Source: Armatimonadota bacterium
Lineage (GTDB): Bacteria > Armatimonadota > UBA5829 > DTJY01
Direction of reading: 5' to 3'
NCBI GenBank assembly: GCA_017993055.1
Contig: JAGONM010000023.1
Location: 1-63,046, forward strand
DNA length: 63,046 nt
The position numbers were made by a program, and so were the translations under genes. The notes under the pieces are model-generated. The model did no database searches. It was not told the origin of the DNA and saw nothing but the letters and a program-made list of their open reading frames with translations. This document shows, piece by piece, positions 1 to 63,046 of this stretch. The number at the start of each line of letters is the position of its first letter. The first letter of the stretch is position 1.

Positions 1-1
1 G

Positions 2-220
2 TACACGCAGACCTCAGCGGAGTACCCCGACTTCCTCGTCCTGCCGACGATCTACGGTCAGCAGAAGGGCTTCGCGGCCGACAGCATCCGGCATTTTGTG
101 GACTGCGTGCTCACCGACACCGAGCCGATGGTCACCGGCGAAGACGGCCTGGTCGTGACGCGGGTCATCGAAGCGATCGAGGAGTCGGTCCGCACCGGGC
201 TGCCGGTCGGTATTCCCTGA
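2..220 (+). CDS. Gfo/Idh/MocA-family oxidoreductase, C-terminal fragment
   Basis: The reading frame is open from the window edge to a TGA at 218-220 and gives about 72 residues. The segment LVLPTIYGQQKGFAADSIRH, followed by a helix with FVDCVLTDTEP and then DGLVVTRVIEAIEESVRTG, is the usual C-terminal end of Gfo/Idh/MocA NAD(P)-dependent sugar or inositol dehydrogenases, where the last helices (VIEAIEESVRTG) pack on the substrate domain. The N-terminal Rossmann domain lies upstream of the window, so the substrate cannot be judged. The assignment rests on pattern recognition of the tail alone. Confidence 0.7.
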   Translation, partial: YTQTSAEYPDFLVLPTIYGQQKGFAADSIRHFVDCVLTDTEPMVTGEDGLVVTRVIEAIEESVRTGLPVGIP

Positions 221-227
221 TCTCCCG

Positions 228-629
228 CTACCCGGGGAGTACGCGGAATCCGCCTCTTCGGAAGTGCTCATCGAAGGTGAATGCGCTGGAGATGCCGAGT
301 TGCCGCATCACCTCGAAACTCACGCAATCCACGATGTTCGGACCCTGTCGCGATGACGAGAGCACGCGGCGAGAGCCGTCGGCGTGCATGGCAACATCGA
401 CCCACTGCACCTGTACAACAGGCAGTACGTCATCAAGAAACGTGCGAACGGCGCTCATTCCGGCCCGCTTCTGAGCCAGCGCACAGGTTTCCACCACAAC
501 GTAGTTGGAAGTGACGAGCTGTTCATCGGACGCCAGCAGCCGTTCCCACGTACTGACTGCTGAGGCATGTTCATCCGCCGAGCGCGACAATACTGCAATG
601 AAGGCTGACGTGTCAATGAAGGTGCTCAT
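228..629 (-). CDS. VapC-like PIN-domain toxin
   Basis: The 133-residue protein has the PIN-domain layout: an N-terminal FIDTSAF with Asp6, VVVETCAL with the conserved Glu near 47, IVDCVSFEVM with Asp near 100, and AFTFDEHF near the C-terminus with the last acidic residue. Together these carboxylates bind the metal of a ribonuclease site. The start overlaps the 3' end of the upstream RHH-like gene by 17 bp, as expected for a co-translated toxin-antitoxin pair. The family usually cleaves tRNA or rRNA. The target here is unknown. Confidence 0.87.
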   Translation of the reverse strand: MSTFIDTSAFIAVLSRSADEHASAVSTWERLLASDEQLVTSNYVVVETCALAQKRAGMSAVRTFLDDVLPVVQVQWVDVAMHADGSRRVLSSSRQGPNIVDCVSFEVMRQLGISSAFTFDEHFRRGGFRVLPG

Positions 630-876
630 CCGCCAGATCCTCCGCCCAGTATTCGTCGTGTCGGCGTGCGATGTCCGGCGCGCCGAAATCCGCTGATCCG
701 GCCGCCGCTAAAGCGCGCTTCTTCAACTCTTCTCGATCAGGAAGAGCCTCGCTCTCAGGCGCCGTCTCCAATACCCGGCGCATGACTTCCGCCATGGACA
801 TCCTCTGCCTCTTTGCCATTCGCCTGAGCTTCGCCGCAAGCTCGTCTGTTAGCTGAAGCTGCGTTCTGACCATCAT
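613..876 (-). CDS. Ribbon-helix-helix type antitoxin
   Basis: An 87-residue basic-then-acidic protein. Residues 1-40 (VRTQLQLTDELAAKLRRMAK then MSMAEVMRRVLE) look like a ribbon-helix-helix DNA-binding strand and helices. The acidic tail (EYWAEDLADEH) would wrap the toxin. It is transcribed before, and overlaps, the PIN-domain gene. Two adjacent ATGs at 876 and 873 are possible starts. GGAGG lies just upstream and favours the second by spacing. Its job is probably to neutralise the toxin and repress their common promoter. Confidence 0.8.
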   Translation of the reverse strand: MMVRTQLQLTDELAAKLRRMAKRQRMSMAEVMRRVLETAPESEALPDREELKKRALAAAGSADFGAPDIARRHDEYWAEDLADEHLH

Positions 877-903
877 GGGCCTCCGTGCTTACACTTTGGT
901 AAT

Positions 904-932
904 ATGCTAACACATCGCAAGGGACTTGTCAA
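904..932 (-). promoter_or_regulatory. Promoter of the antitoxin-toxin pair
   Basis: On the minus strand a TTGACA -35 (927-932) is followed after 17 bp by TAGCAT (904-909). A 9-bp direct repeat (GTGTTAGCA and GTGTAAGCA) surrounds and follows the -10, a plausible operator for the ribbon-helix-helix protein. This is a sequence match only. Confidence 0.55.
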
Positions 933-1021
933 TGCCAGCCTTTCGCAGTGGTATTCACTGAATCGCCCTGCCTTATTCGTATTTCGCGCCCAAACGATAC
1001 CATGAACTCATCTCTCTGCGG

Positions 1022-1052
1022 TATAATGATCTAGGAGGCCCCTCGCCGGGGA
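1022..1052 (+). promoter_or_regulatory. Putative -10 element and small hairpin before the secreted glycosidase-like gene
   Basis: TATAAT lies at 1022-1027, with no convincing -35 at 17 bp. A short CCCC/GGGG hairpin follows in the leader. The rest of the gap from 877 shows only the divergent antitoxin promoter. Confidence 0.4.
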
Positions 1053-1081
1053 TGCAGTCCCATCGGAAAGAAGCAGGTGTT

Positions 1082-3628
1082 ATGAAGCATCTCATCCTGG
1101 CAGCCATCATCCTGTGTCTGCCCATCATAGCTCAGTCCACGCCGACGACGCTGTTGGCGGATAACTTCGACGCCGCCACCATCGGCCAGATACCGACCGG
1201 ATGGAGGATCGCCAAGGCCGTCGCCGGCACTAGCGCCCTCACGCAGGCAGGCACTCCCGCCGGCAACAAGTGGATGGTCATCCACGACGATAACGGCGCG
1301 GGAGTGGTCACGAGCAACACGATCTCTCGGACTACGTCGTTCGCCGCTGTGACTGACGGACGCTGCACCGCTCAGTTCGATGTCATGCTCGGGCAGACGA
1401 CCGCCGGCTTCGGCATGAGGCTCACCAACGGCGACGTCGCCACCACCGGCGCCAACTGGGCGACCTCGATCACCTTCGAGGGCAATATCGCATACTCGCC
1501 GAACGGAGCCCCCGGCGCGATCACCTATCAGACCGGCACCCAGACCTACGTCCGCTCGCCGCTCCTTCTGACCTATGCCGCGAACACCTGGTATACGGTC
1601 CGCGTCGAGGCAAACGTCAGCGCCAAGACCTACAAGCTGTTCTTCGGCCCGAGAGGCGGCGCGCTCGCGGAGATCACCCCGACCGGCGGCGTACCCTTCC
1701 TCGTGAGCACGACCGGGACTCAGGTCAGCCAGATCGCCAACATCGCGTGCTTTACCTCAGTGAAGGACGGCGACGGCTCCGGCGATATGATCGTGGACAA
1801 CGTGAACATCGTCCAGGAGGACCCCGAGACGCCGACCATGGTGAATACGATCGCGATGGCCCGGCTGCTCGATCGCGGCACGAAGGTCAGCCTCACCGAC
1901 AAGCTGGTGACCGCCGGCACATCGGGCGGGGTCTTCTACATCGAGGACGACGGGCAGGGAGTCGAGCGCGCGGCGGGCATCCGGGTGCGATCGGCGACTC
2001 CGGTTCAGGAGGGCGACCGGGTGGACATCGTCGGTCGGATCGCCAATACGTCCGAGGCCAGGGGAACCTGGCACACGGGGGAGCGCGAGATCATTGCCGA
2101 GTCGGTGTCCGTTCGGAGCACCGGCAACACGCCCCTGGAGCCGTTCCTCATGAAGTGCTCGGAGGTCGGCGGCGGATGGTACGGTCCGATGGAACTGACG
2201 GTGAGCGGCTCCGAGCCACTGGTCAAGGGCGTATGGCCGATGAGCGCCTGGGGGAATGCGGGCGTCTCGGCGTGGAATCCGGCGGAGAACAGCTTCGGCC
2301 CGCTGAACAACGTCGGCCTGCTGGCGACGGTGATAGGCAAGGTCGTTGACCCGACGGTCTACGATATGTACGGCACGAACTGGGATTTCTACATTGACGA
2401 CGGCAGCCTCACGAACGACGGTTGGTTCGCCACCCCGACTTCCGAGGATGAGGCGTTCATGCCGACGGGCCTTCGAGTGCGCATCACCGATCCGGGCATC
2501 GTCGAGGACGTCCGCCCGCTCCACCACGGCGACTATGTCAAGATCACCGGCATCGTGGGCGCAATCTCAGGCGAAGACCTGGGCAGAGGAGCGCGGAACA
2601 TCCGGGTGATCCGACCGCGCAAGCCGGGTGATATCGAGATCATCGGGCGGCAGGAGCGATACGTCAAGTTCGACAAGCAGGGCAACTGCCTCGTGGGCGG
2701 CAAGCCGTTCTTCCCGATCGGCATCTTCATCTACGCGTGGGATTCGCTCGTCCGGCCGGAGGTCCTCGCCAAGGGGTTCAACACGGTGATCTACGCCGTC
2801 ACGCCCGATCAGCTCGATTCCTTGCAGGCGGACGGGCTGATGACGATCCCCTACGGCACCGATGAGTGGCTTGCGAGGAAGGACCATCCGGCGATCCTCG
2901 CGTGGTACCTCGACGACGAGCCGGAGGGTCACGGGCTCACCCCGAAGTATGAGCGCGACTACTACGAGAAGGTCCGCGCCGCCGACCCGACGAGGCCGAT
3001 CGGTACGGCTCACTTCCTGTGGGACTCGCTGTGGAACTACCGGTTCTGCGACGACTACACCATGTCCGACGTCTACCCGCTCCACCGACAGAACATCTGG
3101 GCGATGACCGACCACATTGACCGCCTGCACCAGATCCACGGCCAGGACTTCCCGGTCTGGCCGGCAATCCAGTGCTTCGGCGGGACGGAAGGGTACGGCA
3201 TCCCGTCGCCGACCGAGGTGCGCTGCATGACCTACATGGCGCTGGCGCACAACTCGAAGGCGATCCTGTACTTCTCGTACTACCCGTCGATTCCCGACGC
3301 ATGGGCGGAGGTCGGGCGGCTCGTGCAGGAGTTGAAGACGTTCACGCCGTTCTACTGTCTGCCCTCGATCGAAGGCGGCCACGGGTGCTCGAACGGCTGG
3401 GTCCACACCAGGCTGATCAGAAACGGGGCGTCGGGTCTGCTGATCACCGTCAATGTATCCGGCGAGGCTCAGACTGCCACGATCACCCTGCCGGCCGGAG
3501 CGCCTTCGATGCTGAACCTGCCGCTCGAAGGGGGGAGCATCCCCGTCACCGGCGGCTCGTTCACGGCGGACTACACACCGCTCCAGGTCCACCTCTACCA
3601 GTGGGGCCCGATGCCGATTATCCCGTAG
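1082..3628 (+). CDS. Large secreted multidomain glycoside hydrolase-like protein
   Basis: The 848-residue protein starts at the ATG that begins a clear signal peptide (MKHLILAAIILCLPIIAQS). An in-frame ATG 30 bp upstream would spoil that signal. Residues about 20-235 look like a beta-sandwich of the LamG or DUF1080 kind. Two OB-like beta segments follow (about 250-510, containing VFYIEDDGQG and DFYIDDGS). From about 521 (GGKPFFPIGIF) there is a TIM-barrel domain with WYLDDEPEG near 608, resembling clan-A glycosidases in which the acidic residues after strand 4 are catalytic. A C-terminal beta-sandwich (about 770-848) closes the protein. Substrate unknown; probably acts on plant or algal polysaccharide outside the cytoplasm. 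Confidence 0.7.
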   Translation: MKHLILAAIILCLPIIAQSTPTTLLADNFDAATIGQIPTGWRIAKAVAGTSALTQAGTPAGNKWMVIHDDNGAGVVTSNTISRTTSFAAVTDGRCTAQFDVMLGQTTAGFGMRLTNGDVATTGANWATSITFEGNIAYSPNGAPGAITYQTGTQTYVRSPLLLTYAANTWYTVRVEANVSAKTYKLFFGPRGGALAEITPTGGVPFLVSTTGTQVSQIANIACFTSVKDGDGSGDMIVDNVNIVQEDPETPTMVNTIAMARLLDRGTKVSLTDKLVTAGTSGGVFYIEDDGQGVERAAGIRVRSATPVQEGDRVDIVGRIANTSEARGTWHTGEREIIAESVSVRSTGNTPLEPFLMKCSEVGGGWYGPMELTVSGSEPLVKGVWPMSAWGNAGVSAWNPAENSFGPLNNVGLLATVIGKVVDPTVYDMYGTNWDFYIDDGSLTNDGWFATPTSEDEAFMPTGLRVRITDPGIVEDVRPLHHGDYVKITGIVGAISGEDLGRGARNIRVIRPRKPGDIEIIGRQERYVKFDKQGNCLVGGKPFFPIGIFIYAWDSLVRPEVLAKGFNTVIYAVTPDQLDSLQADGLMTIPYGTDEWLARKDHPAILAWYLDDEPEGHGLTPKYERDYYEKVRAADPTRPIGTAHFLWDSLWNYRFCDDYTMSDVYPLHRQNIWAMTDHIDRLHQIHGQDFPVWPAIQCFGGTEGYGIPSPTEVRCMTYMALAHNSKAILYFSYYPSIPDAWAEVGRLVQELKTFTPFYCLPSIEGGHGCSNGWVHTRLIRNGASGLLITVNVSGEAQTATITLPAGAPSMLNLPLEGGSIPVTGGSFTADYTPLQVHLYQWGPMPIIP

Positions 3629-3643
3629 GATGGAGGCAGGCGC

Positions 3644-4453
3644 ATGATTGCATCCAGACCTTACTCCGACGACTACGACAGGATAATGGACTTCCTCAGG
3701 GAGATGTACCTCAGGACTAAGATCCAGCGCTGCTGGCTGCCGCAGAAGTGGGAGTACGCGGAGTACCTCGTGAACCCCATGTACATGGAGCCGGCGGGCG
3801 GCGGCTGGCCGCATTGGCACACGTCCATCAGGATATGGGAAGAGGACGGGCGCATCGTGGCCGTATGCCACAACAAGAGCGGGAACGACGCCTTCCTCCA
3901 GATCCGCCCGGGCTACGAGCACCTGAACGACCGGCTCGCGTCGAGAGGATATCCGCGCGATGATGGCGGTCAGTACTTCAACGCCCAGTACTTGGACAAG
4001 GACTACATTCCGCAGCTTCCGGAAGGTTACTCCTTCGCCGATGGATGCCAGGTGGAGGATCAGTTGGACAGGCAGAACGCGGTCTCGGAGGGATTCGATC
4101 ACGGACCGGCCAGGGAAGTCTCCGCCGGGTTCGCGAGCATGGAGAAGGCGCCGCTCTTCAGGCCCGACCTGGAGATCATGACACGGCACAGTGACGGCAC
4201 GCTCTCATCGTTCTGCGTGGTGTGGTACGATCCGGCGATCAACATCGGCATGTTCGAGCCGGTCGCAACGCATCCGGATCACCGCAGGCTCGGCCTGGGC
4301 CGGGAGATGCTGACCGAGGGGCTGCGGCGGTTGAAGGCGATCGGTGCGGAACGGGCATTCGTCGAGTCGTATGGCGACAACCGCAAGGCATTCTACAACT
4401 CCGCCGGGTTCGAGACGTTCGACAACGACCGCCACTGGACGAAGCGGTTCTGA
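3644..4453 (+). CDS. GNAT-family N-acetyltransferase
   Basis: The 269-residue protein begins at an ATG with GGAGG 7 bp upstream and 15 bp after the preceding stop, so it may share that transcript. The C-terminal half carries the GNAT core: a beta strand MFEPVATHP, the acetyl-CoA pyrophosphate loop HRRLGLGREML (R/QxxGxG/A), and the late AFYNSAGFE motif. The N-terminal half is a second, degenerate GNAT-like lobe. The family transfers acetyl groups from acetyl-CoA to amines. The acceptor cannot be inferred. Confidence 0.85.
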   Translation: MIASRPYSDDYDRIMDFLREMYLRTKIQRCWLPQKWEYAEYLVNPMYMEPAGGGWPHWHTSIRIWEEDGRIVAVCHNKSGNDAFLQIRPGYEHLNDRLASRGYPRDDGGQYFNAQYLDKDYIPQLPEGYSFADGCQVEDQLDRQNAVSEGFDHGPAREVSAGFASMEKAPLFRPDLEIMTRHSDGTLSSFCVVWYDPAINIGMFEPVATHPDHRRLGLGREMLTEGLRRLKAIGAERAFVESYGDNRKAFYNSAGFETFDNDRHWTKRF

Positions 4454-4506
4454 GTCGCGAACCTGCCAGGCTCGGACCAAGAGCCGTGTCCGCGCTCGCG
4501 GAAGGA

Positions 4507-5613
4507 TCAGTCGCTCAGTGTGATGTAGTCCACGTACTCGACCGCGATCCCGTCGGACGACAGGATGTCTTTCAGCCTGGGCGCGAGGGCCACCATGCCG
4601 GGGCGCTCGGTCCAGAAGTGAGTGGCGTCAATCACATTGATCCCGAGCGCCTTCGCTTCGAGGAACTGGTGGTGGTTCACGTCGCCGGTGACGTAGACAT
4701 CCGCGCCCATCGAGTGCGCGAGGCCTATCCGCTTGCTGCCTCCACCGCCGAGCATCGCGACCTTCTCGACTTTCGAATCCGGATCGCCCGCCTTCCGCGG
4801 GTCCGGCACGGTCAGCACCTTGCAGAGCATCTCGCAGAACGCCCCGAAGGTCGTCGGCTTCCGAAGACTTCCGCAGAGGCCGATCCCATGGGTGCGCCCC
4901 TCGTTCTTCAGTGGGTAGACGTCGTAGGCGACTTCTTCATACGGATGAGCCGCGATCATCGCGCTGATCACGTCGTGCAGGCGGTCGTCCGGGACGATCG
5001 TCTCGAGCCGGATCTCGGGCGTCTTCTCCAACTCGCCGACCTTACCGACGTAGGGTTCCGCGCCCTCGAGCGGCTTGAACGTCCCGACGCCGGGGGTCTG
5101 GAACGTGCAATGCGAGTACTTGCCGATCCAACCCGCTCCCGCCTCGGAGATCGCGTCACGAACGGCATCGAGCGCATCCGCCGGGACGAAGGTCACGAGC
5201 TTGAACAGCTTGTCGGTCCATGTCGGCAGCATGACCTCGCCGTCGAGCACCCCCAGCTTCTCGGCGAGCGTATCGTTGATCCCGCCATCCGCCGAATCGT
5301 AGTTCGTGTGCATGACATATAGGGCGATCCCCGAGTTGATGAGCTGATAGACGAGCGACTGCGGGTACACGTCGAGCCGCACGCTCGGGAGCGGCTGCCA
5401 GTTCGGGCTGATGAGCGGATGGTGCGTGATGAGGAGGTCGGCGGACCGGCGCGCGCACTCCCGGACGACCTCCGGGGTCACATCAACCGAGACGACGATA
5501 CTGCTAACGTCGGCATCAGGATCGCCGATCTGCAGGCCGATCGAGTCGCCCTCCTGCGCGTAGTGCGGCGGGGCGATCTCTTCCAGGATCGGGATGATGT
5601 CTTTCAGGATCAT
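4507..5613 (-). CDS. Nif3-like dinuclear metal centre protein (GTP cyclohydrolase I type 2 homologue)
   Basis: The 368-residue length matches the long form of the NIF3/YqfO family, which has a PII-like insert between two metal-binding halves. The N-terminus (MILKDIIPILEEIAPP, then DSIGLQIGDPD) and TITHHPLI-like LLITHHPLISP carry the conserved His residues. YVTGDVNHHQFLEA and IDATHFWTERPG near the C-terminus supply the remaining ligands. The chosen ATG has GAGGAGAC upstream; longer in-frame starts lack family similarity. The biochemical role is unsettled: it is often annotated as a YbgI or hydrolase-like metal protein. Confidence 0.88.
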   Translation of the reverse strand: MILKDIIPILEEIAPPHYAQEGDSIGLQIGDPDADVSSIVVSVDVTPEVVRECARRSADLLITHHPLISPNWQPLPSVRLDVYPQSLVYQLINSGIALYVMHTNYDSADGGINDTLAEKLGVLDGEVMLPTWTDKLFKLVTFVPADALDAVRDAISEAGAGWIGKYSHCTFQTPGVGTFKPLEGAEPYVGKVGELEKTPEIRLETIVPDDRLHDVISAMIAAHPYEEVAYDVYPLKNEGRTHGIGLCGSLRKPTTFGAFCEMLCKVLTVPDPRKAGDPDSKVEKVAMLGGGGSKRIGLAHSMGADVYVTGDVNHHQFLEAKALGINVIDATHFWTERPGMVALAPRLKDILSSDGIAVEYVDYITLSD

Positions 5614-5650
5614 GGGCGTCTCCTCATTTGTCCCATCAGCACCATGGGAA

Positions 5651-6664
5651 CTACAGATCAGCGGAAAGCTCCCGCGCATCGTCGCGGAAGAGCTTCTCGT
5701 GTGCGAAGAGGCCCGACGATCCGCCGGTGTGCCAGAAGACCACAGGCCTTCCCTTCCCGACAACACCCTTGCGCGCAAGATCAATCAGTCCCGCCATCGC
5801 CTTTCCGGTGTAGACCGGATCGAGGATCAGCCCCTCGGTACGGGCCGCCAGCAGGATCGCCGCCTTGCCTTCGGGCGTCGGGACGGCGTACGCGCGGCCG
5901 ATGTACTCGTCGTGGGCGGTCAAACGCGTCGTCCCGGAGAACTTCGCCCCTATGAGTTCCGCCGCGGCGGGGACGATCCGCTCGACCCGCGATACGATCT
6001 CGGCGGCATCCTGGCTGACCGATATGCCGAAGAGCCCGGCATCGGGAAGGTACATCTCGCATCCGAGCGCGATCCCGGCGGCCGTCCCGCAAGACCCCAC
6101 CGCGAAGACGATGTCCGGGTTTCTGATCCCCAGCTTCCTCAACTGCCCTGCAAGCTCACTCACGCCGGTCACGTATCCCATCGCGCCGACCGGCGTCGAG
6201 CCGCCGATCGGGATGACGTACGGCGTCCGTCCCGCCGACCGGAGAGCATCCGCCTCGGCATCCATCGCCTCTGCCAGTCGTTCCATCCCCGTGTCGCCGA
6301 GGAAGACCATCCGCGCGCCGAGTATCGTGTCGAGGAGCAGGTTGCCCTCGAACTCGTGCGGCATCGGGTTCGTCAGGAAGAGCACGCAGTCGAGGCCGAG
6401 TTTCCGCGCGGCGGCGGCCGTCATTCGCGCGTGGTTGGATTGGTTGCCCCCGCACGAGATCACGATGTCCGCGCCCTGATCGAGCGCCTCCGCCATCAGG
6501 AACTCGAGCTTCCGGGCCTTGTTCCCGCCGGTCGCGAGGCCTGTGTTGTCGTCGCGCTTTACGAGCAGGCGCCCGACACCGATCGCCGCCGCGAGGGACG
6601 GGGCGTCTTCCAGTTCGGTCGGCAGGCTCGCGAGTCGCACCCTCGGCAGGCTGTCTATGTTCAT
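5651..6664 (-). CDS. dcyD: D-cysteine desulfhydrase / ACC deaminase-family PLP enzyme
   Basis: A 337-residue fold-type II PLP enzyme. Residues 37-58 (KRDDNTGLATGGNKARKL) contain the PLP lysine at about 49. SCGGNQSNHARM is the substrate and PLP-binding Asn loop, GSCGTAAG binds the PLP phosphate, and FWHTGGSSGLFA is the C-terminal signature. This combination is shared by D-cysteine desulfhydrase and 1-aminocyclopropane-1-carboxylate deaminase. D-cysteine desulfhydrase (pyruvate, sulfide and ammonia from D-cysteine) is the more frequent bacterial activity, but sequence alone does not separate them. It lies upstream of, and on the same strand as, the Nif3-like gene. Confidence 0.83.
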   Translation of the reverse strand: MNIDSLPRVRLASLPTELEDAPSLAAAIGVGRLLVKRDDNTGLATGGNKARKLEFLMAEALDQGADIVISCGGNQSNHARMTAAAARKLGLDCVLFLTNPMPHEFEGNLLLDTILGARMVFLGDTGMERLAEAMDAEADALRSAGRTPYVIPIGGSTPVGAMGYVTGVSELAGQLRKLGIRNPDIVFAVGSCGTAAGIALGCEMYLPDAGLFGISVSQDAAEIVSRVERIVPAAAELIGAKFSGTTRLTAHDEYIGRAYAVPTPEGKAAILLAARTEGLILDPVYTGKAMAGLIDLARKGVVGKGRPVVFWHTGGSSGLFAHEKLFRDDARELSADL

Positions 6665-6692
6665 CGGATCGTACTCCTACTCGTACTCGAGT

Positions 6693-6840
6693 GGGCGAAG
6701 CATTGGCGTCCGGTCCGAGACGCCGGCGCAATCCGACGGGCCAATGCTGTCGCCCCTACCGACACTGACTCGCACTCCGGGCGAACCATTGGCATCAGAT
6801 CCGATCGCCAGGTGCTACCCGATGGGCCAATGTTTCGCCC
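6693..6840. repeat. Two tandem copies of a palindromic intergenic repeat
   Basis: Unit 1 has arms GGGCGAAGCATTGGC (6693-6707) and GCCAATGCTGTCGCCC (6740-6755). Unit 2 has arms GGGCGAACCATTGGC (6779-6793) and GCCAATGTTTCGCCC (6826-6840). Each could fold into a 14-15 bp stem. They lie between the dcyD-like gene and the stop codon of the SPFH gene, both on the minus strand, and may terminate or stabilise transcripts. Confidence 0.8.
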
Positions 6841-7761
6841 CTACTGCTTGTCCTTCTCGGGCGCGGCTTTCTCCTTGAGGAGTTCCGCGATGCCGGCGAT
6901 GCTGCCGAGAATGCCGGACGACTCGAACGGCAGGAATATCTTGGTCGCCTGCCCGTTCGCCATCTTCGGCAGAGCCTCCAGGTACTTGATGGCGATCAGA
7001 TCGTTGGTCGGGTTGCCCTTGTGGATCGAGCCGAACACCGTTTCGATAGCCTGAGCCTCTCCTTCCGCGACGGTCAGCTTCTGGTACCGATCGGCGTCCG
7101 CCACCTTCTTGATCGCCTCCGCCTTGCCCTCGGCCTCCAGTATCGCGGCCTGCCTGCTTCCCTCAGCCGAGAGGATGGCGGCCTGCCTGCTTCCCTCGGC
7201 CTCGAGGATCATCGCTCGCTTCTCGCGCTCGGCCTTCATCTGGCGGTGCATCGCCTGGGTCACGTCCGTCGGCGGCTCGATCCGCTGAAGCTCCACCCTG
7301 GTGACCTTGGTACCCCACTTGTCGGTGGCCTCGTCGAGTATCTCGCGCAGCTTGGTGTTGATGATCTCCCTGGAGGTCAGCGATTCGTCGAGCGCCATGT
7401 CGCCGATCAGGTTCCTCAGGTTCGTCTGCGCCAGCTTGGTAGCCGCCAGATAGAAGTTGGCGACGTTGTAGGTAACCTTGACCGGGTCGGTGACTTCGTA
7501 GTAGGTCACCGCGTCCACGTCAACGGCCACGTTGTCCTTGGTGATGACGGCCTGTGGTGGGACGTCCACGACCTGCTCCCGCATGTCAACCTTGGTCATG
7601 GTCTCGATGAAGGGGATTATGATGGTGAGACCGCTGTCCACCGTGCGCTGGTACTTGCCCAGCCGCTCTATCAGCCCGCGCTCCCAGGGCCTGATGATCT
7701 TCGTCCCCATCCCGACGATGATGAACAACAGGATCGCCGTTACGATCAGCAAGAGTTCCAT
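6841..7761 (-). CDS. SPFH/Band 7 (stomatin, QmcA-like) membrane protein
   Basis: A 306-residue protein with one N-terminal membrane segment (about 1-20, [17 protein letters not shown]), the prohibitin/Band 7 domain ([17 protein letters not shown] through [10 protein letters not shown] and [13 protein letters not shown]), and an Ala/Glu-rich coiled coil containing a repeated AAILxAEG unit. It is the usual partner of NfeD proteins, and the nfeD-like gene lies 4 bp upstream on the same strand. The pair assembles in membrane microdomains and is linked to membrane-protein quality control and envelope stress. Confidence 0.92.
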
Positions 7762-7765
7762 TCCG

Positions 7766-8209
7766 CTACTCCTCCTTGTATGGCCTGACTACGACTCGCG
7801 TGCCGTCCAGCGCCAGGACTTCGACGGTCGCGTCAACGGGTATGGCGTCGTTCGTCTCGCCGAGCGCCCTCCACTCCTCGCGATCTATCGTCACCCGGCC
7901 CGAAGCCTTGATGTTGTCTATCGGTTCGATGACGACTCCCTTCCTGCCGATCAGGCGGTTCGCTCCGATCCCGGGCGGCTGCGTCTGGGTTACCCGCTCG
8001 GCGAACCTGCGGGAGACCGCGAACAGCGCGCCGGACACGACGATGAAGGCGGCAAACTGCCAGCCCACCCCCAGGCCCGCGAGATCCAGCAGCCCCGCTA
8101 CAGCCGCCCCGATGCCGAACCACATCAGGAAGAACCCGGCCGTCAGCATCTCGCCGATGATCAGAACCGCGGCGAGAATCATCCACATCCACCAGCTCTC
8201 CCACGCCAT
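7766..8209 (-). CDS. NfeD-like membrane protein
   Basis: A 147-residue protein starting at [10 protein letters not shown]. Longer in-frame starts extend into non-conserved sequence. Three membrane helices (about 8-70, including [18 protein letters not shown]) precede a C-terminal soluble OB-fold ([13 protein letters not shown], then [15 protein letters not shown]), the short NfeD architecture without a protease domain. It is co-transcribed with the SPFH gene immediately downstream and probably docks to it. Confidence 0.88.
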
Positions 8210-8233
8210 TGCCGCACCACCATCCTCTCGGGA

Positions 8234-8321
8234 TTTGCATACTGCAAACAATACTTCGACGCGCCCCGCAACTTGTCCTTGCGGCACGGCAGCCGCGGTT
8301 TCGCCGAAGGTTTCGGCGAAA
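8234..8321. promoter_or_regulatory. Two inverted repeats in the divergent nfeD/cysteine desulfurase gap
   Basis: TTTGCA-tac-TGCAAA at 8234-8248 is a perfect 6-bp dyad in front of nfeD. A 10-bp perfect dyad (arms TTTCGCCGAA at 8299-8308 and TTCGGCGAAA at 8312-8321) lies just before the -35 of the divergent gene. Either could be an operator. Confidence 0.4.
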
Positions 8322-8326
8322 GCATG

Positions 8327-8355
8327 TTGACATAACCGGCAATACTGGGTAGCCT
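8327..8355 (+). promoter_or_regulatory. Promoter of the cysteine desulfurase gene
   Basis: TTGACA at 8327-8332 and TAGCCT at 8350-8355 are 17 bp apart. GGAGG follows at about 8363 and the ATG at 8375, giving a leader of about 15 nt. Confidence 0.5.
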
Positions 8356-8374
8356 AGACTAACGGAGGAACACC

Positions 8375-9550
8375 ATGAGCAAACTGATATACCTCGACCA
8401 TGCAGCCACCACGCCGCTCCACCCGGACGTGCTTGAGAATATGATGCCCTACCTGACCGAGCAGTACGCGAACTCGTCCACGCTCTACACGTTCGGACGG
8501 GAGGCCGGAGCCGCAGTGGAAGCTTCCCGCGAGAAGGTGGCCTCACTCATCGGCGCCGACCCGAAGGAGGTCTACTTCACCAGCGGCGCGACCGAGTCGG
8601 ACAACTGGGCGGTCATCGGCACGGCTCTCCAGCACGAGAAGAAGGGCAACCACATCATCACGTGCGCGATCGAGCACCACGCCGTGCTCGAGACCTGCGA
8701 GTACCTCGAGAAGCGCGGGTTCGAGTTGACGGTGCTTCCTGTGGACGAGTTCGGCCTCGTCGACCCTGAGGCCGTCCGGCGCGCGATCACCGACAAGACG
8801 ATCCTGATCAGCATAATGCACGCGAACAACGAGATCGGCACGATCGAGCCGATCGCCGAGACAGGCGCGATAGCCCGGGAAAAGGGCGTGATCTTCCACA
8901 CGGACGCGACCCAGTCGGTCGGCAAAATCCCTATCAACGTGGACGCGCTGAACGTGGACCTCCTCTCGCTCTCGGCCCACAAGATGTACGGGCCGAAGGG
9001 GATCGGGGCGCTCTACATCCGCAAGGGAGTCCGGATTCAGCCGTACCTGCACGGGGGCGGCCAGGAGAACCGGAAGCGCGCGGGGACGCATAACGTCGCC
9101 GGTATCGCGGGGCTCGGCAAGGCGGCGGAGATGGCGATGGCCGGGATGGCCGAGGAGTCCGCGCGGCTCATCGGACTCCGCGACTGGCTGATCGAGCAGC
9201 TCACGACCAGGATTGAGAACGTGAGGCTGAACGGCCACCCGACGAAGCGGCTCCCGAACAACGTGAACGTGAGCGTGCAGGGCATCGAGGGCGAGTCCAT
9301 GATCCTCTCGCTCGACATGCTCGGCGTCTGCGTCTCGAGCGGGTCGGCGTGCACCTCCGGCGACCTGTCGGCGTCGCACGTGCTCCTGGGGATCGGCCTG
9401 CCGCACGAACTCGCGCACGGCTCGATCAGGCTGACCCTCGGCCTCGCGACGACGCGGGAGGACCTCGAGAAGGTCGTGGACGGCCTCTCGGGCATCGTCG
9501 CACGCCTCCGCGCGATGTCGCCGATGTACGGGCCGGGGAAGATGGAGTGA
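8375..9550 (+). CDS. Cysteine desulfurase (NifS/IscS family)
   Basis: A 391-residue PLP enzyme that moves sulfur from L-cysteine to Fe-S or tRNA thiolation pathways. YLDHAATTPLHP starts the fold. AIEHHAVLE holds the PLP-stacking His101, SAHKMYGPKG gives the PLP lysine at about 203, and SSGSACTSGD contains the catalytic Cys at about 326. The loop around that Cys is short, which together with the motifs places it in group I (IscS/NifS-like). No IscU, NifU or MnmA gene is adjacent, so the acceptor is not evident. GGAGG sits 8 bp before the ATG. Confidence 0.95.
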   Translation: MSKLIYLDHAATTPLHPDVLENMMPYLTEQYANSSTLYTFGREAGAAVEASREKVASLIGADPKEVYFTSGATESDNWAVIGTALQHEKKGNHIITCAIEHHAVLETCEYLEKRGFELTVLPVDEFGLVDPEAVRRAITDKTILISIMHANNEIGTIEPIAETGAIAREKGVIFHTDATQSVGKIPINVDALNVDLLSLSAHKMYGPKGIGALYIRKGVRIQPYLHGGGQENRKRAGTHNVAGIAGLGKAAEMAMAGMAEESARLIGLRDWLIEQLTTRIENVRLNGHPTKRLPNNVNVSVQGIEGESMILSLDMLGVCVSSGSACTSGDLSASHVLLGIGLPHELAHGSIRLTLGLATTREDLEKVVDGLSGIVARLRAMSPMYGPGKME

Positions 9551-9587
9551 TGGCGGCAGAGCGCTGGAGTAGTGGGTGCCGTCTAGT

Positions 9588-9697
9588 CCTGAGTGCGCTC
9601 TCCGGAGCGTGTATCGAAGGACGGCCTCCCGTAGTGGCCGTGCCTCCGTGCCGGCCATGCCGCCCTTCGATACATCCGCCAGAGCGGACACTCAGGG
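9588..9697. repeat. Long imperfect palindromic repeat
   Basis: Outer arms CCTGAGTGCGCTCT and AGAGCGGACACTCAGG and inner arms GTATCGAAGG and CCTTCGATAC make a cruciform-like element of about 110 bp. It begins about 40 bp after the cysteine desulfurase stop. No protein is encoded. It looks like a small non-autonomous dispersed repeat. The gap 9551-9956 holds this, the next repeat and the lexA promoter. Confidence 0.75.
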
Positions 9698-9740
9698 CTG
9701 TCGGTGTCGGGTGCATTCGAGTTCAGTGGGTGGCGACATG

Positions 9741-9860
9741 GCCGTGTCTCGATATGCCCTGAGGGCTACTCAGGGCTACTCGACACTAGGCGGTTGGTCC
9801 CCTCTGCGGACCCGAACACCGATCTTCTCGAGTGGACACTCTGGTGGCATATCGAGAGGC
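9741..9860. repeat. Palindrome-ended repeat, copy 1
   Basis: Perfect 12-bp terminal arms TCTCGATATGCC (9747-9758) and GGCATATCGAGA (9846-9857) bound about 110 bp. The element shares blocks GCCGTGTCTCGATA, GCTACTCGACA, GGCGGACC-like and CATATCGAG in the same order with 12649-12756. Confidence 0.75.
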
Positions 9861-9922
9861 GCACCTGCTCTGGGGAAATGCACCTGTCGGCGTCCGACAC
9901 CGCTCCATTCCTCTTTCGTTTG

Positions 9923-9949
9923 TGATATAATCGAGACGGTTTCAGGAGG
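9923..9949 (+). promoter_or_regulatory. lexA extended -10 promoter and ribosome-binding site
   Basis: TGATATAAT (9923-9931) is an extended -10. AGGAGG (9944-9949) precedes the GTG start by 7 bp. The leader would be under 25 nt. No Gram-positive Cheo box (GAACN4GTTC) is seen, so the autoregulatory operator is not identified. Confidence 0.6.
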
Positions 9950-9956
9950 ATTCCGG

Positions 9957-10562
9957 GTGCAGGAGCTGACGGAGAGACAGAGAGACGTGCTGGAGGCGAT
10001 CCGCCGGCACATGGCCAGGAACGGCGAGTCGCCGACCGTGCGCGAGATCGCGCGGGAGATCGGCGTACGCTCGACGCGCACCGTCCACAAGCACCTCGAA
10101 GCACTCGAACAGAAGGGCTGTATCACGAAGTCGAAGTACGGCTACCGAGGTATCGAAGTGCCCGGCGAGTACTCGCCCGGGCAGGCGAAGTTCGTGCCCG
10201 TGCCGGTCGTCGGGCGGATCGCCGCGGGGATGCCGCTCCTCGCAAGCGAGAACGTCGAGAGTTACCTCACCGTTCCCGCCGACCTGACTCAGTCCGGCGA
10301 ACACTTCGCGCTGAAGGTCCGCGGCGACAGCATGATGAACGCGGGCATCTTCCACGGAGACATCATCGTCGCGCGCCGCCAGGAGACCGCCGTGAACGGG
10401 GACATCGTGGTCGCCCTGCTCGACGACGAGGCGACCGTCAAGACCTTCTACAACGACGGCGGCAGCGTCCGCCTCCAGCCCGAGAACCCCGCCTACGAGC
10501 CGATCATCACCCGCGAAGCGCAGGTCCTCGGCAAGGTGACGCTCTCGATCCGGCAGTTCTAG
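9957..10562 (+). CDS. lexA: LexA SOS-response repressor
   Basis: The 201-residue protein starts at GTG with an ideal AGGAGG. Upstream in-frame sequence is repeat-derived and not conserved. The N-terminal winged helix (ELTERQRDVLEAIRRHM, then SPTVREIAREIGVRSTRTVHKHL) binds DNA. The C-terminal S24 peptidase-like domain has the autocleavage pair Ala90-Gly91 (GRIAAGMPLLA), the nucleophile Ser125 (VRGDSMMNAGI) and Lys162 (EATVKTFY). RecA filaments trigger self-cleavage and derepression of DNA-repair genes. It is monocistronic between two repeat regions. Confidence 0.97.
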   Translation: MQELTERQRDVLEAIRRHMARNGESPTVREIAREIGVRSTRTVHKHLEALEQKGCITKSKYGYRGIEVPGEYSPGQAKFVPVPVVGRIAAGMPLLASENVESYLTVPADLTQSGEHFALKVRGDSMMNAGIFHGDIIVARRQETAVNGDIVVALLDDEATVKTFYNDGGSVRLQPENPAYEPIITREAQVLGKVTLSIRQF

Positions 10563-10581
10563 CAGCCGGAAAATTGTCATT

Positions 10582-10680
10582 TGTGATTAGTGAATGGTGA
10601 TTAGTCCGGATTCGGGCACGATTCGCAACCGCCAACTGCTCACTCTCTACTATCTACCCATCACTCATCACTAATCACTT
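10582..10680. repeat. GTGATTAGTGA-type inverted repeat
   Basis: Left arm TGTGATTAGTGAATGGTGA (10582-10600) pairs imperfectly with TCACTCATCACTAATCACTT (10661-10680). The right arm is close to one at 49660-49680, so this is a dispersed family. It lies between lexA and the YprB-like gene and leaves no clear ribosome-binding site before the latter. Confidence 0.7.
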
Positions 10681-10690
10681 TGGTTTTCCC

Positions 10691-11449
10691 ATGCTCGATC
10701 CCGAACTGAGGCAGAGACTATCCCGCGTGAACATCGAGCGGCCCGCTCCCAGGCCGCCGACCGATCGGCCCGCCCGGCGGATCGCCGCCCTGGAGGACGT
10801 CCTGCCCGGCCGGGTCCACGCGCACGAGCACGGCGAGCTGTACGTCTGCGAGAGGAAACCCGAAGCCCTGCTGCCGAAGGACGCGGGGCCGGTCGTCGTG
10901 TCAGTCGCCGAAGTTGAGAAGCTCGGGCGCGCGCCGGAGGATGTGCTCTTCCTCGACATCGAGACCTGCGGGTTCGCGAACTGCCCGCTCTTCCTGATCG
11001 GCACACTGGCCGCCCGGGGCGATGAGGTCGTGATCGAGCAGTACTTCGCGCGCGACTACTCCGAGGAGGGCGCGCTCCTCGCTCACCTGGGCGACGTCGC
11101 GTCGAACTACGGCATGATCGTCACCTACAACGGCAAGACGTTCGACGTGCCGTATATGCGCGACCGGATGGTCTTCCACCGCATACGGCGCGAGTTCGAG
11201 CAGGAGCACCTGGACCTGCTCCAGCCCGCGAGGCGTTTGTGGAAGGGAAAACTGCCCGACTGCCGGCTTCAGACGCTGGAGGAGAATCTCTGCGGCCGCA
11301 GGAGATACGGCGACACGCCCGGCCAACTGATCCCGGAGATCTACCACAACTTCGTGCGAACCGGCAACGCCGCCCCGCTCGAAGGAATCTTCGTCCACAA
11401 CGCCCTCGATCTGATCACGATGGCGGAGCTTCTGCCGAAGCTGGTGTAG
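10691..11449 (+). CDS. YprB-like ribonuclease H-fold exonuclease domain protein
   Basis: A 252-residue protein. The core begins at VLFLDIETCGF (DxE metal ligands of a DEDD exonuclease fold). VTYNGKTFDVPYMRDR gives the second acidic motif, LDLLQPARRLWKG the central segment, and FVHNALDLITMAELLPKL the last (HNxxD). These match the YprB/RNase H-like domain, which in other bacteria is sometimes fused to a TPR domain absent here. Probably a 3'-5' nuclease, with the substrate unknown. Its position after lexA could suggest a repair role, but an intervening repeat argues for separate transcription. Confidence 0.8.
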   Translation: MLDPELRQRLSRVNIERPAPRPPTDRPARRIAALEDVLPGRVHAHEHGELYVCERKPEALLPKDAGPVVVSVAEVEKLGRAPEDVLFLDIETCGFANCPLFLIGTLAARGDEVVIEQYFARDYSEEGALLAHLGDVASNYGMIVTYNGKTFDVPYMRDRMVFHRIRREFEQEHLDLLQPARRLWKGKLPDCRLQTLEENLCGRRRYGDTPGQLIPEIYHNFVRTGNAAPLEGIFVHNALDLITMAELLPKLV

Positions 11450-11458
11450 GAGGCTGCG

Positions 11459-11474
11459 GTCGGACGAGTCCGAC
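11459..11474. repeat. GTCGGAC/GTCCGAC hairpin
   Basis: Perfect 7-bp arms GTCGGAC and GTCCGAC separated by GA, followed by related words (GTCTGACC). It lies between convergent genes and could end both transcripts, though there is no T-run. Similar words occur at 15141-15168. Confidence 0.5.
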
Positions 11475-11494
11475 ACGTCTGACCGGTCTGACGG

Positions 11495-12604
11495 TTACTT
11501 CCGCAGGTACACCCGCCCCACGCTCTTGCCGAGGGTGATCGCGTTCGACGCCAGGTCCTTGCCCGCGAAGACGTCGCGCCACCTGCCGTTCGGAAGAGCG
11601 ATCCGCGCACCCTTGGACTCGCTCGAGACGACGACGATCCCCTTCTCGAACTCGCGCATGTAGAAGCCGTCGCCGGTCGTCATCGGGCCGAGAGGCTTGC
11701 CGAGCCGGAGCTTGTAGAGGTCGCGCGCGGCGTCCTTCGCCGAGAACCAGTCCGCCCAGACGAACCCCGATAGCCTCGCCCACGAGTAGCAGTAGAACGC
11801 ATCCTCGCGCGGCGGGCTCTCCGTATAGCCGATGTACGAGAGGGCGATTAGAGTGTGCCCCTTGTCAGCCTGCGGGCCCCACTGACGCTGCCATCCGAGC
11901 AGTGTCGCCTCGTCGTGCCACCGAGTCTTCGATGCCCATGTGCAGATGTACGACTCCAGCATCTGCCCGTCGCACGCGCCGACCCACTCCTGGTTCGGGT
12001 AACCGGCATTCACTATGACAACCTTGTCGTCTCCATATCGCTTGACACGATACCTCACGGCTTCGAGGAGCTTGCGGTAGGCGTAGATGTTGTCCTTGTC
12101 TCTGTAGATGTGCCGGTGGCGCTTGAACTTCGGGGCCACGCACTCGACGTCGGGGTGGCCGTTGTCAATGAACAGGCCGTCCACGCCGAGGTCCATCATG
12201 TACTTCGTGTATGCGATCGCGTAGTCCCGGAAGGCGGGCGAATTCGGGCAGACGGTTTTCCAGCCGGTGTTCTCCGTGCCCTCGAAGCAAGATATGCCGA
12301 TCGAGCCGTCGGGCTTGATGACGTTCCAGTCAGGGTGCTCGGCGAGGTTCGCCCGCTGGTACTCGTGCGGCGGCATCTGGTAGAAGGTGACGTAAGCGAG
12401 CACCTTCGTCCCCTGCTTGTGGGCTTTCTCGATGATCTTCTTGTCGAGAGGGACGCCGATGACGAACGGAACGTCCTTCATGTCCGAGATCGCGGCGTCG
12501 GTCCACTGCTTGTACCAGCCGTTGCACATCTCGGCCTGCTGCAGCCATCCCGCCGAGCAGTCCGCGGCGATGAGCATGATGGTGAGGGCAAGGATTGTTT
12601 TCAT
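11495..12604 (-). CDS. Secreted glycoside hydrolase-like TIM-barrel protein
   Basis: A 369-residue protein with a Sec signal (MKTILALTIMLIAADCSAG). The ATG was chosen because it opens that signal. Body motifs: VLAYVTFYQMPPHEYQRANL, then GVDGLFIDNGHPDVE (strand end with Asp residues), KVVIVNAGYPNQEW, MLESYICTWA and ALSYIGYTE. This resembles the putative glycoside hydrolases of the GHL/DUF297-type TIM-barrel group, which include extracellular endo-galactosaminidase-like enzymes. Substrate unproven. The final 60 residues are a small beta domain (GVVVVSSE-like IVVVSSESKGARI). Confidence 0.65.
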   Translation of the reverse strand: MKTILALTIMLIAADCSAGWLQQAEMCNGWYKQWTDAAISDMKDVPFVIGVPLDKKIIEKAHKQGTKVLAYVTFYQMPPHEYQRANLAEHPDWNVIKPDGSIGISCFEGTENTGWKTVCPNSPAFRDYAIAYTKYMMDLGVDGLFIDNGHPDVECVAPKFKRHRHIYRDKDNIYAYRKLLEAVRYRVKRYGDDKVVIVNAGYPNQEWVGACDGQMLESYICTWASKTRWHDEATLLGWQRQWGPQADKGHTLIALSYIGYTESPPREDAFYCYSWARLSGFVWADWFSAKDAARDLYKLRLGKPLGPMTTGDGFYMREFEKGIVVVSSESKGARIALPNGRWRDVFAGKDLASNAITLGKSVGRVYLRK

Positions 12605-12648
12605 GCTCTCTTGTTCGCCGGTTGAGGGAGTGTTCCTGCAGGGCATGT

Positions 12649-12756
12649 GCCGTGTCTCGATACGCTTCGCTACTCGACATCAGTCGGGTATTGTGTTGGC
12701 GGACCACCCCAACCGATCTCCCCGAGTCGGCTTTTCTGGAAGCCATATCGAGGGGC
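12649..12756. repeat. Palindrome-ended repeat, copy 2
   Basis: Related in order and orientation to 9741-9860: GCCGTGTCTCGATA at 12649, GCTACTCGACA, GGCGGACC, AACCGATCT, and CATATCGAG at the end. The terminal inverted arms are decayed. It fills most of the gap between the secreted TIM-barrel gene and the ars promoter. Confidence 0.7.
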
Positions 12757-12798
12757 TGACCCACCTCTGCCTGCCACGCTCTGCCAGAAAACGGACCC

Positions 12799-12827
12799 TT
12801 GACATTATTTGGCTATTTGGCTATAAT
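12799..12827 (+). promoter_or_regulatory. Consensus promoter of the arsenic/thioredoxin gene run with possible ArsR operator
   Basis: TTGACA (12799-12804), a 17-bp spacer and TATAAT (12822-12827) match the sigma-70 consensus exactly. The spacer repeats ATTTGGCT twice, and TTGG...CCAA half-sites (12817-12832) straddle the -10. That is where an ArsR-type repressor would sit. The operator is an inference. Confidence 0.75.
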
Positions 12828-12878
12828 ACCAAGTAGTTTGCCGGATGCGCCGCCAGGGACTTCGCCGGAGGACTGATG

Positions 12879-13943
12879 ATGACTGAGAACATCGGCAAGA
12901 AGCTGTCTTTTCTCGACCGCTATCTCACGCTGTGGATATTCCTGGCGATGGCGGTCGGTGTTTCGCTCGGATACCTCGTGAGCGGGGTGGTCCCGTTCAT
13001 CAACCGGTTCCAGGTCGGAACGACGAACATTCCGATCGCGATCGGACTGATCCTGATGATGTATCCTCCGTTCGCCAAGGTGAAGTACGAGCGGCTCGGC
13101 GAGGCATTCCGCGACTTCCGCATACTTGCGCTGTCGCTGGTCCAGAACTGGGTCATCGGCCCGATCCTGATGTTCATGCTGGCGATCACATTCCTGCGCG
13201 GCTACCCGGAGTACATGGTCGGGCTGATCATGATCGGCCTGGCTCGGTGCATCGCGATGGTGATCGTCTGGAACGACCTGGCGGACGGCGACCGCGAGTA
13301 CGCGGCCGGCCTGGTGGCGTTCAACTCGATCTTCCAGGTGCTCTTCTACTCGGTTTTCGCGTATGTCTTCATCACCGTCCTGCCGCCGCTGTTCGGGCTG
13401 AAGGGCATCGCGGTCCACGTCAGCATCGGGCAGATCGCCAGGAGCGTCTTCATCTACCTCGGCGTGCCGTTCATCGGGGGAATGCTGACCCGGTTCGTCC
13501 TGCTCAGGCTGAAGGGGCGGGAGTGGTACGAGCGCGAGTTCATCCCGCGGGTCAGCCCGATCACGCTCGTGGCGCTGCTGTTCACGATCATAGTCATGTT
13601 CAGCATCCAGGGCGAGAAGATCATCGCCCGGCCGTTCGACGTGCTCAGGATAGCCGTGCCTCTGCTGATCTATTTTGTGATCATGTTCCTGGTCTCGTTC
13701 TTCATGGGACGGAAGATCGGGGCGGACTACGGCAAGACGACCACCCTGGCTTTTACGGCGGCAAGCAACAACTTCGAGCTGGCGATCGCGGTGGCAGTGG
13801 CGGTCTTCGGCATCAACTCGGGCGCGGCGTTTGCGGCAGTGATAGGGCCGCTGGTCGAGGTGCCGGTGATGATAGGGCTGGTCAACGTGGCGTTCTTGTT
13901 CCGCAGGAAATGCTTTGCGCCGATCTGCGAGGTCGCCAGATGA
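12879..13943 (+). CDS. acr3: ACR3-family arsenite efflux permease
   Basis: A 354-residue inner-membrane protein with about ten helices. It exports As(III) (or Sb(III)) driven by the proton gradient. Signatures include [19 protein letters not shown] with the conserved Cys in helix 4 and [18 protein letters not shown] with the essential Glu in helix 9. Two adjacent ATGs (12876 and 12879) exist; GGAGG at 12867 is better spaced for the second. The stop overlaps the arsR start as ATGA. It is first in the run, just behind the strong promoter. Confidence 0.96.
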
Positions 13944-14266
13944 CATACGACGAGGAACTCTACAAGGCCAAGGCGCAGGTCATAAAGGCGATGGGCCACC
14001 CGAGCAGGCTTGCGATGATCGAGGCGCTGGCGGAGGGCGAACTCTGCGTCTGCGAGCTTCAGGCGCTGGTCGGTTCGGATATGTCCACGGTTTCGAAGCA
14101 TCTGTCGGTGCTCAGGAACGCGGGGATCGTGTCCGGCCGCAAGAAGGGTCTGTGGATGTACTACCGGCTCTGCTGTCCGTGCATACTCGAATTCCTCGGC
14201 TGCATAGATGCGGTCATACGCGCGGATGCGGAGCAGAAGATGGCGATGTGCAAGATAGGAGGCTGA
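13940..14266 (+). CDS. arsR: ArsR/SmtB-family arsenite-responsive repressor
   Basis: A 108-residue winged-helix repressor. [19 protein letters not shown] starts the fold. [12 protein letters not shown] holds the Cys-x-Cys of the As(III) site at the recognition helix region, and [20 protein letters not shown] is the DNA-reading helix-turn-helix. CCPC near the C-terminus may add a thiol ligand. As(III) binding would release the promoter at 12799-12827. Overlap with acr3 (ATGA) implies translational coupling. Confidence 0.95.
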
Positions 14267-14267
14267 T

Positions 14268-15140
14268 ATGCCTGAGAAGCGATGCTGCTGCGGACCGACC
14301 GAACCATCGTGCTGCGACGATGACGTCAAGGGCTACGTCAGAGAGAAATACGGCCGGGTTGCCTTGAACGCCGGCGAGCGCAAGGAGTCGAGCTGCTGCG
14401 GCGACACGTGCAAGGACGCGATCACGCGGGACCTCTACGACGAGGCGGAGGTCGCGGGCATACCGGTCGAGGCGCTCCTGGCCTCGATGGGATGCGCGAA
14501 CCCACTGGCGCTGGCCGAGCTGAAGCCCGGGGAGGTCGTGCTCGACCTCGGGAGCGGCGGCGGGATTGATGTCCTGCTCTCCGCGAAGCGCGTCGGGCCG
14601 ACCGGCAAGGCTTACGGGCTCGACATGACCGACGAGATGCTCGCGCTCGCCCGACAGAACCAAAAGGAAGCCGGCGTCGAGAACGTCGAGTTCCTGAGAG
14701 GCGAGATCGAGAGCATCCCGCTCCCGGACTGCTCGGTGGACGTGATCATCAGCAACTGCGTGATCAACCTCTCTACCGACAAGGACCAGGTGTTGCGCGA
14801 AGCATACCGGGTCCTCAAGCCCGGCGGACGGTTCGCGGTCGCCGACATCGTGCTGACGAGGCCGATATCCGCCGAGTTGCAGAAGCACCTGGAGCTGTGG
14901 GCGGGCTGTGTCGCGGGCGCTCTGCACGTTGATGAGTACAGGTCAAAGTTGGCCGAAGCAGGGTTCGCCGTTCCGACCGTCGAGACCGCCCGGACCTACT
15001 CCGCCGAAGATGCCGAGGGCATCGTGCCGGGCGAAGTGATCAGGGAGCTTGGGCCGGAGGGGATCGCCGATCTGGTCGGCTCGATCATGAGCGCTTTCGT
15101 CCGGGCAGAGAAGCCGAGGGGTTGCTGCTGTTGTGGATAG
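14268..15140 (+). CDS. arsM: Arsenite S-adenosylmethionine methyltransferase
   Basis: A 290-residue class I methyltransferase. The SAM loop is LDLGSGGG (93-100). Three cysteines at 76 (SMGCANP), 164 (SNCVINLS) and 214 (WAGCVAG) match the As(III)-binding trio of ArsM. Both ends are Cys-rich (RCCCGP and GCCCCG), plausible extra metalloid-binding sites. AGGAGG lies 5 bp before the ATG. It makes mono- to trimethyl arsenicals, which the permease encoded next could export. The 3' end overlaps that gene by 8 bp. Confidence 0.95.
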   Translation: MPEKRCCCGPTEPSCCDDDVKGYVREKYGRVALNAGERKESSCCGDTCKDAITRDLYDEAEVAGIPVEALLASMGCANPLALAELKPGEVVLDLGSGGGIDVLLSAKRVGPTGKAYGLDMTDEMLALARQNQKEAGVENVEFLRGEIESIPLPDCSVDVIISNCVINLSTDKDQVLREAYRVLKPGGRFAVADIVLTRPISAELQKHLELWAGCVAGALHVDEYRSKLAEAGFAVPTVETARTYSAEDAEGIVPGEVIRELGPEGIADLVGSIMSAFVRAEKPRGCCCCG

Positions 15141-16194
15141 TCCGACGTGTCGGAACGGTCCGACAGAACAAGCTGGATTAGATGCACGCCGCCTCTACGC
15201 CGTCCTGGCGCTCGGACTCGTCGTGTGGGCGCTCGTCTACCGATGGCTCCGTCCCGCGGCGGATTTCATCACGTCTCGGGTATTCGGTCTCTCGCTCGAT
15301 AGTCATCTGGGCAGCAGCGTAGCGTTCTTTCTCTACGACGTGCCGAAGGTCCTGATGCTTCTCGTGCTGGTCGTATTCGGCATCGGGATCGTGAGATCGT
15401 TCTTCACACCGGAACGCACCCGCAGCATCCTGGCGGGCAAGCGGGAGTTCGTCGGCAACATCCTTGCCGCGTGCCTCGGGATCGTCACGCCGTTCTGCTC
15501 GTGCTCGGCGTGCCCGCTGTTCATCGGGTTCGTGGAGGCGGGCATCCCGCTCGGAGTGACCTTCTCGTTCCTGATCGCCGCGCCGATGATCAACGAGGTC
15601 GCGCTCGTCCTGCTCTATGGGATGTTCGGCTGGAGGGTCGCGGGTCTCTATCTGGCGACCGGGCTGTTCGTCGCCATCACGGCGGGATGGGTGATCGGGC
15701 GGCTGAAGATGGAGCGGCACATCGAGGAATGGGTCTTCGAGGTGAAGATGGGCCAAGGGGCGGACGAACCCGGCCTGACGTGGAACGCCCGCGTTGGGTA
15801 CGGGCTCCACGCCGTGCGTGAGATCGTCGGCAGGGTATGGCCGTTCGTGATCGCGGGGATCGCCGTCGGCGCGGGGATTCACGGCTACGTGCCGGAAGGG
15901 CTCATGGCCTCGTTTATGGGCGAGGATGTCTGGTGGAGCGTCCCGCTGGCGGTGATCATCGGAGTCCCGATGTACTCGAACGCGGCGGGAATCATCCCGG
16001 TCGTCCAGGCGCTGATGGAGAAGGGCGCGGCGCTGGGGACGTCGCTGGCGTTCATGATGTCGGTCATCGGGCTCTCGCTGCCCGAGGTGGTCATCATCCG
16101 GCGCGTGCTGAAGCCCCGGTTGATCGGGGTGTTCGTAGGTGTAGTAGCGATGGGTATACTCCTGGTGGGGTATCTGTTCAACCTGTTGCTCTAG
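15133..16194 (+). CDS. arsP: ArsP-like (DUF318/UPF0718) permease
   Basis: A 353-residue protein with about eight helices and the family core PFCSCSACPLFIGFVEAGIP, including the CSCSAC cysteines, followed by FSFLIAAPMINEVA and, in the second half, GVPMYSNAAGIIPVVQ. ArsP homologues export trivalent organoarsenicals, which fits a gene directly after arsM. The GTG start overlaps arsM, and the first 20 residues are translated from a GTCCGAC-type repeat, so the true start may be further in. Other UPF0718 members are of unknown function. Confidence 0.85.
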   Translation: MDSPTCRNGPTEQAGLDARRLYAVLALGLVVWALVYRWLRPAADFITSRVFGLSLDSHLGSSVAFFLYDVPKVLMLLVLVVFGIGIVRSFFTPERTRSILAGKREFVGNILAACLGIVTPFCSCSACPLFIGFVEAGIPLGVTFSFLIAAPMINEVALVLLYGMFGWRVAGLYLATGLFVAITAGWVIGRLKMERHIEEWVFEVKMGQGADEPGLTWNARVGYGLHAVREIVGRVWPFVIAGIAVGAGIHGYVPEGLMASFMGEDVWWSVPLAVIIGVPMYSNAAGIIPVVQALMEKGAALGTSLAFMMSVIGLSLPEVVIIRRVLKPRLIGVFVGVVAMGILLVGYLFNLLL

Positions 16195-16301
16195 GCTCTT
16201 TCTCCCGCTCGTACTCGTAATCGGCGAATCGTCGAGACGTGAACTCCCGACGGGGTTGCGCGTCAAATACGTGCTACCCGGCTCGCGAAAGGAATAGTAT
16301 A

Positions 16302-16535
16302 ATGAGAATCCAGATTCTGGGCACGGGCTGCCCGAAGTGCAAGGCGCTCATGGAGAACGCCGAGATAGCGATCCGGCAGGCCGGTCTCGACATCGAGATC
16401 GAGAAGGTGACCGACCTGGCTGAGATCATGAAGTTCGGCGTCATGATGACTCCGGCCCTCGCGGTTGACGGCGAGGTGAAGTCCGCCGGCAAGCTGCTCA
16501 GCCCCGAGGAGATCGCGAGGTTGCTGAAGCAGTGA
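16302..16535 (+). CDS. Small thioredoxin-like disulfide protein (MTH895 type)
   Basis: A 77-residue cytoplasmic thioredoxin-fold protein without a signal. The active site is CPKC (GTGCPKCKAL, residues 8-17). MMTPALAVDGEV carries the cis-proline. The C-terminal helix is short (SPEEIARLLKQ). This is the redox-active disulfide family often found beside DUF318 permeases and arsenic genes. It may reduce arsenical or protein disulfides at the cytoplasmic face. GAAAGGA lies before the ATG. In-frame upstream codons are not conserved. Confidence 0.9.
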   Translation: MRIQILGTGCPKCKALMENAEIAIRQAGLDIEIEKVTDLAEIMKFGVMMTPALAVDGEVKSAGKLLSPEEIARLLKQ

Positions 16536-16566
16536 CTGACTCGAACCGCAGAAAGGAAACACATCC

Positions 16567-17130
16567 ATGAATAGAGTCCGCATGCCGGTCGCGATCGCTC
16601 TGATGGCAGTGGCACTGTTGTTTGCCGGCTGCGCGAAGCAGGTCGGCACGACCGCTCCGCCCGACACCGCCGCGGTCAAGGAGACGACTCCCTCTCCGGC
16701 CGTCGAGAAGCCCCAGCCGCCTGCTGAGCCTTCGAAGACTCAGACCGAAGCGGCCGCGCCGAGTAAAGCGGAACCTGCCGTCAAGGATTCCGTCAAGAAA
16801 CCTGAGGCCGCGAAGCCCGTGAAGCCGCAAGCGGCCGCCGCCAAACCGAAGGGCCTGCCGAAACTGGTGGACCTCGGGGCGGAGAAGTGCGTCCCGTGCA
16901 AGATGATGGTCCCGGTGCTGGAGGAACTGCGCTCTGAGTACAAGGGCAGCCTCCTGGTGGAGGTCATTGACACCGGCAAGGACCCCGAAGCCGCCAGGAG
17001 GTACCGGGTCGTCGGCATCCCCACCCAGGTGTTCTACGATGCATCGGGCAAGGAGATCGCGCGCCACATGGGCTTCATATCGAAAGAAGATATCGTCGCC
17101 ACGTTCGGCGAACACGGAATCAAGCTATAG
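16567..17130 (+). CDS. Lipoprotein-anchored thioredoxin
   Basis: A 187-residue protein. A signal with lipobox LFAGC (Cys21 or so) is followed by a Pro/Ala/Lys-rich linker of about 70 residues (low complexity, flexible). A thioredoxin domain then runs from about 95: KLVDLGAEKCVPCKMMVPVL (CVPC active site), VVGIPTQVFYDASG (cis-Pro). It would sit on the outer face of the membrane or in the periplasm, receive electrons from the CcdA-like protein encoded downstream, and act on exported thiols. Confidence 0.92.
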   Translation: MNRVRMPVAIALMAVALLFAGCAKQVGTTAPPDTAAVKETTPSPAVEKPQPPAEPSKTQTEAAAPSKAEPAVKDSVKKPEAAKPVKPQAAAAKPKGLPKLVDLGAEKCVPCKMMVPVLEELRSEYKGSLLVEVIDTGKDPEAARRYRVVGIPTQVFYDASGKEIARHMGFISKEDIVATFGEHGIKL

Positions 17131-17143
17131 GAGAAACATCCAC

Positions 17144-18052
17144 ATGCTTCGAAATCAACTGATCGGTCTCCTGGTGATCGCATGCCTGGCGCTTCTGGCC
17201 GCCGGGATCGCATGCGGGGCGGAAACCGTCACCATCGAATCCAAGTACCCCGGACTGTCTTCCGGGCCGCTGCGAGCGGCGGTCCCCGGGCCGGTACCCG
17301 GCGCGCTTCTGGAGGCGGACGGAGTCAAGATCACGGCGAAGGATCTGAACGATGCCGTCGCGAAACTCGAGTCGCCCGCGAAGGAGCAGTACAGGACATA
17401 CCAGTTTGCGCTGCTGCAGGAGCTGGCGGTAGGCAAACTGATAGAGGCGGAGGCGCAGGCCTGGGGCGAGAAGAACGGCGTCTCGGGCGACGAGCTGATG
17501 CGCAAGTACGTCAACAGCCTTGTCGGGGAGATAACCGTGTCCGACGAGGAGGCGCGCAAGTTCTACGCTGAGAACTCCGCGATGATGGGGAAGTCCACCT
17601 ACGAGCAGGTCGAGTCCGCCATCAAGAGCTACCTTCGCGAGGAGAAGGGGAACGCCATTCTGGAGAAGCACGTCGCCGGGGTTAGCGAGCGCCACGCCGT
17701 GAGAGTTTCGGACGTCTGGGCGAGGATGCAGTACGCCAGGTGGATGAAGAACCCGGTGGAGAAGGCCCGGCGGTCCGGGATGCCGGCCGTCGTCAAGTTC
17801 GGCGCCGATACCTGCCAGCCGTGCCGGTTGATGGCGCCGATTATCAAGGACCTCGCGAGGAAGTTCGCCGGCAAGCTCGTAGTGGTTGACATCAACGTCG
17901 AGAAGGAGCCCGTGTTGGGCGCGTACTACGGGGCGCAGAGCATCCCGCACACCATATACTACGATGCCGCCGGCGGGCAGGTATCTGAGGTGGTGGGGTT
18001 CAAGGACAGGGCGTCCATCGAGGCCGAGATAGCAAAACTCGGGCTGAAGTGA
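17144..18052 (+). CDS. Secreted SurA-N-like chaperone fused to thioredoxin
   Basis: A 302-residue protein with a signal peptide (LIGLLVIACLALLAAGIACG). Residues about 55-210 resemble the N-terminal SurA/PrsA chaperone helices (ALLEADGVKITAKDLNDAVA, ELAVGKLIEAEAQAWGEKNG, YVNSLVGEITVSDEEARKFY) without a parvulin isomerase core. A thioredoxin domain follows from about 215: VVKFGADTCQPCRLMAPII (CQPC), SIPHTIYYDAAGG (cis-Pro). The spacing from the lipoprotein thioredoxin gene is 13 bp, with GGAGA upstream of the ATG. The fusion suggests a holdase that also handles disulfides in exported clients. Confidence 0.85.
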   Translation: MLRNQLIGLLVIACLALLAAGIACGAETVTIESKYPGLSSGPLRAAVPGPVPGALLEADGVKITAKDLNDAVAKLESPAKEQYRTYQFALLQELAVGKLIEAEAQAWGEKNGVSGDELMRKYVNSLVGEITVSDEEARKFYAENSAMMGKSTYEQVESAIKSYLREEKGNAILEKHVAGVSERHAVRVSDVWARMQYARWMKNPVEKARRSGMPAVVKFGADTCQPCRLMAPIIKDLARKFAGKLVVVDINVEKEPVLGAYYGAQSIPHTIYYDAAGGQVSEVVGFKDRASIEAEIAKLGLK

Positions 18053-18753
18053 CGATGGAACGGCTGTTCTCGACGCTCGAGTCCGCGGTCGGGGGCGTGC
18101 CGGCGATCGCGCTGGGGGCCGCCTTTCTCTGGGGGGTCCTCAGCATCGTCCTGAGTCCGTGCCATCTTGCGAGCATCCCGCTGATCGTCGGGTTCATCAG
18201 CGACCAGGGGAAGCTGACCACCCGTCGAGCATTCGGGATCGCGTCGCTCTTCGCGGCGGGGATACTCGTCACCATCGCGCTGATCGGGGCCGCCACCGCG
18301 CAGGCCGGGCGCATGATGGGCGACGTAGGCCCCTGGGGCACTTATCTCGTCGCGGCGGTATTCTTCATCGTCGGCCTGCACCTGATCGGCGTCATCCCTA
18401 TGCCGTGGTCCGGGCCGGGGCAGGTGGGGATGAAGCGCAGGGGATTCCTCGCAGCGTTCATCCTCGGCCTCGTGTTCGGGATCGCTCTCGGGCCGTGCAC
18501 GTTCGCTTTCATGTGGCCGATTCTTGCAGTCACGTTCAAGGTGGCCTCGACGAACCTGGTTTACGCGATCATGCTGCTCCTCGTGTACGGCGTCGGGCAC
18601 TGCTCGGTGATCGTGCTGGCGGGCACCTCGGCGGAACTGGTCCAGCGTTACCTGAACTGGAACGAGGAATCGAGGGGCGCTGCGATCTTCAAGAAGGCTT
18701 GCGGGGCGCTGGTGCTGATCGCCGGGGTCTACCTGATCCGGCGGATGATCTAG
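18049..18753 (+). CDS. CcdA/DsbD-beta-like thiol electron transporter
   Basis: A 234-residue membrane protein with six helices. VLSPCHLASIPLIVGFI in helix 1 and ALGPCTFAFMWPILAVTF in helix 4 hold the two cysteines that pass reductant across the membrane in CcdA. The GTG start overlaps the previous stop (GTGA); an ATG at 18055 is an alternative. It probably transfers electrons from cytoplasmic thioredoxin to the two exported thioredoxins encoded directly upstream. Classic CcdA serves cytochrome c maturation, for which no gene is seen here. Confidence 0.92.
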   Translation: MTMERLFSTLESAVGGVPAIALGAAFLWGVLSIVLSPCHLASIPLIVGFISDQGKLTTRRAFGIASLFAAGILVTIALIGAATAQAGRMMGDVGPWGTYLVAAVFFIVGLHLIGVIPMPWSGPGQVGMKRRGFLAAFILGLVFGIALGPCTFAFMWPILAVTFKVASTNLVYAIMLLLVYGVGHCSVIVLAGTSAELVQRYLNWNEESRGAAIFKKACGALVLIAGVYLIRRMI

Positions 18754-18762
18754 GAGCGGCCG

Positions 18763-18852
18763 ATGAACAGGGTGCTCATACGAACGGTCATCTATAGCCT
18801 GCTGATCTGGGGCGTGCTCGTATTCCTGATCCTGAGGCGTTACTGGGGCTAG
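18763..18852 (+). CDS. 29-residue single-span membrane peptide
   Basis: A 30-codon frame (MNRVLIRTVIYSLLIWG start, then VLVFLILRRYWG) with AGGAG at 18752-18756 and a 6-bp spacer, beginning 9 bp after the CcdA-like stop. One hydrophobic helix is flanked by Arg residues on both sides. Position, ribosome-binding site and clean hydrophobicity argue that it is real. It could be a small subunit of the CcdA-like transporter. No known family is recognised. Confidence 0.65.
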   Translation: MNRVLIRTVIYSLLIWGVLVFLILRRYWG

Positions 18853-18872
18853 GCATCCGGGCCTCCTGCCGT

Positions 18873-19298
18873 CTACCGGCTTGCGAACCCCATCTCGTCC
18901 AGCCGCTCGCGCAGGCGATCGGTCAGATCGAGCGAGTCCAACTCCTCCGCCGATGCCCAACGTGCGTCGGACGCGTCGTCTCCCGGACGGAGTTCGCCGC
19001 CGACGGGTCGGGCGAAGTAGTCCACTATCACGTAGTGGTACTCCTCGTCATCGGTGATGATGTCGAAGACGCCCGCGACCTTGCCGACCTCGATCTCCAG
19101 CCCGGTCTCCTCGCGGACCTCCCGCCTGACGGCATCGGTCAGCGTCTCGCCCCACTCGACGCTTCCGCCGGGAAGCGACCACTTGCCTCTCGAAGGCTCG
19201 GCCCCGCGCCTGATGAGGAGCAGCCTGCCGTCCTGCGCTATCACCGCCGCCACCGCGGGCACGGGTCTTCGGATCGCCTGGTTCTTCATCGCCGGCAT
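18873..19298 (-). CDS. Nudix hydrolase
   Basis: A 141-residue protein with a complete Nudix box: GGSVEWGETLTDAVRREVRE then ETGLEI, that is Gx5Ex7REUxEExGU. The N-terminal strand AVAAVIAQDGRLLLIRRG and the short length resemble MutT/ADP-ribose pyrophosphatase-type housecleaning enzymes that hydrolyse nucleoside diphosphates linked to another moiety. The substrate cannot be told. It is convergent with the preceding cluster and divergent from trpE. ATG at 19298 or 19289 is possible. Confidence 0.93.
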   Translation of the reverse strand: MPAMKNQAIRRPVPAVAAVIAQDGRLLLIRRGAEPSRGKWSLPGGSVEWGETLTDAVRREVREETGLEIEVGKVAGVFDIITDDEEYHYVIVDYFARPVGGELRPGDDASDARWASAEELDSLDLTDRLRERLDEMGFASR

Positions 19299-19336
19299 TG
19301 TATCACGCCTGCCGCCGTCCCGGGAAGGCGGGTGCG

Positions 19337-19366
19337 TTGACCGCGTGTTCCGATTTCTGATAAAAT
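19337..19366 (+). promoter_or_regulatory. trp operon promoter
   Basis: TTGACC (19337-19342), 18 bp, and TGATAAAAT (extended -10, hexamer 19361-19366). The leader of about 55 nt has no Trp-codon-rich peptide and no T-box hallmark. Confidence 0.65.
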
Positions 19367-19404
19367 GCGTTCACATTTCGGAGGCGCAGATCGCGTCCGG
19401 CGGT

Positions 19405-19421
19405 CTCCCGCCTCGTGGGAG
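19405..19421 (+). promoter_or_regulatory. Hairpin covering the trpE ribosome-binding site
   Basis: CTCCC (19405-19409) can pair with GGGAG (19417-19421), which is the Shine-Dalgarno of trpE, 7 bp before its ATG. Pairing would hide the site, so a protein or small ligand could regulate translation. Confidence 0.45.
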
Positions 19422-19428
19422 CAGGCCG

Positions 19429-20913
19429 ATGCATCATCCCAGCAAAGAAGATTTCATCAAGCGCTCGCAGCAGGGCAACCTCGTACCGGTCTACCGTGAG
19501 GTCCTTGCCGACATGGAGACGCCCGTCTCCGCCTACCGCAAGATCGCGCGCGGCAAGTACTCCTTCCTGCTCGAGAGCGTCGAAGGCGGGGAGCGCCTCG
19601 CCCGCTACTCGTTCCTCGGAACGGACCCATTCCTCGTCATGAAGAGCAAGGGGCGCGAGGTGCAGATCGTCGAGCGGTGGCGCGCCGACAAGGTTCAGCT
19701 CGGCGACGGCGAAGACCCGCTTCACGTGCTGAAGAGGCTCCTCGGCAGGTACACCTACGTTGACGACCCGGACCTCCCGAGGTTCTGCGGCGGCGCGGTC
19801 GGATACATCGGCTACGACGCGGTCCGGTTCTTCGAGAACCTGCCGGAGAAGGCCGACGACGATCTCGACGTGCCCGACATCCTCTTCCTGCTCACCGACA
19901 TCCTGCTCGTCTTCGACCACGTCAAGCACCGCATCAAAGTCGTCTGCACGCCGGAGGTCGGCTCCGACCCGGCCACGACCTACGATCTGGCGGTCGAGAA
20001 GATAGACGAGATCGTGGAGCGCCTGCGGACGACGGTCCTGCCGCCGGCCGGCGATCCGTCCGCCGAGGAAGTCGCCATCGTGCCCGACTCGAACATGACG
20101 AAGCCGGAGTTCGAGCGGATGGTCGAGAAGAGCAAGGAATACATCAAGGCGGGCGACGTCATCCAGGTCGTCCTCTCCCAGAGGCTCTCCGTGCCGCTGA
20201 AGGCGGACACGTTCAACGTCTACCGGGCGCTCCGATCGGTCAACCCGTCGCCGTACATGTACTACCTCCAGTATGACGACATGCAGATCATCGGCTCGTC
20301 GCCGGAGATACTGGTTACCGAGGACCACGGCGCGGTGACCGTCAGGCCAATCGCGGGCACCCGTCCAAGGGGCAATACGGAAGCGGAGGACCTCGCGCTG
20401 GAAAAGGAACTGCTCGCCGACGAGAAGGAGCGCGCCGAGCATATCATGCTCGTGGATCTCGGGCGCAACGATGTCGGCCGAGTCTCGGAGTACGGCTCCG
20501 TCAACGTGGACGAGCTGATGGTGATCGAGCGCTACTCGCACGTGATGCACATCGTGTCGAACGTGCGTGGCAGGCTGGCTCAGGGGATGGACCAGTTCGA
20601 CGTGCTGAGGGCGGCGTTCCCGGCGGGAACTGTCTCCGGCGCGCCGAAGATACGGGCGATGGAAATCATCGAGGAACTGGAGCCGACCCGGCGCGGGACA
20701 TACGCGGGCGCGATCGGGTATTTCAGCTTCTCCGGCAACATGGACACCTGCATCACGATCCGCACGATACTCGTCAAGGACGGCACGGCATACGTTCAGG
20801 CCGGCGCGGGGATCGTGGCGGACTCCGTGCCCGCGACGGAGTACCAGGAGACGATGAACAAGGCGGGAGCGCTGATCAAGGCCATCGAGCTGGCGCACAC
20901 GGGCCTGGACTAG
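19429..20913 (+). CDS. trpE: Anthranilate synthase component I
   Basis: A 494-residue chorismate-utilising enzyme that, with TrpG ammonia, makes anthranilate. Key segments: ESVEGGERLARYSFLG (the Trp feedback-site LLESxE element), NPSPYMYYLQ, IIGSSPEILV, RPIAGTRPRG, HIMLVDLGRNDVGRVS and FPAGTVSGAPKIRAMEIIEE. The ATG was chosen because it matches family length and has GGGAG upstream. Further in-frame upstream codons are unconserved. It is the first gene of the trp operon, but a toxin-antitoxin-like pair separates it from trpG. Confidence 0.97.
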   Translation: MHHPSKEDFIKRSQQGNLVPVYREVLADMETPVSAYRKIARGKYSFLLESVEGGERLARYSFLGTDPFLVMKSKGREVQIVERWRADKVQLGDGEDPLHVLKRLLGRYTYVDDPDLPRFCGGAVGYIGYDAVRFFENLPEKADDDLDVPDILFLLTDILLVFDHVKHRIKVVCTPEVGSDPATTYDLAVEKIDEIVERLRTTVLPPAGDPSAEEVAIVPDSNMTKPEFERMVEKSKEYIKAGDVIQVVLSQRLSVPLKADTFNVYRALRSVNPSPYMYYLQYDDMQIIGSSPEILVTEDHGAVTVRPIAGTRPRGNTEAEDLALEKELLADEKERAEHIMLVDLGRNDVGRVSEYGSVNVDELMVIERYSHVMHIVSNVRGRLAQGMDQFDVLRAAFPAGTVSGAPKIRAMEIIEELEPTRRGTYAGAIGYFSFSGNMDTCITIRTILVKDGTAYVQAGAGIVADSVPATEYQETMNKAGALIKAIELAHTGLD

Positions 20914-20944
20914 AACACAGATCAAACATAAGGAGACGGACAGC

Positions 20945-21184
20945 ATGACCATTGAGCGGATCTCGGTTGATCCAAACATATGCCACGGACAGGCGTGCAT
21001 AAAGGGCACAAGGATTCCTGTGCATCAGATCGTCAAGATGCTGGCCAATGGTGACGCTATCGAGGATCTGCTGAAGGACTATCCCTCGATCACCCGTGAA
21101 GACATCCTCGCCTGTCTCGACTACGCGGCGTCGCTGGCTGAAGAGCAGGTTTCGCCCCTCGAATCGCCCTTGAGCGCGGCATGA
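20945..21184 (+). CDS. DUF433-family antitoxin
   Basis: A 79-residue protein. ISVDPNICHGQACIKGTRIPVHQIVKML is the DUF433 start (DPxICxGxPxIxGTRIPV), then DLLKDYPSITREDILACLDYA, a helix-turn-helix-like region. DUF433 genes almost always precede DUF5615 PIN-like genes, as here with a 4-bp ATGA-type overlap. AAGGAG lies before the ATG. It probably neutralises the partner and represses expression. Confidence 0.9.
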   Translation: MTIERISVDPNICHGQACIKGTRIPVHQIVKMLANGDAIEDLLKDYPSITREDILACLDYAASLAEEQVSPLESPLSAA

Positions 21185-21531
21185 AGATATTGGCAGACGA
21201 GAACATACCATTGATGACCGTGGCCGAGCTGCGATCACTGGGTTGTGATGTCCTTGACGTGCGTGGTACACCTGGCGAAGGCATGAGCGATTCATCCATG
21301 TGGGAGACGGCTCAGCAACAGCATCGCCTGCTGGTGACCACAGACAGGGGATTTGCAGCCAAGCGAGAAGAGCCTCATTGGGGTATCTTGATCGTGCATC
21401 TTCGCCAGCCGAATCGCATCAAGATTCATCACCGTGTGATGGAAGCGGCCAGACGTTTTGACGAGTCCCAGTGGCCGGGTCTGGTAGTTATGATGAGGGA
21501 CAACGTGATGAGCGTCTGGCCTCCGAGGTAG
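21181..21531 (+). CDS. DUF5615 PIN-like toxin
   Basis: A 116-residue PIN-like protein. [20 protein letters not shown] carries the first acidic site (ADEN), [14 protein letters not shown] the second, and [19 protein letters not shown] the third (TTDxxF). This is the Mut7-C/DUF5615 nuclease family, a presumed RNase toxin. It begins at the ATG overlapping the DUF433 stop and ends 23 bp before trpG. Confidence 0.88.
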
Positions 21532-21554
21532 CACTGGAGTATTGGAGACACGCC

Positions 21555-22124
21555 ATGATACTGATGATTGACAACTACGACAGCTTTACGTACAACCTGG
21601 TCCAGTATCTGGGCGAGATGGGCGAGGAACTGCGCATATACCGGAACGACAAGATCGCGACCGACGAGATCGAGGAAATGAAGCCGGACCGGATCGTGAT
21701 CTCGCCTGGCCCGTGCTCGCCTAAGGAAGCAGGCATATCGGTCGAGACGATCAACCGGTTCGCGGGCAAGATCCCGATTCTCGGCGTGTGCCTCGGCCAC
21801 CAGAGCATCGGATACGCGTTCGGCGGCGACGTCGTCCGCGCGGGGCGGCTGATGCACGGCAAGACCTCTATGATCGAACACGACGGCAAGGGGGTCTTCG
21901 AGGGAATGCCGAATCCGTTCGAGGCGATCCGGTACCACTCCCTGGTGATCGAGCCGACGACGCTCCCGGACTGCCTGGAGGTGACCGCCAAGACCGACAT
22001 CGGCGAGATCATGGGCGTTCGGCACAAGGAGTTCATCGTCGAGGGGGTCCAGTTCCACCCGGAGTCCATTCTTACACAAGAGGGCAAGCGCCTGCTCCGG
22101 AACTTCGTGGATATGAAACACTGA
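21555..22124 (+). CDS. trpG: Anthranilate/aminodeoxychorismate synthase glutaminase
   Basis: A 189-residue class I glutamine amidotransferase. [20 protein letters not shown] is the family start, [11 protein letters not shown] the oxyanion region, ILGVCLGHQ the nucleophile Cys79, and VQFHPESIL the His-Glu pair. It supplies ammonia to TrpE and may also serve PabB, as many genomes have a single subunit. GGAG is 7 bp upstream of the chosen ATG. Longer frames would run into the toxin gene. Confidence 0.95.
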
Positions 22125-22156
22125 GTGAGACCTGCTATGGGAACGGGAGGCGGTTC

Positions 22157-23233
22157 ATGAGGCGTGCGCTGCCGGTGTTGCTGTTGTTTCTATCTGTCGC
22201 CGCCTGCGCCAACGACGGGGCGATAACCGGTGTCGGCGGCACCATCACGCCGATGCAGGGACACCGTTCCGTGCGCCTGGTCAGGGAGAAGGTTGATGTC
22301 CGTATCGGCTGGGAGAGCGCAAAGGTTCGATGCGAGTTCGTGTTCAAGAACGAGGGGCCGGCGACAACCGTCAAGATGGGCTTTCCGGAGGAGGCGACCG
22401 GAGTGGACGTGGGGCCCATCAGGAGCAGCGATCTCAAGAATTTCAGTTCCTGGGTAGACGGCAAGCCGGTCAAGACCACCTTCGTTCCAACCAGGCCCGG
22501 TCCGGCGTCTCCCGGCGAGACGTACAGGGCCTGGCACGTGAAGAATGTGTCGTTCAAGGCCGATCAGACCAGGGTGGTTGTAGACGAGTATACGTCGCCT
22601 CTCGGCCAGGACAGCATGGGAGGCAGATCGTTCTCGTACATTCTTATGACCGGCAAGAGTTGGAAGGGCAAGATCGGCGAGGCCGTAGTAACCCTGGACG
22701 CCTCCGACGTGGCCTCGTTCTACGAGCCGCAGTTCTCCGACGCGCTCGAGGGTCATGTGAAGAAGGGCGGCATGATCGTCTGGACCGCAAGGGATTTCGA
22801 GCCGAGCGCCAACGTCGGCCTCGACCTTAGGCCCTGGGGCATTTGGCTCGGAGACCCCGCCGAAAGTGTTCACCTGCAGGTGGACGATCCCCGGCTGTTC
22901 GGAGAGCAGGGAGTCGTCATGGCGATGGTAAGGGGGCTGGAGTGGATCGAAGGCTGTCACGTGGCCTGGGATGAAGCCGCGAGCGAATGCACAGTGACGT
23001 ACGGCAACCGTTCGCTCAGCATGAAACCGGGCGACAAGTCGGCTTTTCTTGACGGGGAGAAGATCGCGCTCCCCGCGGCGCCGTACATCAAGTGGTCGAG
23101 CCTGCATGCGCCGGTCCTCACGATAGCGGAGAAGCTTGGAATCATGGTCGAGAGGGACGACAAGACCCGCAGCATACACATCGGCAGGCCGACCGGACCA
23201 GGTGACGCTCGGCCGCGAGGTACTGATGTATGA
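22157..23233 (+). CDS. Exported DUF4424-like lipoprotein with copper amine oxidase N-like domain
   Basis: A 358-residue protein. The signal LPVLLLFLSVAACAND ends in a lipobox-like VAAC. Residues about 30-240 (VDVRIGWESAKVRCEFVFKN, MGFPEEATGVDVG, WHVKNVSFKADQTRVVVDEY) form a beta-rich DUF4424-type domain. Residues about 285-350 (VTYGNRSLSMKPGDKSAFLD, ALPAAPYIKWSSLHAPVLTI, RDDKTRSIHI) match the copper amine oxidase N-terminal 'stalk' domain, a wall or surface module. It overlaps trpD by ATGA, so it is translated within the trp operon, although nothing suggests a biosynthetic job. Confidence 0.75.
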   Translation: MRRALPVLLLFLSVAACANDGAITGVGGTITPMQGHRSVRLVREKVDVRIGWESAKVRCEFVFKNEGPATTVKMGFPEEATGVDVGPIRSSDLKNFSSWVDGKPVKTTFVPTRPGPASPGETYRAWHVKNVSFKADQTRVVVDEYTSPLGQDSMGGRSFSYILMTGKSWKGKIGEAVVTLDASDVASFYEPQFSDALEGHVKKGGMIVWTARDFEPSANVGLDLRPWGIWLGDPAESVHLQVDDPRLFGEQGVVMAMVRGLEWIEGCHVAWDEAASECTVTYGNRSLSMKPGDKSAFLDGEKIALPAAPYIKWSSLHAPVLTIAEKLGIMVERDDKTRSIHIGRPTGPGDARPRGTDV

Positions 23234-24258
23234 TTCGTGAAGCCATCAACAAGATAGTCCTGGGCGAGCACCTCGGCGCTGACGAGGCGGCGGAGGTCAT
23301 GATGGAGATCATGGAGGGCGAGGCGACTCCCGCCCAGATCGCCAGCCTGATTACCGCCCTCCGTATCAAGGGCGAGACCGTCCATGAGGTGAGCGGATTC
23401 GCTCGGACCATGCGCGAGAAGTCCGTCCGCATCCCCACCAGGCGGAGGGCCGAAGTGATGGACACCTGCGGCACGGGCGGAGACCGATCGAACTCGTTCA
23501 ACATTTCGACCACCGCAGCGTTCGTGGTCGCGGGTGCAGGAGTACCCGTCGCCAAGCACGGGAACCGCGCGATGTCGAGCAAGTGCGGGAGCGCCGACGT
23601 TCTGGAGGCGCTCGGGGTGGACATCACGCTCGGGCCGGCGCAGGTCGGCAAGTGCATAGATAAGGCGGGCATCGGTTTCCTCTTCGCCCCGGCGTGCCAT
23701 CCCTCGATGAAGCACGCGGTCGTTCCGCGCAAGGAGATCGGCATCCGAACGGTCTTCAACATCATCGGCCCCCTGACCAATCCCGCGGGCGCGCGCAGGC
23801 AGCTGATAGGTGTTTTCGACGAGCATCTGACCGAACTGATGGCCGGGGTGCTCCTCGAGCTCGGCAGCGAGTCGGCGATCGTGGCTCACGGGTATGATGG
23901 TATCGATGAGCTGTCGACGCTTGGCCCGACCAGGATCACCGAGCTGTCCGACGGCAAGCTGGAGACCTACGACATCTCGCCCTCCGAGTTCGGACTCCCG
24001 ACCGCCGACCGCGAGCAGTTGGCGCAGGGGGCCGATCCCGCCGAGAGCGCCCGCATAGCGGAGGGAGTCCTGACCGACGACGACGGCCCGAAGCGCGACA
24101 TCGTGTGCCTGAACGCCGGGGCCGCGCTCAAAGTCGCCGGGAAGACGTCATCATTGAATGACGGCATCGCCCTCGCCCGGGAGACCATCGAGAACGGCAA
24201 GGCGCTCGGGGCATTGAACGGACTCCGCAAACTGAGCAGGGAGTTGGCAGGGAGTTGA
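23230..24258 (+). CDS. trpD: Anthranilate phosphoribosyltransferase
   Basis: A 342-residue enzyme that joins anthranilate to PRPP. MDTCGTGGDRSNSFNISTTA is the PRPP glycine-rich loop, AKHGNRAMSSKCGSADVLEA the second signature, HPSMKHAVVPRKEIGIRTVF the anthranilate site, and HGYDGIDELSTLGPT the acidic Mg site. Full family length. It starts inside the end of the exported lipoprotein gene (ATGA) and its end overlaps trpC. Confidence 0.97.
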   Translation: MIREAINKIVLGEHLGADEAAEVMMEIMEGEATPAQIASLITALRIKGETVHEVSGFARTMREKSVRIPTRRRAEVMDTCGTGGDRSNSFNISTTAAFVVAGAGVPVAKHGNRAMSSKCGSADVLEALGVDITLGPAQVGKCIDKAGIGFLFAPACHPSMKHAVVPRKEIGIRTVFNIIGPLTNPAGARRQLIGVFDEHLTELMAGVLLELGSESAIVAHGYDGIDELSTLGPTRITELSDGKLETYDISPSEFGLPTADREQLAQGADPAESARIAEGVLTDDDGPKRDIVCLNAGAALKVAGKTSSLNDGIALARETIENGKALGALNGLRKLSRELAGS

Positions 24259-25067
24259 TTCTCGACAAGATCCTGGCAGACAAGCGCGCCGAGGTCGAGG
24301 CGCTTCATAAGAGCGCTCCCGCCGAGTACCTGATGACAATGGCTCTCGAGGCCGACCCACCCTTGGACTTCAGGGCAGCCATAGCTCCCCTCCTTACCAA
24401 GGAGGGGCTGGGGGAGGTTCGGTCTGCGCGGTCCGACATCCGCCTGATCGCCGAGGTCAAGAAGGCCTCGCCCTCGAAGGGTATCATCCGCCCGGACTTC
24501 GATCCGGTGGCGATCGCGCGGAGGTATGAGGAGACCGGCGCGTCGGCGATATCGGTGCTCACAGACGAGAAGTACTTCCAGGGCAAGCTCGAGTACCTGA
24601 CGCAGATCCGCGAGGCGGTCGGCATCCCGCTCCTGCGGAAAGATTTCATCATTCACCGCATACAGGTCTACGAGGCGCGCGCCGCCGGGGCGGACGCGAT
24701 CCTGCTGATCGCGGCGGCGCTCCCTCCTCACGATCTCAGAGTCCTGATGGGGGTTGCCCGCGATATCGGCATGGACTCGCTCGTCGAAGTGCACACTGCG
24801 GAGGAACTGGAGACTGCCATCGAAGCAGGGGCGCGCATCATCGGCATCAACAACCGCGACTTGCAGACCTTTGAGACCGGATTGGAGACGACGCTCGAAC
24901 TGGCGGCGAAGGTCCCGCCGGACAGGGTGTTGGTGAGCGAGAGCGGGATCAACACCCGCGCGGACGTCGAGCGGCTGATGGCGGCCGGCGTGGACGCGAT
25001 ACTCGTCGGCGAATCGCTCGTGCGAGAGCCCGATCCGCGAACCAAGGTGAGGGAACTTCTTGGTTAG
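24255..25067 (+). CDS. trpC: Indole-3-glycerol-phosphate synthase
   Basis: A 270-residue TIM barrel that decarboxylates and cyclises CdRP. LIAEVKKASPSKGIIRPDF contains the catalytic Glu and Lys, VLTDEKYFQGKLEYL and LLRKDFIIHRIQVYEARAAG follow, then GINNRDLQTFE and LVSESGINTRADV. It starts at TTG, overlapping the trpD stop, with GCAGGGA upstream. Oddity: residues about 44-60 (APLLTKEGLGEVRSAR) are not family sequence. They are encoded by a palindromic dispersed repeat (24385-24418) inserted in frame before strand beta-1. Confidence 0.96.
   Translation: MILDKILADKRAEVEALHKSAPAEYLMTMALEADPPLDFRAAIAPLLTKEGLGEVRSARSDIRLIAEVKKASPSKGIIRPDFDPVAIARRYEETGASAISVLTDEKYFQGKLEYLTQIREAVGIPLLRKDFIIHRIQVYEARAAGADAILLIAAALPPHDLRVLMGVARDIGMDSLVEVHTAEELETAIEAGARIIGINNRDLQTFETGLETTLELAAKVPPDRVLVSESGINTRADVERLMAAGVDAILVGESLVREPDPRTKVRELLG
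24385..24418. repeat. Palindromic dispersed repeat inside trpC
   Basis: CCCCTCCTTACC and AAGGAGGGG (24387-24407) form a 9-bp stem, followed by GCTGGGGGAGG. The word is typical of intergenic repeats in many bacteria. Here it is in frame and adds about 15 residues to TrpC. Confidence 0.7.
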
Positions 25068-25704
25068 GGTCAAGATCTGCGGTATCACGAATATCGAGGA
25101 CGCCCTCGCCGCCGTCCAGGCGGGCGCGGACGCGCTCGGCTTCGTCTTCGCGGAGAGTCCTCGGAGGGTTGACGTCAAGACCGCCCTGGATATCCAGGAG
25201 CGGCTTCCGCCGTTCGTCAGCACCGTAGGGGTCTTCGCAAACCAGGACGCGGATGAGGTCTACCGCATCTGGAAACACACCGGCGTCCATTTCGCGCAGT
25301 TGCACGGCATACCCGGCCCACTGGGCGATTTCGCATCTCCCGCCGGGGGGTTCGGCTGGTACAGGGTCATACAGGCGCTCAGGGTGCAGTCGGCGGAGGG
25401 CATCCGCCGCGCGACGGCCGATGACGCGGTCCGGGCGTGCGCCGCGCTCCTGCTCGACACTCACGTCGAGGGGCTGATGGGCGGCACGGGCCTCACGTTC
25501 GATTGGAAACTGGCCGTGGAGGCGAAGTCGCTCGGAAAGCCGGTCATCCTCGCGGGCGGACTGACGCCCGACAACGTCCTGGAGGCCGTCCGCACGGTCG
25601 CGCCCTACGCGGTGGATGTCTCCACCGGAGTCGAGTCGTCTCCCGGAAGGAAAGATCACGAGAAGATCAAGGAGTTCGTATTCAATGCCAAACGCCGCAT
25701 CTAA
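25060..25704 (+). CDS. trpF: Phosphoribosylanthranilate isomerase
   Basis: A 214-residue TIM barrel. [20 protein letters not shown] contains the catalytic Cys of [51 protein letters not shown] (catalytic Asp) and [12 protein letters not shown] follow in family order. It starts at TTG, overlapping the trpC stop by 8 bp. The 3' end overlaps the trpB start by 20 bp, in keeping with tight coupling of all trp genes. Confidence 0.96.
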
Positions 25705-26896
25705 CCTGCCGGACGACCTGGGCCATTTCGGAGACTACGGAGGCCGGTTCGTGCCGGAGACGCTGATACCCGCGCTCGACCAGCTCTCGGAGGAGTACGA
25801 GCGCGCGAAGGGCGATCCGGCATTCCAGGAGGAACTGGACTACTTTCTGCGGGAGTACATCGGGCGGCCGACGCCGCTCTACTTCGCCGAGCGGATCACC
25901 AGCGAGCTGGGGGGCGCGAAGGTCTACATCAAGCGCGAGGACCTCTGCCACACCGGCTCGCACAAGATGAACAACGTCATGGGCCAGATCCTGCTCGCCC
26001 GGCGGATGGGGAAGCCCCGAATGATCGCGGAGACCGGCGCCGGCCAGCACGGGGTCGCCACCGCTACCGGGTGCGCGCTCTTCGACTACGAGTGCGTCGT
26101 CTACATGGGCGAGGAAGACGTCCGCCGCCAGGCGCTGAACGTCTTCCGGATGGAACTGCTCGGCGCGACGGTGATAACGGTGAAGTCGGGCTCCCGCACC
26201 TTGAAGGACGCGATCAACGAGGCGATGCGCGACTGGGTCACGAACGTGGAGCACACGCACTACATCTTCGGCACGGTCGCCGGCCCGCACCCGTTCCCGG
26301 CGATGGTGCGAGACTTCCAGTCCGTCATCGGCGCGGAGGTGAAGCGGCAGATGCTCGAGAAGGAGGGCCGGCTGCCGGACTACCTGCTGGCGTGCGTCGG
26401 CGGCGGGAGCAACGCGATGGGCCTCTTCTACCGCTTCATCGGCGACGACGGAGTGAAGCTGGTGGGGGTCGAGGCGGGCGGCGACGGCGTCGAGACCGGG
26501 CGCCACGCTTCTACTCTCGTCGCCGGGTCGCCGGGGGTGCTTCACGGTGCGTCGAGCTATCTCATCCAGGACGCGGACGGGCAGATCATCGAGACGCACT
26601 CGGTCTCGGCGGGGCTCGACTACCCCGGCGTCGGCCCGGAGCACAGTTACCTCAAGGACGCCGGCCGCGCGGAGTACGTCTCGATCACCGACGCAGAAGC
26701 GCTCGACGCGTTCGAATGGCTCGCTCGCACGGAGGGCATCATCCCCGCGCTCGAATCGGCGCACGCCGTGGCCTACGCCAGAAAGCTCGTGCCGACGCTT
26801 GCGAAGGACCGGATCGTGGTCGTCAACCTGTCGGGCCGGGGCGACAAGGACGTGGAGAGCGCGTCGCGGATCATGGGTCGGGAGGTGGCGAAATGA
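25685..26896 (+). CDS. trpB: Tryptophan synthase beta chain
   Basis: A 403-residue PLP enzyme. [20 protein letters not shown] is the N-terminal signature. [20 protein letters not shown] contains PLP Lys94, [12 protein letters not shown] the catalytic Glu, and [13 protein letters not shown] the phosphate loop. Ends [12 protein letters not shown]. Standard TrpB1 type. The ATG lies within the end of trpF, with AAGGAG about 10 bp upstream. It condenses indole with serine. Confidence 0.98.
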
Positions 26897-27696
26897 CCCG
26901 CGTCGAGAGGCGTTTCGCCGAACTGAAGGCGGCCGGCGAGGGCGGGCTGATCTGCTTCGTGACCGCCGGCGACCCCGACCTGGAGACGACTCTCGGCGTC
27001 GTGCTCGAACTCGACCGGGCGGGAGCGGATATCGTCGAGATCGGGATTCCGTTCAGCGACCCGATCGCGGACGGGCCGTGCATCCAGGAGGCGTCCATGC
27101 GCGCGCTCAGGCATGGGGTCAACGTTTCTTCGGTACTGGAACTGGTTCGTTCGATTCGGACGATATCGGAAGTGCCGATTACTCTAATGACATACTACAA
27201 TCCCATCCGACAATATGGATTGGTGAGTTTCGCCCGCGACGCGGCCGATGCGGGAGCCGATGCCGCGATCATCACGGACCTCACGCCGGAGGAGTCGGGC
27301 GCGTGGAAGTCCGCGGCGGACTCGCATGGAATCAATACGGTGTTCCTGCTCGCGCCTACGAGCACGAATTCCCGGATCGAAAGTGTTGCCAGGCTCGTCT
27401 CTGGATTTGTATACTGTGTATCCAGGACCGGAGTTACGGGCGCGCAGGGCCGGCTCGCGGAAGGAATAGGGGGACTGGTCGAGAGGATCAGGAGGCACAC
27501 CCCTCTGCCGGTCGCAGTCGGCTTCGGAATATCGAAGCCGGAGCACGTCGCCGAGGTCTGCTCCCATGCGGATGCGGCGGTCGTCGGGAGCGCGCTGGTC
27601 AACCTGATTGCGAACAGCGCACGCAAGGATGATCTGCAGGCGGAGGTGGGCCGGTTCGTGTCCGCGCTGAAGGATGCGACGCGCGGCGGGAGGTAA
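26893..27696 (+). CDS. trpA: Tryptophan synthase alpha chain
   Basis: A 267-residue TIM barrel that cleaves indole-3-glycerol phosphate. [20 protein letters not shown] holds catalytic Glu49 and Asp60. [53 protein letters not shown] and [13 protein letters not shown] complete the signatures. It starts at ATGA overlapping trpB. Part of the gene (27115-27215) is noticeably more AT-rich than its neighbours, but the frame is intact. Confidence 0.97.
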
Positions 27697-27700
27697 GTCG

Positions 27701-28420
27701 GTGTATACACGAGAGCAGTTTTCCAAGCTCATAGACAACACGTATCTGAAGGCTGCGGCGACCAGGGAAGAGATGGTCCGGTTCATCGAGGAAGGGCGCC
27801 AGCACCATTTCGCCGCGCTCGTTGTCTTCCCCTACTGGGTTCCCCTGGCCGTCAAGATGCTGGACGGCACCGACGTGAAGGTCTGCACGCCGATCGGCTT
27901 CCCCTACGGCACGGTCACCCGCTCGACAAAGGTCTACGAGGCGCGAAACGCCGTCACGAACGGCGCGGGCGAACTCGACGTCGTCATGAACGTCTCGGCG
28001 CTGAAGTCCGGCGACATCGAGTACGTCCAGCGCGAGCTTTCCGAGATAGTGAGCGCTGCCCAGCTCTCCGGCCTCACCGAGGACTCCCGCCGCACGCTCG
28101 TCAAAGTCATCATCGAGACCCCCGCTCTCACCGATGACGAGAAGATCACCGCCTGCGAGATCGTGCGCGACTGCGGGGCGGACTTCGTCAAGACCTCGAC
28201 CGGCACGGCCGGCAACGGCGGCGCGCTCCTGGAGGACATCCGCCTGATCCGGACGGTCCTCGGCCCCTCCATCGGCGTGAAGGCCGCCGGGGGCATACGA
28301 ACCATCGAGCACGCGATGGACCTCCTCGACGCGGGCGCCAACCGGCTCGGCACCAGCACGGGCATCGCGCTCGTCGAGATGTACAACCCCGAAGAACTGC
28401 TCAAGCCCGTTCAGCAGTAG
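27701..28420 (+). CDS. deoC: Deoxyribose-phosphate aldolase
   Basis: A 239-residue class I aldolase that converts 2-deoxyribose-5-phosphate to glyceraldehyde-3-phosphate and acetaldehyde. DFVKTSTGTAGN contains the Schiff-base Lys164. ELDVVMNVSALKSGD carries the conserved Asp, and VKAAGGIRTIEHAMDLLDAG the second lysine. GTG start with GGAGG 7 bp before it, 4 bp after the trpA stop. Its link to tryptophan is only positional. An intrinsic terminator follows. Confidence 0.94.
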   Translation: MYTREQFSKLIDNTYLKAAATREEMVRFIEEGRQHHFAALVVFPYWVPLAVKMLDGTDVKVCTPIGFPYGTVTRSTKVYEARNAVTNGAGELDVVMNVSALKSGDIEYVQRELSEIVSAAQLSGLTEDSRRTLVKVIIETPALTDDEKITACEIVRDCGADFVKTSTGTAGNGGALLEDIRLIRTVLGPSIGVKAAGGIRTIEHAMDLLDAGANRLGTSTGIALVEMYNPEELLKPVQQ

Positions 28421-28454
28421 GGCGAAGCCAGGAATCAGGATTGTGAAGGCCGTT

Positions 28455-28488
28455 GGGGGCGGAGGTGAACTCCGTCCCCTTTCTGTTT
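28455..28488 (+). terminator. Intrinsic terminator of the trp-deoC operon
   Basis: GGGGGCGGAG (28455-28464) pairs with CTCCGTCCCC (28470-28479) over a GTGAA loop, followed by TTTCTGTTT. The rest of the gap to 28635 shows nothing else definite. Confidence 0.8.
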
Positions 28489-28635
28489 ATGGGAGGAACT
28501 GACCGCGCGAGGTCGAAATCATATCTGTGAAGCAGAAGGGCCGAGGAGCGCCATCGCCCGCCTATTCCCAGTCGCCCTGCCATTGCCGATGGTGATCTGG
28601 GTCGGTTGGCACACACAGGTAAAGGAGGCGAGACC

Positions 28636-29169
28636 GTGAACACAGACATCCAGGACCTGCAGACGCAGAAGCCACTCTTTCTGTATGTTCCGCCTGCAAG
28701 GCTCATCGTCCTGTCAATCGTATCCATGAGTCTTTACGAGGCCTACTGGATGTACAAGAACTGGAGTTACATCAAGGACCGTGACGGATTGCACATAAGG
28801 CCTTTCTGGCGAGCGGTGTTCGGGGTATTCTACTGCCATGGTCTTCTTCGCCGCATACACGATGACAGCGACGCCTGTGCCTTCGAGTCCCCCCGTTTCT
28901 CCCCTGGAGGATTGGCCACCGGGTGGGTGATCTTGATAATTCTTGCCAACATCGTCAGCCGAGCTCCAGGCCTGACTCCGAGCATAATCTCCGCCTTCAT
29001 CCCCTCTTTCTTATGCCTTGTTCCGGTGCAGAACTATGTTAATTCCGTAACGGAGAAGCGAGATCCACTACAGCAATTTTACGGGTGGTCTTTAGGGCAC
29101 ATCATTTGTCTCGTCTTGGGACTTGCTATGTGGGCGCTGCTATTGATCTACTCGGGATCTGAAGTATAG
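28636..29169 (+). CDS. Four-helix membrane protein of unknown family
   Basis: A 177-residue protein with GTG start and AAAGGAGG 7 bp upstream. Hydrophobic segments: about 20-40 (VPPARLIVLSIVSMSLYEAY), 85-110 (ATGWVILIILANIVS), 115-130 (IISAFIPSFLCLVPV), 150-172 (IICLVLGLAMWALLLIY). YWMYKNWSYIKDRDGLHIRP and FYCHGLLRRIHDD are distinctive but unassigned. Base composition is visibly less GC-rich than neighbours, which may mean recent acquisition. It has its own upstream gap and no operon partner. Confidence 0.75.
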   Translation: MNTDIQDLQTQKPLFLYVPPARLIVLSIVSMSLYEAYWMYKNWSYIKDRDGLHIRPFWRAVFGVFYCHGLLRRIHDDSDACAFESPRFSPGGLATGWVILIILANIVSRAPGLTPSIISAFIPSFLCLVPVQNYVNSVTEKRDPLQQFYGWSLGHIICLVLGLAMWALLLIYSGSEV

Positions 29170-29217
29170 GCGATCGGCAAACAAGGCGTTGCCAGCTATC
29201 CGTTTCTGCCTGCGGGT

Positions 29218-29250
29218 CTTGAACCTTGAACTTTGAACTCTGAACTCCCC
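29218..29250. repeat. TTGAACTTTGAAC word repeat
   Basis: TTGAACCTTGAACTTTGAAC-type words repeat three to four times up to 4 bp before the recO start, which leaves recO without a visible ribosome-binding site. No matching inverted arm is seen. Confidence 0.55.
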
Positions 29251-29253
29251 ACC

Positions 29254-30003
29254 ATGCGCTCATACACCGCCAACGTCATAGTCCTGCGACGGATCAGCTT
29301 CGGCGAAACCGACCGGATCGTCACGCTCCTCGCGCGCGAGCGCGGCAAGCTCTCCGCGATCGCCAAGGGCGCGCGCAAGCCGATCAGCCGCCTCGCGGGC
29401 CCGACCGAGCTGATGACCTACAGCCGAATGCATCTCGCGACCGGCCGCAACCTTGACATCATCACCCAGGTGGACGTGAGGGAGTCGTTTCCCCGAATCC
29501 GCTCGGACCTCCAGAAGGTCGCCCACGCTACGTATCTGCTGGAACTCGTTGACCGAATGACCGAGGAGCGCGAGCCGAGCAGCGACCTGTTCGACACCCT
29601 GCTGTCTTCGCTCTACCTGCTGGAGAGGCCGAACGACCCGGAGACGATCGCGCGGATGTTCGAGCTTCAGTTCATGGCGCTGCTGGGCTACGAACCGGTA
29701 TTGGACAAGTGCGTGCGGTGCCAGGGGGCGATTCCGGCGGAGGAACCGCACTTCAGCCCGTCGCTAGGGGGCGTCGCCTGCCGGGAGTGCGGGCCGCTGC
29801 CGGAAGATGCGATACAGGTCGCGCCCGAGACCATCGAGACGATGCGCCGGCTTATCACCGCCGAGGCGCCGGAGATCGAGCGCATGGAGATCGGGCCGGA
29901 CGAGATGGATCAGATCACCCGCGCCATGCGGTGGTTCATCCGCTTCCACTGCGACCGCGACATCAAGAGCGCGGAGTTCCTGGAAGCGATACGAGGGGAG
30001 TAG
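29254..30003 (+). CDS. recO: DNA repair protein RecO
   Basis: A 249-residue protein. The N-terminal OB-fold (SYTANVIVLRRISFGETDRI, then LLARERGKLSAIAKGARKP) binds single-stranded DNA. The C-terminal part holds a zinc motif (CVRCQGAIP and ACRECG) and a helical end (RFHCDRDIKSAEFL). It loads RecA onto SSB-coated DNA with RecR. The ATG at MRSYTAN matches the family. The aroK gene starts 3 bp after its stop. Confidence 0.94.
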   Translation: MRSYTANVIVLRRISFGETDRIVTLLARERGKLSAIAKGARKPISRLAGPTELMTYSRMHLATGRNLDIITQVDVRESFPRIRSDLQKVAHATYLLELVDRMTEEREPSSDLFDTLLSSLYLLERPNDPETIARMFELQFMALLGYEPVLDKCVRCQGAIPAEEPHFSPSLGGVACRECGPLPEDAIQVAPETIETMRRLITAEAPEIERMEIGPDEMDQITRAMRWFIRFHCDRDIKSAEFLEAIRGE

Positions 30004-30006
30004 CAA

Positions 30007-30507
30007 GTGGCCAACATCGTGTTGATCGGGCCGCCGGGCGTCGGCAAGAGCACCGTCGGAGTGCTCCTCGCCAAAGCGCTGTCGATGCCGTTTGCCGATA
30101 CCGACATCATCATCCAGGCCGCCGAGGGGCGACGCCTGCAGGATATCCTCGATTCCGAGGGGGACGATGCCTTCCGCGAGATCGAGGAGCGGCACATCCT
30201 GGCGCTCGACCTCAAGAACCACGTCGTCGCGACCGGCGGAAGCGTCGTGTACAGTCCGGCGGCGATGGCGCACCTGAAGGCCGTGGGGCGAATCGTGTTC
30301 CTGAACTTACCCTGCGAGACGCTCCTCGAGCGCATCCAGGACCTCGATACTCGGGGCGTCGTGCTCCCGTCGCCGCAGACCTTCCGCGACATGTACGCCG
30401 AGCGCCTGCCGCTCTACGAGAAGTACGCTGATTTCATCGTCGAGTGCACAGGCCTCTCCCACCAGCAGGTCGTGGACCGGATCGCGGGGAAAGTAGGGAT
30501 GGAATGA
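30007..30507 (+). CDS. aroK: Shikimate kinase
   Basis: A 166-residue P-loop kinase that makes shikimate-3-phosphate for chorismate. Walker A GPPGVGKST (8-16), DTDIIIQAAEGR (shikimate Asp), GDDAFREIEERHIL (Arg), VATGGSVVYS (glycine-rich site), and RLPLYEKYADFIVE (C-terminal Arg). It starts at GTG 3 bp after recO. Feeding chorismate to the trp operon about 10 kb upstream is its obvious pathway role. Confidence 0.92.
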   Translation: MANIVLIGPPGVGKSTVGVLLAKALSMPFADTDIIIQAAEGRRLQDILDSEGDDAFREIEERHILALDLKNHVVATGGSVVYSPAAMAHLKAVGRIVFLNLPCETLLERIQDLDTRGVVLPSPQTFRDMYAERLPLYEKYADFIVECTGLSHQQVVDRIAGKVGME

Positions 30508-30523
30508 CGGAGTGGTGATGGAT

Positions 30524-30593
30524 GTCACCCTGAACTTGGTTCAGGGTCTACCCCGCCGTGCCAGGGTGGATGCTGAATCGAGTTCAGCATGAC
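30524..30593. repeat. GTCACCCTGAACTTG-type palindromic repeat, copy 1
   Basis: Arms GTCACCCTGAACTTGGTTCAG and TGCTGAATCGAGTTCAGCA-like ends give an imperfect 70-bp palindrome. It is the same family and orientation as 32104-32179. The two flank the sulfatase gene. Confidence 0.8.
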
Positions 30594-30633
30594 GCGACCG
30601 TGGCAGCTCCACCACTCCATCCGGAGGTTTGCT

Positions 30634-32049
30634 ATGAACAGACGCGAGTTCTTGAGTGGGCTCGGAGCGGCGGCGATGGTCGGCGGATTCGGCCTCATGG
30701 ATCGGACGATGGCCGCGCCCGGTCGGAAGCCGAACTTCCTATTCATCCTGATGGACGACATGGGCTGGGCCGACCTCGGCTGTTACGGCAGCAAGTACCA
30801 CGAGACGCCGAACATAGACAAGCTCGCGGCCCGGGGGATGAGGTTCACGCAGGCTTACGCGGCGTGCCCCGTATGCTCGCCGACGCGCGCCAGCATCATG
30901 ACCGGCAGGTATCCCGCACGCATTGGTCTGACCGACTGGATCGCCGGCCACAAGAAAGAGAACCCGAAGCTGCTCGTCCCGGCGTTCCACCAGGAGTTGC
31001 CGCTGGAGGAGATCACCATCGCGGAGGTGCTCAAGTCGAACGGCTACGCCACCGCCGCCGTCGGCAAGTGGCACCTCGGCACGGAGCCGTTCTGGCCGGA
31101 GAAACAGGGCTTCGACTTCAACTTCGGCGGCACACACCGGGGCAGCCCGGGGAGCCACTTCTACCCCTACGGGATTCCGAACATCACCACCGGCAAGGAA
31201 GGCGAGTACCTGGACGACCGCCTGACCGACGAGGCGATGAAGTTCCTGGACGCCAACAAGGACAGGCCGTTCCTGCTCTACATGCCGCACTATGCGGTGC
31301 ACACCCCGCTCCAGGCTCCCGAGGACCTGGCGGACAAGTACGAGGCGAAGGCCGGGGATGCGAAGGGGCAGAGCGACCCGAGGTACGCGGCGATGATCGA
31401 GAACGCCGACAGGAACATCGGCCGGCTGATGAAGAAGCTCGACGACCTGAAACTGACCGACAACACCGTGATCATCTTCATGTCCGACAACGGCGGACTG
31501 CAGAGAGCGACGCGCAACGACCCTCTCCGGGGCGGGAAGACCATGCTCTACGAGGGAGGAATCCGCGAGCCGATGTTCGTCGTGTGGCCGGGAGTCGTGA
31601 AGCCCGGCACGACCTGCGGCGGCGTCGTGACCAGCACCGACTTCTTCCCCACGATGCTCGAGATCGCCGGCATCAGGAAGGCCGCCGAGACCGCGAAGGA
31701 CGGTGTCAGCTTCGTCCCGCTCCTCAAGCAGACGGGCAAGCTGCACCGCGACGCGGTCTACTGGCACTACCCGCACTACCACCCCGCGGGCGCGTGGCCC
31801 GGTGGGGCGATCCGGGCGGGCGACTGGAAGCTGATCGAGTACTTCGAGGACGGCGGCCGGGTGGAGTTGTACAACCTGAGGGACGATGTGTCCGAGACCC
31901 GCGACCTCGCGAAGGAGATGCCGGGGAAGGCGAGGGCGCTCAGGGCGCGGCTCGCGGCGTGGCGCAAGTCGGTGGACGCCCCGATGCCGACCGTGAACCC
32001 GGACTACGACCCGTCGAAGGACAAGCCTCAGGAGCCGGTCGTCTGGTGA
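30634..32049 (+). CDS. Tat-exported arylsulfatase-family protein
   Basis: A 471-residue sulfatase. MNRREFLSGLGAAAMVGGFG is a Tat signal, and the ATG with GGAGG upstream was chosen for it. NFLFILMDDMGWADLGCYGS gives the first metal ligands. CSPTRASIMTGRYPARIG starts with the formylglycine Cys (residue 81, CxPxR). GKWHLG, MPHYAVHTPLQAP and MSDNGG are catalytic and metal motifs. It would cleave sulfate esters in the periplasm or outside. A formylglycine-generating enzyme is not in the window. Flanking direct repeats make it a self-contained cassette. Confidence 0.95.
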   Translation: MNRREFLSGLGAAAMVGGFGLMDRTMAAPGRKPNFLFILMDDMGWADLGCYGSKYHETPNIDKLAARGMRFTQAYAACPVCSPTRASIMTGRYPARIGLTDWIAGHKKENPKLLVPAFHQELPLEEITIAEVLKSNGYATAAVGKWHLGTEPFWPEKQGFDFNFGGTHRGSPGSHFYPYGIPNITTGKEGEYLDDRLTDEAMKFLDANKDRPFLLYMPHYAVHTPLQAPEDLADKYEAKAGDAKGQSDPRYAAMIENADRNIGRLMKKLDDLKLTDNTVIIFMSDNGGLQRATRNDPLRGGKTMLYEGGIREPMFVVWPGVVKPGTTCGGVVTSTDFFPTMLEIAGIRKAAETAKDGVSFVPLLKQTGKLHRDAVYWHYPHYHPAGAWPGGAIRAGDWKLIEYFEDGGRVELYNLRDDVSETRDLAKEMPGKARALRARLAAWRKSVDAPMPTVNPDYDPSKDKPQEPVVW

Positions 32050-32103
32050 GCAGACCACTCGTTGCCGTGAACACGACGACACGCCACCTTGGGCCGCGAA
32101 CAC

Positions 32104-32179
32104 GTCACCCTGAACTTGATTCAGGGCCCACCGCTGTTCACGCAGCCCGGGACGGATGCTGAATCGAGTTCAGCATGAC
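32104..32179. repeat. GTCACCCTGAACTTG-type palindromic repeat, copy 2
   Basis: It begins GTCACCCTGAACTTGATTCAG and ends TGAATCGAGTTCAGCATGAC, in direct orientation with 30524-30593. The gap 32050-32198 between convergent genes contains little else. Confidence 0.8.
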
Positions 32180-32198
32180 CAGACGGCAGAGGCGTCGG

Positions 32199-33692
32199 TC
32201 ACATCGCCGTCAGCAGGTCCCAGAACGCCCGGCAGGATGAGGCGATGCTCCCGCGCGGCCATATCACCATCGGGCCGTCGAACCCCCGGCAGCGGAGGAT
32301 CGAGATCAGTTCCTTCACCTCACCGTTGCCGTAACCCGGTTCGGTCGGCTCTCCGCCGAACGTGCCGTCTTTGACGTACAACTGCCTGACCAGGCTCTTC
32401 GACAGGCCGTGATAGTAGACATTGAGGAACGGGTGCTGGCCGACCGCCGCGAACTCGGCCGGATCGAACGCGAGTCCCACGCCCAGGTCCTTCAGCACCC
32501 GGGTGGACTCGGCGGTATTGACGGTTGACGTGCTGTCATTCCTGACCAGAAGCGGCAGGCGCCTGGCGCTGGACTCCTCGGCGAAGGCCTTGAGCCGCGA
32601 CAGCGCCCCGGTGAGGTCTCCCCTGGGAGCCGCCTTGATGATCGAGCCCGCGCCGACGCTCGCGGCGAACCTGACGGCGTCCGGGATGGACTTGGTGCCC
32701 GTCACCTCTACCCCCGTCACCGAGAGTCCGGAGTCGAGCACGGCCTTGAGCGACGGCTCCATCCCATAGCCCATCATCTGCCGGAGCAGTTCCGGGCCGA
32801 TCTCGACGGCGGTTATGCCGAAGCCCCACAGCTCCCGCGCAAGATCCTCGAAGTCGGTCGGCTCGTCTATCCTCACGGACAGAGTGAACTCCTCGGATGC
32901 GAGCGCCTTCCGGCGGACCGCGCCTCTCTGCCGGACGCAGTCGGCGCAGGCGGGGTTCTCGCAGAGCACGGCGGCGGGGTCGGCCTTCAGGGCCTCGACG
33001 GCGGCGCGGACGGTGCCGGCGGCGTCCATGAGCCTGCACACCGCCTTGCCGATCCGACCGACGCGCATGACGCCCGCATCGCGGAACAGCGGGTCGAGGC
33101 CGATGAAGTCGCGGTGCGGGCCGGGGAACCGCTGGAGGGTTATCTCCTTCACGGTGCCGTCCCGGGGGTCGCGGTAACTGACGCGCCGCGGGGTCAGGTA
33201 TGGACAGTCGGCGTAGTCCTCCGCCGTGTGAAGGAGCGTGTTGCGGTCCTGGTCAACTCCGAGCAGGAGAACCTTGCCGCCCCATTCGATGAGCCTGCTG
33301 AACGGAGTGCCCTCCCCGCACGCGGTAGGCGCCTTGGCGTGATCGGCGACCAGCTCATCCGCCCGCGCGCCCGACGCCGCGATCGGATGCGTCGGATGCA
33401 CGCTTCGAACAGTCCCCGGCCGCGTGCGGAAGACCTCGGTGATCGTCCCCATGTGCGAGGGCGACTGCTCGACGTCGAAGACCTCGCCGGAGCTGATCGA
33501 AGGTATGTACAGCGTAGGCATCGCGACGGTGCCGGTCGGCCCGACGGCCTCGACGAGTGCGTCTATCACGGTATCCGCGCCGCCTTCGACCCGTCCGAGG
33601 CTCGAGAGGGAACTGTGCACCATCAGCACGTCCCCCTTGCTCACGCCGAGGTCGCGCAGTCCGCGAACGATGTCGTCTCTGGTCAACTCCAA
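32199..33692 (-). CDS. AAC(3)-family N-acetyltransferase fused to a xylose isomerase-like TIM barrel
   Basis: A 497-residue two-domain protein. Residues 1-235 follow the AAC(3)/YokD fold (VSKGDVLMVHSSLSSLGRVE, TVAMPTLYIP, SVHPTHPIAASG, KVLLLGVDQDRNTLLHTAE with the catalytic His-Glu). A Cys cluster (CENPACADC) links to a second domain (about 265-497) with TIM-barrel repeats ending in VEIGPELL, SLSVTGVEVTG-like strands and YYHGLSKSL. The TTG start has GGAGG upstream; an ATG at 33728 lies within a TATGGGAC repeat. AAC(3) relatives in metabolic loci often act on non-antibiotic amines, so drug resistance should not be assumed. Confidence 0.7.
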   Translation of the reverse strand: MELTRDDIVRGLRDLGVSKGDVLMVHSSLSSLGRVEGGADTVIDALVEAVGPTGTVAMPTLYIPSISSGEVFDVEQSPSHMGTITEVFRTRPGTVRSVHPTHPIAASGARADELVADHAKAPTACGEGTPFSRLIEWGGKVLLLGVDQDRNTLLHTAEDYADCPYLTPRRVSYRDPRDGTVKEITLQRFPGPHRDFIGLDPLFRDAGVMRVGRIGKAVCRLMDAAGTVRAAVEALKADPAAVLCENPACADCVRQRGAVRRKALASEEFTLSVRIDEPTDFEDLARELWGFGITAVEIGPELLRQMMGYGMEPSLKAVLDSGLSVTGVEVTGTKSIPDAVRFAASVGAGSIIKAAPRGDLTGALSRLKAFAEESSARRLPLLVRNDSTSTVNTAESTRVLKDLGVGLAFDPAEFAAVGQHPFLNVYYHGLSKSLVRQLYVKDGTFGGEPTEPGYGNGEVKELISILRCRGFDGPMVIWPRGSIASSCRAFWDLLTAM

Positions 33693-33709
33693 GGTGCTAC
33701 CTCCGCCCG

Positions 33710-33735
33710 TATGGGACAAACGGGACATATGGGAC
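33710..33735. repeat. TATGGGAC word repeat
   Basis: TATGGGAC, CGGGAC and TATGGGAC follow one another between the cyclase stop and the AAC(3)-fusion start. The same word is at 54976-54983. Confidence 0.5.
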
Positions 33736-34386
33736 TCATGTGCTCACGAGCACCGCCCTCGCCGGTGAGGCGCACGCACCCCGGATCGGCAGCGGGAACA
33801 CGATGAGCCTCCCGGCGCGCGACCCCCACCGCTCCAGGTTCACCAGCGGGGCCAGCAGGAGCACGTCCTGCCGGAAGAACCGCTCGAAGAAGCCCTGCGG
33901 ATGCTCCAGGCTGTCCCACCTCGGCAGGTCCGCCCCCACGAGCGCCGGCCTGAGCGACAGGATGCGGTCCATCGCGTCGGCGGAGAACCGGGGCGAGTCG
34001 GCGAGAAACCCCGGGCTCTCCCAGTTCGCTCCCCAGCCGGCGCAGATCAGGACGGCCGCGCCCTCGGGGATGTCGTCCGCGAGCGCGCCGATCTCCTCGC
34101 CCGTGATCATCTCACCCGGGCGTTTCGGGCTCAAGGTCATGACACGCGCGGCGAGAAACAGGTCCTCCGGGGCCAACCGGTCAATCGTCCGCATCCCCGG
34201 GAACATGTGCGCGCCGGTCTCGAGATACGTGCCTGTCTGAACGCTCATGGAGATGTTCCAGGAGTAAGTCGGGTACGCGACCCAGTCAACAGGCGGGACT
34301 TCTTCCATGCGGAACGGCGCGTACGGAAGGCCGTAGGTCCACATCCCTTCGTAGATCGGGCCGGTGATGTCCAGTGTGCGGGGCAA
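33736..34386 (-). CDS. Cyclase/kynurenine formamidase-family protein with altered metal motif
   Basis: A 216-residue protein of the cyclase (PF04199-like) fold: DITGPIYEGMWTYG, then SVQTGTYLETGAHMFPG, AVLICAGWGANWESPGFL and LVGADLPRWDSLE. In active metal enzymes the second segment is HxGTHxDxPxH; here the first His is Gln, GTH is GTY, and Asp is Glu, so the usual zinc site is incomplete. TTG start with GGAGGG upstream. It lies directly upstream of, and on the same strand as, the AAC(3)/TIM fusion and probably works with it. Confidence 0.72.
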   Translation of the reverse strand: MPRTLDITGPIYEGMWTYGLPYAPFRMEEVPPVDWVAYPTYSWNISMSVQTGTYLETGAHMFPGMRTIDRLAPEDLFLAARVMTLSPKRPGEMITGEEIGALADDIPEGAAVLICAGWGANWESPGFLADSPRFSADAMDRILSLRPALVGADLPRWDSLEHPQGFFERFFRQDVLLLAPLVNLERWGSRAGRLIVFPLPIRGACASPARAVLVST

Positions 34387-34505
34387 TTCGGCATCCCTCC
34401 GCGGCGCGGCGCGTGTCTCGGTAGAATATTACCCTCCGGCGGGCGAGGTGTCAACAGGGGCGCCGGCCATTGCTTGCCAGGAAGTTCTCCGGTTGCTCAG
34501 TATTG

Positions 34506-34586
34506 TGGTATAATATGTTTTGCAGTACTCGTTTGCGGGCAGTATTCACGGTGCGGAACGTCTGAGCGCCGAGGCTGAATCAGCCT
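34506..34586 (+). promoter_or_regulatory. Extended -10 promoter and palindrome before the SpoIIE-type gene
   Basis: TGGTATAAT (34506-34514) is an extended -10 without a good -35. A perfect dyad AGGCTGAATCAGCCT (34572-34586) lies in the leader 15 bp before the ATG and could bind a regulator or form a hairpin. Confidence 0.5.
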
Positions 34587-34600
34587 GAGGTTGAAACGGC

Positions 34601-36682
34601 ATGGCCGAGTATCCGACAAGCCCGAACTGCATACTCGACATGGGCGAGGATGAGTTTCGCGTGATCGCCGAGCGGACGCTCGGCGGGCTTCCGCACGCCG
34701 TCATCATCGTCGCCTGCCCCGACTACCGCGTCATCTTCCTGAACGGCGCCTCGCGGGAGGTGCTTCGCGGGTCCGGCATCGCCGATCCCGACGAGGTGCT
34801 GGGCGGCCGCCCCTGGGACGCCCTTCCCGGCTGGCGCGACGCCTTCCGTTCGGCCTACGATCACGTCAACTCCACGGGCGAGGTCAGCCGCTTCCGCGAC
34901 ATCAGGTTCCACTGGGGCAGCGAGACCACCTACTGGGACATCTCGCTCGTCCCGCACAAGAACTCAGGCGGCCGGGTGGCGGCGATATCCACCGTTGCGA
35001 TGAACGTCACCGAGCGCAGGCACTCCGAGAGGCTTAGCGGCGTCCTCAACGATATCAACATCGCGATCAACTCGACCCCCGACACGGAGGAGGTCCTGCG
35101 GGAGGTGGTGCACCAGGCGATGAACGTCCTCTCGACCGAGGCCGCCGCGGTGACCCTGCGCGACGGCGACGGGTGGGCCGCGAAGTACCTCGACGGATTC
35201 CCCGGCGAACCGGACGGCGGCAGTTTCTCCGACGAGCAGTCGCTCGTGCTGTCCACGGTCCTGGAGTCCAGCGACGTGGTGGTCATGGAGGAGGTGACCG
35301 GGTCCTCGGGGCTCGCCTCGGCGCACGGCGTCTGCCCCCGGTCGGTCATAGCCATGCCGCTCATCAAGGTCGGCGAGGTCGCCGGAGTCCTGGCGTTCTA
35401 CAGCCTCTCGAAGCCCCTGACCTTCTCCGAGGCGCAGGTGGACTTCGCGCGCAAGCTGTCGGCGTCGGTGTCGCTGGCGATGCAGAACATGGAGGCCGCC
35501 CGCGAGGCCGAGCGGCGGGCGCAGGAGGCAGAGGCGGGCAGGCGCACCCTGGAAGCGCTCATGCAGTTCGCGCCGGAGGGGATCACCATCTCGGACGCGC
35601 CCGACGGGATCATCCGCATGATGAGCATCTACGGCCAGCAGTTGATGGGCAGCACCTCCGATGCGCCGGTCGGAGTTCCGGACAAGGTCCGCCTGGACGA
35701 GTGGGATATCTACTGCGCGGACGGAGTCACGAGACCCGATTATTCGCAACTGCCGTCGGCACGCGCGATCCGAGACGGAGAGGTGGTCACGGACGAGGAG
35801 TGGGTGGTAGTCGGAGAGGACGGGCGGCGCATCCCGCTGCTCGTGAACGCCGGACCGATCCGGGACGCGGACGGAGAGATCATCGGCTCGATAGCTGTGT
35901 GGCGCGACATCACCTCGCTGAAGCAGACTCAGATGAAACTCGAGGAGGCCTACCGCAGGGAGCGGCATTTCGCGGAGGTTCTTCAACAGGCCCTCGCACC
36001 GAAGACCCCGTCGGTAGGAGCGGGTTACGCCGTAGCGGCGAGATATCTGCCCGCGTACTCGGAGGCGAACCTCGGCGGCGACTTCTACGACGTGTTCACC
36101 ACGGAGTCCGGGCGGCTCGGCGTGGTGATCGGCGACGTCTCGGGCAAGGGCGTGGAGGCGGCGGCGATGGCGGCGGCGGCCCGAAGCACCGTGAGGGCCT
36201 TCGCGTACGAGATGTCCGACGTGGGCGAGGTGCTGGCACACGCGAACTCGGTGCTCTACCCTCAACAGCAGTGGTCGTCGTTCATCACCCTGCTCCTCGC
36301 GGTCATTGACCCGCCGACCGGACGCGTCGAGTACGCGAGCGCGGGCCATCCTCCCCCGGCGATCCGTAGGGCGAGCGGGCGGATCGAGTTCCTCGGCATA
36401 GGGTCTCCGCCGTTCGGGCTGTCGTCCGACATGGCCTTTGACAGCCACCACGGTTGTCTGAATCCCGGCGACAGGATAGTCTTCTACACCGACGGCATAT
36501 CCGAAGCGCGCCACGACGCGGTCTTCTTCGGAACGGAGGGAGTGGCGGAGAGCCTCAGGAGGCACGGCCACCTCACCCCGGACGGAGCGCTCGACGCGCT
36601 GATCGCCGAGGTTGACTCGTTCGCGCGAGGCCGCATGAGGGACGACGCCGCCGTGGTGATGATCGCCCGCGCGAAGGACTGA
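34601..36682 (+). CDS. PAS-GAF-PAS sensor PP2C (SpoIIE/RsbU-type) serine phosphatase
   Basis: A 693-residue cytoplasmic sensor phosphatase. PAS 1 about 20-140 (AVIIVACPDYRVIFLNGASR, TYWDISLVPHKN). GAF about 150-300 (LNDINIAINSTPDTEEVLRE, SVIAMPLIKVGEVAGVLAFY). A coiled-coil linker leads to PAS 2 about 320-450 (RIPLLVNAGPIRDADGEIIG). The PP2C domain from about 470 has NLGGDFYDVF, VIGDVSGKGVEAA, YASAGHPPP, FYTDGISEA and RDDAAVVMI, i.e. all metal-binding aspartates. Such proteins dephosphorylate anti-anti-sigma factors. No STAS or RsbW-type partner gene is nearby, so the output is unknown. Confidence 0.93.
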   Translation: MAEYPTSPNCILDMGEDEFRVIAERTLGGLPHAVIIVACPDYRVIFLNGASREVLRGSGIADPDEVLGGRPWDALPGWRDAFRSAYDHVNSTGEVSRFRDIRFHWGSETTYWDISLVPHKNSGGRVAAISTVAMNVTERRHSERLSGVLNDINIAINSTPDTEEVLREVVHQAMNVLSTEAAAVTLRDGDGWAAKYLDGFPGEPDGGSFSDEQSLVLSTVLESSDVVVMEEVTGSSGLASAHGVCPRSVIAMPLIKVGEVAGVLAFYSLSKPLTFSEAQVDFARKLSASVSLAMQNMEAAREAERRAQEAEAGRRTLEALMQFAPEGITISDAPDGIIRMMSIYGQQLMGSTSDAPVGVPDKVRLDEWDIYCADGVTRPDYSQLPSARAIRDGEVVTDEEWVVVGEDGRRIPLLVNAGPIRDADGEIIGSIAVWRDITSLKQTQMKLEEAYRRERHFAEVLQQALAPKTPSVGAGYAVAARYLPAYSEANLGGDFYDVFTTESGRLGVVIGDVSGKGVEAAAMAAAARSTVRAFAYEMSDVGEVLAHANSVLYPQQQWSSFITLLLAVIDPPTGRVEYASAGHPPPAIRRASGRIEFLGIGSPPFGLSSDMAFDSHHGCLNPGDRIVFYTDGISEARHDAVFFGTEGVAESLRRHGHLTPDGALDALIAEVDSFARGRMRDDAAVVMIARAKD

Positions 36683-36724
36683 TGAGCACCGCACCGCCGA
36701 CTATTCGATTCCGCGCCCTGCCCG

Positions 36725-36733
36725 TGCTATAAT
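36725..36733 (+). promoter_or_regulatory. Extended -10 giving a nearly leaderless transcript
   Basis: TGCTATAAT ends 9 bp before the ATG at 36743, so transcription would start 2-4 nt before the start codon. No ribosome-binding site is present. Confidence 0.6.
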
Positions 36734-36742
36734 CTCCCCGCC

Positions 36743-37330
36743 ATGACTTGCGCCGACTGTCAGCCGCTCCCCAGGGAGTTCTACCTCCGAGATACCATCG
36801 AGGCCGCGCGAGCGATCCTCGGCAAGGTGCTCGTTCGCCGAACGCCCGAGGAGATCATCGCCGGGCGGATCGTCGAGGCCGAGGCGTACACCAGCGACGA
36901 CCCGTCGTGCCACGCCTGCCGGGGGATGACGAAACGCAACGCCCAGATGTTCGGCCCGCCGGGCCACGCGTACGTCTACTTCACCTACGGGATGTACCAC
37001 TGCTTCAACGCAGTGACCGCGCCGGAGGGAGTCGGAGAGGCGGTGCTGATCCGCGCCGCCGAGCCGCTGGAAGGCTTAGAGTTGATGGAGAAGAACCGAG
37101 GCACGGACGTGTTGACGAACCTTGCCAGCGGACCGGGGAAGCTCTGCATGGCATTCGGCCTCGACCGCCTGCAGAACGGCCTCGACCTCACCGGCAGCGA
37201 CCTGACGATCGTCGACGACGGCTTCGTCCCGGGCGAGATCGTGACCACGACGCGCATCGGCATCCGGGAGGCGGCCGACTACCCCTGGCGGTTCTATCTC
37301 GCGGGAAATGCGCACGTGTCCAAGCGGTAA
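36743..37330 (+). CDS. 3-methyladenine (methylpurine) DNA glycosylase
   Basis: A 195-residue protein of the eukaryotic AAG/MPG fold. RIVEAEAYTSDDPSCHACRG contains the catalytic Glu of VEAEAY. TKRNAQMFGPPGHAYVYFTY with YGMYHCFNAV is the damaged-base pocket, VLIRAAEPLEG the DNA-binding segment, ASGPGKLCMAFGL the conserved PGxL element, and TTRIGI the C-terminal strand. It removes alkylated and deaminated purines. It probably has its own leaderless message. A large inverted repeat follows the stop. Confidence 0.95.
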   Translation: MTCADCQPLPREFYLRDTIEAARAILGKVLVRRTPEEIIAGRIVEAEAYTSDDPSCHACRGMTKRNAQMFGPPGHAYVYFTYGMYHCFNAVTAPEGVGEAVLIRAAEPLEGLELMEKNRGTDVLTNLASGPGKLCMAFGLDRLQNGLDLTGSDLTIVDDGFVPGEIVTTTRIGIREAADYPWRFYLAGNAHVSKR

Positions 37331-37335
37331 GCACG

Positions 37336-37472
37336 AAATTCGAAACTCGAAGCACGAAACAAACTCCAATAGAGCAAAGAAGGCAAACAACCCTGCACGC
37401 GAGGATCGTTTGCCTTTTCCGATTTCGGTTATTCGGGCTTGTTTCGAGTTTCGTGCTTCGAATTTCGAATTT
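37336..37472. repeat. Large nested inverted repeat between convergent genes
   Basis: Outer arms of 25 bp (37336-37360 and 37448-37472, one mismatch; made of TTCGAAACTCGAAGCACG words) enclose inner arms AAGGCAAAC (37380-37388) and GTTTGCCTT (37408-37416). It could terminate both flanking genes. No coding content. Confidence 0.85.
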
Positions 37473-37476
37473 CCGA

Positions 37477-38655
37477 TCAGGTGATTTCCTGATCGGTCAG
37501 ATAACACGCCGGATCGGGAGACCAGACGTCGCCGTGGACGGCTTCGGCCCGGACGCGGAAGTTCCCGTTGCAGATATCGAGCCACTTGCAGGAGGCGCAT
37601 CGGCCCGTGAGGAGATGCTTGCGGTCCTTCAGGCCGGCCATCAGCGGATCGGAAGTGTCGGTCCAGATCTCGCTGAACGGGCGCTCCCGGACGTTGCCGA
37701 ACGAGTGATGCCACCAGAACTGGTCGGCGTGGACGTTGCCCTCGTTGTCGATATCAGCGATCCCGATCCCCGAGCTGTTCCCGCCGTTCCACTCGAGGAG
37801 TTGAAGCACTTCGTCCGCGCGCGGATTGCCCTCTCGGAGCATGCGCATGTAGAGGTACGGCCCGTCGCAGTGGTTGTCGACCGTGAGAATGTCGACATCG
37901 AGCCCGCGCCGGTTCATATCAGCCGTGCGGTCGATGATCAGATCGACGGCCTTTCGGGACTCCTCGTGCGAGAGGTCGTCCTTCTGCATCTCGCTGCCCC
38001 GACCGGTGTAGACGAGGTGGTAGAAGCACGCGCGGTTGATCTTGTGCTCCTCGATGAAGTCGAAGATCGCGCCGAGCTGCTCGTAGTTGTGACGCGTGAG
38101 GGTCAGCCGCAGACCGACCTTCTGCCCGACGGCGACGCAGTTGTCGAAGCCGCGCATCGCCGCCTCGAACGCGCCCTTCTGCCCGCGGAAGAAGTCGTTC
38201 CGCTCGCCGATCCCATCCAGCGAAATGCCGACGTAGCCGAAGCCGGTCTCCTTGATGCGCTCGGCGGCCCTCTCCGTGATGAGCGTGCCGTTCGTCGAGA
38301 TCACCGGCCGGATGCCGAGTTCCCTGCAGAGCGCGGCGTTCTCGTACATATCCTCGCGGATCAGGGGCTCGCCGCCCGAGAAGAGAAACACCGGCGCGCC
38401 GAACTCGCCCAGGTCACGGATAACGGCCTGGATCTCCTCGGTCGATAGCTCGTTGGGATACGCCTTGTTGTCGGAGTCGGCGTAGCAGTGGATGCACTTG
38501 AGGTTGCACCGGCGCGTGCCGTTCCATACCACGATCGGCTTCTTGTCCTGAGAGTACTGGAGCAGGTGCGCGGGCATCCCCTTGCTCATTCGTCCATATC
38601 GAAGCGGGTCACCGGCCGTCGCCGTCCCGCAGTATAGTTTTGTGATACCAATCAT
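37477..38655 (-). CDS. ahbC: Radical SAM 12,18-didecarboxysiroheme deacetylase (AhbC/NirJ type)
   Basis: A 392-residue radical SAM protein. The N-terminal MIGITKLYCGTATAGDPLRY is typical of AhbC/NirJ. WNGTRRCNLKCIHCYAD holds the SAM cluster cysteines 50, 54 and 57. FSGGEPLIR and GISLDGIGERNDFFRG follow. The C-terminal SPASM-like region has CASCKWLDIC and a further Cys (DPACYL) for an auxiliary Fe-S cluster. In the siroheme-dependent pathway AhbC removes acetate side chains before AhbD makes heme; NirJ acts in heme d1. Cotranscription with cobA/hemD supports a tetrapyrrole role. AhbA/B and AhbD are not in the window. Confidence 0.82.
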   Translation of the reverse strand: MIGITKLYCGTATAGDPLRYGRMSKGMPAHLLQYSQDKKPIVVWNGTRRCNLKCIHCYADSDNKAYPNELSTEEIQAVIRDLGEFGAPVFLFSGGEPLIREDMYENAALCRELGIRPVISTNGTLITERAAERIKETGFGYVGISLDGIGERNDFFRGQKGAFEAAMRGFDNCVAVGQKVGLRLTLTRHNYEQLGAIFDFIEEHKINRACFYHLVYTGRGSEMQKDDLSHEESRKAVDLIIDRTADMNRRGLDVDILTVDNHCDGPYLYMRMLREGNPRADEVLQLLEWNGGNSSGIGIADIDNEGNVHADQFWWHHSFGNVRERPFSEIWTDTSDPLMAGLKDRKHLLTGRCASCKWLDICNGNFRVRAEAVHGDVWSPDPACYLTDQEIT

Positions 38656-38671
38656 GCACTTTCCTATCTAA

Positions 38672-38696
38672 CCACAGAGGCACAGAGGACACGGAG
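38672..38696. repeat. CACAGAGG word repeat
   Basis: CCACAGAGGCACAGAGGACA and ACGGAG fill the 47-bp gap between ahbC and the TPR gene. The word resembles GACACGGAGGA at 48676-48690. Confidence 0.5.
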
Positions 38697-38702
38697 ACGG
38701 AC

Positions 38703-40271
38703 CTAATGCAGGGTCTCAGAGCCGCCTGCCGGTCCCGGGGGCCCTGCTTTGTCCAAGCCGATGGCCTTCCTGAACTTCTCGATCATTGACAGCCCCCGCT
38801 TGGCTGTTCTTGCCACCTCTCCGAACTCAATGGTGGGCATCTTGTCTGCAACCTGCTTAGCTCCCCGGAGGTCGTTCTGGCTCAGCTTCTTCTCGAACTC
38901 GTTCACAAGATCGAACAGCTGCAATTCCTCGGAGTTCGGGAATCGCTCCTTTCCTATCAGCAGGATTCTCCGCGCTGTCACAGGATGCTCTGTTTCATCC
39001 AGAGCCTGGTACAGCTCCGAGAAGCCCCAAGGTGTATCGGGAGGGTTCGACACGACATCTTCTGCAAGTGCATTCTCGCGTTCCGTGTCGCCTGATGCAT
39101 GAAGAAGCCGTATCAACTGCGCCCTCATCGTGCCATCGGTCGGGAACTTCTCGATACCGGCGGTGAAGGTCCGGATGGCCTGCTCCGTGTCGCCCCGGGC
39201 CGCCTCCAGCTTGCCGTGGAACTCGTGGACCTCTCGGCGCTTGCTGTCAATGCCCTCGTATTCTACCAGCGTGGCTTCTGCCTCGTCCAGGCGGTCGAGG
39301 GCGAGGAACGCACGCACCCTCTGTCCCAATGCGTTCGATCGAATAGAGAGCGTGCGCGTGGACAGCACAGGCTCTGTCAACTCCAGTACTGCCTCCCAGT
39401 CACCCTTCTTTATCGCCGCGTTGGCTTTTCGAATCTGGGCAAACAAGCTCAACGCCGGTACGGCCTCGGCGGCCCTCGCGGTCCACTCGGCAGCGCCTTC
39501 CTTGTCGCCTCGCTGATTGCAGACGCGGACCATCACGCCCATTGCAGATGACGAGAGTGGGCAGATCGAGAGAGACTTCATTGCGGCCTCTTCTGCCTCT
39601 TTGTCACGCTTGGCGAAAGCCAGTGCGGAACCGAGTTCGGCCCAGTACATGTAAGAGCCCGGCGCCTGTTGAGTGGTTTGCGTAAGCAGGTCAATCGCCT
39701 CGGCAAGACTGCCGTTCAGCATCGCGACTCGGGCGCGTTGATGGAACCATCTGTGAGATCCTGGAGAGCGTCGCTCACAATCCGCCAGGAGTGCCTCTGC
39801 ATCCTCAGAGCGTCCGGCGCTCCTCAGTGAAGTGATCAAGTGGTGCAGCATGTCAATATCATCCGGGTGCTCCCGGCGATACGACTCTATCGCCGCTAAC
39901 CCCTTGGCATTGTCGCCGCTGAGGCTATACGCGCCCGTGGAGAAAGCCACCACCAGCGGGTCAAACGGAGCACGAGCAATGGCGGAGTCGGCCGCATTCA
40001 GGGCCGAGTCAATATCGCCCTCACAGGTGGCGATGACGCAGCTGGCGGCTAGAGCTATCGGCATATCCGGGCGCACCTCGAGCGCACGGAGAGACGCCGA
40101 TGCCGCTTCGTCCTTGCGCGCCCGCCAGTAGAGCGAAACCGCTAGGAGCGCCTGCGCCTCCGGCGACTCAGGATTCTCCTGAGCGGCTTGGTCGCACAGC
40201 TTACACACCAGCGGGAAGTCATCCTCACGGTATGCCTTCCTGATCTCAGCTATCAGCTCGTCATGCTCCAT
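38703..40271 (-). CDS. Tetratricopeptide-repeat protein in the heme operon
   Basis: A 522-residue soluble protein without a signal or membrane span. It is built of helical pairs of about 34 residues with TPR-type spacing (e.g. ALLAVSLYWRARKDEAASAS, SYMYWAELGSALAFAKRDKE, VRAFLALDRLDEAEATLVEY, AIRTFTAGIEKFPTDGTMRA). It starts at ATG with GGAGG upstream, 4 bp after the cobA/hemD stop. TPR proteins scaffold complexes. Here it might organise tetrapyrrole enzymes, but that is only suggested by position. Confidence 0.82.
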   Translation of the reverse strand: MEHDELIAEIRKAYREDDFPLVCKLCDQAAQENPESPEAQALLAVSLYWRARKDEAASASLRALEVRPDMPIALAASCVIATCEGDIDSALNAADSAIARAPFDPLVVAFSTGAYSLSGDNAKGLAAIESYRREHPDDIDMLHHLITSLRSAGRSEDAEALLADCERRSPGSHRWFHQRARVAMLNGSLAEAIDLLTQTTQQAPGSYMYWAELGSALAFAKRDKEAEEAAMKSLSICPLSSSAMGVMVRVCNQRGDKEGAAEWTARAAEAVPALSLFAQIRKANAAIKKGDWEAVLELTEPVLSTRTLSIRSNALGQRVRAFLALDRLDEAEATLVEYEGIDSKRREVHEFHGKLEAARGDTEQAIRTFTAGIEKFPTDGTMRAQLIRLLHASGDTERENALAEDVVSNPPDTPWGFSELYQALDETEHPVTARRILLIGKERFPNSEELQLFDLVNEFEKKLSQNDLRGAKQVADKMPTIEFGEVARTAKRGLSMIEKFRKAIGLDKAGPPGPAGGSETLH

Positions 40272-40275
40272 CTCA

Positions 40276-41808
40276 TTACCTCCCCGTAATGGCCTTCACC
40301 AGCCCCTCGATCGTGTAGTCCTCCGCGACGATGTCGGGATGGAGGCCGTGGTCCTCGGCGGTCTGGGCGGTGATCGGGCCGATGCAGGCGATCATGACGC
40401 CCTCCCGTACCGATTCCCGGCCGACAAGCTGAACGAAGTTCTTCACCGTCGAGGAACTTGTGAACGTGATGATGTCGATCTCCCCGCGCTCAAGCATTTC
40501 CTTGATCGGTGGCGCGCAGGACTCCTCGATCACCGTCTGATAAGACGCCACGACATCCACCTGCGCTCCCCTTTCCCTGAGCTTTTCGGGCAGCACTTCG
40601 CGCGCGTCTTTCGCCCCGGGGATCAGGATACGCTTCCCGGCTGGGTCCTCGGGGAACTCCTCGACGACCGATTCCGCGACGAACTCTGACGGGATGAACT
40701 CCATCCGCATGCCCAGAGACGAGACAGCCTCGGCGGTTGCTGGTCCGATAGCGCCGATCTTTGGGCCTTTGAGCGATCGGACGTCCTTCCAGGTTTCGTA
40801 GAGACGACGACACAGGTTGTAGACCGCATTCGTGCTCGTGAAGAGTATCCAGTCGTATTCCCCGATCCGGTCTATCGCCGCATCGAGTTCACTGCAGTCC
40901 TGGACCGGCGAGATGCGGATGACCGGGAACTCGACCGGCTCGGCTCCCTGCTCGCGAAGGAGTTCGGACAGCTTGCTCGCCTGATCGCGGCTCCGAGTGA
41001 CGAGCACGCGTTTCCCGGACAGCGGGCGGTTGTCGAACCACCGAAGCTTCTCCCGCAGGTTGACGACATCGCCGACGACGGTGACCGCCGGCGACTTGAA
41101 GCCTGCCGACTTCTCGACGATGTCCGCGAGGGTCCCCACGAGCGTCTCCTGCTCGGCCCGAGTGCCCCATCGGACGAGCGCGACCGGCGTCGAGGGATCC
41201 CTTCCATTCGCCACCAATTCCGACACGATGCTCGGCAGGTTCTCGACGCCCATGAGGAAGACGATCGTGTCCAGGCCGGTGGAGATCTTGTCCCACTTGA
41301 TGCGCGACTGCTGACCCTCACCCCAACCCTCTCCCTCAGAGGGCGAGGGGGCTCTCTCGTGGCCGGTGATGATGCCCAGTGATGTCGTGAGCCCGCGGTG
41401 CGTGACCGGAATCCCCGCGTAGGCCGGAGCCGCGATCGCCGAGGTGACTCCCGGCACTTCCTCCCACTCGATGCCCGCCTCCACCAGCGCCTCCGCCTCC
41501 TCGCCGCCGCGCCCGAAGACGAACGGGTCGCCGCCCTTGAGCCGCACGACGGTCTTGCCCTCCCGAGCCTTCTCCACGAGCAGACTGTTGATGTCCTCCT
41601 GCTTCATGGTGTGCCGGCTGGATTCCTTGCCGACGTAGATCAGTTCGGCCTCAGGGCGGGCGTGGCATAGGATCGAGGGATGCACCAGGCGATCGTATAC
41701 GATCACGTCGGCCCGCCGGATACATTCCGCGCCCCTCAGGGTCAACAGGCCCGGATCACCGGGCCCTGCTCCTACCAGATAGACTCTTCCAACCAGCTTG
41801 TCCGTCAT
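40276..41808 (-). CDS. cobA-hemD: Fused uroporphyrinogen-III C-methyltransferase / uroporphyrinogen-III synthase
   Basis: A 510-residue fusion. Residues 1-250 are the SAM-dependent methyltransferase (VGRVYLVGAGPGDPGLLTLR, VVRLKGGDPFVFGRGGEEAE, VPGVTSAIAAPAYAGIPVTH) making precorrin-2. Residues 255-510 are HemD (GKRVLVTRSRDQASKLSELL, ILFTSTNAVYNL, GAIGPATAEAV, ITFTSSSTVKNFVQL, CIGPITAQTA). The start overlaps nadB as ATGA. Oddity: residues about 153-166 (APSPSEGEGWGEGQ) come from a dispersed repeat (41315-41350) and replace the short loop that normally follows TGHE. Confidence 0.96.
   Translation of the reverse strand: MTDKLVGRVYLVGAGPGDPGLLTLRGAECIRRADVIVYDRLVHPSILCHARPEAELIYVGKESSRHTMKQEDINSLLVEKAREGKTVVRLKGGDPFVFGRGGEEAEALVEAGIEWEEVPGVTSAIAAPAYAGIPVTHRGLTTSLGIITGHERAPSPSEGEGWGEGQQSRIKWDKISTGLDTIVFLMGVENLPSIVSELVANGRDPSTPVALVRWGTRAEQETLVGTLADIVEKSAGFKSPAVTVVGDVVNLREKLRWFDNRPLSGKRVLVTRSRDQASKLSELLREQGAEPVEFPVIRISPVQDCSELDAAIDRIGEYDWILFTSTNAVYNLCRRLYETWKDVRSLKGPKIGAIGPATAEAVSSLGMRMEFIPSEFVAESVVEEFPEDPAGKRILIPGAKDAREVLPEKLRERGAQVDVVASYQTVIEESCAPPIKEMLERGEIDIITFTSSSTVKNFVQLVGRESVREGVMIACIGPITAQTAEDHGLHPDIVAEDYTIEGLVKAITGR
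41315..41350. repeat. Dispersed CCCTCACCCCAACCCTCTCCC repeat inside cobA/hemD
   Basis: The plus-strand word CCCTCACCCCAACCCTCTCC followed by CTCAGAGGGCGAGGG is a familiar intergenic repeat in many bacteria. Here it lies in frame in a surface loop of the methyltransferase domain. Confidence 0.75.
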
Positions 41809-43391
41809 GATCCGCGGTTCAGTACTGTATCCTTCGTGTTCTCATCCAGCTTGGGGTAGTCAAGATTGTAGTTGAGCCCCCGACTTTCCTTCCTGGAAAT
41901 GGCGGACTCTATGATCAGGGAGGCCGTCGTGACCATGTTCCGAAGTTCGAGAAGGTCGCTGCTCAAGCGGCCGGACTCATACATCGCGTCCACCCGCGCG
42001 GCGAGTTCGGCGAGCTGGTCCTTCGCCTTCTGCAGCCGCTCGTTCGTGCGCACTATGCCGACGTAGCGCCACATGATCCGCCTGATCGCGCCCTTCAGCC
42101 CCGCGATCTCCTCGAGGGATGTCTGCCTCGAGTGGGCGGCCTTCGGAAAGTCGGGTATCTCGCCTTCGCAGCGCGCGCCCATGTACTGCTCCGAGTCGCC
42201 GGCCGCCCGGTGAGCGAAGACCACCGCCTCGAGCAGGGAGTTCGACGCCAGCCGGTTCGCGCCGTGGACTCCGGTGCATGCGACTTCTCCGCATGCGTAG
42301 AGCCGCTCGACCGAGGACCGAGCATTCACGTCGGTCAACACGCCGCCGCAGCTGTAATGAGCCGCCGGGACGATCGGGATCCAGTCCTCGGTGATGTCGA
42401 TGCCGACCGAGAGGCACTTCTGGTAGATGGTCGGGAACCGCTCCCGGACGTGGGCCGCGTCCAGGTGCGTCACGTCGAGATAGACGCACTCGTCTCCGCT
42501 CTTCTTCAGCTCGGCGTCAATCGCGCGGGCGACGATGTCCCTCGGCGCGAGGCAGCCCATCTCGTGGTAGTTCTCCATGAACGTGCTGCCGTCCCTGAGG
42601 CGCAGGATGCCTCCCTCGCCCCGGACCGCCTCCGAGATGAGGAACGAGCGCGCCTCGGGGTGATGCAGGGAGGTCGGGTGAAACTGGATGAACTCCATGT
42701 TGGCGATACCGGCCCCCGCGCGGTATGCCATCGCCACGCCGTCGCCGGTAGCGATCTCCGGGTTCGTCGTGTGGAGATAGACCTGCCCCGCGCCGCCGGT
42801 CGCGAGCATAGTGACCCTCGCGCGGAAGGTCGTGACCTCCTCGGTCTCGGCGTCGAGCACGTATGCCCCGCAGCACGTCAGGCCGCTGTCGCCGGGGCGC
42901 GTGATGAGGTCAATCGCGCACTCGTGCTCGAAGGTGCGGATGTTTTCCTGGTGCTTGCACCGGACGATCAGCGCGCGCTCGATCTCCCGCCCGGTCAGGT
43001 CGGCGGCGTGGAGGATGCGGCGCATCGAGTGGCCGCCCTCGCGTCCGAGCGCGAACCTCGTCTCGCCGGTGGGGGTCTTCTCGCGGCTGAACTGGACGCC
43101 CAGTTCGACGAGTTCCCTGATCCGCTCCGGGCCTTCCCTGACGAGGATCTCGACGGTCTCCAGCCGGCAGAGCCCTGCGCCCGCGACGAGCGTGTCGCGG
43201 ATGTGAAGATCGAAACTGTCATCGGGGGCGATCACGCCCGCGATCCCGCCCTGCGCGTAGTTCGTGTTAGATTCGGTGTCGCTCTTCTTCGTGACCAGCG
43301 CGACCCGTCCGAGCTTCGACACCTTGAGCGCGAAACTCAGCCCCGCTATGCCGCTCCCGAGGACGAGGTAATCAACATCCATAACTGCCAT
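41805..43391 (-). CDS. nadB: L-aspartate oxidase
   Basis: A 528-residue FAD enzyme, first step of NAD synthesis from aspartate (iminosuccinate formed). VLGSGIAGLSFALKVSK is the FAD loop. SNTNYAQGGIAGVIAPDDSF, FALGREGGHSMRRILHAADL, MLATGGAGQVY, FIQFHPTSLHHPEARSFLIS (active-site His), VPAAHYSCGGVLTD and GVHGANRLASNSLLEAVVFA identify NadB rather than succinate dehydrogenase. It starts the nadB-cobA/hemD-TPR-ahbC run. Its pathway partners nadA and nadC lie 15 kb away at 58-60 kb. Confidence 0.96.
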   Translation of the reverse strand: MAVMDVDYLVLGSGIAGLSFALKVSKLGRVALVTKKSDTESNTNYAQGGIAGVIAPDDSFDLHIRDTLVAGAGLCRLETVEILVREGPERIRELVELGVQFSREKTPTGETRFALGREGGHSMRRILHAADLTGREIERALIVRCKHQENIRTFEHECAIDLITRPGDSGLTCCGAYVLDAETEEVTTFRARVTMLATGGAGQVYLHTTNPEIATGDGVAMAYRAGAGIANMEFIQFHPTSLHHPEARSFLISEAVRGEGGILRLRDGSTFMENYHEMGCLAPRDIVARAIDAELKKSGDECVYLDVTHLDAAHVRERFPTIYQKCLSVGIDITEDWIPIVPAAHYSCGGVLTDVNARSSVERLYACGEVACTGVHGANRLASNSLLEAVVFAHRAAGDSEQYMGARCEGEIPDFPKAAHSRQTSLEEIAGLKGAIRRIMWRYVGIVRTNERLQKAKDQLAELAARVDAMYESGRLSSDLLELRNMVTTASLIIESAISRKESRGLNYNLDYPKLDENTKDTVLNRGS

Positions 43392-43458
43392 GAAGTGTCT
43401 CTTTTCGCCGCCGCCGGACTGGTTTTCCGGCCGCGAAGTTCTTCGCTTTCCCTCGGCG

Positions 43459-43488
43459 ATTATCCCACTTCACGGTGAGGGGAGTCAA
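43459..43488 (-). promoter_or_regulatory. Promoter of the nadB-ahbC operon
   Basis: TTGACT (43483-43488) and GATAAT (43459-43464) on the minus strand are 18 bp apart, with a leader of about 60 nt. No recognised NAD-regulator box is seen. Confidence 0.55.
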
Positions 43489-43506
43489 CAGGATGGGCTT
43501 CGAGGA

Positions 43507-44442
43507 CTAACGTCGCAGGTCGGCGAGGATACGGTCAGCGCCGGCGGAGAGGAGGACTTGGGACAGCTCGATGCCGAGTTCGTCGGGCTGATCCGGTCGA
43601 TCGATGACCCGGCCGCGGACGAGCTTCGCCCCGTCGAGGCTCGCGACGACTCCCTCAAGGACAAGCGCGCCGCTATCCAGACGGGCGAGAGCGCCGATCG
43701 GGACCTGGCAGCCCCCTTCGAGCGACTTCATCAGCGACCGCTCCGCTCGGACCGCCGCGTGGGTCTCCGGGTGATCGAGAACGGCCAGCAGCAGGAACGT
43801 CTCGGGGTCGTCCCGACGAGCCTGGATCGCGAGCGCGCCCTGACCGACGGCGGGCAGGCATATCTCGGGCGAAAGCTTCTCGGTGATGCGGTCGGCCCAG
43901 CCCATGCGGTTCAATCCCGCGCATGCAAGGACGATCGCGTCGTACTCCCCGTTGTCGAGCTTGCGGAGCCGGGTGTCGAGATTGCCGCGGATGTCGAGGA
44001 TCTCGAGGTTCGGGCGGTGGTGGAGTATCTGGGCGCGCCTGCGGAGGCTGCTGCTGCCGATCCGCGCTCCCGGCGGCAGGTCGGCGAGCACGGCGCCGCC
44101 GGAGACCAGTGCATCTAGCGGGTCTTCTCGCTCGGGCACGGCGGCGATGCAGAGGCCGTCCGGCATCTCGGTCGGCAGGTCCTTCATGCTGTGGACGACG
44201 AAGTCCACCTCGCGGGAGAGCAGCGCCTGCTCGAGTTCCTTGACGAAGAGGCCCTTGTCGCCGATGCCGGCCAGGGGGACGTCGAGTATCCGGTCCCCTT
44301 TCGTCTTGATGACCTGTACCTCGACAGTGAAGGGGTCGCCGCCTGGAGACGCCTCCCACAGCTGTCTGAGGCGTTCGGCGACCTGATTGGTCTGTGCGAG
44401 CGCTAGCGCGCTGCCCCTGGTCCCGACCGTCAGAAACTTCAT
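43507..44442 (-). CDS. hemC: Porphobilinogen deaminase (hydroxymethylbilane synthase)
   Basis: A 311-residue enzyme joining four porphobilinogens. KFLTVGTRGSALALAQTNQV is the family start. FVVHSMKDLPTE contains the catalytic Asp, GARIGSSSLRRRAQ the Arg cluster for substrate acetates and propionates, LEILDIRGNLDTRL follows, and SLEGGCQVPIGA carries dipyrromethane-binding Cys245. The ATG is family-consistent; a longer frame would run into the structured leader. It is on the same strand as the nadB operon, whose own promoter follows. Confidence 0.97.
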   Translation of the reverse strand: MKFLTVGTRGSALALAQTNQVAERLRQLWEASPGGDPFTVEVQVIKTKGDRILDVPLAGIGDKGLFVKELEQALLSREVDFVVHSMKDLPTEMPDGLCIAAVPEREDPLDALVSGGAVLADLPPGARIGSSSLRRRAQILHHRPNLEILDIRGNLDTRLRKLDNGEYDAIVLACAGLNRMGWADRITEKLSPEICLPAVGQGALAIQARRDDPETFLLLAVLDHPETHAAVRAERSLMKSLEGGCQVPIGALARLDSGALVLEGVVASLDGAKLVRGRVIDRPDQPDELGIELSQVLLSAGADRILADLRR

Positions 44443-44554
44443 GTTATTGACTGCCGATGTTTGGATTACCCCGCATGCGGGTACAAGAGCAATACATTGC
44501 GCTTTGTGCGCAACTGGGCAACGGTTGTTGCCCCTTGCCTTCCTCATGCTCTCG

Positions 44555-44588
44555 GCGGCAGTGAACTCCCTTCACTGCCGCGTTTTTT
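44555..44588 (+). terminator. Strong intrinsic terminator on the plus strand
   Basis: A perfect 11-bp stem GCGGCAGTGAA (44555-44565) and TTCACTGCCGC (44571-44581), loop CTCCC, then G and TTTTTT. No plus-strand protein gene ends here. Three further hairpins lie just before it (44470-44481, 44497-44513, 44516-44533), suggesting a small plus-strand RNA antisense to the hemC leader. Confidence 0.8.
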
Positions 44589-44589
44589 A

Positions 44590-46608
44590 TCAAAGGCTCG
44601 CGGGGGCGCTCTCCGCCTTCGCAGTGCGGACTTCCTCCGCTGCCCGGTCGTTCGGGTCGAACGAGACCTTCAGGCCCTCCGCCGGGCTGCCGTCCTTCCG
44701 GCAGAACCTCGCGTAGAGGTTCTTCGCGCCGGGGTCGAGGACGACTTTCACCAGCAGGCGGTTCCAGCCGCTCTTGAGCAGGACGGACCCGCTCTCGGTA
44801 TCGGGAAAATCGGGCTTCCCGCCGAGACTCGAAACGGCCAGCTCGCCGTTCACCCACGCCTTCAGCCGGCCCGCATACCCCGTCCGAAACTCTACACGCT
44901 GCGTCCTCGGCGACTTGACGTATACCGCGAGGTAGGCCGCCCCGGCCTGCGCATCCTTGAACGCGGATGAGAGGTCCGTCAGGCCGTCGTGCGACTTCCA
45001 GGACTCCCACTTGCCGTCGCCGACCTTCTCTCCGAGCCTCGGAGCCGCGAGCGGCTCGCCCGAGTCGAGGAGGGCGTACCTGAACGAGTTGCAGCCGTAC
45101 TGCACCGTGCCGAGCGACTTCACGCTCACTGTGATCTCCCGCTTCCCCGCGAGGTGGTAGTACGGGATGACGGTGTCAACTTCCTTCCAGAGGCGGTAGC
45201 GCTCCCTGCCGGGATGGCTCCAGATAGTCCGCCACTCGCCGTTCACGGTGATGCTCGCGCGCTGGTCGCGGTCGCCCGCGTCTATCAGCCTGCGGAGTAT
45301 CACGTTCCCATCTTTGTGTCCCGTCAGGGAGAGAGTGAGGTTCTCCTCGCCGCGGAAGTAGCGCCCGCTCTCACTCACCCGCTGACCGTCGGGGCCCCGG
45401 AAGCTGCGCTCTCCGCTCGAGTACTCATCCGTCACGGAATAACCGTGCGCCTTCTCGCTCGCCTCGTCGAAAGTGTCCATGACGTCGAGCGGCTGCCCCG
45501 CAAAGAAGTCCCGGGCGATCAGGGCATCCGGCGAAGCCGGCGAGCCGTCCGCGGCCTGAGCCGTGAACGCGCCCGCCGTGAGCCACTCGGAGATGAACGC
45601 CGCCGGGCTGAGCACCTCGGCGTCCCAGCCGATCTCTCCGCCGAACGGCCGGTCGGCCTCGCTCATCCGGACGGCCAGCCGCGCGGGGCCGGGCTCGGCG
45701 GGCGATCGGATCGCCAGCGTCCACGTCCTGTTGGCGAGAGTGCCGACCGTCTCGCCGTCCGAGAGCGACGGCTCGGGGACGACGAGCGCATCGGGCTTCA
45801 GCGAATCCAGACGCACCCGGTTGAAGTGCGACCAGGGCAGGTAACCGACGTTTCTGACATGGAGATCCAGGGTGTATTCCCGGCCGGCGAGCAGCGCGGT
45901 CGGATAGAACTGCAGCACGGAGGGCCTCGCATCGTACGGAGGATGCCCCGCCAGCAGGTCGGCGCGCACGCGGTTTCGGATGTCGGCAAGCGGGGCGTAG
46001 AGGTGGTCGCCGGGGCATGCCGTCGCGTTCCAGTCCCGATGGCCCCCGACCGCTATCGCGGTCCGGTCGAAGATCACCGCATTCGCGGTCGGGTCAATGT
46101 CGTATGTGTCGCACAGCCAGGAGAGCAGCCGCGCGAGGGACTCGATCTGTACCTGCGACGGGTATTCCTTCTCGTGGAAGTCCCCGATCACGTTGACGCC
46201 GATGTTCGACGTGTTCGGCGGCGAGTGGGTGCCCATCCATCCGAGCGGGCGGCCCTGATAGACGGTGCCGTCGCTTCCGATGAGGAGGTGATATCCGATG
46301 TCGCCCCAGCCCTTGCCGACGTGCATCTCCTGAATCTCGCGGAGCTTCCTCCTGTCCTCGGCGGGATCGGGCGGATTGGCGCCCGCCGGGATGTACGTAT
46401 GGTGGATCGTTATCGCGACGGGGTCGCCGAGCGGCCCCTGCGAATACGGATCGAAGACGCGGTCCTGATAGCGATCACCCTCGCGCATCGAGCCCCACTC
46501 GTCCTTGGGAACGATCGTGGGGGCGGATATGCGAGAGCCGCCGAAGGATGAGGTGACGGAGAGGATGAGGGCGGCCGAGACCAGGAGAGCGGAAGTGGCA
46601 GGTTTCAT
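44590..46608 (-). CDS. Secreted N-acetylmuramoyl-L-alanine amidase with C-terminal beta domains
   Basis: A 672-residue protein with a Sec signal (MKPATSALLVSAALILSVTS). Residues about 60-225 form an Amidase_2/PGRP zinc domain: ITIHHTYIPAG (zinc His), GWGDIGYHLLIGSDGTVYQG, GRPLGWMGTHSPPNTSNIGV and VGGHRDWNATACPGDHLY (His and Cys ligands). Two immunoglobulin- or galactose-binding-like beta regions follow (about 235-350 and 380-660, e.g. LRRLIDAGDRDQRASITVNG). It would cleave the stem peptide from peptidoglycan. The extra domains may bind glycans. The promoter is at 46659-46687. Confidence 0.9.
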   Translation of the reverse strand: MKPATSALLVSAALILSVTSSFGGSRISAPTIVPKDEWGSMREGDRYQDRVFDPYSQGPLGDPVAITIHHTYIPAGANPPDPAEDRRKLREIQEMHVGKGWGDIGYHLLIGSDGTVYQGRPLGWMGTHSPPNTSNIGVNVIGDFHEKEYPSQVQIESLARLLSWLCDTYDIDPTANAVIFDRTAIAVGGHRDWNATACPGDHLYAPLADIRNRVRADLLAGHPPYDARPSVLQFYPTALLAGREYTLDLHVRNVGYLPWSHFNRVRLDSLKPDALVVPEPSLSDGETVGTLANRTWTLAIRSPAEPGPARLAVRMSEADRPFGGEIGWDAEVLSPAAFISEWLTAGAFTAQAADGSPASPDALIARDFFAGQPLDVMDTFDEASEKAHGYSVTDEYSSGERSFRGPDGQRVSESGRYFRGEENLTLSLTGHKDGNVILRRLIDAGDRDQRASITVNGEWRTIWSHPGRERYRLWKEVDTVIPYYHLAGKREITVSVKSLGTVQYGCNSFRYALLDSGEPLAAPRLGEKVGDGKWESWKSHDGLTDLSSAFKDAQAGAAYLAVYVKSPRTQRVEFRTGYAGRLKAWVNGELAVSSLGGKPDFPDTESGSVLLKSGWNRLLVKVVLDPGAKNLYARFCRKDGSPAEGLKVSFDPNDRAAEEVRTAKAESAPASL

Positions 46609-46631
46609 TGTTTCACCCGGGTATAGAAACT

Positions 46632-46687
46632 AATGAGGCCGGGGGTGAGCCCGGCCTCATTATAACAGAAGGCGGTCGGTAGGGCAA
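46632..46687 (-). promoter_or_regulatory. Amidase promoter with a palindromic operator at the start site
   Basis: On the minus strand TTGCCC (46682-46687), 17 bp, TGTTATAAT with hexamer 46659-46664 (extended -10). A perfect 12-bp dyad (arms AATGAGGCCGGG 46632-46643 and CCCGGCCTCATT 46650-46661) overlaps the -10 and the expected start site, a good operator position. Confidence 0.7.
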
Positions 46688-46871
46688 TCCTCGAGGCGGG
46701 TTCTGCGCTCCCCGCGAGTGCACCGCACCCCACATGAGATGCATCGCTGAGAGACTGCGACTTCCGGTTCACAACGTCACACCCATGACGCTTGCCGCGT
46801 GTCCGGAGATCGTTTCCTGCCCCGGGATCGGCGGCCACTTACCCTTTCCGCCTCCCGGCCACTATGCGGTT

Positions 46872-46938
46872 GGAAGTCGGCCGACTGCGGCATTCAGGTT
46901 ACACCCGTTCGGAGTCCCCCGGAAGCCGGCCGACTTCC
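46872..46938. repeat. Inverted repeat in the long amidase/ndk divergent gap
   Basis: GGAAGTCGGCCG (46872-46883) and CGGCCGACTTCC (46927-46938) are perfect 12-bp arms; the left copy also contains the dyad AGTCGGCCGACT. The 507-bp gap (46609-47115) holds this, the two divergent promoters and an AT-rich stretch (46977-47020) upstream of ndk. No small gene is seen. Confidence 0.6.
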
Positions 46939-47039
46939 ATGTCCCTGCCGATTCCCTTTTACCCCGGCCAGAGTGTTTCTAAACATAACAAATAAAAACT
47001 TTTGAAACATTTTTGCACAGATGCCCACGTCCGCGTTCC

Positions 47040-47068
47040 TTGACACCTCAGCACCCTCTTGATATACT
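47040..47068 (+). promoter_or_regulatory. ndk promoter
   Basis: TTGACA (47040-47045), 17 bp, TATACT (47063-47068), with an A/T-rich block just upstream that could act as an UP element. Confidence 0.75.
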
Positions 47069-47115
47069 GGCCGCAGAGCGATGCGGCCTGCGGCGCGCGC
47101 TCCGTAGAGGACGAC

Positions 47116-47532
47116 ATGGAACGGACTCTTGTGCTGGTCAAACCGGACGCCGTGAGGCGCGGGCTGATCGGAGAGGTCATAGGCCGATTCGAGAGCCGCA
47201 CGCTTCAGATCAAGGCCCTCAAGATGCTCCGGCCGACGGTCGAACTGGTCGAGAGGCACTACGAGGCCCACAGGGGCAAGGATTTCTTCGACGGCGTCGT
47301 CAGGTTCATGTCCTCCGGCCCGGTCGTCGCCCTGGTCGTCGCCGGTGACAATGCCGTCGCTCTGGTCAGGCAGATGATGGGCGGCCTCGATCCGCTGGAC
47401 GCCGCCCCCGGCACGATTCGCGGCGATCTTACACTCAGCACCAGGGAGAACCTGGTACACGGCTCGGACTGCGCGGAGAACGCGGAGTCCGAGATAGCCA
47501 TCTGGTTCGAGCCCGAGGAGATTCTCGAGTAG
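47116..47532 (+). CDS. ndk: Nucleoside-diphosphate kinase
   Basis: A 138-residue enzyme balancing NTP pools by phospho-histidine transfer. ERTLVLVKPDAVRRGLIGEV starts the family. HYEAHRGKDFFDGVVRFMSS and APGTIRGDLTLSTRENLVHG carry the nucleotide site, and active His115 is in NLVHGSD. ATG with AGAGGA upstream; a longer in-frame start would lie within the promoter. Family-typical length. Confidence 0.97.
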   Translation: MERTLVLVKPDAVRRGLIGEVIGRFESRTLQIKALKMLRPTVELVERHYEAHRGKDFFDGVVRFMSSGPVVALVVAGDNAVALVRQMMGGLDPLDAAPGTIRGDLTLSTRENLVHGSDCAENAESEIAIWFEPEEILE

Positions 47533-47611
47533 GACGAACCGCAGGACATTCATCAGATCATCCCCCCGAACATCCGCAGACACCCGACGTGCGTCAGACA
47601 AGGAGCGGTTG

Positions 47612-48649
47612 ATGACAAGACTCAGCAGAAGAGACTTTCTCAAGGGCGCGGCAGTCGCCGGCGCCGGAATCAGCGCGGGAGTGCTCCCGATCGAGGCGCT
47701 CTCGGCCCCGAACGGCAAGTCGCGGATCGTGATCGTCAAAGGCGACAGAGTGCTCGGCGAGGCGAACGCGAGCACCGTGTCCGGCCTGAAGATGGCATCG
47801 GTAGGAGAGGTGGACCCCACGGTGAACCAGTCCGTGCTGAACTCGATGCTGTCAGCGGGGATGAAGGCCTACACCGGCCTGCCCTCCGAGGCCGCCGCAT
47901 GGAAGAAACTGTTCAGGCCGACCGACGTCGTCGGCATCAAGGTCAACACGCTCTTCCGCGTCGGCGCATCCACTCATCCCGAACTCGCCGCCTCGATCAT
48001 AGCGGGACTGAAGATCGCGGGCGTCAAAGAGGAGAACATCATCGTCTGGGATCGAAACGACAGGGAACTCACTCAGTCGGGCTTCGTCATCAACCGTGGC
48101 GGCACCCGAGTCGCGTGCTACGGCACGGAGGGCGAGTACGAGCCGGAGCGGACGACGGTCGGCAGTTTCAGCGGCAAGCTGAGCACGATCCTGACGAAGA
48201 AGATCAACGCCCTGATCAACGTCCCGATAGTCAAGGACCACAGCATATCCGGCGTGACCTGCGCGATGAAGAACCATTACGGCACTCACGACAATCCGAG
48301 CGCGCATCACGGCAACAACTGCGACCCGTTCCTTGCCGAGCTGAACTCGATCCCCGCGATCAGGGAGAAGACGCGCCTGATCGTGTGCGACGCGCTCAAG
48401 CCGCTGGCAAACGGCGGGCCGGGCTACAAGCCGGAGTTTGCATGGGAGTGCCGCTCGATAATGATCGGCGCGGACCCGGTCGCGGTTGACTATCAGGCAT
48501 GGCAGATGATCGAGGAGCGCCGCAAGGAGATGGACCTCAAGCCGCTCGCGGAGTCCGGCCGCCCCACGAAGTTCATACAGACTGCCGCATCCATGGGCAT
48601 CGGCACAAACGACCCGGCGAAGATCGAGATCATCCGAAAGACCGTATAG
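47612..48649 (+). CDS. Tat-exported DUF362 protein, paralogue 1
   Basis: A 345-residue protein. The Tat signal has SRRDFLKGAAVAGAGISAGV. DUF362 segments: DVVGIKVNTLFRVGASTHPE, IIVWDRNDRELTQSG, LINVPIVKDHSISGVTCAMK (ALINVPxxKxH), NHYGTHDNPSAHHG and SIMIGADPVAVDYQAW. DUF362 proteins are often linked with ferredoxin-type domains and electron transfer, but no Fe-S motif is in this polypeptide. AAGGAG precedes the ATG. It begins a run with paralogue 2, a polyferredoxin and an amidohydrolase. Confidence 0.85.
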   Translation: MTRLSRRDFLKGAAVAGAGISAGVLPIEALSAPNGKSRIVIVKGDRVLGEANASTVSGLKMASVGEVDPTVNQSVLNSMLSAGMKAYTGLPSEAAAWKKLFRPTDVVGIKVNTLFRVGASTHPELAASIIAGLKIAGVKEENIIVWDRNDRELTQSGFVINRGGTRVACYGTEGEYEPERTTVGSFSGKLSTILTKKINALINVPIVKDHSISGVTCAMKNHYGTHDNPSAHHGNNCDPFLAELNSIPAIREKTRLIVCDALKPLANGGPGYKPEFAWECRSIMIGADPVAVDYQAWQMIEERRKEMDLKPLAESGRPTKFIQTAASMGIGTNDPAKIEIIRKTV

Positions 48650-48691
48650 GAACATGGAAGCGCGGAAATACACGAAGACACGGAGGAAGCA

Positions 48692-49609
48692 ATGACGGAC
48701 AAGTTCACGCGCCGCGAGTTTCTGCGGCGCGCCGGAATAGCGGGCGCGGCGACGTGCGGCCTCGCGATAGCGGGGGACGAACTGCTCGGCATCCTTCAGG
48801 AAGCAGAAGCCGCCGGGTCGGTGCTCTCGATAGCGTCGGCGGGCAGCATCGAGGCCAAAGTCAAGAAGGCGATAGACGGGCTCGGCGGTATCGGCAAGTT
48901 CGTCAAGAAGGGGAAGTCGGTCGTCATCAAGCCGAACATCGCGTGGGCTCGCGCCCCGGAAGTGGCGGCGAACACCAACCCGCAGGTCCTGGCCGCGATC
49001 ATCAGACTCTGCAAGCAGGCGGGGGCCGGCCGCATCACCGTTCTCGATCACACGTGCGACAACTGGCAGACGGCATTCGATCTGAGCGGCGCTAAGAAGG
49101 TCTGCGCCGACCAGAAGGTCCGCCTCGTCTCGGGGCACGCGAAGAGCATGTACAAGCCGGTGACGATCCCCAAGGGCAAGATACTGAAGGCGGACGAGTG
49201 CGCCCGGGAGATCATGGACGCCGACTGCTTCATCAATGTGCCGATAGCGAAGGTTCACGGCGCTTCCGGCATGACGGCGAGCATGAAGAACCTGATGGGC
49301 ACGAACTGGGACCGCCAGAGCTGGCACCGCAAGGGACTCGACCAGTGCATCGCCGACTACGCCTCTGCCGTGAAGCCGAACCTGATCATTCTCGACGCCG
49401 TGCGAATCCTGCTCACCGGCGGCCCGAAGGGCCCCGGCACCACGAAGGACGTCGGGCAGATCATAGCGGCGACCGACCCGGTGGCGGTGGACGCATACGC
49501 GGCGAAGCTCCTCGGCAGAAACCCTTCGCAGGTAGGTCACATCGTGGCGGCGTCGAAGCTCGGCCTCGGCACGATGGACCTCGCCAAAGTCACGCAGAAG
49601 AAGGTCTGA
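48692..49609 (+). CDS. Tat-exported DUF362 protein, paralogue 2
   Basis: A 305-residue protein with a Tat signal (TRREFLRRAGIAGAATCGL). KSVVIKPNIAWARAPEVAAN, ITVLDHTCDNWQTAFDLSG, DCFINVPIAKVHGASGMTAS, MKNLMGTNWDRQSWH and IAATDPVAVDAYAAKLLG show the DUF362 core. It is clearly related to paralogue 1 but divergent, so an old duplication. GGAGG precedes the ATG inside a CACGGAGG-type word. It is 42 bp after paralogue 1. Confidence 0.85.
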   Translation: MTDKFTRREFLRRAGIAGAATCGLAIAGDELLGILQEAEAAGSVLSIASAGSIEAKVKKAIDGLGGIGKFVKKGKSVVIKPNIAWARAPEVAANTNPQVLAAIIRLCKQAGAGRITVLDHTCDNWQTAFDLSGAKKVCADQKVRLVSGHAKSMYKPVTIPKGKILKADECAREIMDADCFINVPIAKVHGASGMTASMKNLMGTNWDRQSWHRKGLDQCIADYASAVKPNLIILDAVRILLTGGPKGPGTTKDVGQIIAATDPVAVDAYAAKLLGRNPSQVGHIVAASKLGLGTMDLAKVTQKKV

Positions 49610-49613
49610 CGAG

Positions 49614-49681
49614 TGATCAGTGATTCGTGACTTACAGGTCTTCGTGCGAATCACCCATCACTCATCACGAATCACTGATCA
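49614..49681. repeat. Perfect 17-bp inverted repeat touching a start codon
   Basis: TGATCAGTGATTCGTGA (49614-49630) and TCACGAATCACTGATCA (49665-49681). The last A is the first base of the ATG of the NapH-like gene, so no ribosome-binding site remains. Same family as 10582-10680. Confidence 0.85.
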
Positions 49682-51216
49682 TGACACGTACCATCCGGCG
49701 GGTCAGCCAGGTGCTTTTCTTCGGGCTGTTCCTGTTTCTCGTCTTCAAAACCGCATATCCGCTCTGGAACGGCATCCCGTCCGACCTGCTCATGCAGCTC
49801 GACCCGCTGGCGGCCGCGGCCTCGATGCTCGCGTCCCGAAGCTTCATCCCCGAAATGGCGCTGTCGCTCATCGTCGTCGGCCTCACGATCCTGCTCGGGC
49901 GGGTCTTCTGCGGGTGGATATGCCCGATGGGCACGACCCTCGACCTGTCCGACCGGGTGTTCTTCCGCAAGCGCCACCACCGCGAAGGGTGGAGGATGCT
50001 GAGCCTGAAGTACTATGTCCTCGCGGGGCTGGCGGTCACGGCCGTCTTCACGATGCAGTTCGTCTACCTGCTCGATCCGCTCAGCCTGATCCACCGCGCC
50101 GTGGTTATCGGATTCGTCGCGCCGGTACAGATGACCGTCAAGTGGTTCGCCGATCACCTGTACGTCTGGTCGGGCAGCAGCTTCGGGCCGCTCGCCTCGG
50201 CAAGCATGTGGCTCGGCGACCGGATGGCGGCGTCGGCGTTCGTCTCGAGCCAGCAGACACACTTCCGCCAGGCATTCCTCGTGCTGGGGGTCTTCGTCGC
50301 GATCGTAGCGTTGAACGGCGTCTCGCGGCGGTTCTGGTGCCGGAACCTCTGCCCGCTCGGGGCCCTGCTGGGCCTGCTCTCGCGAGTCCCTCTGCTGAAG
50401 AGGGTCGTCGGATCCGGCTGCAACGACTGCTCCCGGTGCGCCCACGACTGCAAGATGGCGGCCATCCCTGAGAACCCCAGGCTCACCCGCCTGACCGAGT
50501 GCATCGAGTGCATGGATTGCGTGGAGGTCTGCCCGCGAGACGCGGTGAGCTTCCGGCTCAGGCCGAAGCCCGAGTTCCACCGCGAGACGAGCCTCGATCT
50601 TCGGCGCAGGCGCGTTCTCCAGGGGATGGGCATCGGCCTCGGTCTCGTGACAGTCGCCGCCGTCGATCCCGGTCGAAAGACGCCGGCCGTCGCCGGGTCG
50701 AGCATCAAGCTGAGCAGCGAGTACCTCATCCGGCCGCCCAACTCCTGCCCGGAAAGCAAGTTCGTCGCCCGGTGCACCCGGTGCGGCCTCTGCATGAAGG
50801 CCTGCCCGACGAACGGCCTCCAGCCCGCGCTGTTCGACGCCGGCATCGAGGGCATCTGGACGCCTGTGCTGGTCCCGCGAATCGGGCCGTGCACCGAGCA
50901 GTGCAACGCCTGCGGTCAGGTATGCCCGACCGACGCCATACAGCCGTTCGAGGTCGAGGCCAAGAAGGAGATCTTCATCGGCACCGCGGTCATTCTCCGC
51001 GACCAGTGCATCGCGTGGAACGCCGGGAAGCAGTGCATCGTCTGCGATGAGTACTGTTCCTACAAAGCCATCGAGTGGAAGGAAGAGGGCGGCGCGAGGG
51101 TGCCGACCGTCAACGAGGAGAAATGCGTCGGATGCGGGCTCTGCGAGGCCGCCTGCCCGATACAGCCGAAAGCCGCGATCCGCGTGTACTCCTTCGGCGA
51201 CAGGCGGGGATCCTGA
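49681..51216 (+). CDS. NapH/MauM-like membrane polyferredoxin
   Basis: A 511-residue protein. About five membrane helices in residues 1-235 bear NapH-type motifs VFCGWICPMGTTLD and FWCRNLCPLGALLG. The C-terminal part has repeated 4Fe-4S signatures: GCNDCSRCAHDC, CIECMDCVEVCPRDA, CTRCGLCMKACPTNG, CNACGQVCPTDA, CIVCDEYCSYKA and CVGCGLCEAACPIQP, six clusters or more. It would carry electrons between the membrane quinol pool and exported partners, here probably the two Tat DUF362 proteins. The ATG lies in a hairpin repeat, and a GTG at 49627 is an alternative. Confidence 0.9.
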   Translation: MTRTIRRVSQVLFFGLFLFLVFKTAYPLWNGIPSDLLMQLDPLAAAASMLASRSFIPEMALSLIVVGLTILLGRVFCGWICPMGTTLDLSDRVFFRKRHHREGWRMLSLKYYVLAGLAVTAVFTMQFVYLLDPLSLIHRAVVIGFVAPVQMTVKWFADHLYVWSGSSFGPLASASMWLGDRMAASAFVSSQQTHFRQAFLVLGVFVAIVALNGVSRRFWCRNLCPLGALLGLLSRVPLLKRVVGSGCNDCSRCAHDCKMAAIPENPRLTRLTECIECMDCVEVCPRDAVSFRLRPKPEFHRETSLDLRRRRVLQGMGIGLGLVTVAAVDPGRKTPAVAGSSIKLSSEYLIRPPNSCPESKFVARCTRCGLCMKACPTNGLQPALFDAGIEGIWTPVLVPRIGPCTEQCNACGQVCPTDAIQPFEVEAKKEIFIGTAVILRDQCIAWNAGKQCIVCDEYCSYKAIEWKEEGGARVPTVNEEKCVGCGLCEAACPIQPKAAIRVYSFGDRRGS

Positions 51217-51217
51217 G

Positions 51218-52015
51218 ATGATCGTTGACATTCACACGCATGCGTTCCCGGATGCGCTTGCGCCGAGGGCGATCGCCGCTCTATCCGAGTGCAGCAGCGT
51301 CCCCGCCCACACCGACGGCACGTGCGCCGGGCTGACGACCTCGATGCGGGCGGCGGGGATCGCCCGTTCGGCGGTGATGCCGATCGCCACGAAGCCTTCC
51401 CAGGTCGGAAGCATCAACCGCTGGGCCGCCGAGGTCAACCGGCAGTATCCCGGCCTGATCTGCTTCGGCACGCTCCACCCGCTTCAGGACGACTTGCGAG
51501 CCGAGATCGAGCGGATCGCCGGCGACGGCATCGTCGGCGTGAAGTTCCACCCGGACTATCAGGAGTTTTTCGTGGACGATCCGGCCCTGCTGCCGATGTA
51601 TCGCGCTCTCGAGGAAGCGCGCCTGATCGTGCTCTTCCACGCGGGAGTGGACATCGGCCTGCCACCGCCGGTCCACTGCACGCCCGACCGCCTGGCGAGG
51701 GTTCTCGACGCCGTGCCGGAGATGACCGTCATCGCCGCGCACATGGGCGGCTATCAGTGCTGGGGGGAGGTGGAGCGCCATCTCGTCGGCCGGGAGCTGT
51801 TCTTCGACACGTCATACTCGCTCGCCGACCTCGGGCCTGATGCCATGGTCTCGCTGATGCGCGCACACGGCGTCGAGAGGGTGCTGTTCGCGACGGATTC
51901 ACCCTGGACGGACCAGGCGCAGGAAGTCGCCGGGATACGCGGGCTCTCACTCTCTGAAGAGCAGACTGCGGCCGTACTAGGCGGGAATGCGATGCGTCTC
52001 CTGGGAGCGATGTGA
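51218..52015 (+). CDS. Amidohydrolase 2-family metal-dependent hydrolase
   Basis: A 265-residue TIM barrel. MIVDIHTHAFPDALAPRAIA gives the HxH metal pair. FGTLHPLQDD, IVGVKFHPDYQEFFVDD, IVLFHAGVDIG (His), VIAAHMGGYQCWGE and VLFATDSPWTDQ (terminal Asp) are the other ligands. It follows the polyferredoxin stop by 1 bp. Members hydrolyse or decarboxylate ring or amide substrates. The substrate is unknown. It is convergent with the next gene, with 1 bp between stops. Confidence 0.88.
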   Translation: MIVDIHTHAFPDALAPRAIAALSECSSVPAHTDGTCAGLTTSMRAAGIARSAVMPIATKPSQVGSINRWAAEVNRQYPGLICFGTLHPLQDDLRAEIERIAGDGIVGVKFHPDYQEFFVDDPALLPMYRALEEARLIVLFHAGVDIGLPPPVHCTPDRLARVLDAVPEMTVIAAHMGGYQCWGEVERHLVGRELFFDTSYSLADLGPDAMVSLMRAHGVERVLFATDSPWTDQAQEVAGIRGLSLSEEQTAAVLGGNAMRLLGAM

Positions 52016-52016
52016 C

Positions 52017-53369
52017 CTACGGCCGTTCCCGCAGATACCCCCCGCACTCAATCAGCGCGCATCTGAGCGCATCAACATCAACGCCTGACGGTGACACTCC
52101 CGCACGGGCCGCCATCACCGCCGCCCGACCGGCCGCCTCTCCCACCGCCATGCAGGTTGACATCACCCGGACCGCCGCCAGAGCCTCGTGCGTCGTCGAG
52201 ATGCACCGCCCGGCAACCAGCAGGTTCTCCACGCCCTGAGGCACCAGCGATCGGTACGGAATGTCGTAGCAATCGCCGCACCACTCCAGCGTGCAGTTGT
52301 CGTCGCCGGGGTGGTGGAGGTCCACCGGGTAGCTGCCGACTGCGACCGCGTCGTCGAACCTACGGCAGCTCAAGACGTCGTCCCTTGTCATGACGTACCG
52401 GCCGACGATGCGCCGGGTCTCGCGGATGCCGAGGAACGGGGCTATCCTGTCGAGGCGCGCGTTTTCGAAGCCGGGCACGTACTCGATGAGGTATCTGCGG
52501 ATGTCGTCTATCTGGCCCGCGGCCTCCAGTTCGCCGAGCGCAAGGCTGCGCGGGTCAGTGCCGTCAACGCCTTTAACCCGCGTCATGTTGACCCAGACCT
52601 CGCCCTCGCGCAGGCCGGTGATCAGGATCGTCCTGTCTGTCGGGATCGAGAGGCCCGCCTGCCGCGCCTTCTCGATCAGCTTTCTGAGGCCGACGACGAT
52701 GAAGCGTCGGTGCTCGAGGAAGTACTCCGGCGGGATGTAGTCCGCATCGTACGCCTGCGGGTCGCTCGCAAGGCTCATGCGGAGCTTCTCGGTATCCGCG
52801 CCGGCCATGCAGAACATCAGCGTGGGGGGCTGCATTCCGCCGAGATCGTCGCCCTTCCCGCACGGCACGCCGGCCAGGAACGCCGCGTCTCCGTCGCCCG
52901 TGCAGTCAATGACGACGTCGGCCTCGATCGCCCCGCGCCCCGACCCGCCCTCCGTGACGATCCCCCGAATCCGGCCGCCGTCCACGATGGCGTCCGCGCA
53001 GGCGGTGCGCAGAATGATCTCGACGCCGCTCTCCCGGAGCATATCAAGCGCGACGGTTTCCACAGCTTCGGGGGCGATCAGTGTGAGGCTGACGTGAAGC
53101 GGACAGGCCTGATGCTCGCCGGCCGCGCCGACTGCCCTGAGCCGGTCAATGAGCCTCTGCGGCAGGCCCGTGATGATCTGCTCGCCCTTCTGGCTGAGAA
53201 ACCCGAGGACCGGCAGGCCGATGGTCAGATTGCCCCCGACGAATCCGCGCCGCTCGATCAGCGCCACCCTCGCCCCGCTATCGGCTGCCGCAACCGCCGC
53301 GATGATCCCCGAAGGCCCCCCGCCGACCACCAGGACGTCTGCCTCAGTGCGGTCAACGCCTTTCGTCAA
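52017..53369 (-). CDS. FAD-dependent oxidoreductase (FAD_oxidored family)
   Basis: A 450-residue flavoprotein. ADVLVVGGGPSGIIAAVAAA is the dinucleotide-binding loop, RRGFVGGNLTIGLPVLGFL the second FAD contact, ADVVIDCTGDGDAAFLAGVP the GD motif, and NLLVAGRCISTTHEALAAVR the C-terminal FAD site. This PF12831-type family is common beside glycosidases in polysaccharide loci. It starts at TTG within the end of the upstream EEP gene (17-bp overlap), last in a five-gene minus-strand operon. Confidence 0.87.
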   Translation of the reverse strand: MTKGVDRTEADVLVVGGGPSGIIAAVAAADSGARVALIERRGFVGGNLTIGLPVLGFLSQKGEQIITGLPQRLIDRLRAVGAAGEHQACPLHVSLTLIAPEAVETVALDMLRESGVEIILRTACADAIVDGGRIRGIVTEGGSGRGAIEADVVIDCTGDGDAAFLAGVPCGKGDDLGGMQPPTLMFCMAGADTEKLRMSLASDPQAYDADYIPPEYFLEHRRFIVVGLRKLIEKARQAGLSIPTDRTILITGLREGEVWVNMTRVKGVDGTDPRSLALGELEAAGQIDDIRRYLIEYVPGFENARLDRIAPFLGIRETRRIVGRYVMTRDDVLSCRRFDDAVAVGSYPVDLHHPGDDNCTLEWCGDCYDIPYRSLVPQGVENLLVAGRCISTTHEALAAVRVMSTCMAVGEAAGRAAVMAARAGVSPSGVDVDALRCALIECGGYLRERP

Positions 53370-54153
53370 GCGCCACCTCGGCTGATACGAAGTAATGGTC
53401 GCTCGGGTACCGTCCGTCCCTGCCCTCGCGTATGATCTCCGCGACCGTGGGCTTGACCGGACCCCGGCAGAAGACGAAGTCGATCTTGCCGACCTTGCCC
53501 ACGTACTTCGGCCCGATGAACCCGTGGAACGTGTTTCCGGGATCGTCCGGGCCGTGGACGGCGGTGTACGTGTCCACCCATCCGCCCTCTTTCAACGCTC
53601 TGATCGCCGGATTGGAGGCGTCCGCGTTGCAGTCGGCGGTAAAGAACTGAGGGAGATCGGCGGGGAAGGGCTTCGCGCCTTCGACGATGAGGCGGGCCTG
53701 CCCCTCCCGGGACTTCTGCCCGACATGGTCGAAATGGCTGTTCCACACCCGGATTTCCCTGCCCGACGTCCGGTCGCTGAGATCCACCCAGTTTACGAAC
53801 CTCGGCAGGGATGAGTCCCAGGACTTGGAGTTTGCGACGTGGGGCGTCTCCGACAGCCAGTGCCCTCCCGCCGTTATCAGCTCGAAGCGGGAGCGGAGAT
53901 AGAGGATGGCGTTCGACGGGTTGTACCCGGTCACGGTGTTGGAGATCCCGTATCCGTCGTATGTGGGAAGCCCCCGTTTGAGGTCCGCGTACTGGTTGCC
54001 CTTGCACTCCTGCACGCAGATGACGTCCGGGTGCTGGCCGTACATCACCTCCACGCACATCCCCCTGCGGTCTTTCCAGCCGTTGCCCTCGTCCGCGTCC
54101 GCCTGGACGTCCACCCTGATGTTGCAGCAGATGATCTTCAGTGTGTCGCTCAA
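53353..54153 (-). CDS. Endonuclease/exonuclease/phosphatase-fold protein, paralogue B
   Basis: A 266-residue EEP-fold protein. LKIICCNIRVD (Asn), PDVICVQECKGNQYADL (Glu ligand), IRVWNSHFDHVGQKSREGQA (NTHxD-type NSHFDH), FFTADCNADASNPAIRALKE (D-N) and SDHYFVSAEV (terminal SDH) are all present, so the site looks active. Cytoplasmic. TTG start overlaps the previous stop. Paralogous to the next gene upstream. The family includes phosphodiesterases and sugar or lipid phosphatases. Confidence 0.88.
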   Translation of the reverse strand: MSDTLKIICCNIRVDVQADADEGNGWKDRRGMCVEVMYGQHPDVICVQECKGNQYADLKRGLPTYDGYGISNTVTGYNPSNAILYLRSRFELITAGGHWLSETPHVANSKSWDSSLPRFVNWVDLSDRTSGREIRVWNSHFDHVGQKSREGQARLIVEGAKPFPADLPQFFTADCNADASNPAIRALKEGGWVDTYTAVHGPDDPGNTFHGFIGPKYVGKVGKIDFVFCRGPVKPTVAEIIREGRDGRYPSDHYFVSAEVALDERR

Positions 54154-54944
54154 ATCCCCACCTCGGCGGACAGAAAGTAGTGGTCGCTCGGGTACTTCCC
54201 GTCCCGGCTATCGCAGATGATTCCGGCGGCCAGCGTCTCCACGGGACCGCGAGTGAAGATGAAGTCTATCTTGCCGACCCCGTTCTTCGGGTCATACTTC
54301 GGGCCGAGAAACCCATGGTACGTGAATCCCGGGTCCGACGGCCCGTGTATCGCCGCGTAGGTATCGTTCCACCCGCCGGCGATGAGGTTGCGGATCGCCG
54401 GGTCGGACGCGTCCGCGTTGCAGTCGGCGGTGAAGATCTGGGGCAGGCTGTCCGAGATCGCCCGCGAGGACTCGACGATCAACCGGCCCTGCTCGACCCG
54501 GGCAGTCCGGCCGATGTGATCGAGATGGCTGTTCCAGACCCTGAACTCCAGCCGCGAGTCCCGCTCCTTCAGGTTCACGTAGTTGGCGAACCTCGAGCGG
54601 GCCGAATCCCAGGACAGCGACCCCTCGACGTGCGGCGTCTCGGAGAGCCAGAACCCGCCCGCCGAGATCGTCTCGAACCGGCCGCGGGCGAAGAAGATGG
54701 CATTTGTCGGGTTGAACTCAGGGTCCGGGTTCGCAAGTCCGAAGCTGTCGTACTCCGGAAGCCCGCTACTCAAGAACCCGTAGTGAGCCTCTCTGCATTC
54801 CTGCAGGCATATCACGTCGGCCTTCTGCGCGCGGATCACCTCCAGGCACAGGTCCTTGCGGTCGTCCCAGCCGTTTCGCGTCTCGTGGTCCGCGGGTACG
54901 TCCACCCGTATGTTGCAGCACAGTATCTTCAGCCGAACGTTCAT
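54150..54944 (-). CDS. Endonuclease/exonuclease/phosphatase-fold protein, paralogue A
   Basis: A 264-residue EEP-fold protein, tandem duplicate of the downstream gene: the same opening (LKILCCNIRVDVPAD) and the same motifs VICLQECREAHYG, FRVWNSHLDHIGRTARVEQG, IFTADCNADASDPAIRNLIA, YHGFLGPKYDPKNGVGKIDF and SDHYFLSAEV. All catalytic residues are kept. The two differ mostly in the region around 60-110, which may set substrate choice. Operon with TIM-barrel isomerases suggests small-molecule phosphodiesters rather than DNA. Confidence 0.88.
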   Translation of the reverse strand: MNVRLKILCCNIRVDVPADHETRNGWDDRKDLCLEVIRAQKADVICLQECREAHYGFLSSGLPEYDSFGLANPDPEFNPTNAIFFARGRFETISAGGFWLSETPHVEGSLSWDSARSRFANYVNLKERDSRLEFRVWNSHLDHIGRTARVEQGRLIVESSRAISDSLPQIFTADCNADASDPAIRNLIAGGWNDTYAAIHGPSDPGFTYHGFLGPKYDPKNGVGKIDFIFTRGPVETLAAGIICDSRDGKYPSDHYFLSAEVGI

Positions 54945-54992
54945 GCTCCCACTCCTGCTCGATCCCGATGTATCATATGGGACAGACGGGGC

Positions 54993-55802
54993 CTATGCTC
55001 CCACCAGACCTTCCAGCCCCGTCTCCCTGATCGCCTTCTCGACGTTCGCCAGGGTCTCGCCGAGCGTCCCCGTCATTCCAACTTCCATGACCGGCCTGCC
55101 CCTGAAGCCCCGCATCGCCTCGACGAACTCCCTCCACGCGATCGTGCCGCGCCCCGGGATGAGGTGCTCGTCCCTCCCGCACGCGCTGTTGTCGTGAAGG
55201 TGCGCGACCAATGCCCTCTCCGCCAGCGCGCGGGCGATCTCTACGAGCCTGTGCGCCAGGTGGGCGTGTCCGGTGTCAATGCACGTCCCGACCGACGGGA
55301 AGCCCTCGATCAGACCGAGGAGATCGCGCTCGTTCGCGGTGAAGTACGGCGGCGGGAAGTTCTCGACCGCAAGCCCGACACTGCGCTCCGATGCCGCCGG
55401 AATGAGGCGCTGCAGCGACCGACCGAACGCCTCGACGTTGCCGCCGTCCCAGCGCTCTGCCGCCGTCATGCTCCTGACGTGGATCGTCATGCTTCCGGCC
55501 TTCAGGCGAGAGGCGGCTTCCAGCGCCAGCATCGCCTCGCGCACCGCATGGCTCCACCCGTCCGCGTCAGTCGCGGCCAGATCCACATCGTAGAAAGGCG
55601 CGTGCAGGGTGACTTCGGCGTTGGTCCAGCCGTCGAGCCCGCGAAGCGCGTCCTCGACATAAGCGCGGTTGCCCGGCTCGAAATGCCCCGGCTTGCAGAG
55701 GATCTCCACGCCGCCGAAACCGGCCGCCCGGACTTGCGCTATCGCCTCTGAGTGCCGGACTCCCTGCCACGCGACCGATGATATCAGAAACCTGTCTATC
55801 AC
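54993..55802 (-). CDS. Sugar phosphate isomerase/epimerase-like TIM barrel, paralogue 2
   Basis: A 269-residue xylose isomerase-like barrel (AP_endonuc_2 superfamily). RAAGFGGVEILCKPGHFEPG, VTLHAPFYDVDLAATDADGW, VGLAVENFPPPYFT (metal Glu), VGTCIDTGHAHLAH (Asp and His), LVAHLHDNSACGRDEHLIPG (His) and VMEVGMTGT (Glu). The GTG start overlaps the upstream TGA as GTGA, with GGAG before it; longer frames lack similarity. It probably isomerises or epimerises a sugar or inositol derivative. Confidence 0.86.
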   Translation of the reverse strand: MIDRFLISSVAWQGVRHSEAIAQVRAAGFGGVEILCKPGHFEPGNRAYVEDALRGLDGWTNAEVTLHAPFYDVDLAATDADGWSHAVREAMLALEAASRLKAGSMTIHVRSMTAAERWDGGNVEAFGRSLQRLIPAASERSVGLAVENFPPPYFTANERDLLGLIEGFPSVGTCIDTGHAHLAHRLVEIARALAERALVAHLHDNSACGRDEHLIPGRGTIAWREFVEAMRGFRGRPVMEVGMTGTLGETLANVEKAIRETGLEGLVGA

Positions 55803-56614
55803 AGGAGGCCTCTCCAGTACTCGAGCGACCGCCGGCACGCATCCTCGATTTCATCGTCAGGCAGACCGCACCACTTCGGCACGAGTTCGATCGTCGAGAT
55901 GCCGTCGAACCCGATCTCTCGGAGCACGCGCGCGGCCTCTGCCATGTCCGCGTTAGGCGCATAGGGAGGCGCGTGCTGGTCCCTCGTCCCGTCGTTGCTG
56001 TGGACGTGCAGTTCCGCGATCTCCCAGGGGATCCGTCTGAGATACGCCTCGACGGCGCCCGGATCCAGCGGCCGGGGATCGTGCCTCGGCTCGCGAAGGC
56101 GGAGGTTCATGTGGCCGAGGTCAATCAGAACCCCAAGGTGCGGGTAACGCTCCCTCAACCCATCGATCCGCACGGCCTCTTCGGGGTACAGCGGGCAGTC
56201 CTCGAGCAGCACCTTGACGCCTGTCCCGCTCATGGTTCGCAGCACGTCCTCCAGCATGCCGAGTATACGCTCAGGCTCCTTCCGGCTGCAGCAGCCTGGG
56301 ATCGGCGTGCCCGGCACATCATAGGATGTACACGCGACCCGTCCGGTGCGCTCGTGCAGCCGGGCGATGCGCTCCGCCCGGCGCGCTGCAACCTGCGAAT
56401 CCTGGGACTCATCGGTGAAGCCGCCGTGGAACGTCAGCGCGAGGTCGTGCTCGTCGGCTGTCTCGGCGATCCTCGACTCGTCCTCGTCGGACAGCAGATC
56501 GAGCGAGCGGTTGTTGATGCTCGCGGCCGTGTAACCCATCTCGGCGAACATGCGCAGTTTGACCGCGATATCGTCACCCTCGAAGTTCCACACAGCTATG
56601 CCGATCCCGGACAT
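55799..56614 (-). CDS. Sugar phosphate isomerase/epimerase-like TIM barrel, paralogue 1
   Basis: A 271-residue barrel of the same superfamily. EMGYTAASINNRSLDLLSDE, LALTFHGGFTDESQDSQVAA, VKVLLEDCPLYPEEAVRIDG (Glu), LGVLIDLGHMNLRLREP (Asp/His), IAELHVHSNDGTRDQHAPPY (His) and FDGISTIELVP (Glu). First gene of the minus-strand run 56614-52017, divergent from radA. Sequence is only distantly similar to the next gene, so the two likely act on different steps. Confidence 0.86.
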   Translation of the reverse strand: MSGIGIAVWNFEGDDIAVKLRMFAEMGYTAASINNRSLDLLSDEDESRIAETADEHDLALTFHGGFTDESQDSQVAARRAERIARLHERTGRVACTSYDVPGTPIPGCCSRKEPERILGMLEDVLRTMSGTGVKVLLEDCPLYPEEAVRIDGLRERYPHLGVLIDLGHMNLRLREPRHDPRPLDPGAVEAYLRRIPWEIAELHVHSNDGTRDQHAPPYAPNADMAEAARVLREIGFDGISTIELVPKWCGLPDDEIEDACRRSLEYWRGLL

Positions 56615-56684
56615 CAGCGCCCTCCACCCTTGAGTTCTTCTTCCCCCGGCCCCGAACCTCCCCGCCCGCGTCCGGCCTGGCGAT

Positions 56685-56714
56685 TTGTGCCGACGCCCGC
56701 CGATCTGCTATGAT
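56685..56714 (+). promoter_or_regulatory. radA promoter
   Basis: TTGTGC (56685-56690), 18 bp, TGCTATGAT with hexamer 56709-56714 (extended -10). The leader is about 13 nt and carries GAGAG before the ATG. Confidence 0.55.
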
Positions 56715-56733
56715 TCCCGTCGAGAGATATCCC

Positions 56734-58122
56734 ATGGCCAAGACACAGACCAAGTTCGTCTGCCAGCAGTGCGGCTGCGAGTCGCTCAAGTGGCTCGGGC
56801 GGTGCCCCGACTGCGACCAGTGGAATACGTTCGCTGAGGAAACCGTCGCGCGCGAGAAGTCGTCGGCCCGAAAGACGGCCGCCGTCCTCCACAACGCGCC
56901 GAGGCCGATCGGCGAGGTGACCGCGGGCGAGCACAGGCGCCACCGCACCGGCATCGGCGAGTTCGACCGCGTGCTCGGCGGAGGCATCGTCCCCGGGTCG
57001 GTCGTGCTGATCGGAGGAGACCCGGGCATCGGGAAGTCCACGATCCTCACCCAGGCGGCGGACAACCTGAGCCCCGACGGGCGCATCAGCCTCTACGTCT
57101 CCGGCGAGGAGTCCGTCGAGCAGATCAAGCTCCGCGCGGACCGGCTCGGCGTCAAGACGGACACGCTCTACCTCGTTGCCGAGACGGACATCGAGCAGAT
57201 CGAGGCGTGCATCTCCTCGCTGAACCCCGGCGCGGTGATCGTGGACTCGATCCAGACGATGTACGACCCTTCGCTCGAATCGGCCCCGGCGACCGTCAGC
57301 CAGGTGCGCACATGCACGGCGGCGCTCACGCGGATCGCCAAGAGCACAGACACGCCTGTCTTCATAGTCGGGCACGTCACCAAGGAAGGCTCTATCGCGG
57401 GCCCGCGCGTGCTGGAGCACATAGTGGACACGGTGCTCTATTTCGAGGGCGACCGTCATCAGACTTACCGGATTCTCCGCGCCGTCAAGAACCGGTTCGG
57501 CTCGACGGACGAACTCGGCATCTTCGAGATGCGCGAGGACGGCCTGCGGGAGGTCGGCAACCCGTCAGAGATACTGCTCTCGGAGCGGCCCCTGCACGGG
57601 CCCGGGTCCGTCGTCGCGGCGACTATCGAAGGCACGCGGCCGCTTCTCGTCGAGGTCCAGGCCCTCGTCGCCCAGTCTTACTTCGCGAGCCCGAGGCGGA
57701 TGGCGACCGGCGTGGACTACAACCGCGCGATGCTCATACTCGCCGTGCTCGAGAAGCGCGTCGGCCTCAGCCTCGCCAACAAGGACGTGTACATCAACGT
57801 TGCGGGCGGCGTGAAGGTCATGGAACCGGCGCTCGACCTCGCCATCGCGGTCGCGGTCGCGTCCAACCTGAAGGACCTCCCGGTCGAGCCGAACACGGTC
57901 GTCGTCGGCGAGGTCGGTCTCGCGGGCGAGGTGCGAGGGGTCAGCCAGATCGAGAAGCGGGTGAAGGAAGCGGCGAGGCTCGGCTTTGATCGGGTGATCA
58001 CCTCCGTGCACAGCACCTCCCGGGCGCGGGCTGACGGAGGCATCGAGGTGAAGGGCGTCGAAACCCTTTTCAAGGCCGTCGAGCTTGCGATCGGCGAGTT
58101 CAAGCGAAAGAAGAACGCATGA
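56734..58122 (+). CDS. radA: DNA repair protein RadA
   Basis: A 462-residue branch-migration ATPase. The zinc finger is Cys10, 13, 24, 27 (KFVCQQCGCESLKWLGRCPD). The RecA-like core has GGDPGIGKST (Walker A), SLYVSGEES, AVIVDSIQTMYDPSLESAPA (Walker B) and the RadA motif RAVKNRFGSTDELGIFEM. The C-terminal Lon-protease-like domain has KDVYINVAGGVKVMEPALDL. The ATG at MAKTQTK is family-consistent. The stop overlaps nadA as ATGA. Confidence 0.97.
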   Translation: MAKTQTKFVCQQCGCESLKWLGRCPDCDQWNTFAEETVAREKSSARKTAAVLHNAPRPIGEVTAGEHRRHRTGIGEFDRVLGGGIVPGSVVLIGGDPGIGKSTILTQAADNLSPDGRISLYVSGEESVEQIKLRADRLGVKTDTLYLVAETDIEQIEACISSLNPGAVIVDSIQTMYDPSLESAPATVSQVRTCTAALTRIAKSTDTPVFIVGHVTKEGSIAGPRVLEHIVDTVLYFEGDRHQTYRILRAVKNRFGSTDELGIFEMREDGLREVGNPSEILLSERPLHGPGSVVAATIEGTRPLLVEVQALVAQSYFASPRRMATGVDYNRAMLILAVLEKRVGLSLANKDVYINVAGGVKVMEPALDLAIAVAVASNLKDLPVEPNTVVVGEVGLAGEVRGVSQIEKRVKEAARLGFDRVITSVHSTSRARADGGIEVKGVETLFKAVELAIGEFKRKKNA

Positions 58123-59054
58123 CTTCCAGCGACCGACATGCCGGAGGGGCGAGCGCATCGCTCAGGGAGCGGATCAACCGCCTGAAGGGCGCCGCGAACG
58201 CGGTGATCCTCGCGCACAACTACCAGCTCGACGAGATCCAGGAGATCGCCGACTTCACGGGCGACTCGCTCGAACTGAGCCGGAAGGCGGCCTCGACTTC
58301 CGCCGAAGTGATCGTCTTCTGCGGCGTACACTTCATGGCCGAGACGGCGAAGATCCTCTCGCCCGCGAAGACCGTCCTTCTGCCGGATCTGAAGGCCGGG
58401 TGCCCGATGGCGGACATGATCAACGCCGAGCAGCTCCGGGCGTTCAAGGCGGAGTATCCCGGCCGCCCCGTCGCCGCCTACGTGAACACTTCAGCCGAGG
58501 TTAAGGCCGAGAGCGACGTCTGCTGCACGTCGGCCAACGCAGTCAAGGTCGTGGAATCGCTCGACGAAGACGAGGTGATCTTCGTCCCGGACAAGTGCCT
58601 CGGCGACTACGTGGCGTCAAAGACGTCGAAGAAGATCATTCTCTATCCGGGGTACTGCCCCACCCACCACCGGATCAGGCCGGAGGACATCCTCCGCCGG
58701 AAGTCCGAGCATCCCGACGCCTATGTGATGGTTCACCCGGAGTGTACCCGCGCGGTCGTTCAGCTCGCGGACGGCGTGTTCAGCACGTCGGGGATGATAC
58801 GATTCGCCAGGGAGAGCTCCCATCGGGAGTTTATCGTCGGCACGGAGAAGGGCATACTGCATCGTCTGCATCAGGAGAGCCCCGGGAAGAAGTTCTTCAC
58901 GCCGACGGACAATACGATCTGCCCGAACATGAAGAAGATCACGCTGGAGAAACTTCTCTGGTCGCTCGAAGATATGCAGTACCCGATCGAGCTTTCTGCC
59001 GATATAATGGATAGGGCGCGCGGGGCAATCCGGCGAATGATCGAGATCGCGTAG
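58119..59054 (+). CDS. nadA: Quinolinate synthase
   Basis: A 311-residue 4Fe-4S enzyme condensing iminosuccinate with dihydroxyacetone phosphate. VILAHNYQLDEIQEIADFTG is the family start. The cluster ligands are Cys95 (KAGCPMADM), Cys180 (YPGYCPTHH) and Cys268 (NTICPNMKK), with spacing as in known three-Cys NadA. VMVHPECT and FSTSGMIRFA are substrate motifs. Together with nadB at 42 kb and nadC next door it completes quinolinate and nicotinate mononucleotide synthesis. Confidence 0.97.
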   Translation: MTSSDRHAGGASASLRERINRLKGAANAVILAHNYQLDEIQEIADFTGDSLELSRKAASTSAEVIVFCGVHFMAETAKILSPAKTVLLPDLKAGCPMADMINAEQLRAFKAEYPGRPVAAYVNTSAEVKAESDVCCTSANAVKVVESLDEDEVIFVPDKCLGDYVASKTSKKIILYPGYCPTHHRIRPEDILRRKSEHPDAYVMVHPECTRAVVQLADGVFSTSGMIRFARESSHREFIVGTEKGILHRLHQESPGKKFFTPTDNTICPNMKKITLEKLLWSLEDMQYPIELSADIMDRARGAIRRMIEIA

Positions 59055-59087
59055 CCATCCGAACGAGGACGCCGCAGGCGGTACAGC

Positions 59088-60113
59088 ATGAACCTGAACT
59101 ATCTGGAAGTGGAAGAAACCGTCCGAAGGGCGCTTGACGAGGACATCGGCGCGGGCGATGTCACGACCGCGCTCACCGTCTCTTCGTCGGCCGTCTCGAA
59201 CGCGAGGATAATCGCAAGGGAAGAAGGGATCATCGCCGGACTTCCCGTCGCGGCGATCTGCTTCCGACTGGTCGCCGAGAGCTACTCCGCCGGGCACATG
59301 ACGGTCATAAAGCGCGTGCGCCCGCCTCACACCGCCGCCGTGCGGATAGAGGGACTCCCTCAGGCGGGCAAGCCGATCCGGATCACCGCCAAGCACCTCG
59401 GCAAGCCGGCGGTGAACGTCACCGGCGGGCCCGTCGCCCCGCGGAAGTCAAGCGAGCGCGAGTCCAACCTGGCGTTTCGCGCCGAGCTATCCGACGGCGC
59501 GATGGTTCAGTCCGGAGACATCATCGCGGAGATCACCGGTCCCACGGTCGCCATTCTCACGGCGGAGCGGACCGCCCTGAACTTCCTCCAGCGGCTGTCC
59601 GGGATCGCTACCAGGACTGCGCGGCTGGTCAGCCTCGTCGAGGGCACGGGCGCGGTCGTGATGGACACCCGCAAGACCACTCCGGGGCTGCGCAGCCTCG
59701 AGAAGTACGCAGTCCGGCGAGGCGGAGGGCGAAACCACCGTTTCGGGCTCTACGACGCGGTACTAATCAAGGACAACCACATCGAGGCGGCCGGCGGAAT
59801 CGCGGAGGCGATCGAGGCGGCGCGGGCGGACGCGTCCCACCTGATGAAGATCGAGGCCGAGGCGGAGACCCTCGCGCAGGTCGAGACGGCGCTCGAAGCC
59901 GGCGCCGACATCATCCTGCTCGACAACATGAGTCCGGCTGACCTGAAGAAGGCCGTCAAGGCGTGCAGAGGGCGCGCTCTCACCGAGGCATCCGGAAACG
60001 TCACCGAGAAGAACATCCTCGAGGTCGCCAAGACCGGGGTTGACATGATCTCGGTCGGCGCGTTGACTCACTCCGTGGACGCCCTGGATCTCAGCCTCGA
60101 GATAACGGGATGA
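59088..60113 (+). CDS. nadC: Nicotinate-nucleotide pyrophosphorylase with a large insertion
   Basis: A 341-residue enzyme making nicotinate mononucleotide from quinolinate and PRPP. AGDVTTALTV, AREEGIIAGLPVA, LTAERTALNFLQRLSGIATR, VMDTRKTTPGLRSLEKYAVR, GGGRNHRFGLYDAVLIKDNH, ILLDNMSP and EASGNVTEKNI are all intact. The family is normally about 275-290 residues. The excess is a block of about 65 residues at roughly 63-128 (GHMTVIKRVRPPHTAAVRIE through APRKSSERESNLA) that splits the N-terminal domain before LSDGAMVQSGDIIAEI. The frame is open throughout, so the enzyme may still work. Confidence 0.95.
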   Translation: MNLNYLEVEETVRRALDEDIGAGDVTTALTVSSSAVSNARIIAREEGIIAGLPVAAICFRLVAESYSAGHMTVIKRVRPPHTAAVRIEGLPQAGKPIRITAKHLGKPAVNVTGGPVAPRKSSERESNLAFRAELSDGAMVQSGDIIAEITGPTVAILTAERTALNFLQRLSGIATRTARLVSLVEGTGAVVMDTRKTTPGLRSLEKYAVRRGGGRNHRFGLYDAVLIKDNHIEAAGGIAEAIEAARADASHLMKIEAEAETLAQVETALEAGADIILLDNMSPADLKKAVKACRGRALTEASGNVTEKNILEVAKTGVDMISVGALTHSVDALDLSLEITG

Positions 60114-60138
60114 TCCCGATTCGTCCGGCACGCCGCTG

Positions 60139-60867
60139 ATGCGATACTCCATCCACCGATTCGATTCGGTTGCCTCGACGAACGACCTGGCGGCGCGAAT
60201 GGCCGGCGACGGCGCGCCGGAGGGCACGGTCGTCGCCGCCGACGAGCAGAGCGCGGGGCGCGGGCGTCTGGGACGCCGATGGATATCCCCGCCGGACTCC
60301 GGCCTTTATCTGAGCATCGTGCTCCGCCCGCAGATTCCCGCCGATTCTCACTGGCAGCTCGCCTTCGTGTGTTCCCTGGCGGTCGCCGAGGCCGTTCGGG
60401 CCGCAACCGGTCTGGCGGCTCAGACCAAGTGGCCGAACGACGTGCTGCTGAACGGCCGCAAGGTCGCCGGAGTTCTCGTCGAGAGATGCCGAGCCGCTGA
60501 CGGCGCGGTGATCGCCGGCATCGGGATCAACGTCAACACGGCCGACTGGCCCGCGGAGATCGCTGAGTCCGCCACATCCATACTGCTGGAGTCCCTCGAG
60601 GCGGCGTCGCGGCCGGAGATCGAGAGGGCGGTGCTGGACGCCTTAGACGCACGGTACGAGGCGCTGAAGAGCGAGGGATTTTCGCCGATACTCGACGCGT
60701 GGCGCGGCCTCGACTGCACCGTCGGGCGCGAGGTGGAAGTGCGGGCGGCGGACGGCGTTGTCAGGGGAGTCGCGGCGGCGGTGAGCGAGTCGGGGAGCCT
60801 GATCGTTCGCTCGGGCGGCGGCGCGCTCACGGAGATCAGTGCGGGGGACGTGCTGCTCGCGGGTTAG
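60139..60867 (+). CDS. birA: Biotin-[acetyl-CoA-carboxylase] ligase
   Basis: A 242-residue biotin protein ligase, group I, without the N-terminal repressor helix-turn-helix. STNDLAARMA, DEQSAGRGRLGRRWISPPDS (GRGRxxR/W biotinyl-AMP site), LAAQTKWPNDVLLNGRKVAG (KWPND catalytic Lys), IAGIGINVN, and a C-terminal SH3-like domain from about 190. It loads biotin onto carboxyl carrier protein. Downstream of nadC by 25 bp. The last 4 bp overlap a convergent toxin gene. Confidence 0.94.
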   Translation: MRYSIHRFDSVASTNDLAARMAGDGAPEGTVVAADEQSAGRGRLGRRWISPPDSGLYLSIVLRPQIPADSHWQLAFVCSLAVAEAVRAATGLAAQTKWPNDVLLNGRKVAGVLVERCRAADGAVIAGIGINVNTADWPAEIAESATSILLESLEAASRPEIERAVLDALDARYEALKSEGFSPILDAWRGLDCTVGREVEVRAADGVVRGVAAAVSESGSLIVRSGGGALTEISAGDVLLAG

Positions 60868-61280
60868 TCACCGCCTGGTGACAATCGCCGCACGCCCTGG
60901 AGGCGGTCAAAATGCCTGTCGAAAGAGTAGATGTCCGTCACTCCGCAGGCGACCATGCGCACGGCGGCGAGAGCATCAACGAAGTCCACCTTCTTCTCCT
61001 CAAACAGCACAAGAGCCTGCATCAACTCCGTCTTGCGGTCGCTGATGATTGAATCGCTGACCAGGAAGCTCCGAAGCGTCGGCGCGATCTCATCGGCTGT
61101 GAACCCGTAGTAGGACTGCAGCACCCATACGACCTCGGCGATGACCATTTCATCAACGACAAGCTCGATGTGGCCGTCTTCCGCCAGCCCGAAGAGTCGG
61201 GCAGCTCTCTCCGCCATGTCGGGCGGATCGTTCGTGATGAAGCGCAGGATCACGTTTGCGTCAACGTATGCCCGCTTCAT
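60864..61280 (-). CDS. VapC-like PIN-domain toxin of an AbrB-type pair
   Basis: A 138-residue PIN protein. AYVDANVILRFITND (Asp7), DEMVIAEVVWVLQSYYGF (Glu), VDFVDALAAVRM (Asp) and IYSFDRHFDRL (last Asp) give a complete acidic site. It is translated from ATGA overlapping the AbrB-type gene. A second, non-homologous-antitoxin PIN module is at 228-876, so the window carries two such systems besides DUF5615. Confidence 0.9.
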   Translation of the reverse strand: MKRAYVDANVILRFITNDPPDMAERAARLFGLAEDGHIELVVDEMVIAEVVWVLQSYYGFTADEIAPTLRSFLVSDSIISDRKTELMQALVLFEEKKVDFVDALAAVRMVACGVTDIYSFDRHFDRLQGVRRLSPGGD

Positions 61281-61525
61281 CGGCTGTGCCGCTCCCCGAT
61301 ACCGCGGCCGGTTTCCTCTCGGATCGCGTCATGCCCCGGGTACGGACGACTCGCAGGCAGCCGGCCCTTCAGCTCGGAGAGCCTGCTTCTGGGGACGGCG
61401 CGCAGGATCGCCGTGTTGCCGTCAACTACTATGACGACGTGGTCTTCATCCGATATGCCCAGGGAATCCCGGATGTCTTTGGGTATAGTGATCTGGCCCT
61501 TTCGAGTAACCTTGGCAACGCTCAT
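61277..61525 (-). CDS. AbrB/MazE-type antitoxin
   Basis: An 82-residue protein. SVAKVTRKGQITIPKDIRDS and LGISDEDHVVIVVDG form the swapped-hairpin AbrB DNA-binding fold. The variable tail (RPYPGHDAIREETGRG) should bind the toxin. GGGAGGA precedes the ATG. Expression is from the extended -10 promoter at 61555-61563 and is likely self-repressed. Confidence 0.9.
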   Translation of the reverse strand: MSVAKVTRKGQITIPKDIRDSLGISDEDHVVIVVDGNTAILRAVPRSRLSELKGRLPASRPYPGHDAIREETGRGIGERHSR

Positions 61526-61554
61526 GAGTTCCTCCCGTTTCCCACCGTAACGAC

Positions 61555-61629
61555 ATTATACCATATCGCATTACTTTTCGACCAATGTAATGCGAGCGTT
61601 TGACGATCTTTCGGCCCACATGATATACT
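61555..61629. promoter_or_regulatory. Divergent promoters and dyad between the toxin-antitoxin pair and yebC
   Basis: Minus: TGGTATAAT, hexamer 61555-61560. Plus: TTGACG (61600-61605), 18 bp, TGATATACT with hexamer 61624-61629. Between them CGCATTAC (61567-61574) and GTAATGCG (61587-61594) form an 8-bp dyad, over the minus-strand -35 region, fit for the AbrB-type repressor. Confidence 0.6.
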
Positions 61630-61679
61630 TCACCGTTCGAGTCTGCTGGACGCGACGGCGTCTCGAAGGAGTGAGAGTC

Positions 61680-62432
61680 ATGTCCGGTCATTCCAAGTGG
61701 CACAACATAAGACTTCGAAAGGGCAAGCAGGATGCCGAACGCGGCAAGATGTTCACCAAGCTGGCCCGCGACATCATCGTCGCCGCGCGCGAAGGCGGAG
61801 GAAACCCGGACGCCAACAACCAGCTCAAACTCGCCGTCCAGAAAGCCCGCGAGAACAGCATGCCCGCCGACAACATCAAGCGCGCGATCCAGCGCGGCGC
61901 CGGAGGGGTCGACGGAGCAAACTACGAGGAGATCATCTACGAGGGGTACGGGCCGGGCGGCGTGGCGGTCTTGGTGAACTGCCTGACCGACAACCGCAAC
62001 CGGACGGTCTCGGAACTGAGAACGACCTTCTCGAAGAACAACGGGAGCCTCGGCGAGTCGGGCTGCGTCGCATGGATGTTCGATCCCAAGGGGGTCGTCA
62101 CGATTCAGAAGGATACCGTTGACGAGGACACCCTGATGCTGGCTGCTCTCGACGCCGGGGCCGAGGACATCCTCACCGAAGGCGACGTGTACGAGGTCTA
62201 CTCCTCGGTCGAGGGGCTGGCAAGCCTCCGCCAGGCTCTCACCGATGCCGGGATCGAGTTCGTCAGCGCGGAAGCCACTATGCTGCCCAAGAGCACCGTG
62301 AAGCTCGATGCGAAGACGGCGATGCAGGTTCTGCGGATGATGGACCAGCTCGAAGACCTCGACGACGTACAGCAGGTGCATGCGAACTTCGACATTGACG
62401 AGGAAATCCTCGAGGCCGCCGCCGCAGAGTAG
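61680..62432 (+). CDS. yebC: YebC/TACO1-family regulatory protein
   Basis: A 250-residue protein. SGHSKWHNIRLRKGKQDAER is the signature start, with KARENSMPADNIKRAIQRGA, YEGYGPGGVAVLVNCLTDNR, NNGSLGESGCVAWMF and the three-domain length. YebC proteins act as transcription regulators and, in recent work on the family, help ribosomes on polyproline or difficult stretches. AAGGAG lies 8 bp before the chosen ATG. Upstream in-frame codons fall in the promoter. Confidence 0.96.
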   Translation: MSGHSKWHNIRLRKGKQDAERGKMFTKLARDIIVAAREGGGNPDANNQLKLAVQKARENSMPADNIKRAIQRGAGGVDGANYEEIIYEGYGPGGVAVLVNCLTDNRNRTVSELRTTFSKNNGSLGESGCVAWMFDPKGVVTIQKDTVDEDTLMLAALDAGAEDILTEGDVYEVYSSVEGLASLRQALTDAGIEFVSAEATMLPKSTVKLDAKTAMQVLRMMDQLEDLDDVQQVHANFDIDEEILEAAAAE

Positions 62433-62447
62433 CCTCTCCCCGGGGCG

Positions 62448-63046
62448 TCACACCTTGAAACGCACTACCATGATGTCCCCGTCGCGCATGACGTAGTCCT
62501 TCGTCTCCAGCTTCATCAGTCCTGCGGCCTTTGCCGCCTCCCAGGAACCCGCCTTCGCGAAGTCGTCGTACGGCACTATCTCCGCGCGGATGAAGCCGCG
62601 CTCCAGGTCCGAATGTATCTTCCCGGCGGCCTCGACCGCCTTCGCGCCTTTGTCCACCGTCCAGGCCCGGACTTCATCCTCGCCTGAGGTGAAGAACGAG
62701 AGCAGGCCGAGCGCGCGGTATGCGCTCTGCACGACCCTGTTCCGCGCGGGTTCCGCGATGCCGAGCGCCTCCAGGTACTCCTTCTCCTCGTCCTCCGGAA
62801 GCTGGGCGACTTCCATCTCGATGTTCGCGGCAAGCTCGATCAGCTCCATGCCTTCGGACTCGCAGTAGGAACGCAATCCCTCCAGGAGCGGGCTGTCCGC
62901 CTGGCCGATCACGTCCTCACCGACGTTGGCGACGATGATCATCGGCTTCAGAGTAAGGAAGTCGAAGCTGCGGATCATCTTGACCTCGTCGTTCGACAGG
63001 TCGAGTTCCTTGAGCGGCTTTTCGTTCTCGAGCTGGTCTCTGATCT
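62448..63046 (-). CDS. ychF: Ribosome-binding ATPase YchF (Ola1), C-terminal part
   Basis: The frame is open to the window edge and gives about 199 C-terminal residues of YchF. LSNDEVKMIRSFDFLTLKPM and IIVANVGEDVIG (end of the ATPase domain), then LIELAANIEMEVAQLPEDEE, the TGS domain SFFTSGEDEVRAWTVDKG, HSDLERGFIRAEIVPYDDF and KDYVMRDGDIMVVRF. YchF hydrolyses ATP and associates with ribosomes. The N-terminal P-loop lies outside the window. The stop is convergent with yebC, 15 bp apart. Confidence 0.97.
   Translation of the reverse strand, partial: IRDQLENEKPLKELDLSNDEVKMIRSFDFLTLKPMIIVANVGEDVIGQADSPLLEGLRSYCESEGMELIELAANIEMEVAQLPEDEEKEYLEALGIAEPARNRVVQSAYRALGLLSFFTSGEDEVRAWTVDKGAKAVEAAGKIHSDLERGFIRAEIVPYDDFAKAGSWEAAKAAGLMKLETKDYVMRDGDIMVVRFKV

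Follow-up and report, generated by a model that had tools for sequence, protein, structure and literature searches.

A candidate stress-type small RNA gene beside hemC in an Armatimonadota genome, with homologues away from hemC in two relatives

Small RNAs (sRNAs) depending on the stress sigma factor SigB are of a known kind. RsaA of Staphylococcus aureus contains a C-rich unpaired motif. This sRNA is SigB-dependent and trans-acting, and its pairing blocks translation initiation (PMC9266662). SbrB of the same species, a SigB-dependent RNA of 145 nt, is described as lying downstream of lexA, opposite to its neighbouring gene, as ending at an intrinsic terminator and as encoding a small protein; lexA is affected by SigB-dependent antisense read-through from sbrB (PMC8745188). 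The SigB-driven S1290 and S1136/SR7 of Bacillus subtilis are located opposite a neighbour gene and act on the gene they overlap, and SigB-dependent antisense RNAs of this species are reported to act on the neighbours opuB and rpsD (PMC8464778). SbrE of Listeria monocytogenes is a non-coding RNA up-regulated by SigB (PMC3565269). The SigB consensus is given as GTTTAA-N12-14-GGGA/TAA/T (PMC8346170) or GTTTAA-N15 +/-2-GGGTAT (PMC9847131); in the latter source a spacer of 14 bp is described as apparently optimal for B. subtilis. In the literature library searched, no paper joined Armatimonadetes, small RNA and sigma factor.

The window is the whole stretch of 63,046 nucleotides that was analysed (contig JAGONM010000023.1 of an Armatimonadota bacterium, genome G000). 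An earlier note had described four consecutive hairpins followed by TTTTTT between hemC and the next gene, and had proposed a plus-strand small RNA antisense to the hemC leader. All four repeats, and the T run after them, are indeed at the positions given, no plus-strand gene ends at this run, and both neighbours (hemC and Amidase_2) are on the minus strand (Table 1). The start codon of hemC (44442) and the stop of Amidase_2 (44590) are separated by 147 bases. hemC and the predicted sRNA are divergent, the start codon of hemC being 16 nt from the -35 box; at the other end the T run and the Amidase_2 stop codon are 1 nt apart. Over its whole length, the predicted sRNA is complementary to positions 49-146 nt before the hemC start codon. 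Downstream of hemC, on the same strand, lie a nadB-like gene (FAD-binding) and a gene for a TP_methylase-HEM4 fusion (40276-44442, minus), the three being probably one operon.

Table 1. Coordinates (window positions) of the predicted sRNA, its parts and the two adjacent genes.
Feature	Position	Strand	Remarks
hemC (hydroxymethylbilane synthase)	43507..44442	minus	TIGR00212, 341 bits vs cut-off 164
-35 box GTTTGG, SigB/SigF type	44459..44464	plus	5/6 letters common with GTTTAG of G004 and G002
12-bp palindrome CCCGCATGCGGG	44470..44481	none	overlaps promoter spacer and start of -10 box
-10 box GGGTAC, 14-nt spacer after -35 box	44479..44484	plus	GGGTA identical in 3/3 copies
Predicted small RNA, ~98 nt	44491..44588	plus	start inferred ~7 nt after -10 box; end = T run
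Hairpin 1, TTGCGC/GCGCAA, 6 pairs	44497..44513	plus	38 nt from GTTT box in 3/3 copies
Hairpin 2, GGGCAAC/GTTGCCC	44516..44533	plus	7, 6 and 7 pairs in window, G004 and G002
Unpaired linker, putative seed	44534..44554	plus	invariant motif TTGCCTTCCTCATGC at 44535-44549
Intrinsic terminator	44555..44588	plus	hairpin 44555-44581, then T6 at 44583-44588
Amidase_2 gene (N-acetylmuramoyl-L-alanine amidase)	44590..46608	minus	PF01510, 77.2 bits

A nucleotide search with a 171-base query against 101 genomes (the own genome and 100 relatives) gave homologues in two of the four other genomes of the same family, i.e., G004 (76% over 85 nt, BLAST E 1.1e-8) and G002 (76%, BLAST E 2.5e-4). The conserved core corresponds to 44476-44560. 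The element is single copy in its own genome at E <= 0.001 and was not found in G001 and G003, the remaining members of the family. A covariance model (R1) was built from the three copies. Its convincing matches are restricted to the own genome, G002 and G004, among 28 genomes of the class and 291 of the phylum, the phylum scan using stricter filters than the class scan. The following candidates were rejected: (i) among the weaker BLAST matches in other genomes, the one that was read (L087), which is coding-like and devoid of the motif; (ii) R1 matches in G025 and G134, which consist of a tRNA-like end then a GC-rich terminator, without the linker; (iii) weak matches in the class genomes G013, G012, G021 and G026, devoid of the motif on the reported strand. 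A viral collection had no match to the linker plus GGCGGC pattern. The HemC relatives of the named genome collection (80 loci) were left out as too distant.

In G004 and G002 the element is flanked by a glycoside-hydrolase-like gene (+) and by murA (-). It is followed by no plus-strand gene and is not near hemC: the sRNA and hemC are at C8:2051 and C8:79587 in G004, and on contigs C17 and C1 in G002. The HemC proteins are only 54-57% identical, which makes 76% in non-coding DNA striking. The place of hemC, elsewhere in both genomes, rules out a conserved hemC leader, and makes an antisense action on hemC at most local; a hemC leader or riboregulator, which does not stay upstream of hemC in the relatives, was thus rejected. 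The neighbours differ and the element is kept, as for a trans-acting intergenic sRNA. It is very likely, on the basis of sequence comparison, that the element is a real, conserved sRNA gene and that its link with hemC is incidental; a hairpin cluster adjoining hemC need not bear on heme.

It is accordingly unlikely that a SigB-driven transcript acts here mainly by lowering hemC, through collision or pairing with its 5' side. The short distance between the -35 box and the hemC start, the complementarity upstream of hemC and the cases of opuB, rpsD and lexA mentioned above are in favour of such a cis-antisense RNA. Nevertheless, the RNA is away from hemC in both other genomes that have it. Moreover, antisense pairing needs no conserved unpaired linker, yet the linker is the most conserved part of the element (15 letters out of 15 in the three copies). 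The antisense proposal of the earlier note is thus retained as a local overlap with the 5' side of hemC, which is real, and finds no support as a main role. The promoter is directed away from hemC, across its upstream region, so that local interference with hemC is possible.

That note had found no good promoter, a statement which has to be revised: a SigB/SigF-type site, GTTTGG-N14-GGGTAC, is present at 44459-44484. The two other copies have GTTTAG-N14-GGGTAA and GTTTAG-N14-GGGTAG. All three thus associate a GTTTAA-like -35 box, a spacer within 12-17 nt and a GGGWAW-like -10 box; the -35 box departs from the consensus at its final one or two positions, and the -10 box, in two copies out of three, at its final position. 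The spacer has 14 letters in each copy, of which only 4 (G004) and 3 (G002) match those of the window. When the window is compared with G004, 5 letters of 6 are common in GTTT(G/A)G and 5 of 6 in GGGTA(C/A), vs. 17 of 60 (ungapped) in the 60 nt before the -35 box. The sRNA is apparently, as far as these boxes indicate, under a stress sigma factor of SigB/SigF type. The pattern GTTT-N15..17-GGG[AT]A has three sites in the whole 63-kb window (both strands), one of them being the sRNA promoter, and chance alone would give about 0.001 SigB-type site in the 40 bases that precede hairpin 1 (own arithmetic). The SigB motif was met only after a sigma-70 search, thus some looking-around has to be allowed for. 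Another SigB-type site, GTTTAG-N14-GGGTAA, is found at 46960-46984 (-), between the divergent ndk and Amidase_2 genes, and points at the amidase.

The same stand-alone sRNA could depend on another sigma factor, the SigB-like boxes being fortuitous; this is improbable, though the genome-wide distribution of the motif and the 13 sigma-family matches of G000 leave room for it. GTTTR-N15-GGGTA occurs 20 times in G000 vs. 7 for the reversed control; in the whole genomes of G002 (19 vs. 24) and G004 (15 vs. 28) it is no commoner than this control. All 20 sites of G000 and all 15 of G004 were classified, the 19 sites of G002 being left out. The start of an ORF of at least 100 aa is found 20-250 nt downstream of 14 of the 20 sites in G000 (mirrored control 15/20, random 212/672) and of 4 of the 15 sites in G004 (mirrored control 4/15, random 83/490). 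The motif of G000 is thus enriched near gene starts, and since the mirrored control behaves alike this test shows no preferred orientation. The SigB boxes combined with the CTTCCTC pattern are found in 6 of 28 genomes, i.e., the three known copies and three others (reversed control: 4); the three others were taken as chance on the matched letters alone. Against another sigma factor, nothing upstream of the RNA is conserved as clearly as the two boxes, whose spacing is exact, and there is no sigma-70-like site above background: the best score in the window, 5.05, is to be compared with a background median of 4.85 (95%: 5.9), and this candidate was rejected. In G004, SigB-type sites (L193, L196) are also located directly before genes that resemble, by eye, DnaK and site-2 protease.

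A SigB/F/G-family sigma gene is found above the curated cut-off in the five genomes of the family (284.9 bits vs. 234.35 in G000), including G001 and G003 from which the sRNA is absent. The sigB locus of G000 (L184, C5:18500-27500) contains, in this order, DUF948-like, YtxH, RsbV-like STAS, RsbW-like ATPase, SigB/F/G sigma (C5:23487-24161) and membrane-protein genes; the sigma gene is thus accompanied by RsbV/RsbW-like partners, as expected for a SigB regulon. GTTTAY...GGGAAT is present at the same promoter spacing upstream of ytxH in the sigB operon of all five genomes. This stretch is also coding and was therefore not counted as a promoter footprint. 6S RNA (RF00013) was rejected as an identity for the element: its model has no match there, and a 6S RNA above cut-off is found elsewhere in each of the five genomes. 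In three of them (G000 C5, G001 C90, G003 C123) some 4.5-5 kb separate this 6S RNA from sigB; in G002 and G004 it is on a different contig from sigB.

From the inferred start, 44491, the predicted folds of the three copies all comprise a pair of hairpins, then a linker left open, then a terminator, with an extra short helix closing the first two hairpins in G004 and G002. The fold of 44491-44588 (+) has -41.0 kcal/mol and z = -5.0, with no equally low value among 200 shuffles. The terminator hairpin is GC-rich and perfect, with 11 pairs, and is followed by G and six T. A terminator scan of 43800-45200 gives a single site, on the plus strand, which is this last hairpin; since 0.7 site is expected by chance in 1.4 kb, the scan by itself is no proof. 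The first of the four hairpins of the earlier note (44470-44481) exists as a repeat and not as a conserved one: the CCCGCATGCGGG palindrome is non-palindromic in G004/G002, is part of the promoter and is probably untranscribed. No open reading frame is conserved, the copies differing by indels of 1, 1 and 2 bases. To judge from its letters alone, the element thus has a promoter of its own, an intrinsic terminator and no conserved frame, i.e., the features of an intergenic sRNA. An ordinary terminator or a piece of 3' UTR with chance hairpins, and no regulatory RNA, is quite unlikely. The chance level of the scan leaves room for it, and in G004/G002 a plus-strand gene lies about 100 nt before the element, which could serve to terminate it. 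On the contrary, the window has no plus-strand gene just upstream (hemC is on the minus strand), and the 15 linker letters, two hairpins, both boxes and the 38-nt distance are nonetheless kept.

The minus strand of the element folds equally well (z -5.0), thus the strand cannot be told from folding alone. In every copy the 6 pairs of hairpin 1 are all standard; one of them changes from U-A to G-C, and three use G-U on the plus strand, where the minus strand would have A-C mismatches. One terminator pair in G004/G002 fits the minus strand only. The seventh pair of hairpin 2 is C-G in the window and A-U in G002, and the inner stem of the terminator is rewritten yet paired (AGTGAA/TTCACT vs. GATGG/CCATC). 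In each of the three copies, the plus strand has a T-rich run after the last hairpin. Among the outcomes that the earlier note had named as informative are significant covariation, and conservation only as a minus-strand leader. Paired changes exist; with three rows, two of them close sisters, they are not significant (the formal covariation score is reached by 114 of 500 shuffles). Two pairs are changed on both sides, no more than in shuffles, and additional double changes appear in the terminator only when the stem is registered by hand from the outside. As for the second outcome, conservation is not limited to a minus-strand leader. The plus-strand small RNA itself is supported by conservation at another locus, by conserved promoter and terminator and by wobble pairs that mostly fit the plus strand alone, all of them sequence features. 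A minus-strand element (hemC leader, 3' UTR of the amidase or short leader peptide starting with MRKAR) is largely refuted and remains most improbable: its equally good fold and ATGAGGAAGGCAAGG (MRKAR), read on this strand in the three copies (44533-44547; homologues L082, L083), are outweighed by a frame that diverges after these 5 residues in copies with 1-2 nt insertions, by the plus-strand T runs, by three plus-only pairs of hairpin 1 vs. one minus-only pair, and by the next gene to the left in G004/G002, which is on the plus strand, so that no minus-strand gene follows the element and a leader makes no sense there.

The linker (about 20 nt, C/U-rich and conserved: CUUGCCUUCCUCAUGC) contains the 15 letters TTGCCTTCCTCATGC, identical in the three copies, and CCUUCCUCA is unpaired in the three predicted folds. 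Its motif is the complement of GAGGAAGG. In G004, a piece of 16S rRNA contains the usual GGATCACCTCCTTT, thus GAGG-type Shine-Dalgarno sequences are expected in this genome; it contains GAGGAAGG too, and this 8-nt match could be due to chance. The 16S matches of G004 are dissimilar, i.e., a 1873-base span on C18 (L237) vs. two contig-end pieces on C27 and C2 (L239, L240); an insert, a divergent copy or a contamination is possible. A search for targets with the 12-nt linker complement listed 128 matches in three genomes, of which 30 were read: most are coding by eye (GAG-GAA-GGC-AAG-like codons) and none is a convincing ribosome-binding site. Among the start regions of the window (53 called genes, 169 start candidates), none passes the 1% level except the own antisense strand (background of random 42-mers, 1% level = -21.1 kcal/mol).

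The best explanation, held with moderate confidence, is that 44459-44588 (+) would be a stand-alone stress sRNA gene whose linker pairs with Shine-Dalgarno regions, with a possible local interference with hemC. Conservation, promoter boxes, terminator, fold and the SigB-family sigma gene are read from the sequences; transcription, sigma dependence, seed, targets and direction of regulation we infer from them. RNA polymerase with a SigB/SigF-type factor would start at about 44491 and stop at the terminator, giving an RNA of about 98 nt made of two short hairpins, the unpaired linker and the terminator stem. This RNA would accumulate under general stress and pair, through its linker, with Shine-Dalgarno regions of GAGG/GAGGAAG type in trans-encoded mRNAs, the translation of which would fall. 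In this species a local interference with hemC may be added, the RNA being antisense to the region upstream of this gene. Since the sister species carry the RNA away from hemC, it probably acts elsewhere as a stress regulator and is no dedicated heme switch. A broader picture is improbable: a lineage-specific stress RNA of a little-studied phylum, under SigB-family control, which would lower translation widely through its invariant anti-Shine-Dalgarno linker (with its 8-nt GAGGAAGG match to 16S rRNA), and which would be here also an antisense brake on heme synthesis. Promoter, terminator and putative seed can be read from three genomes, and the gene is compact and directly testable.

The SigB-controlled sRNAs used for comparison come from Staphylococcus, Listeria and Bacillus. 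A clean example from a lineage as remote as this one would suggest that sRNAs are coupled to the general stress response more widely than in these genera. No Rfam family includes the element: the whole window has no match at the gathering threshold, and in permissive scans of the element and its G004 copy every match is far below the gathering score. The comparison with SbrE was made through the Rfam scan alone. The alphaproteobacterial sRNAs CcsR1 and ar7 have, as the element, a pyrimidine-rich motif (CcsR1 is named for its CCUCCUCCC motif); membership was rejected, the permissive scores being at chance level (11.2 bits vs. gathering 65.3; 15.3 vs. 60). S1290 and S1136/SR7 resemble the element in being opposite to a neighbour gene; as described in PMC8464778 they act on the overlapped gene, whereas the neighbour of the element is not conserved. 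The blocking of translation initiation by pairing, as for RsaA, is proposed for the element, a likeness drawn from the description of RsaA and not from its sequence. SbrB, as presented in PMC8745188, differs by its small protein and by its place downstream of lexA, the element having neither conserved frame nor Rfam match. On the other hand, both are of a similar length class, with an intrinsic terminator and an opposite neighbouring gene, and the sbrB promoter (GTTT-N16-GGGTAA) has in GTTT-N16-GGGTA the very spacing of the element.
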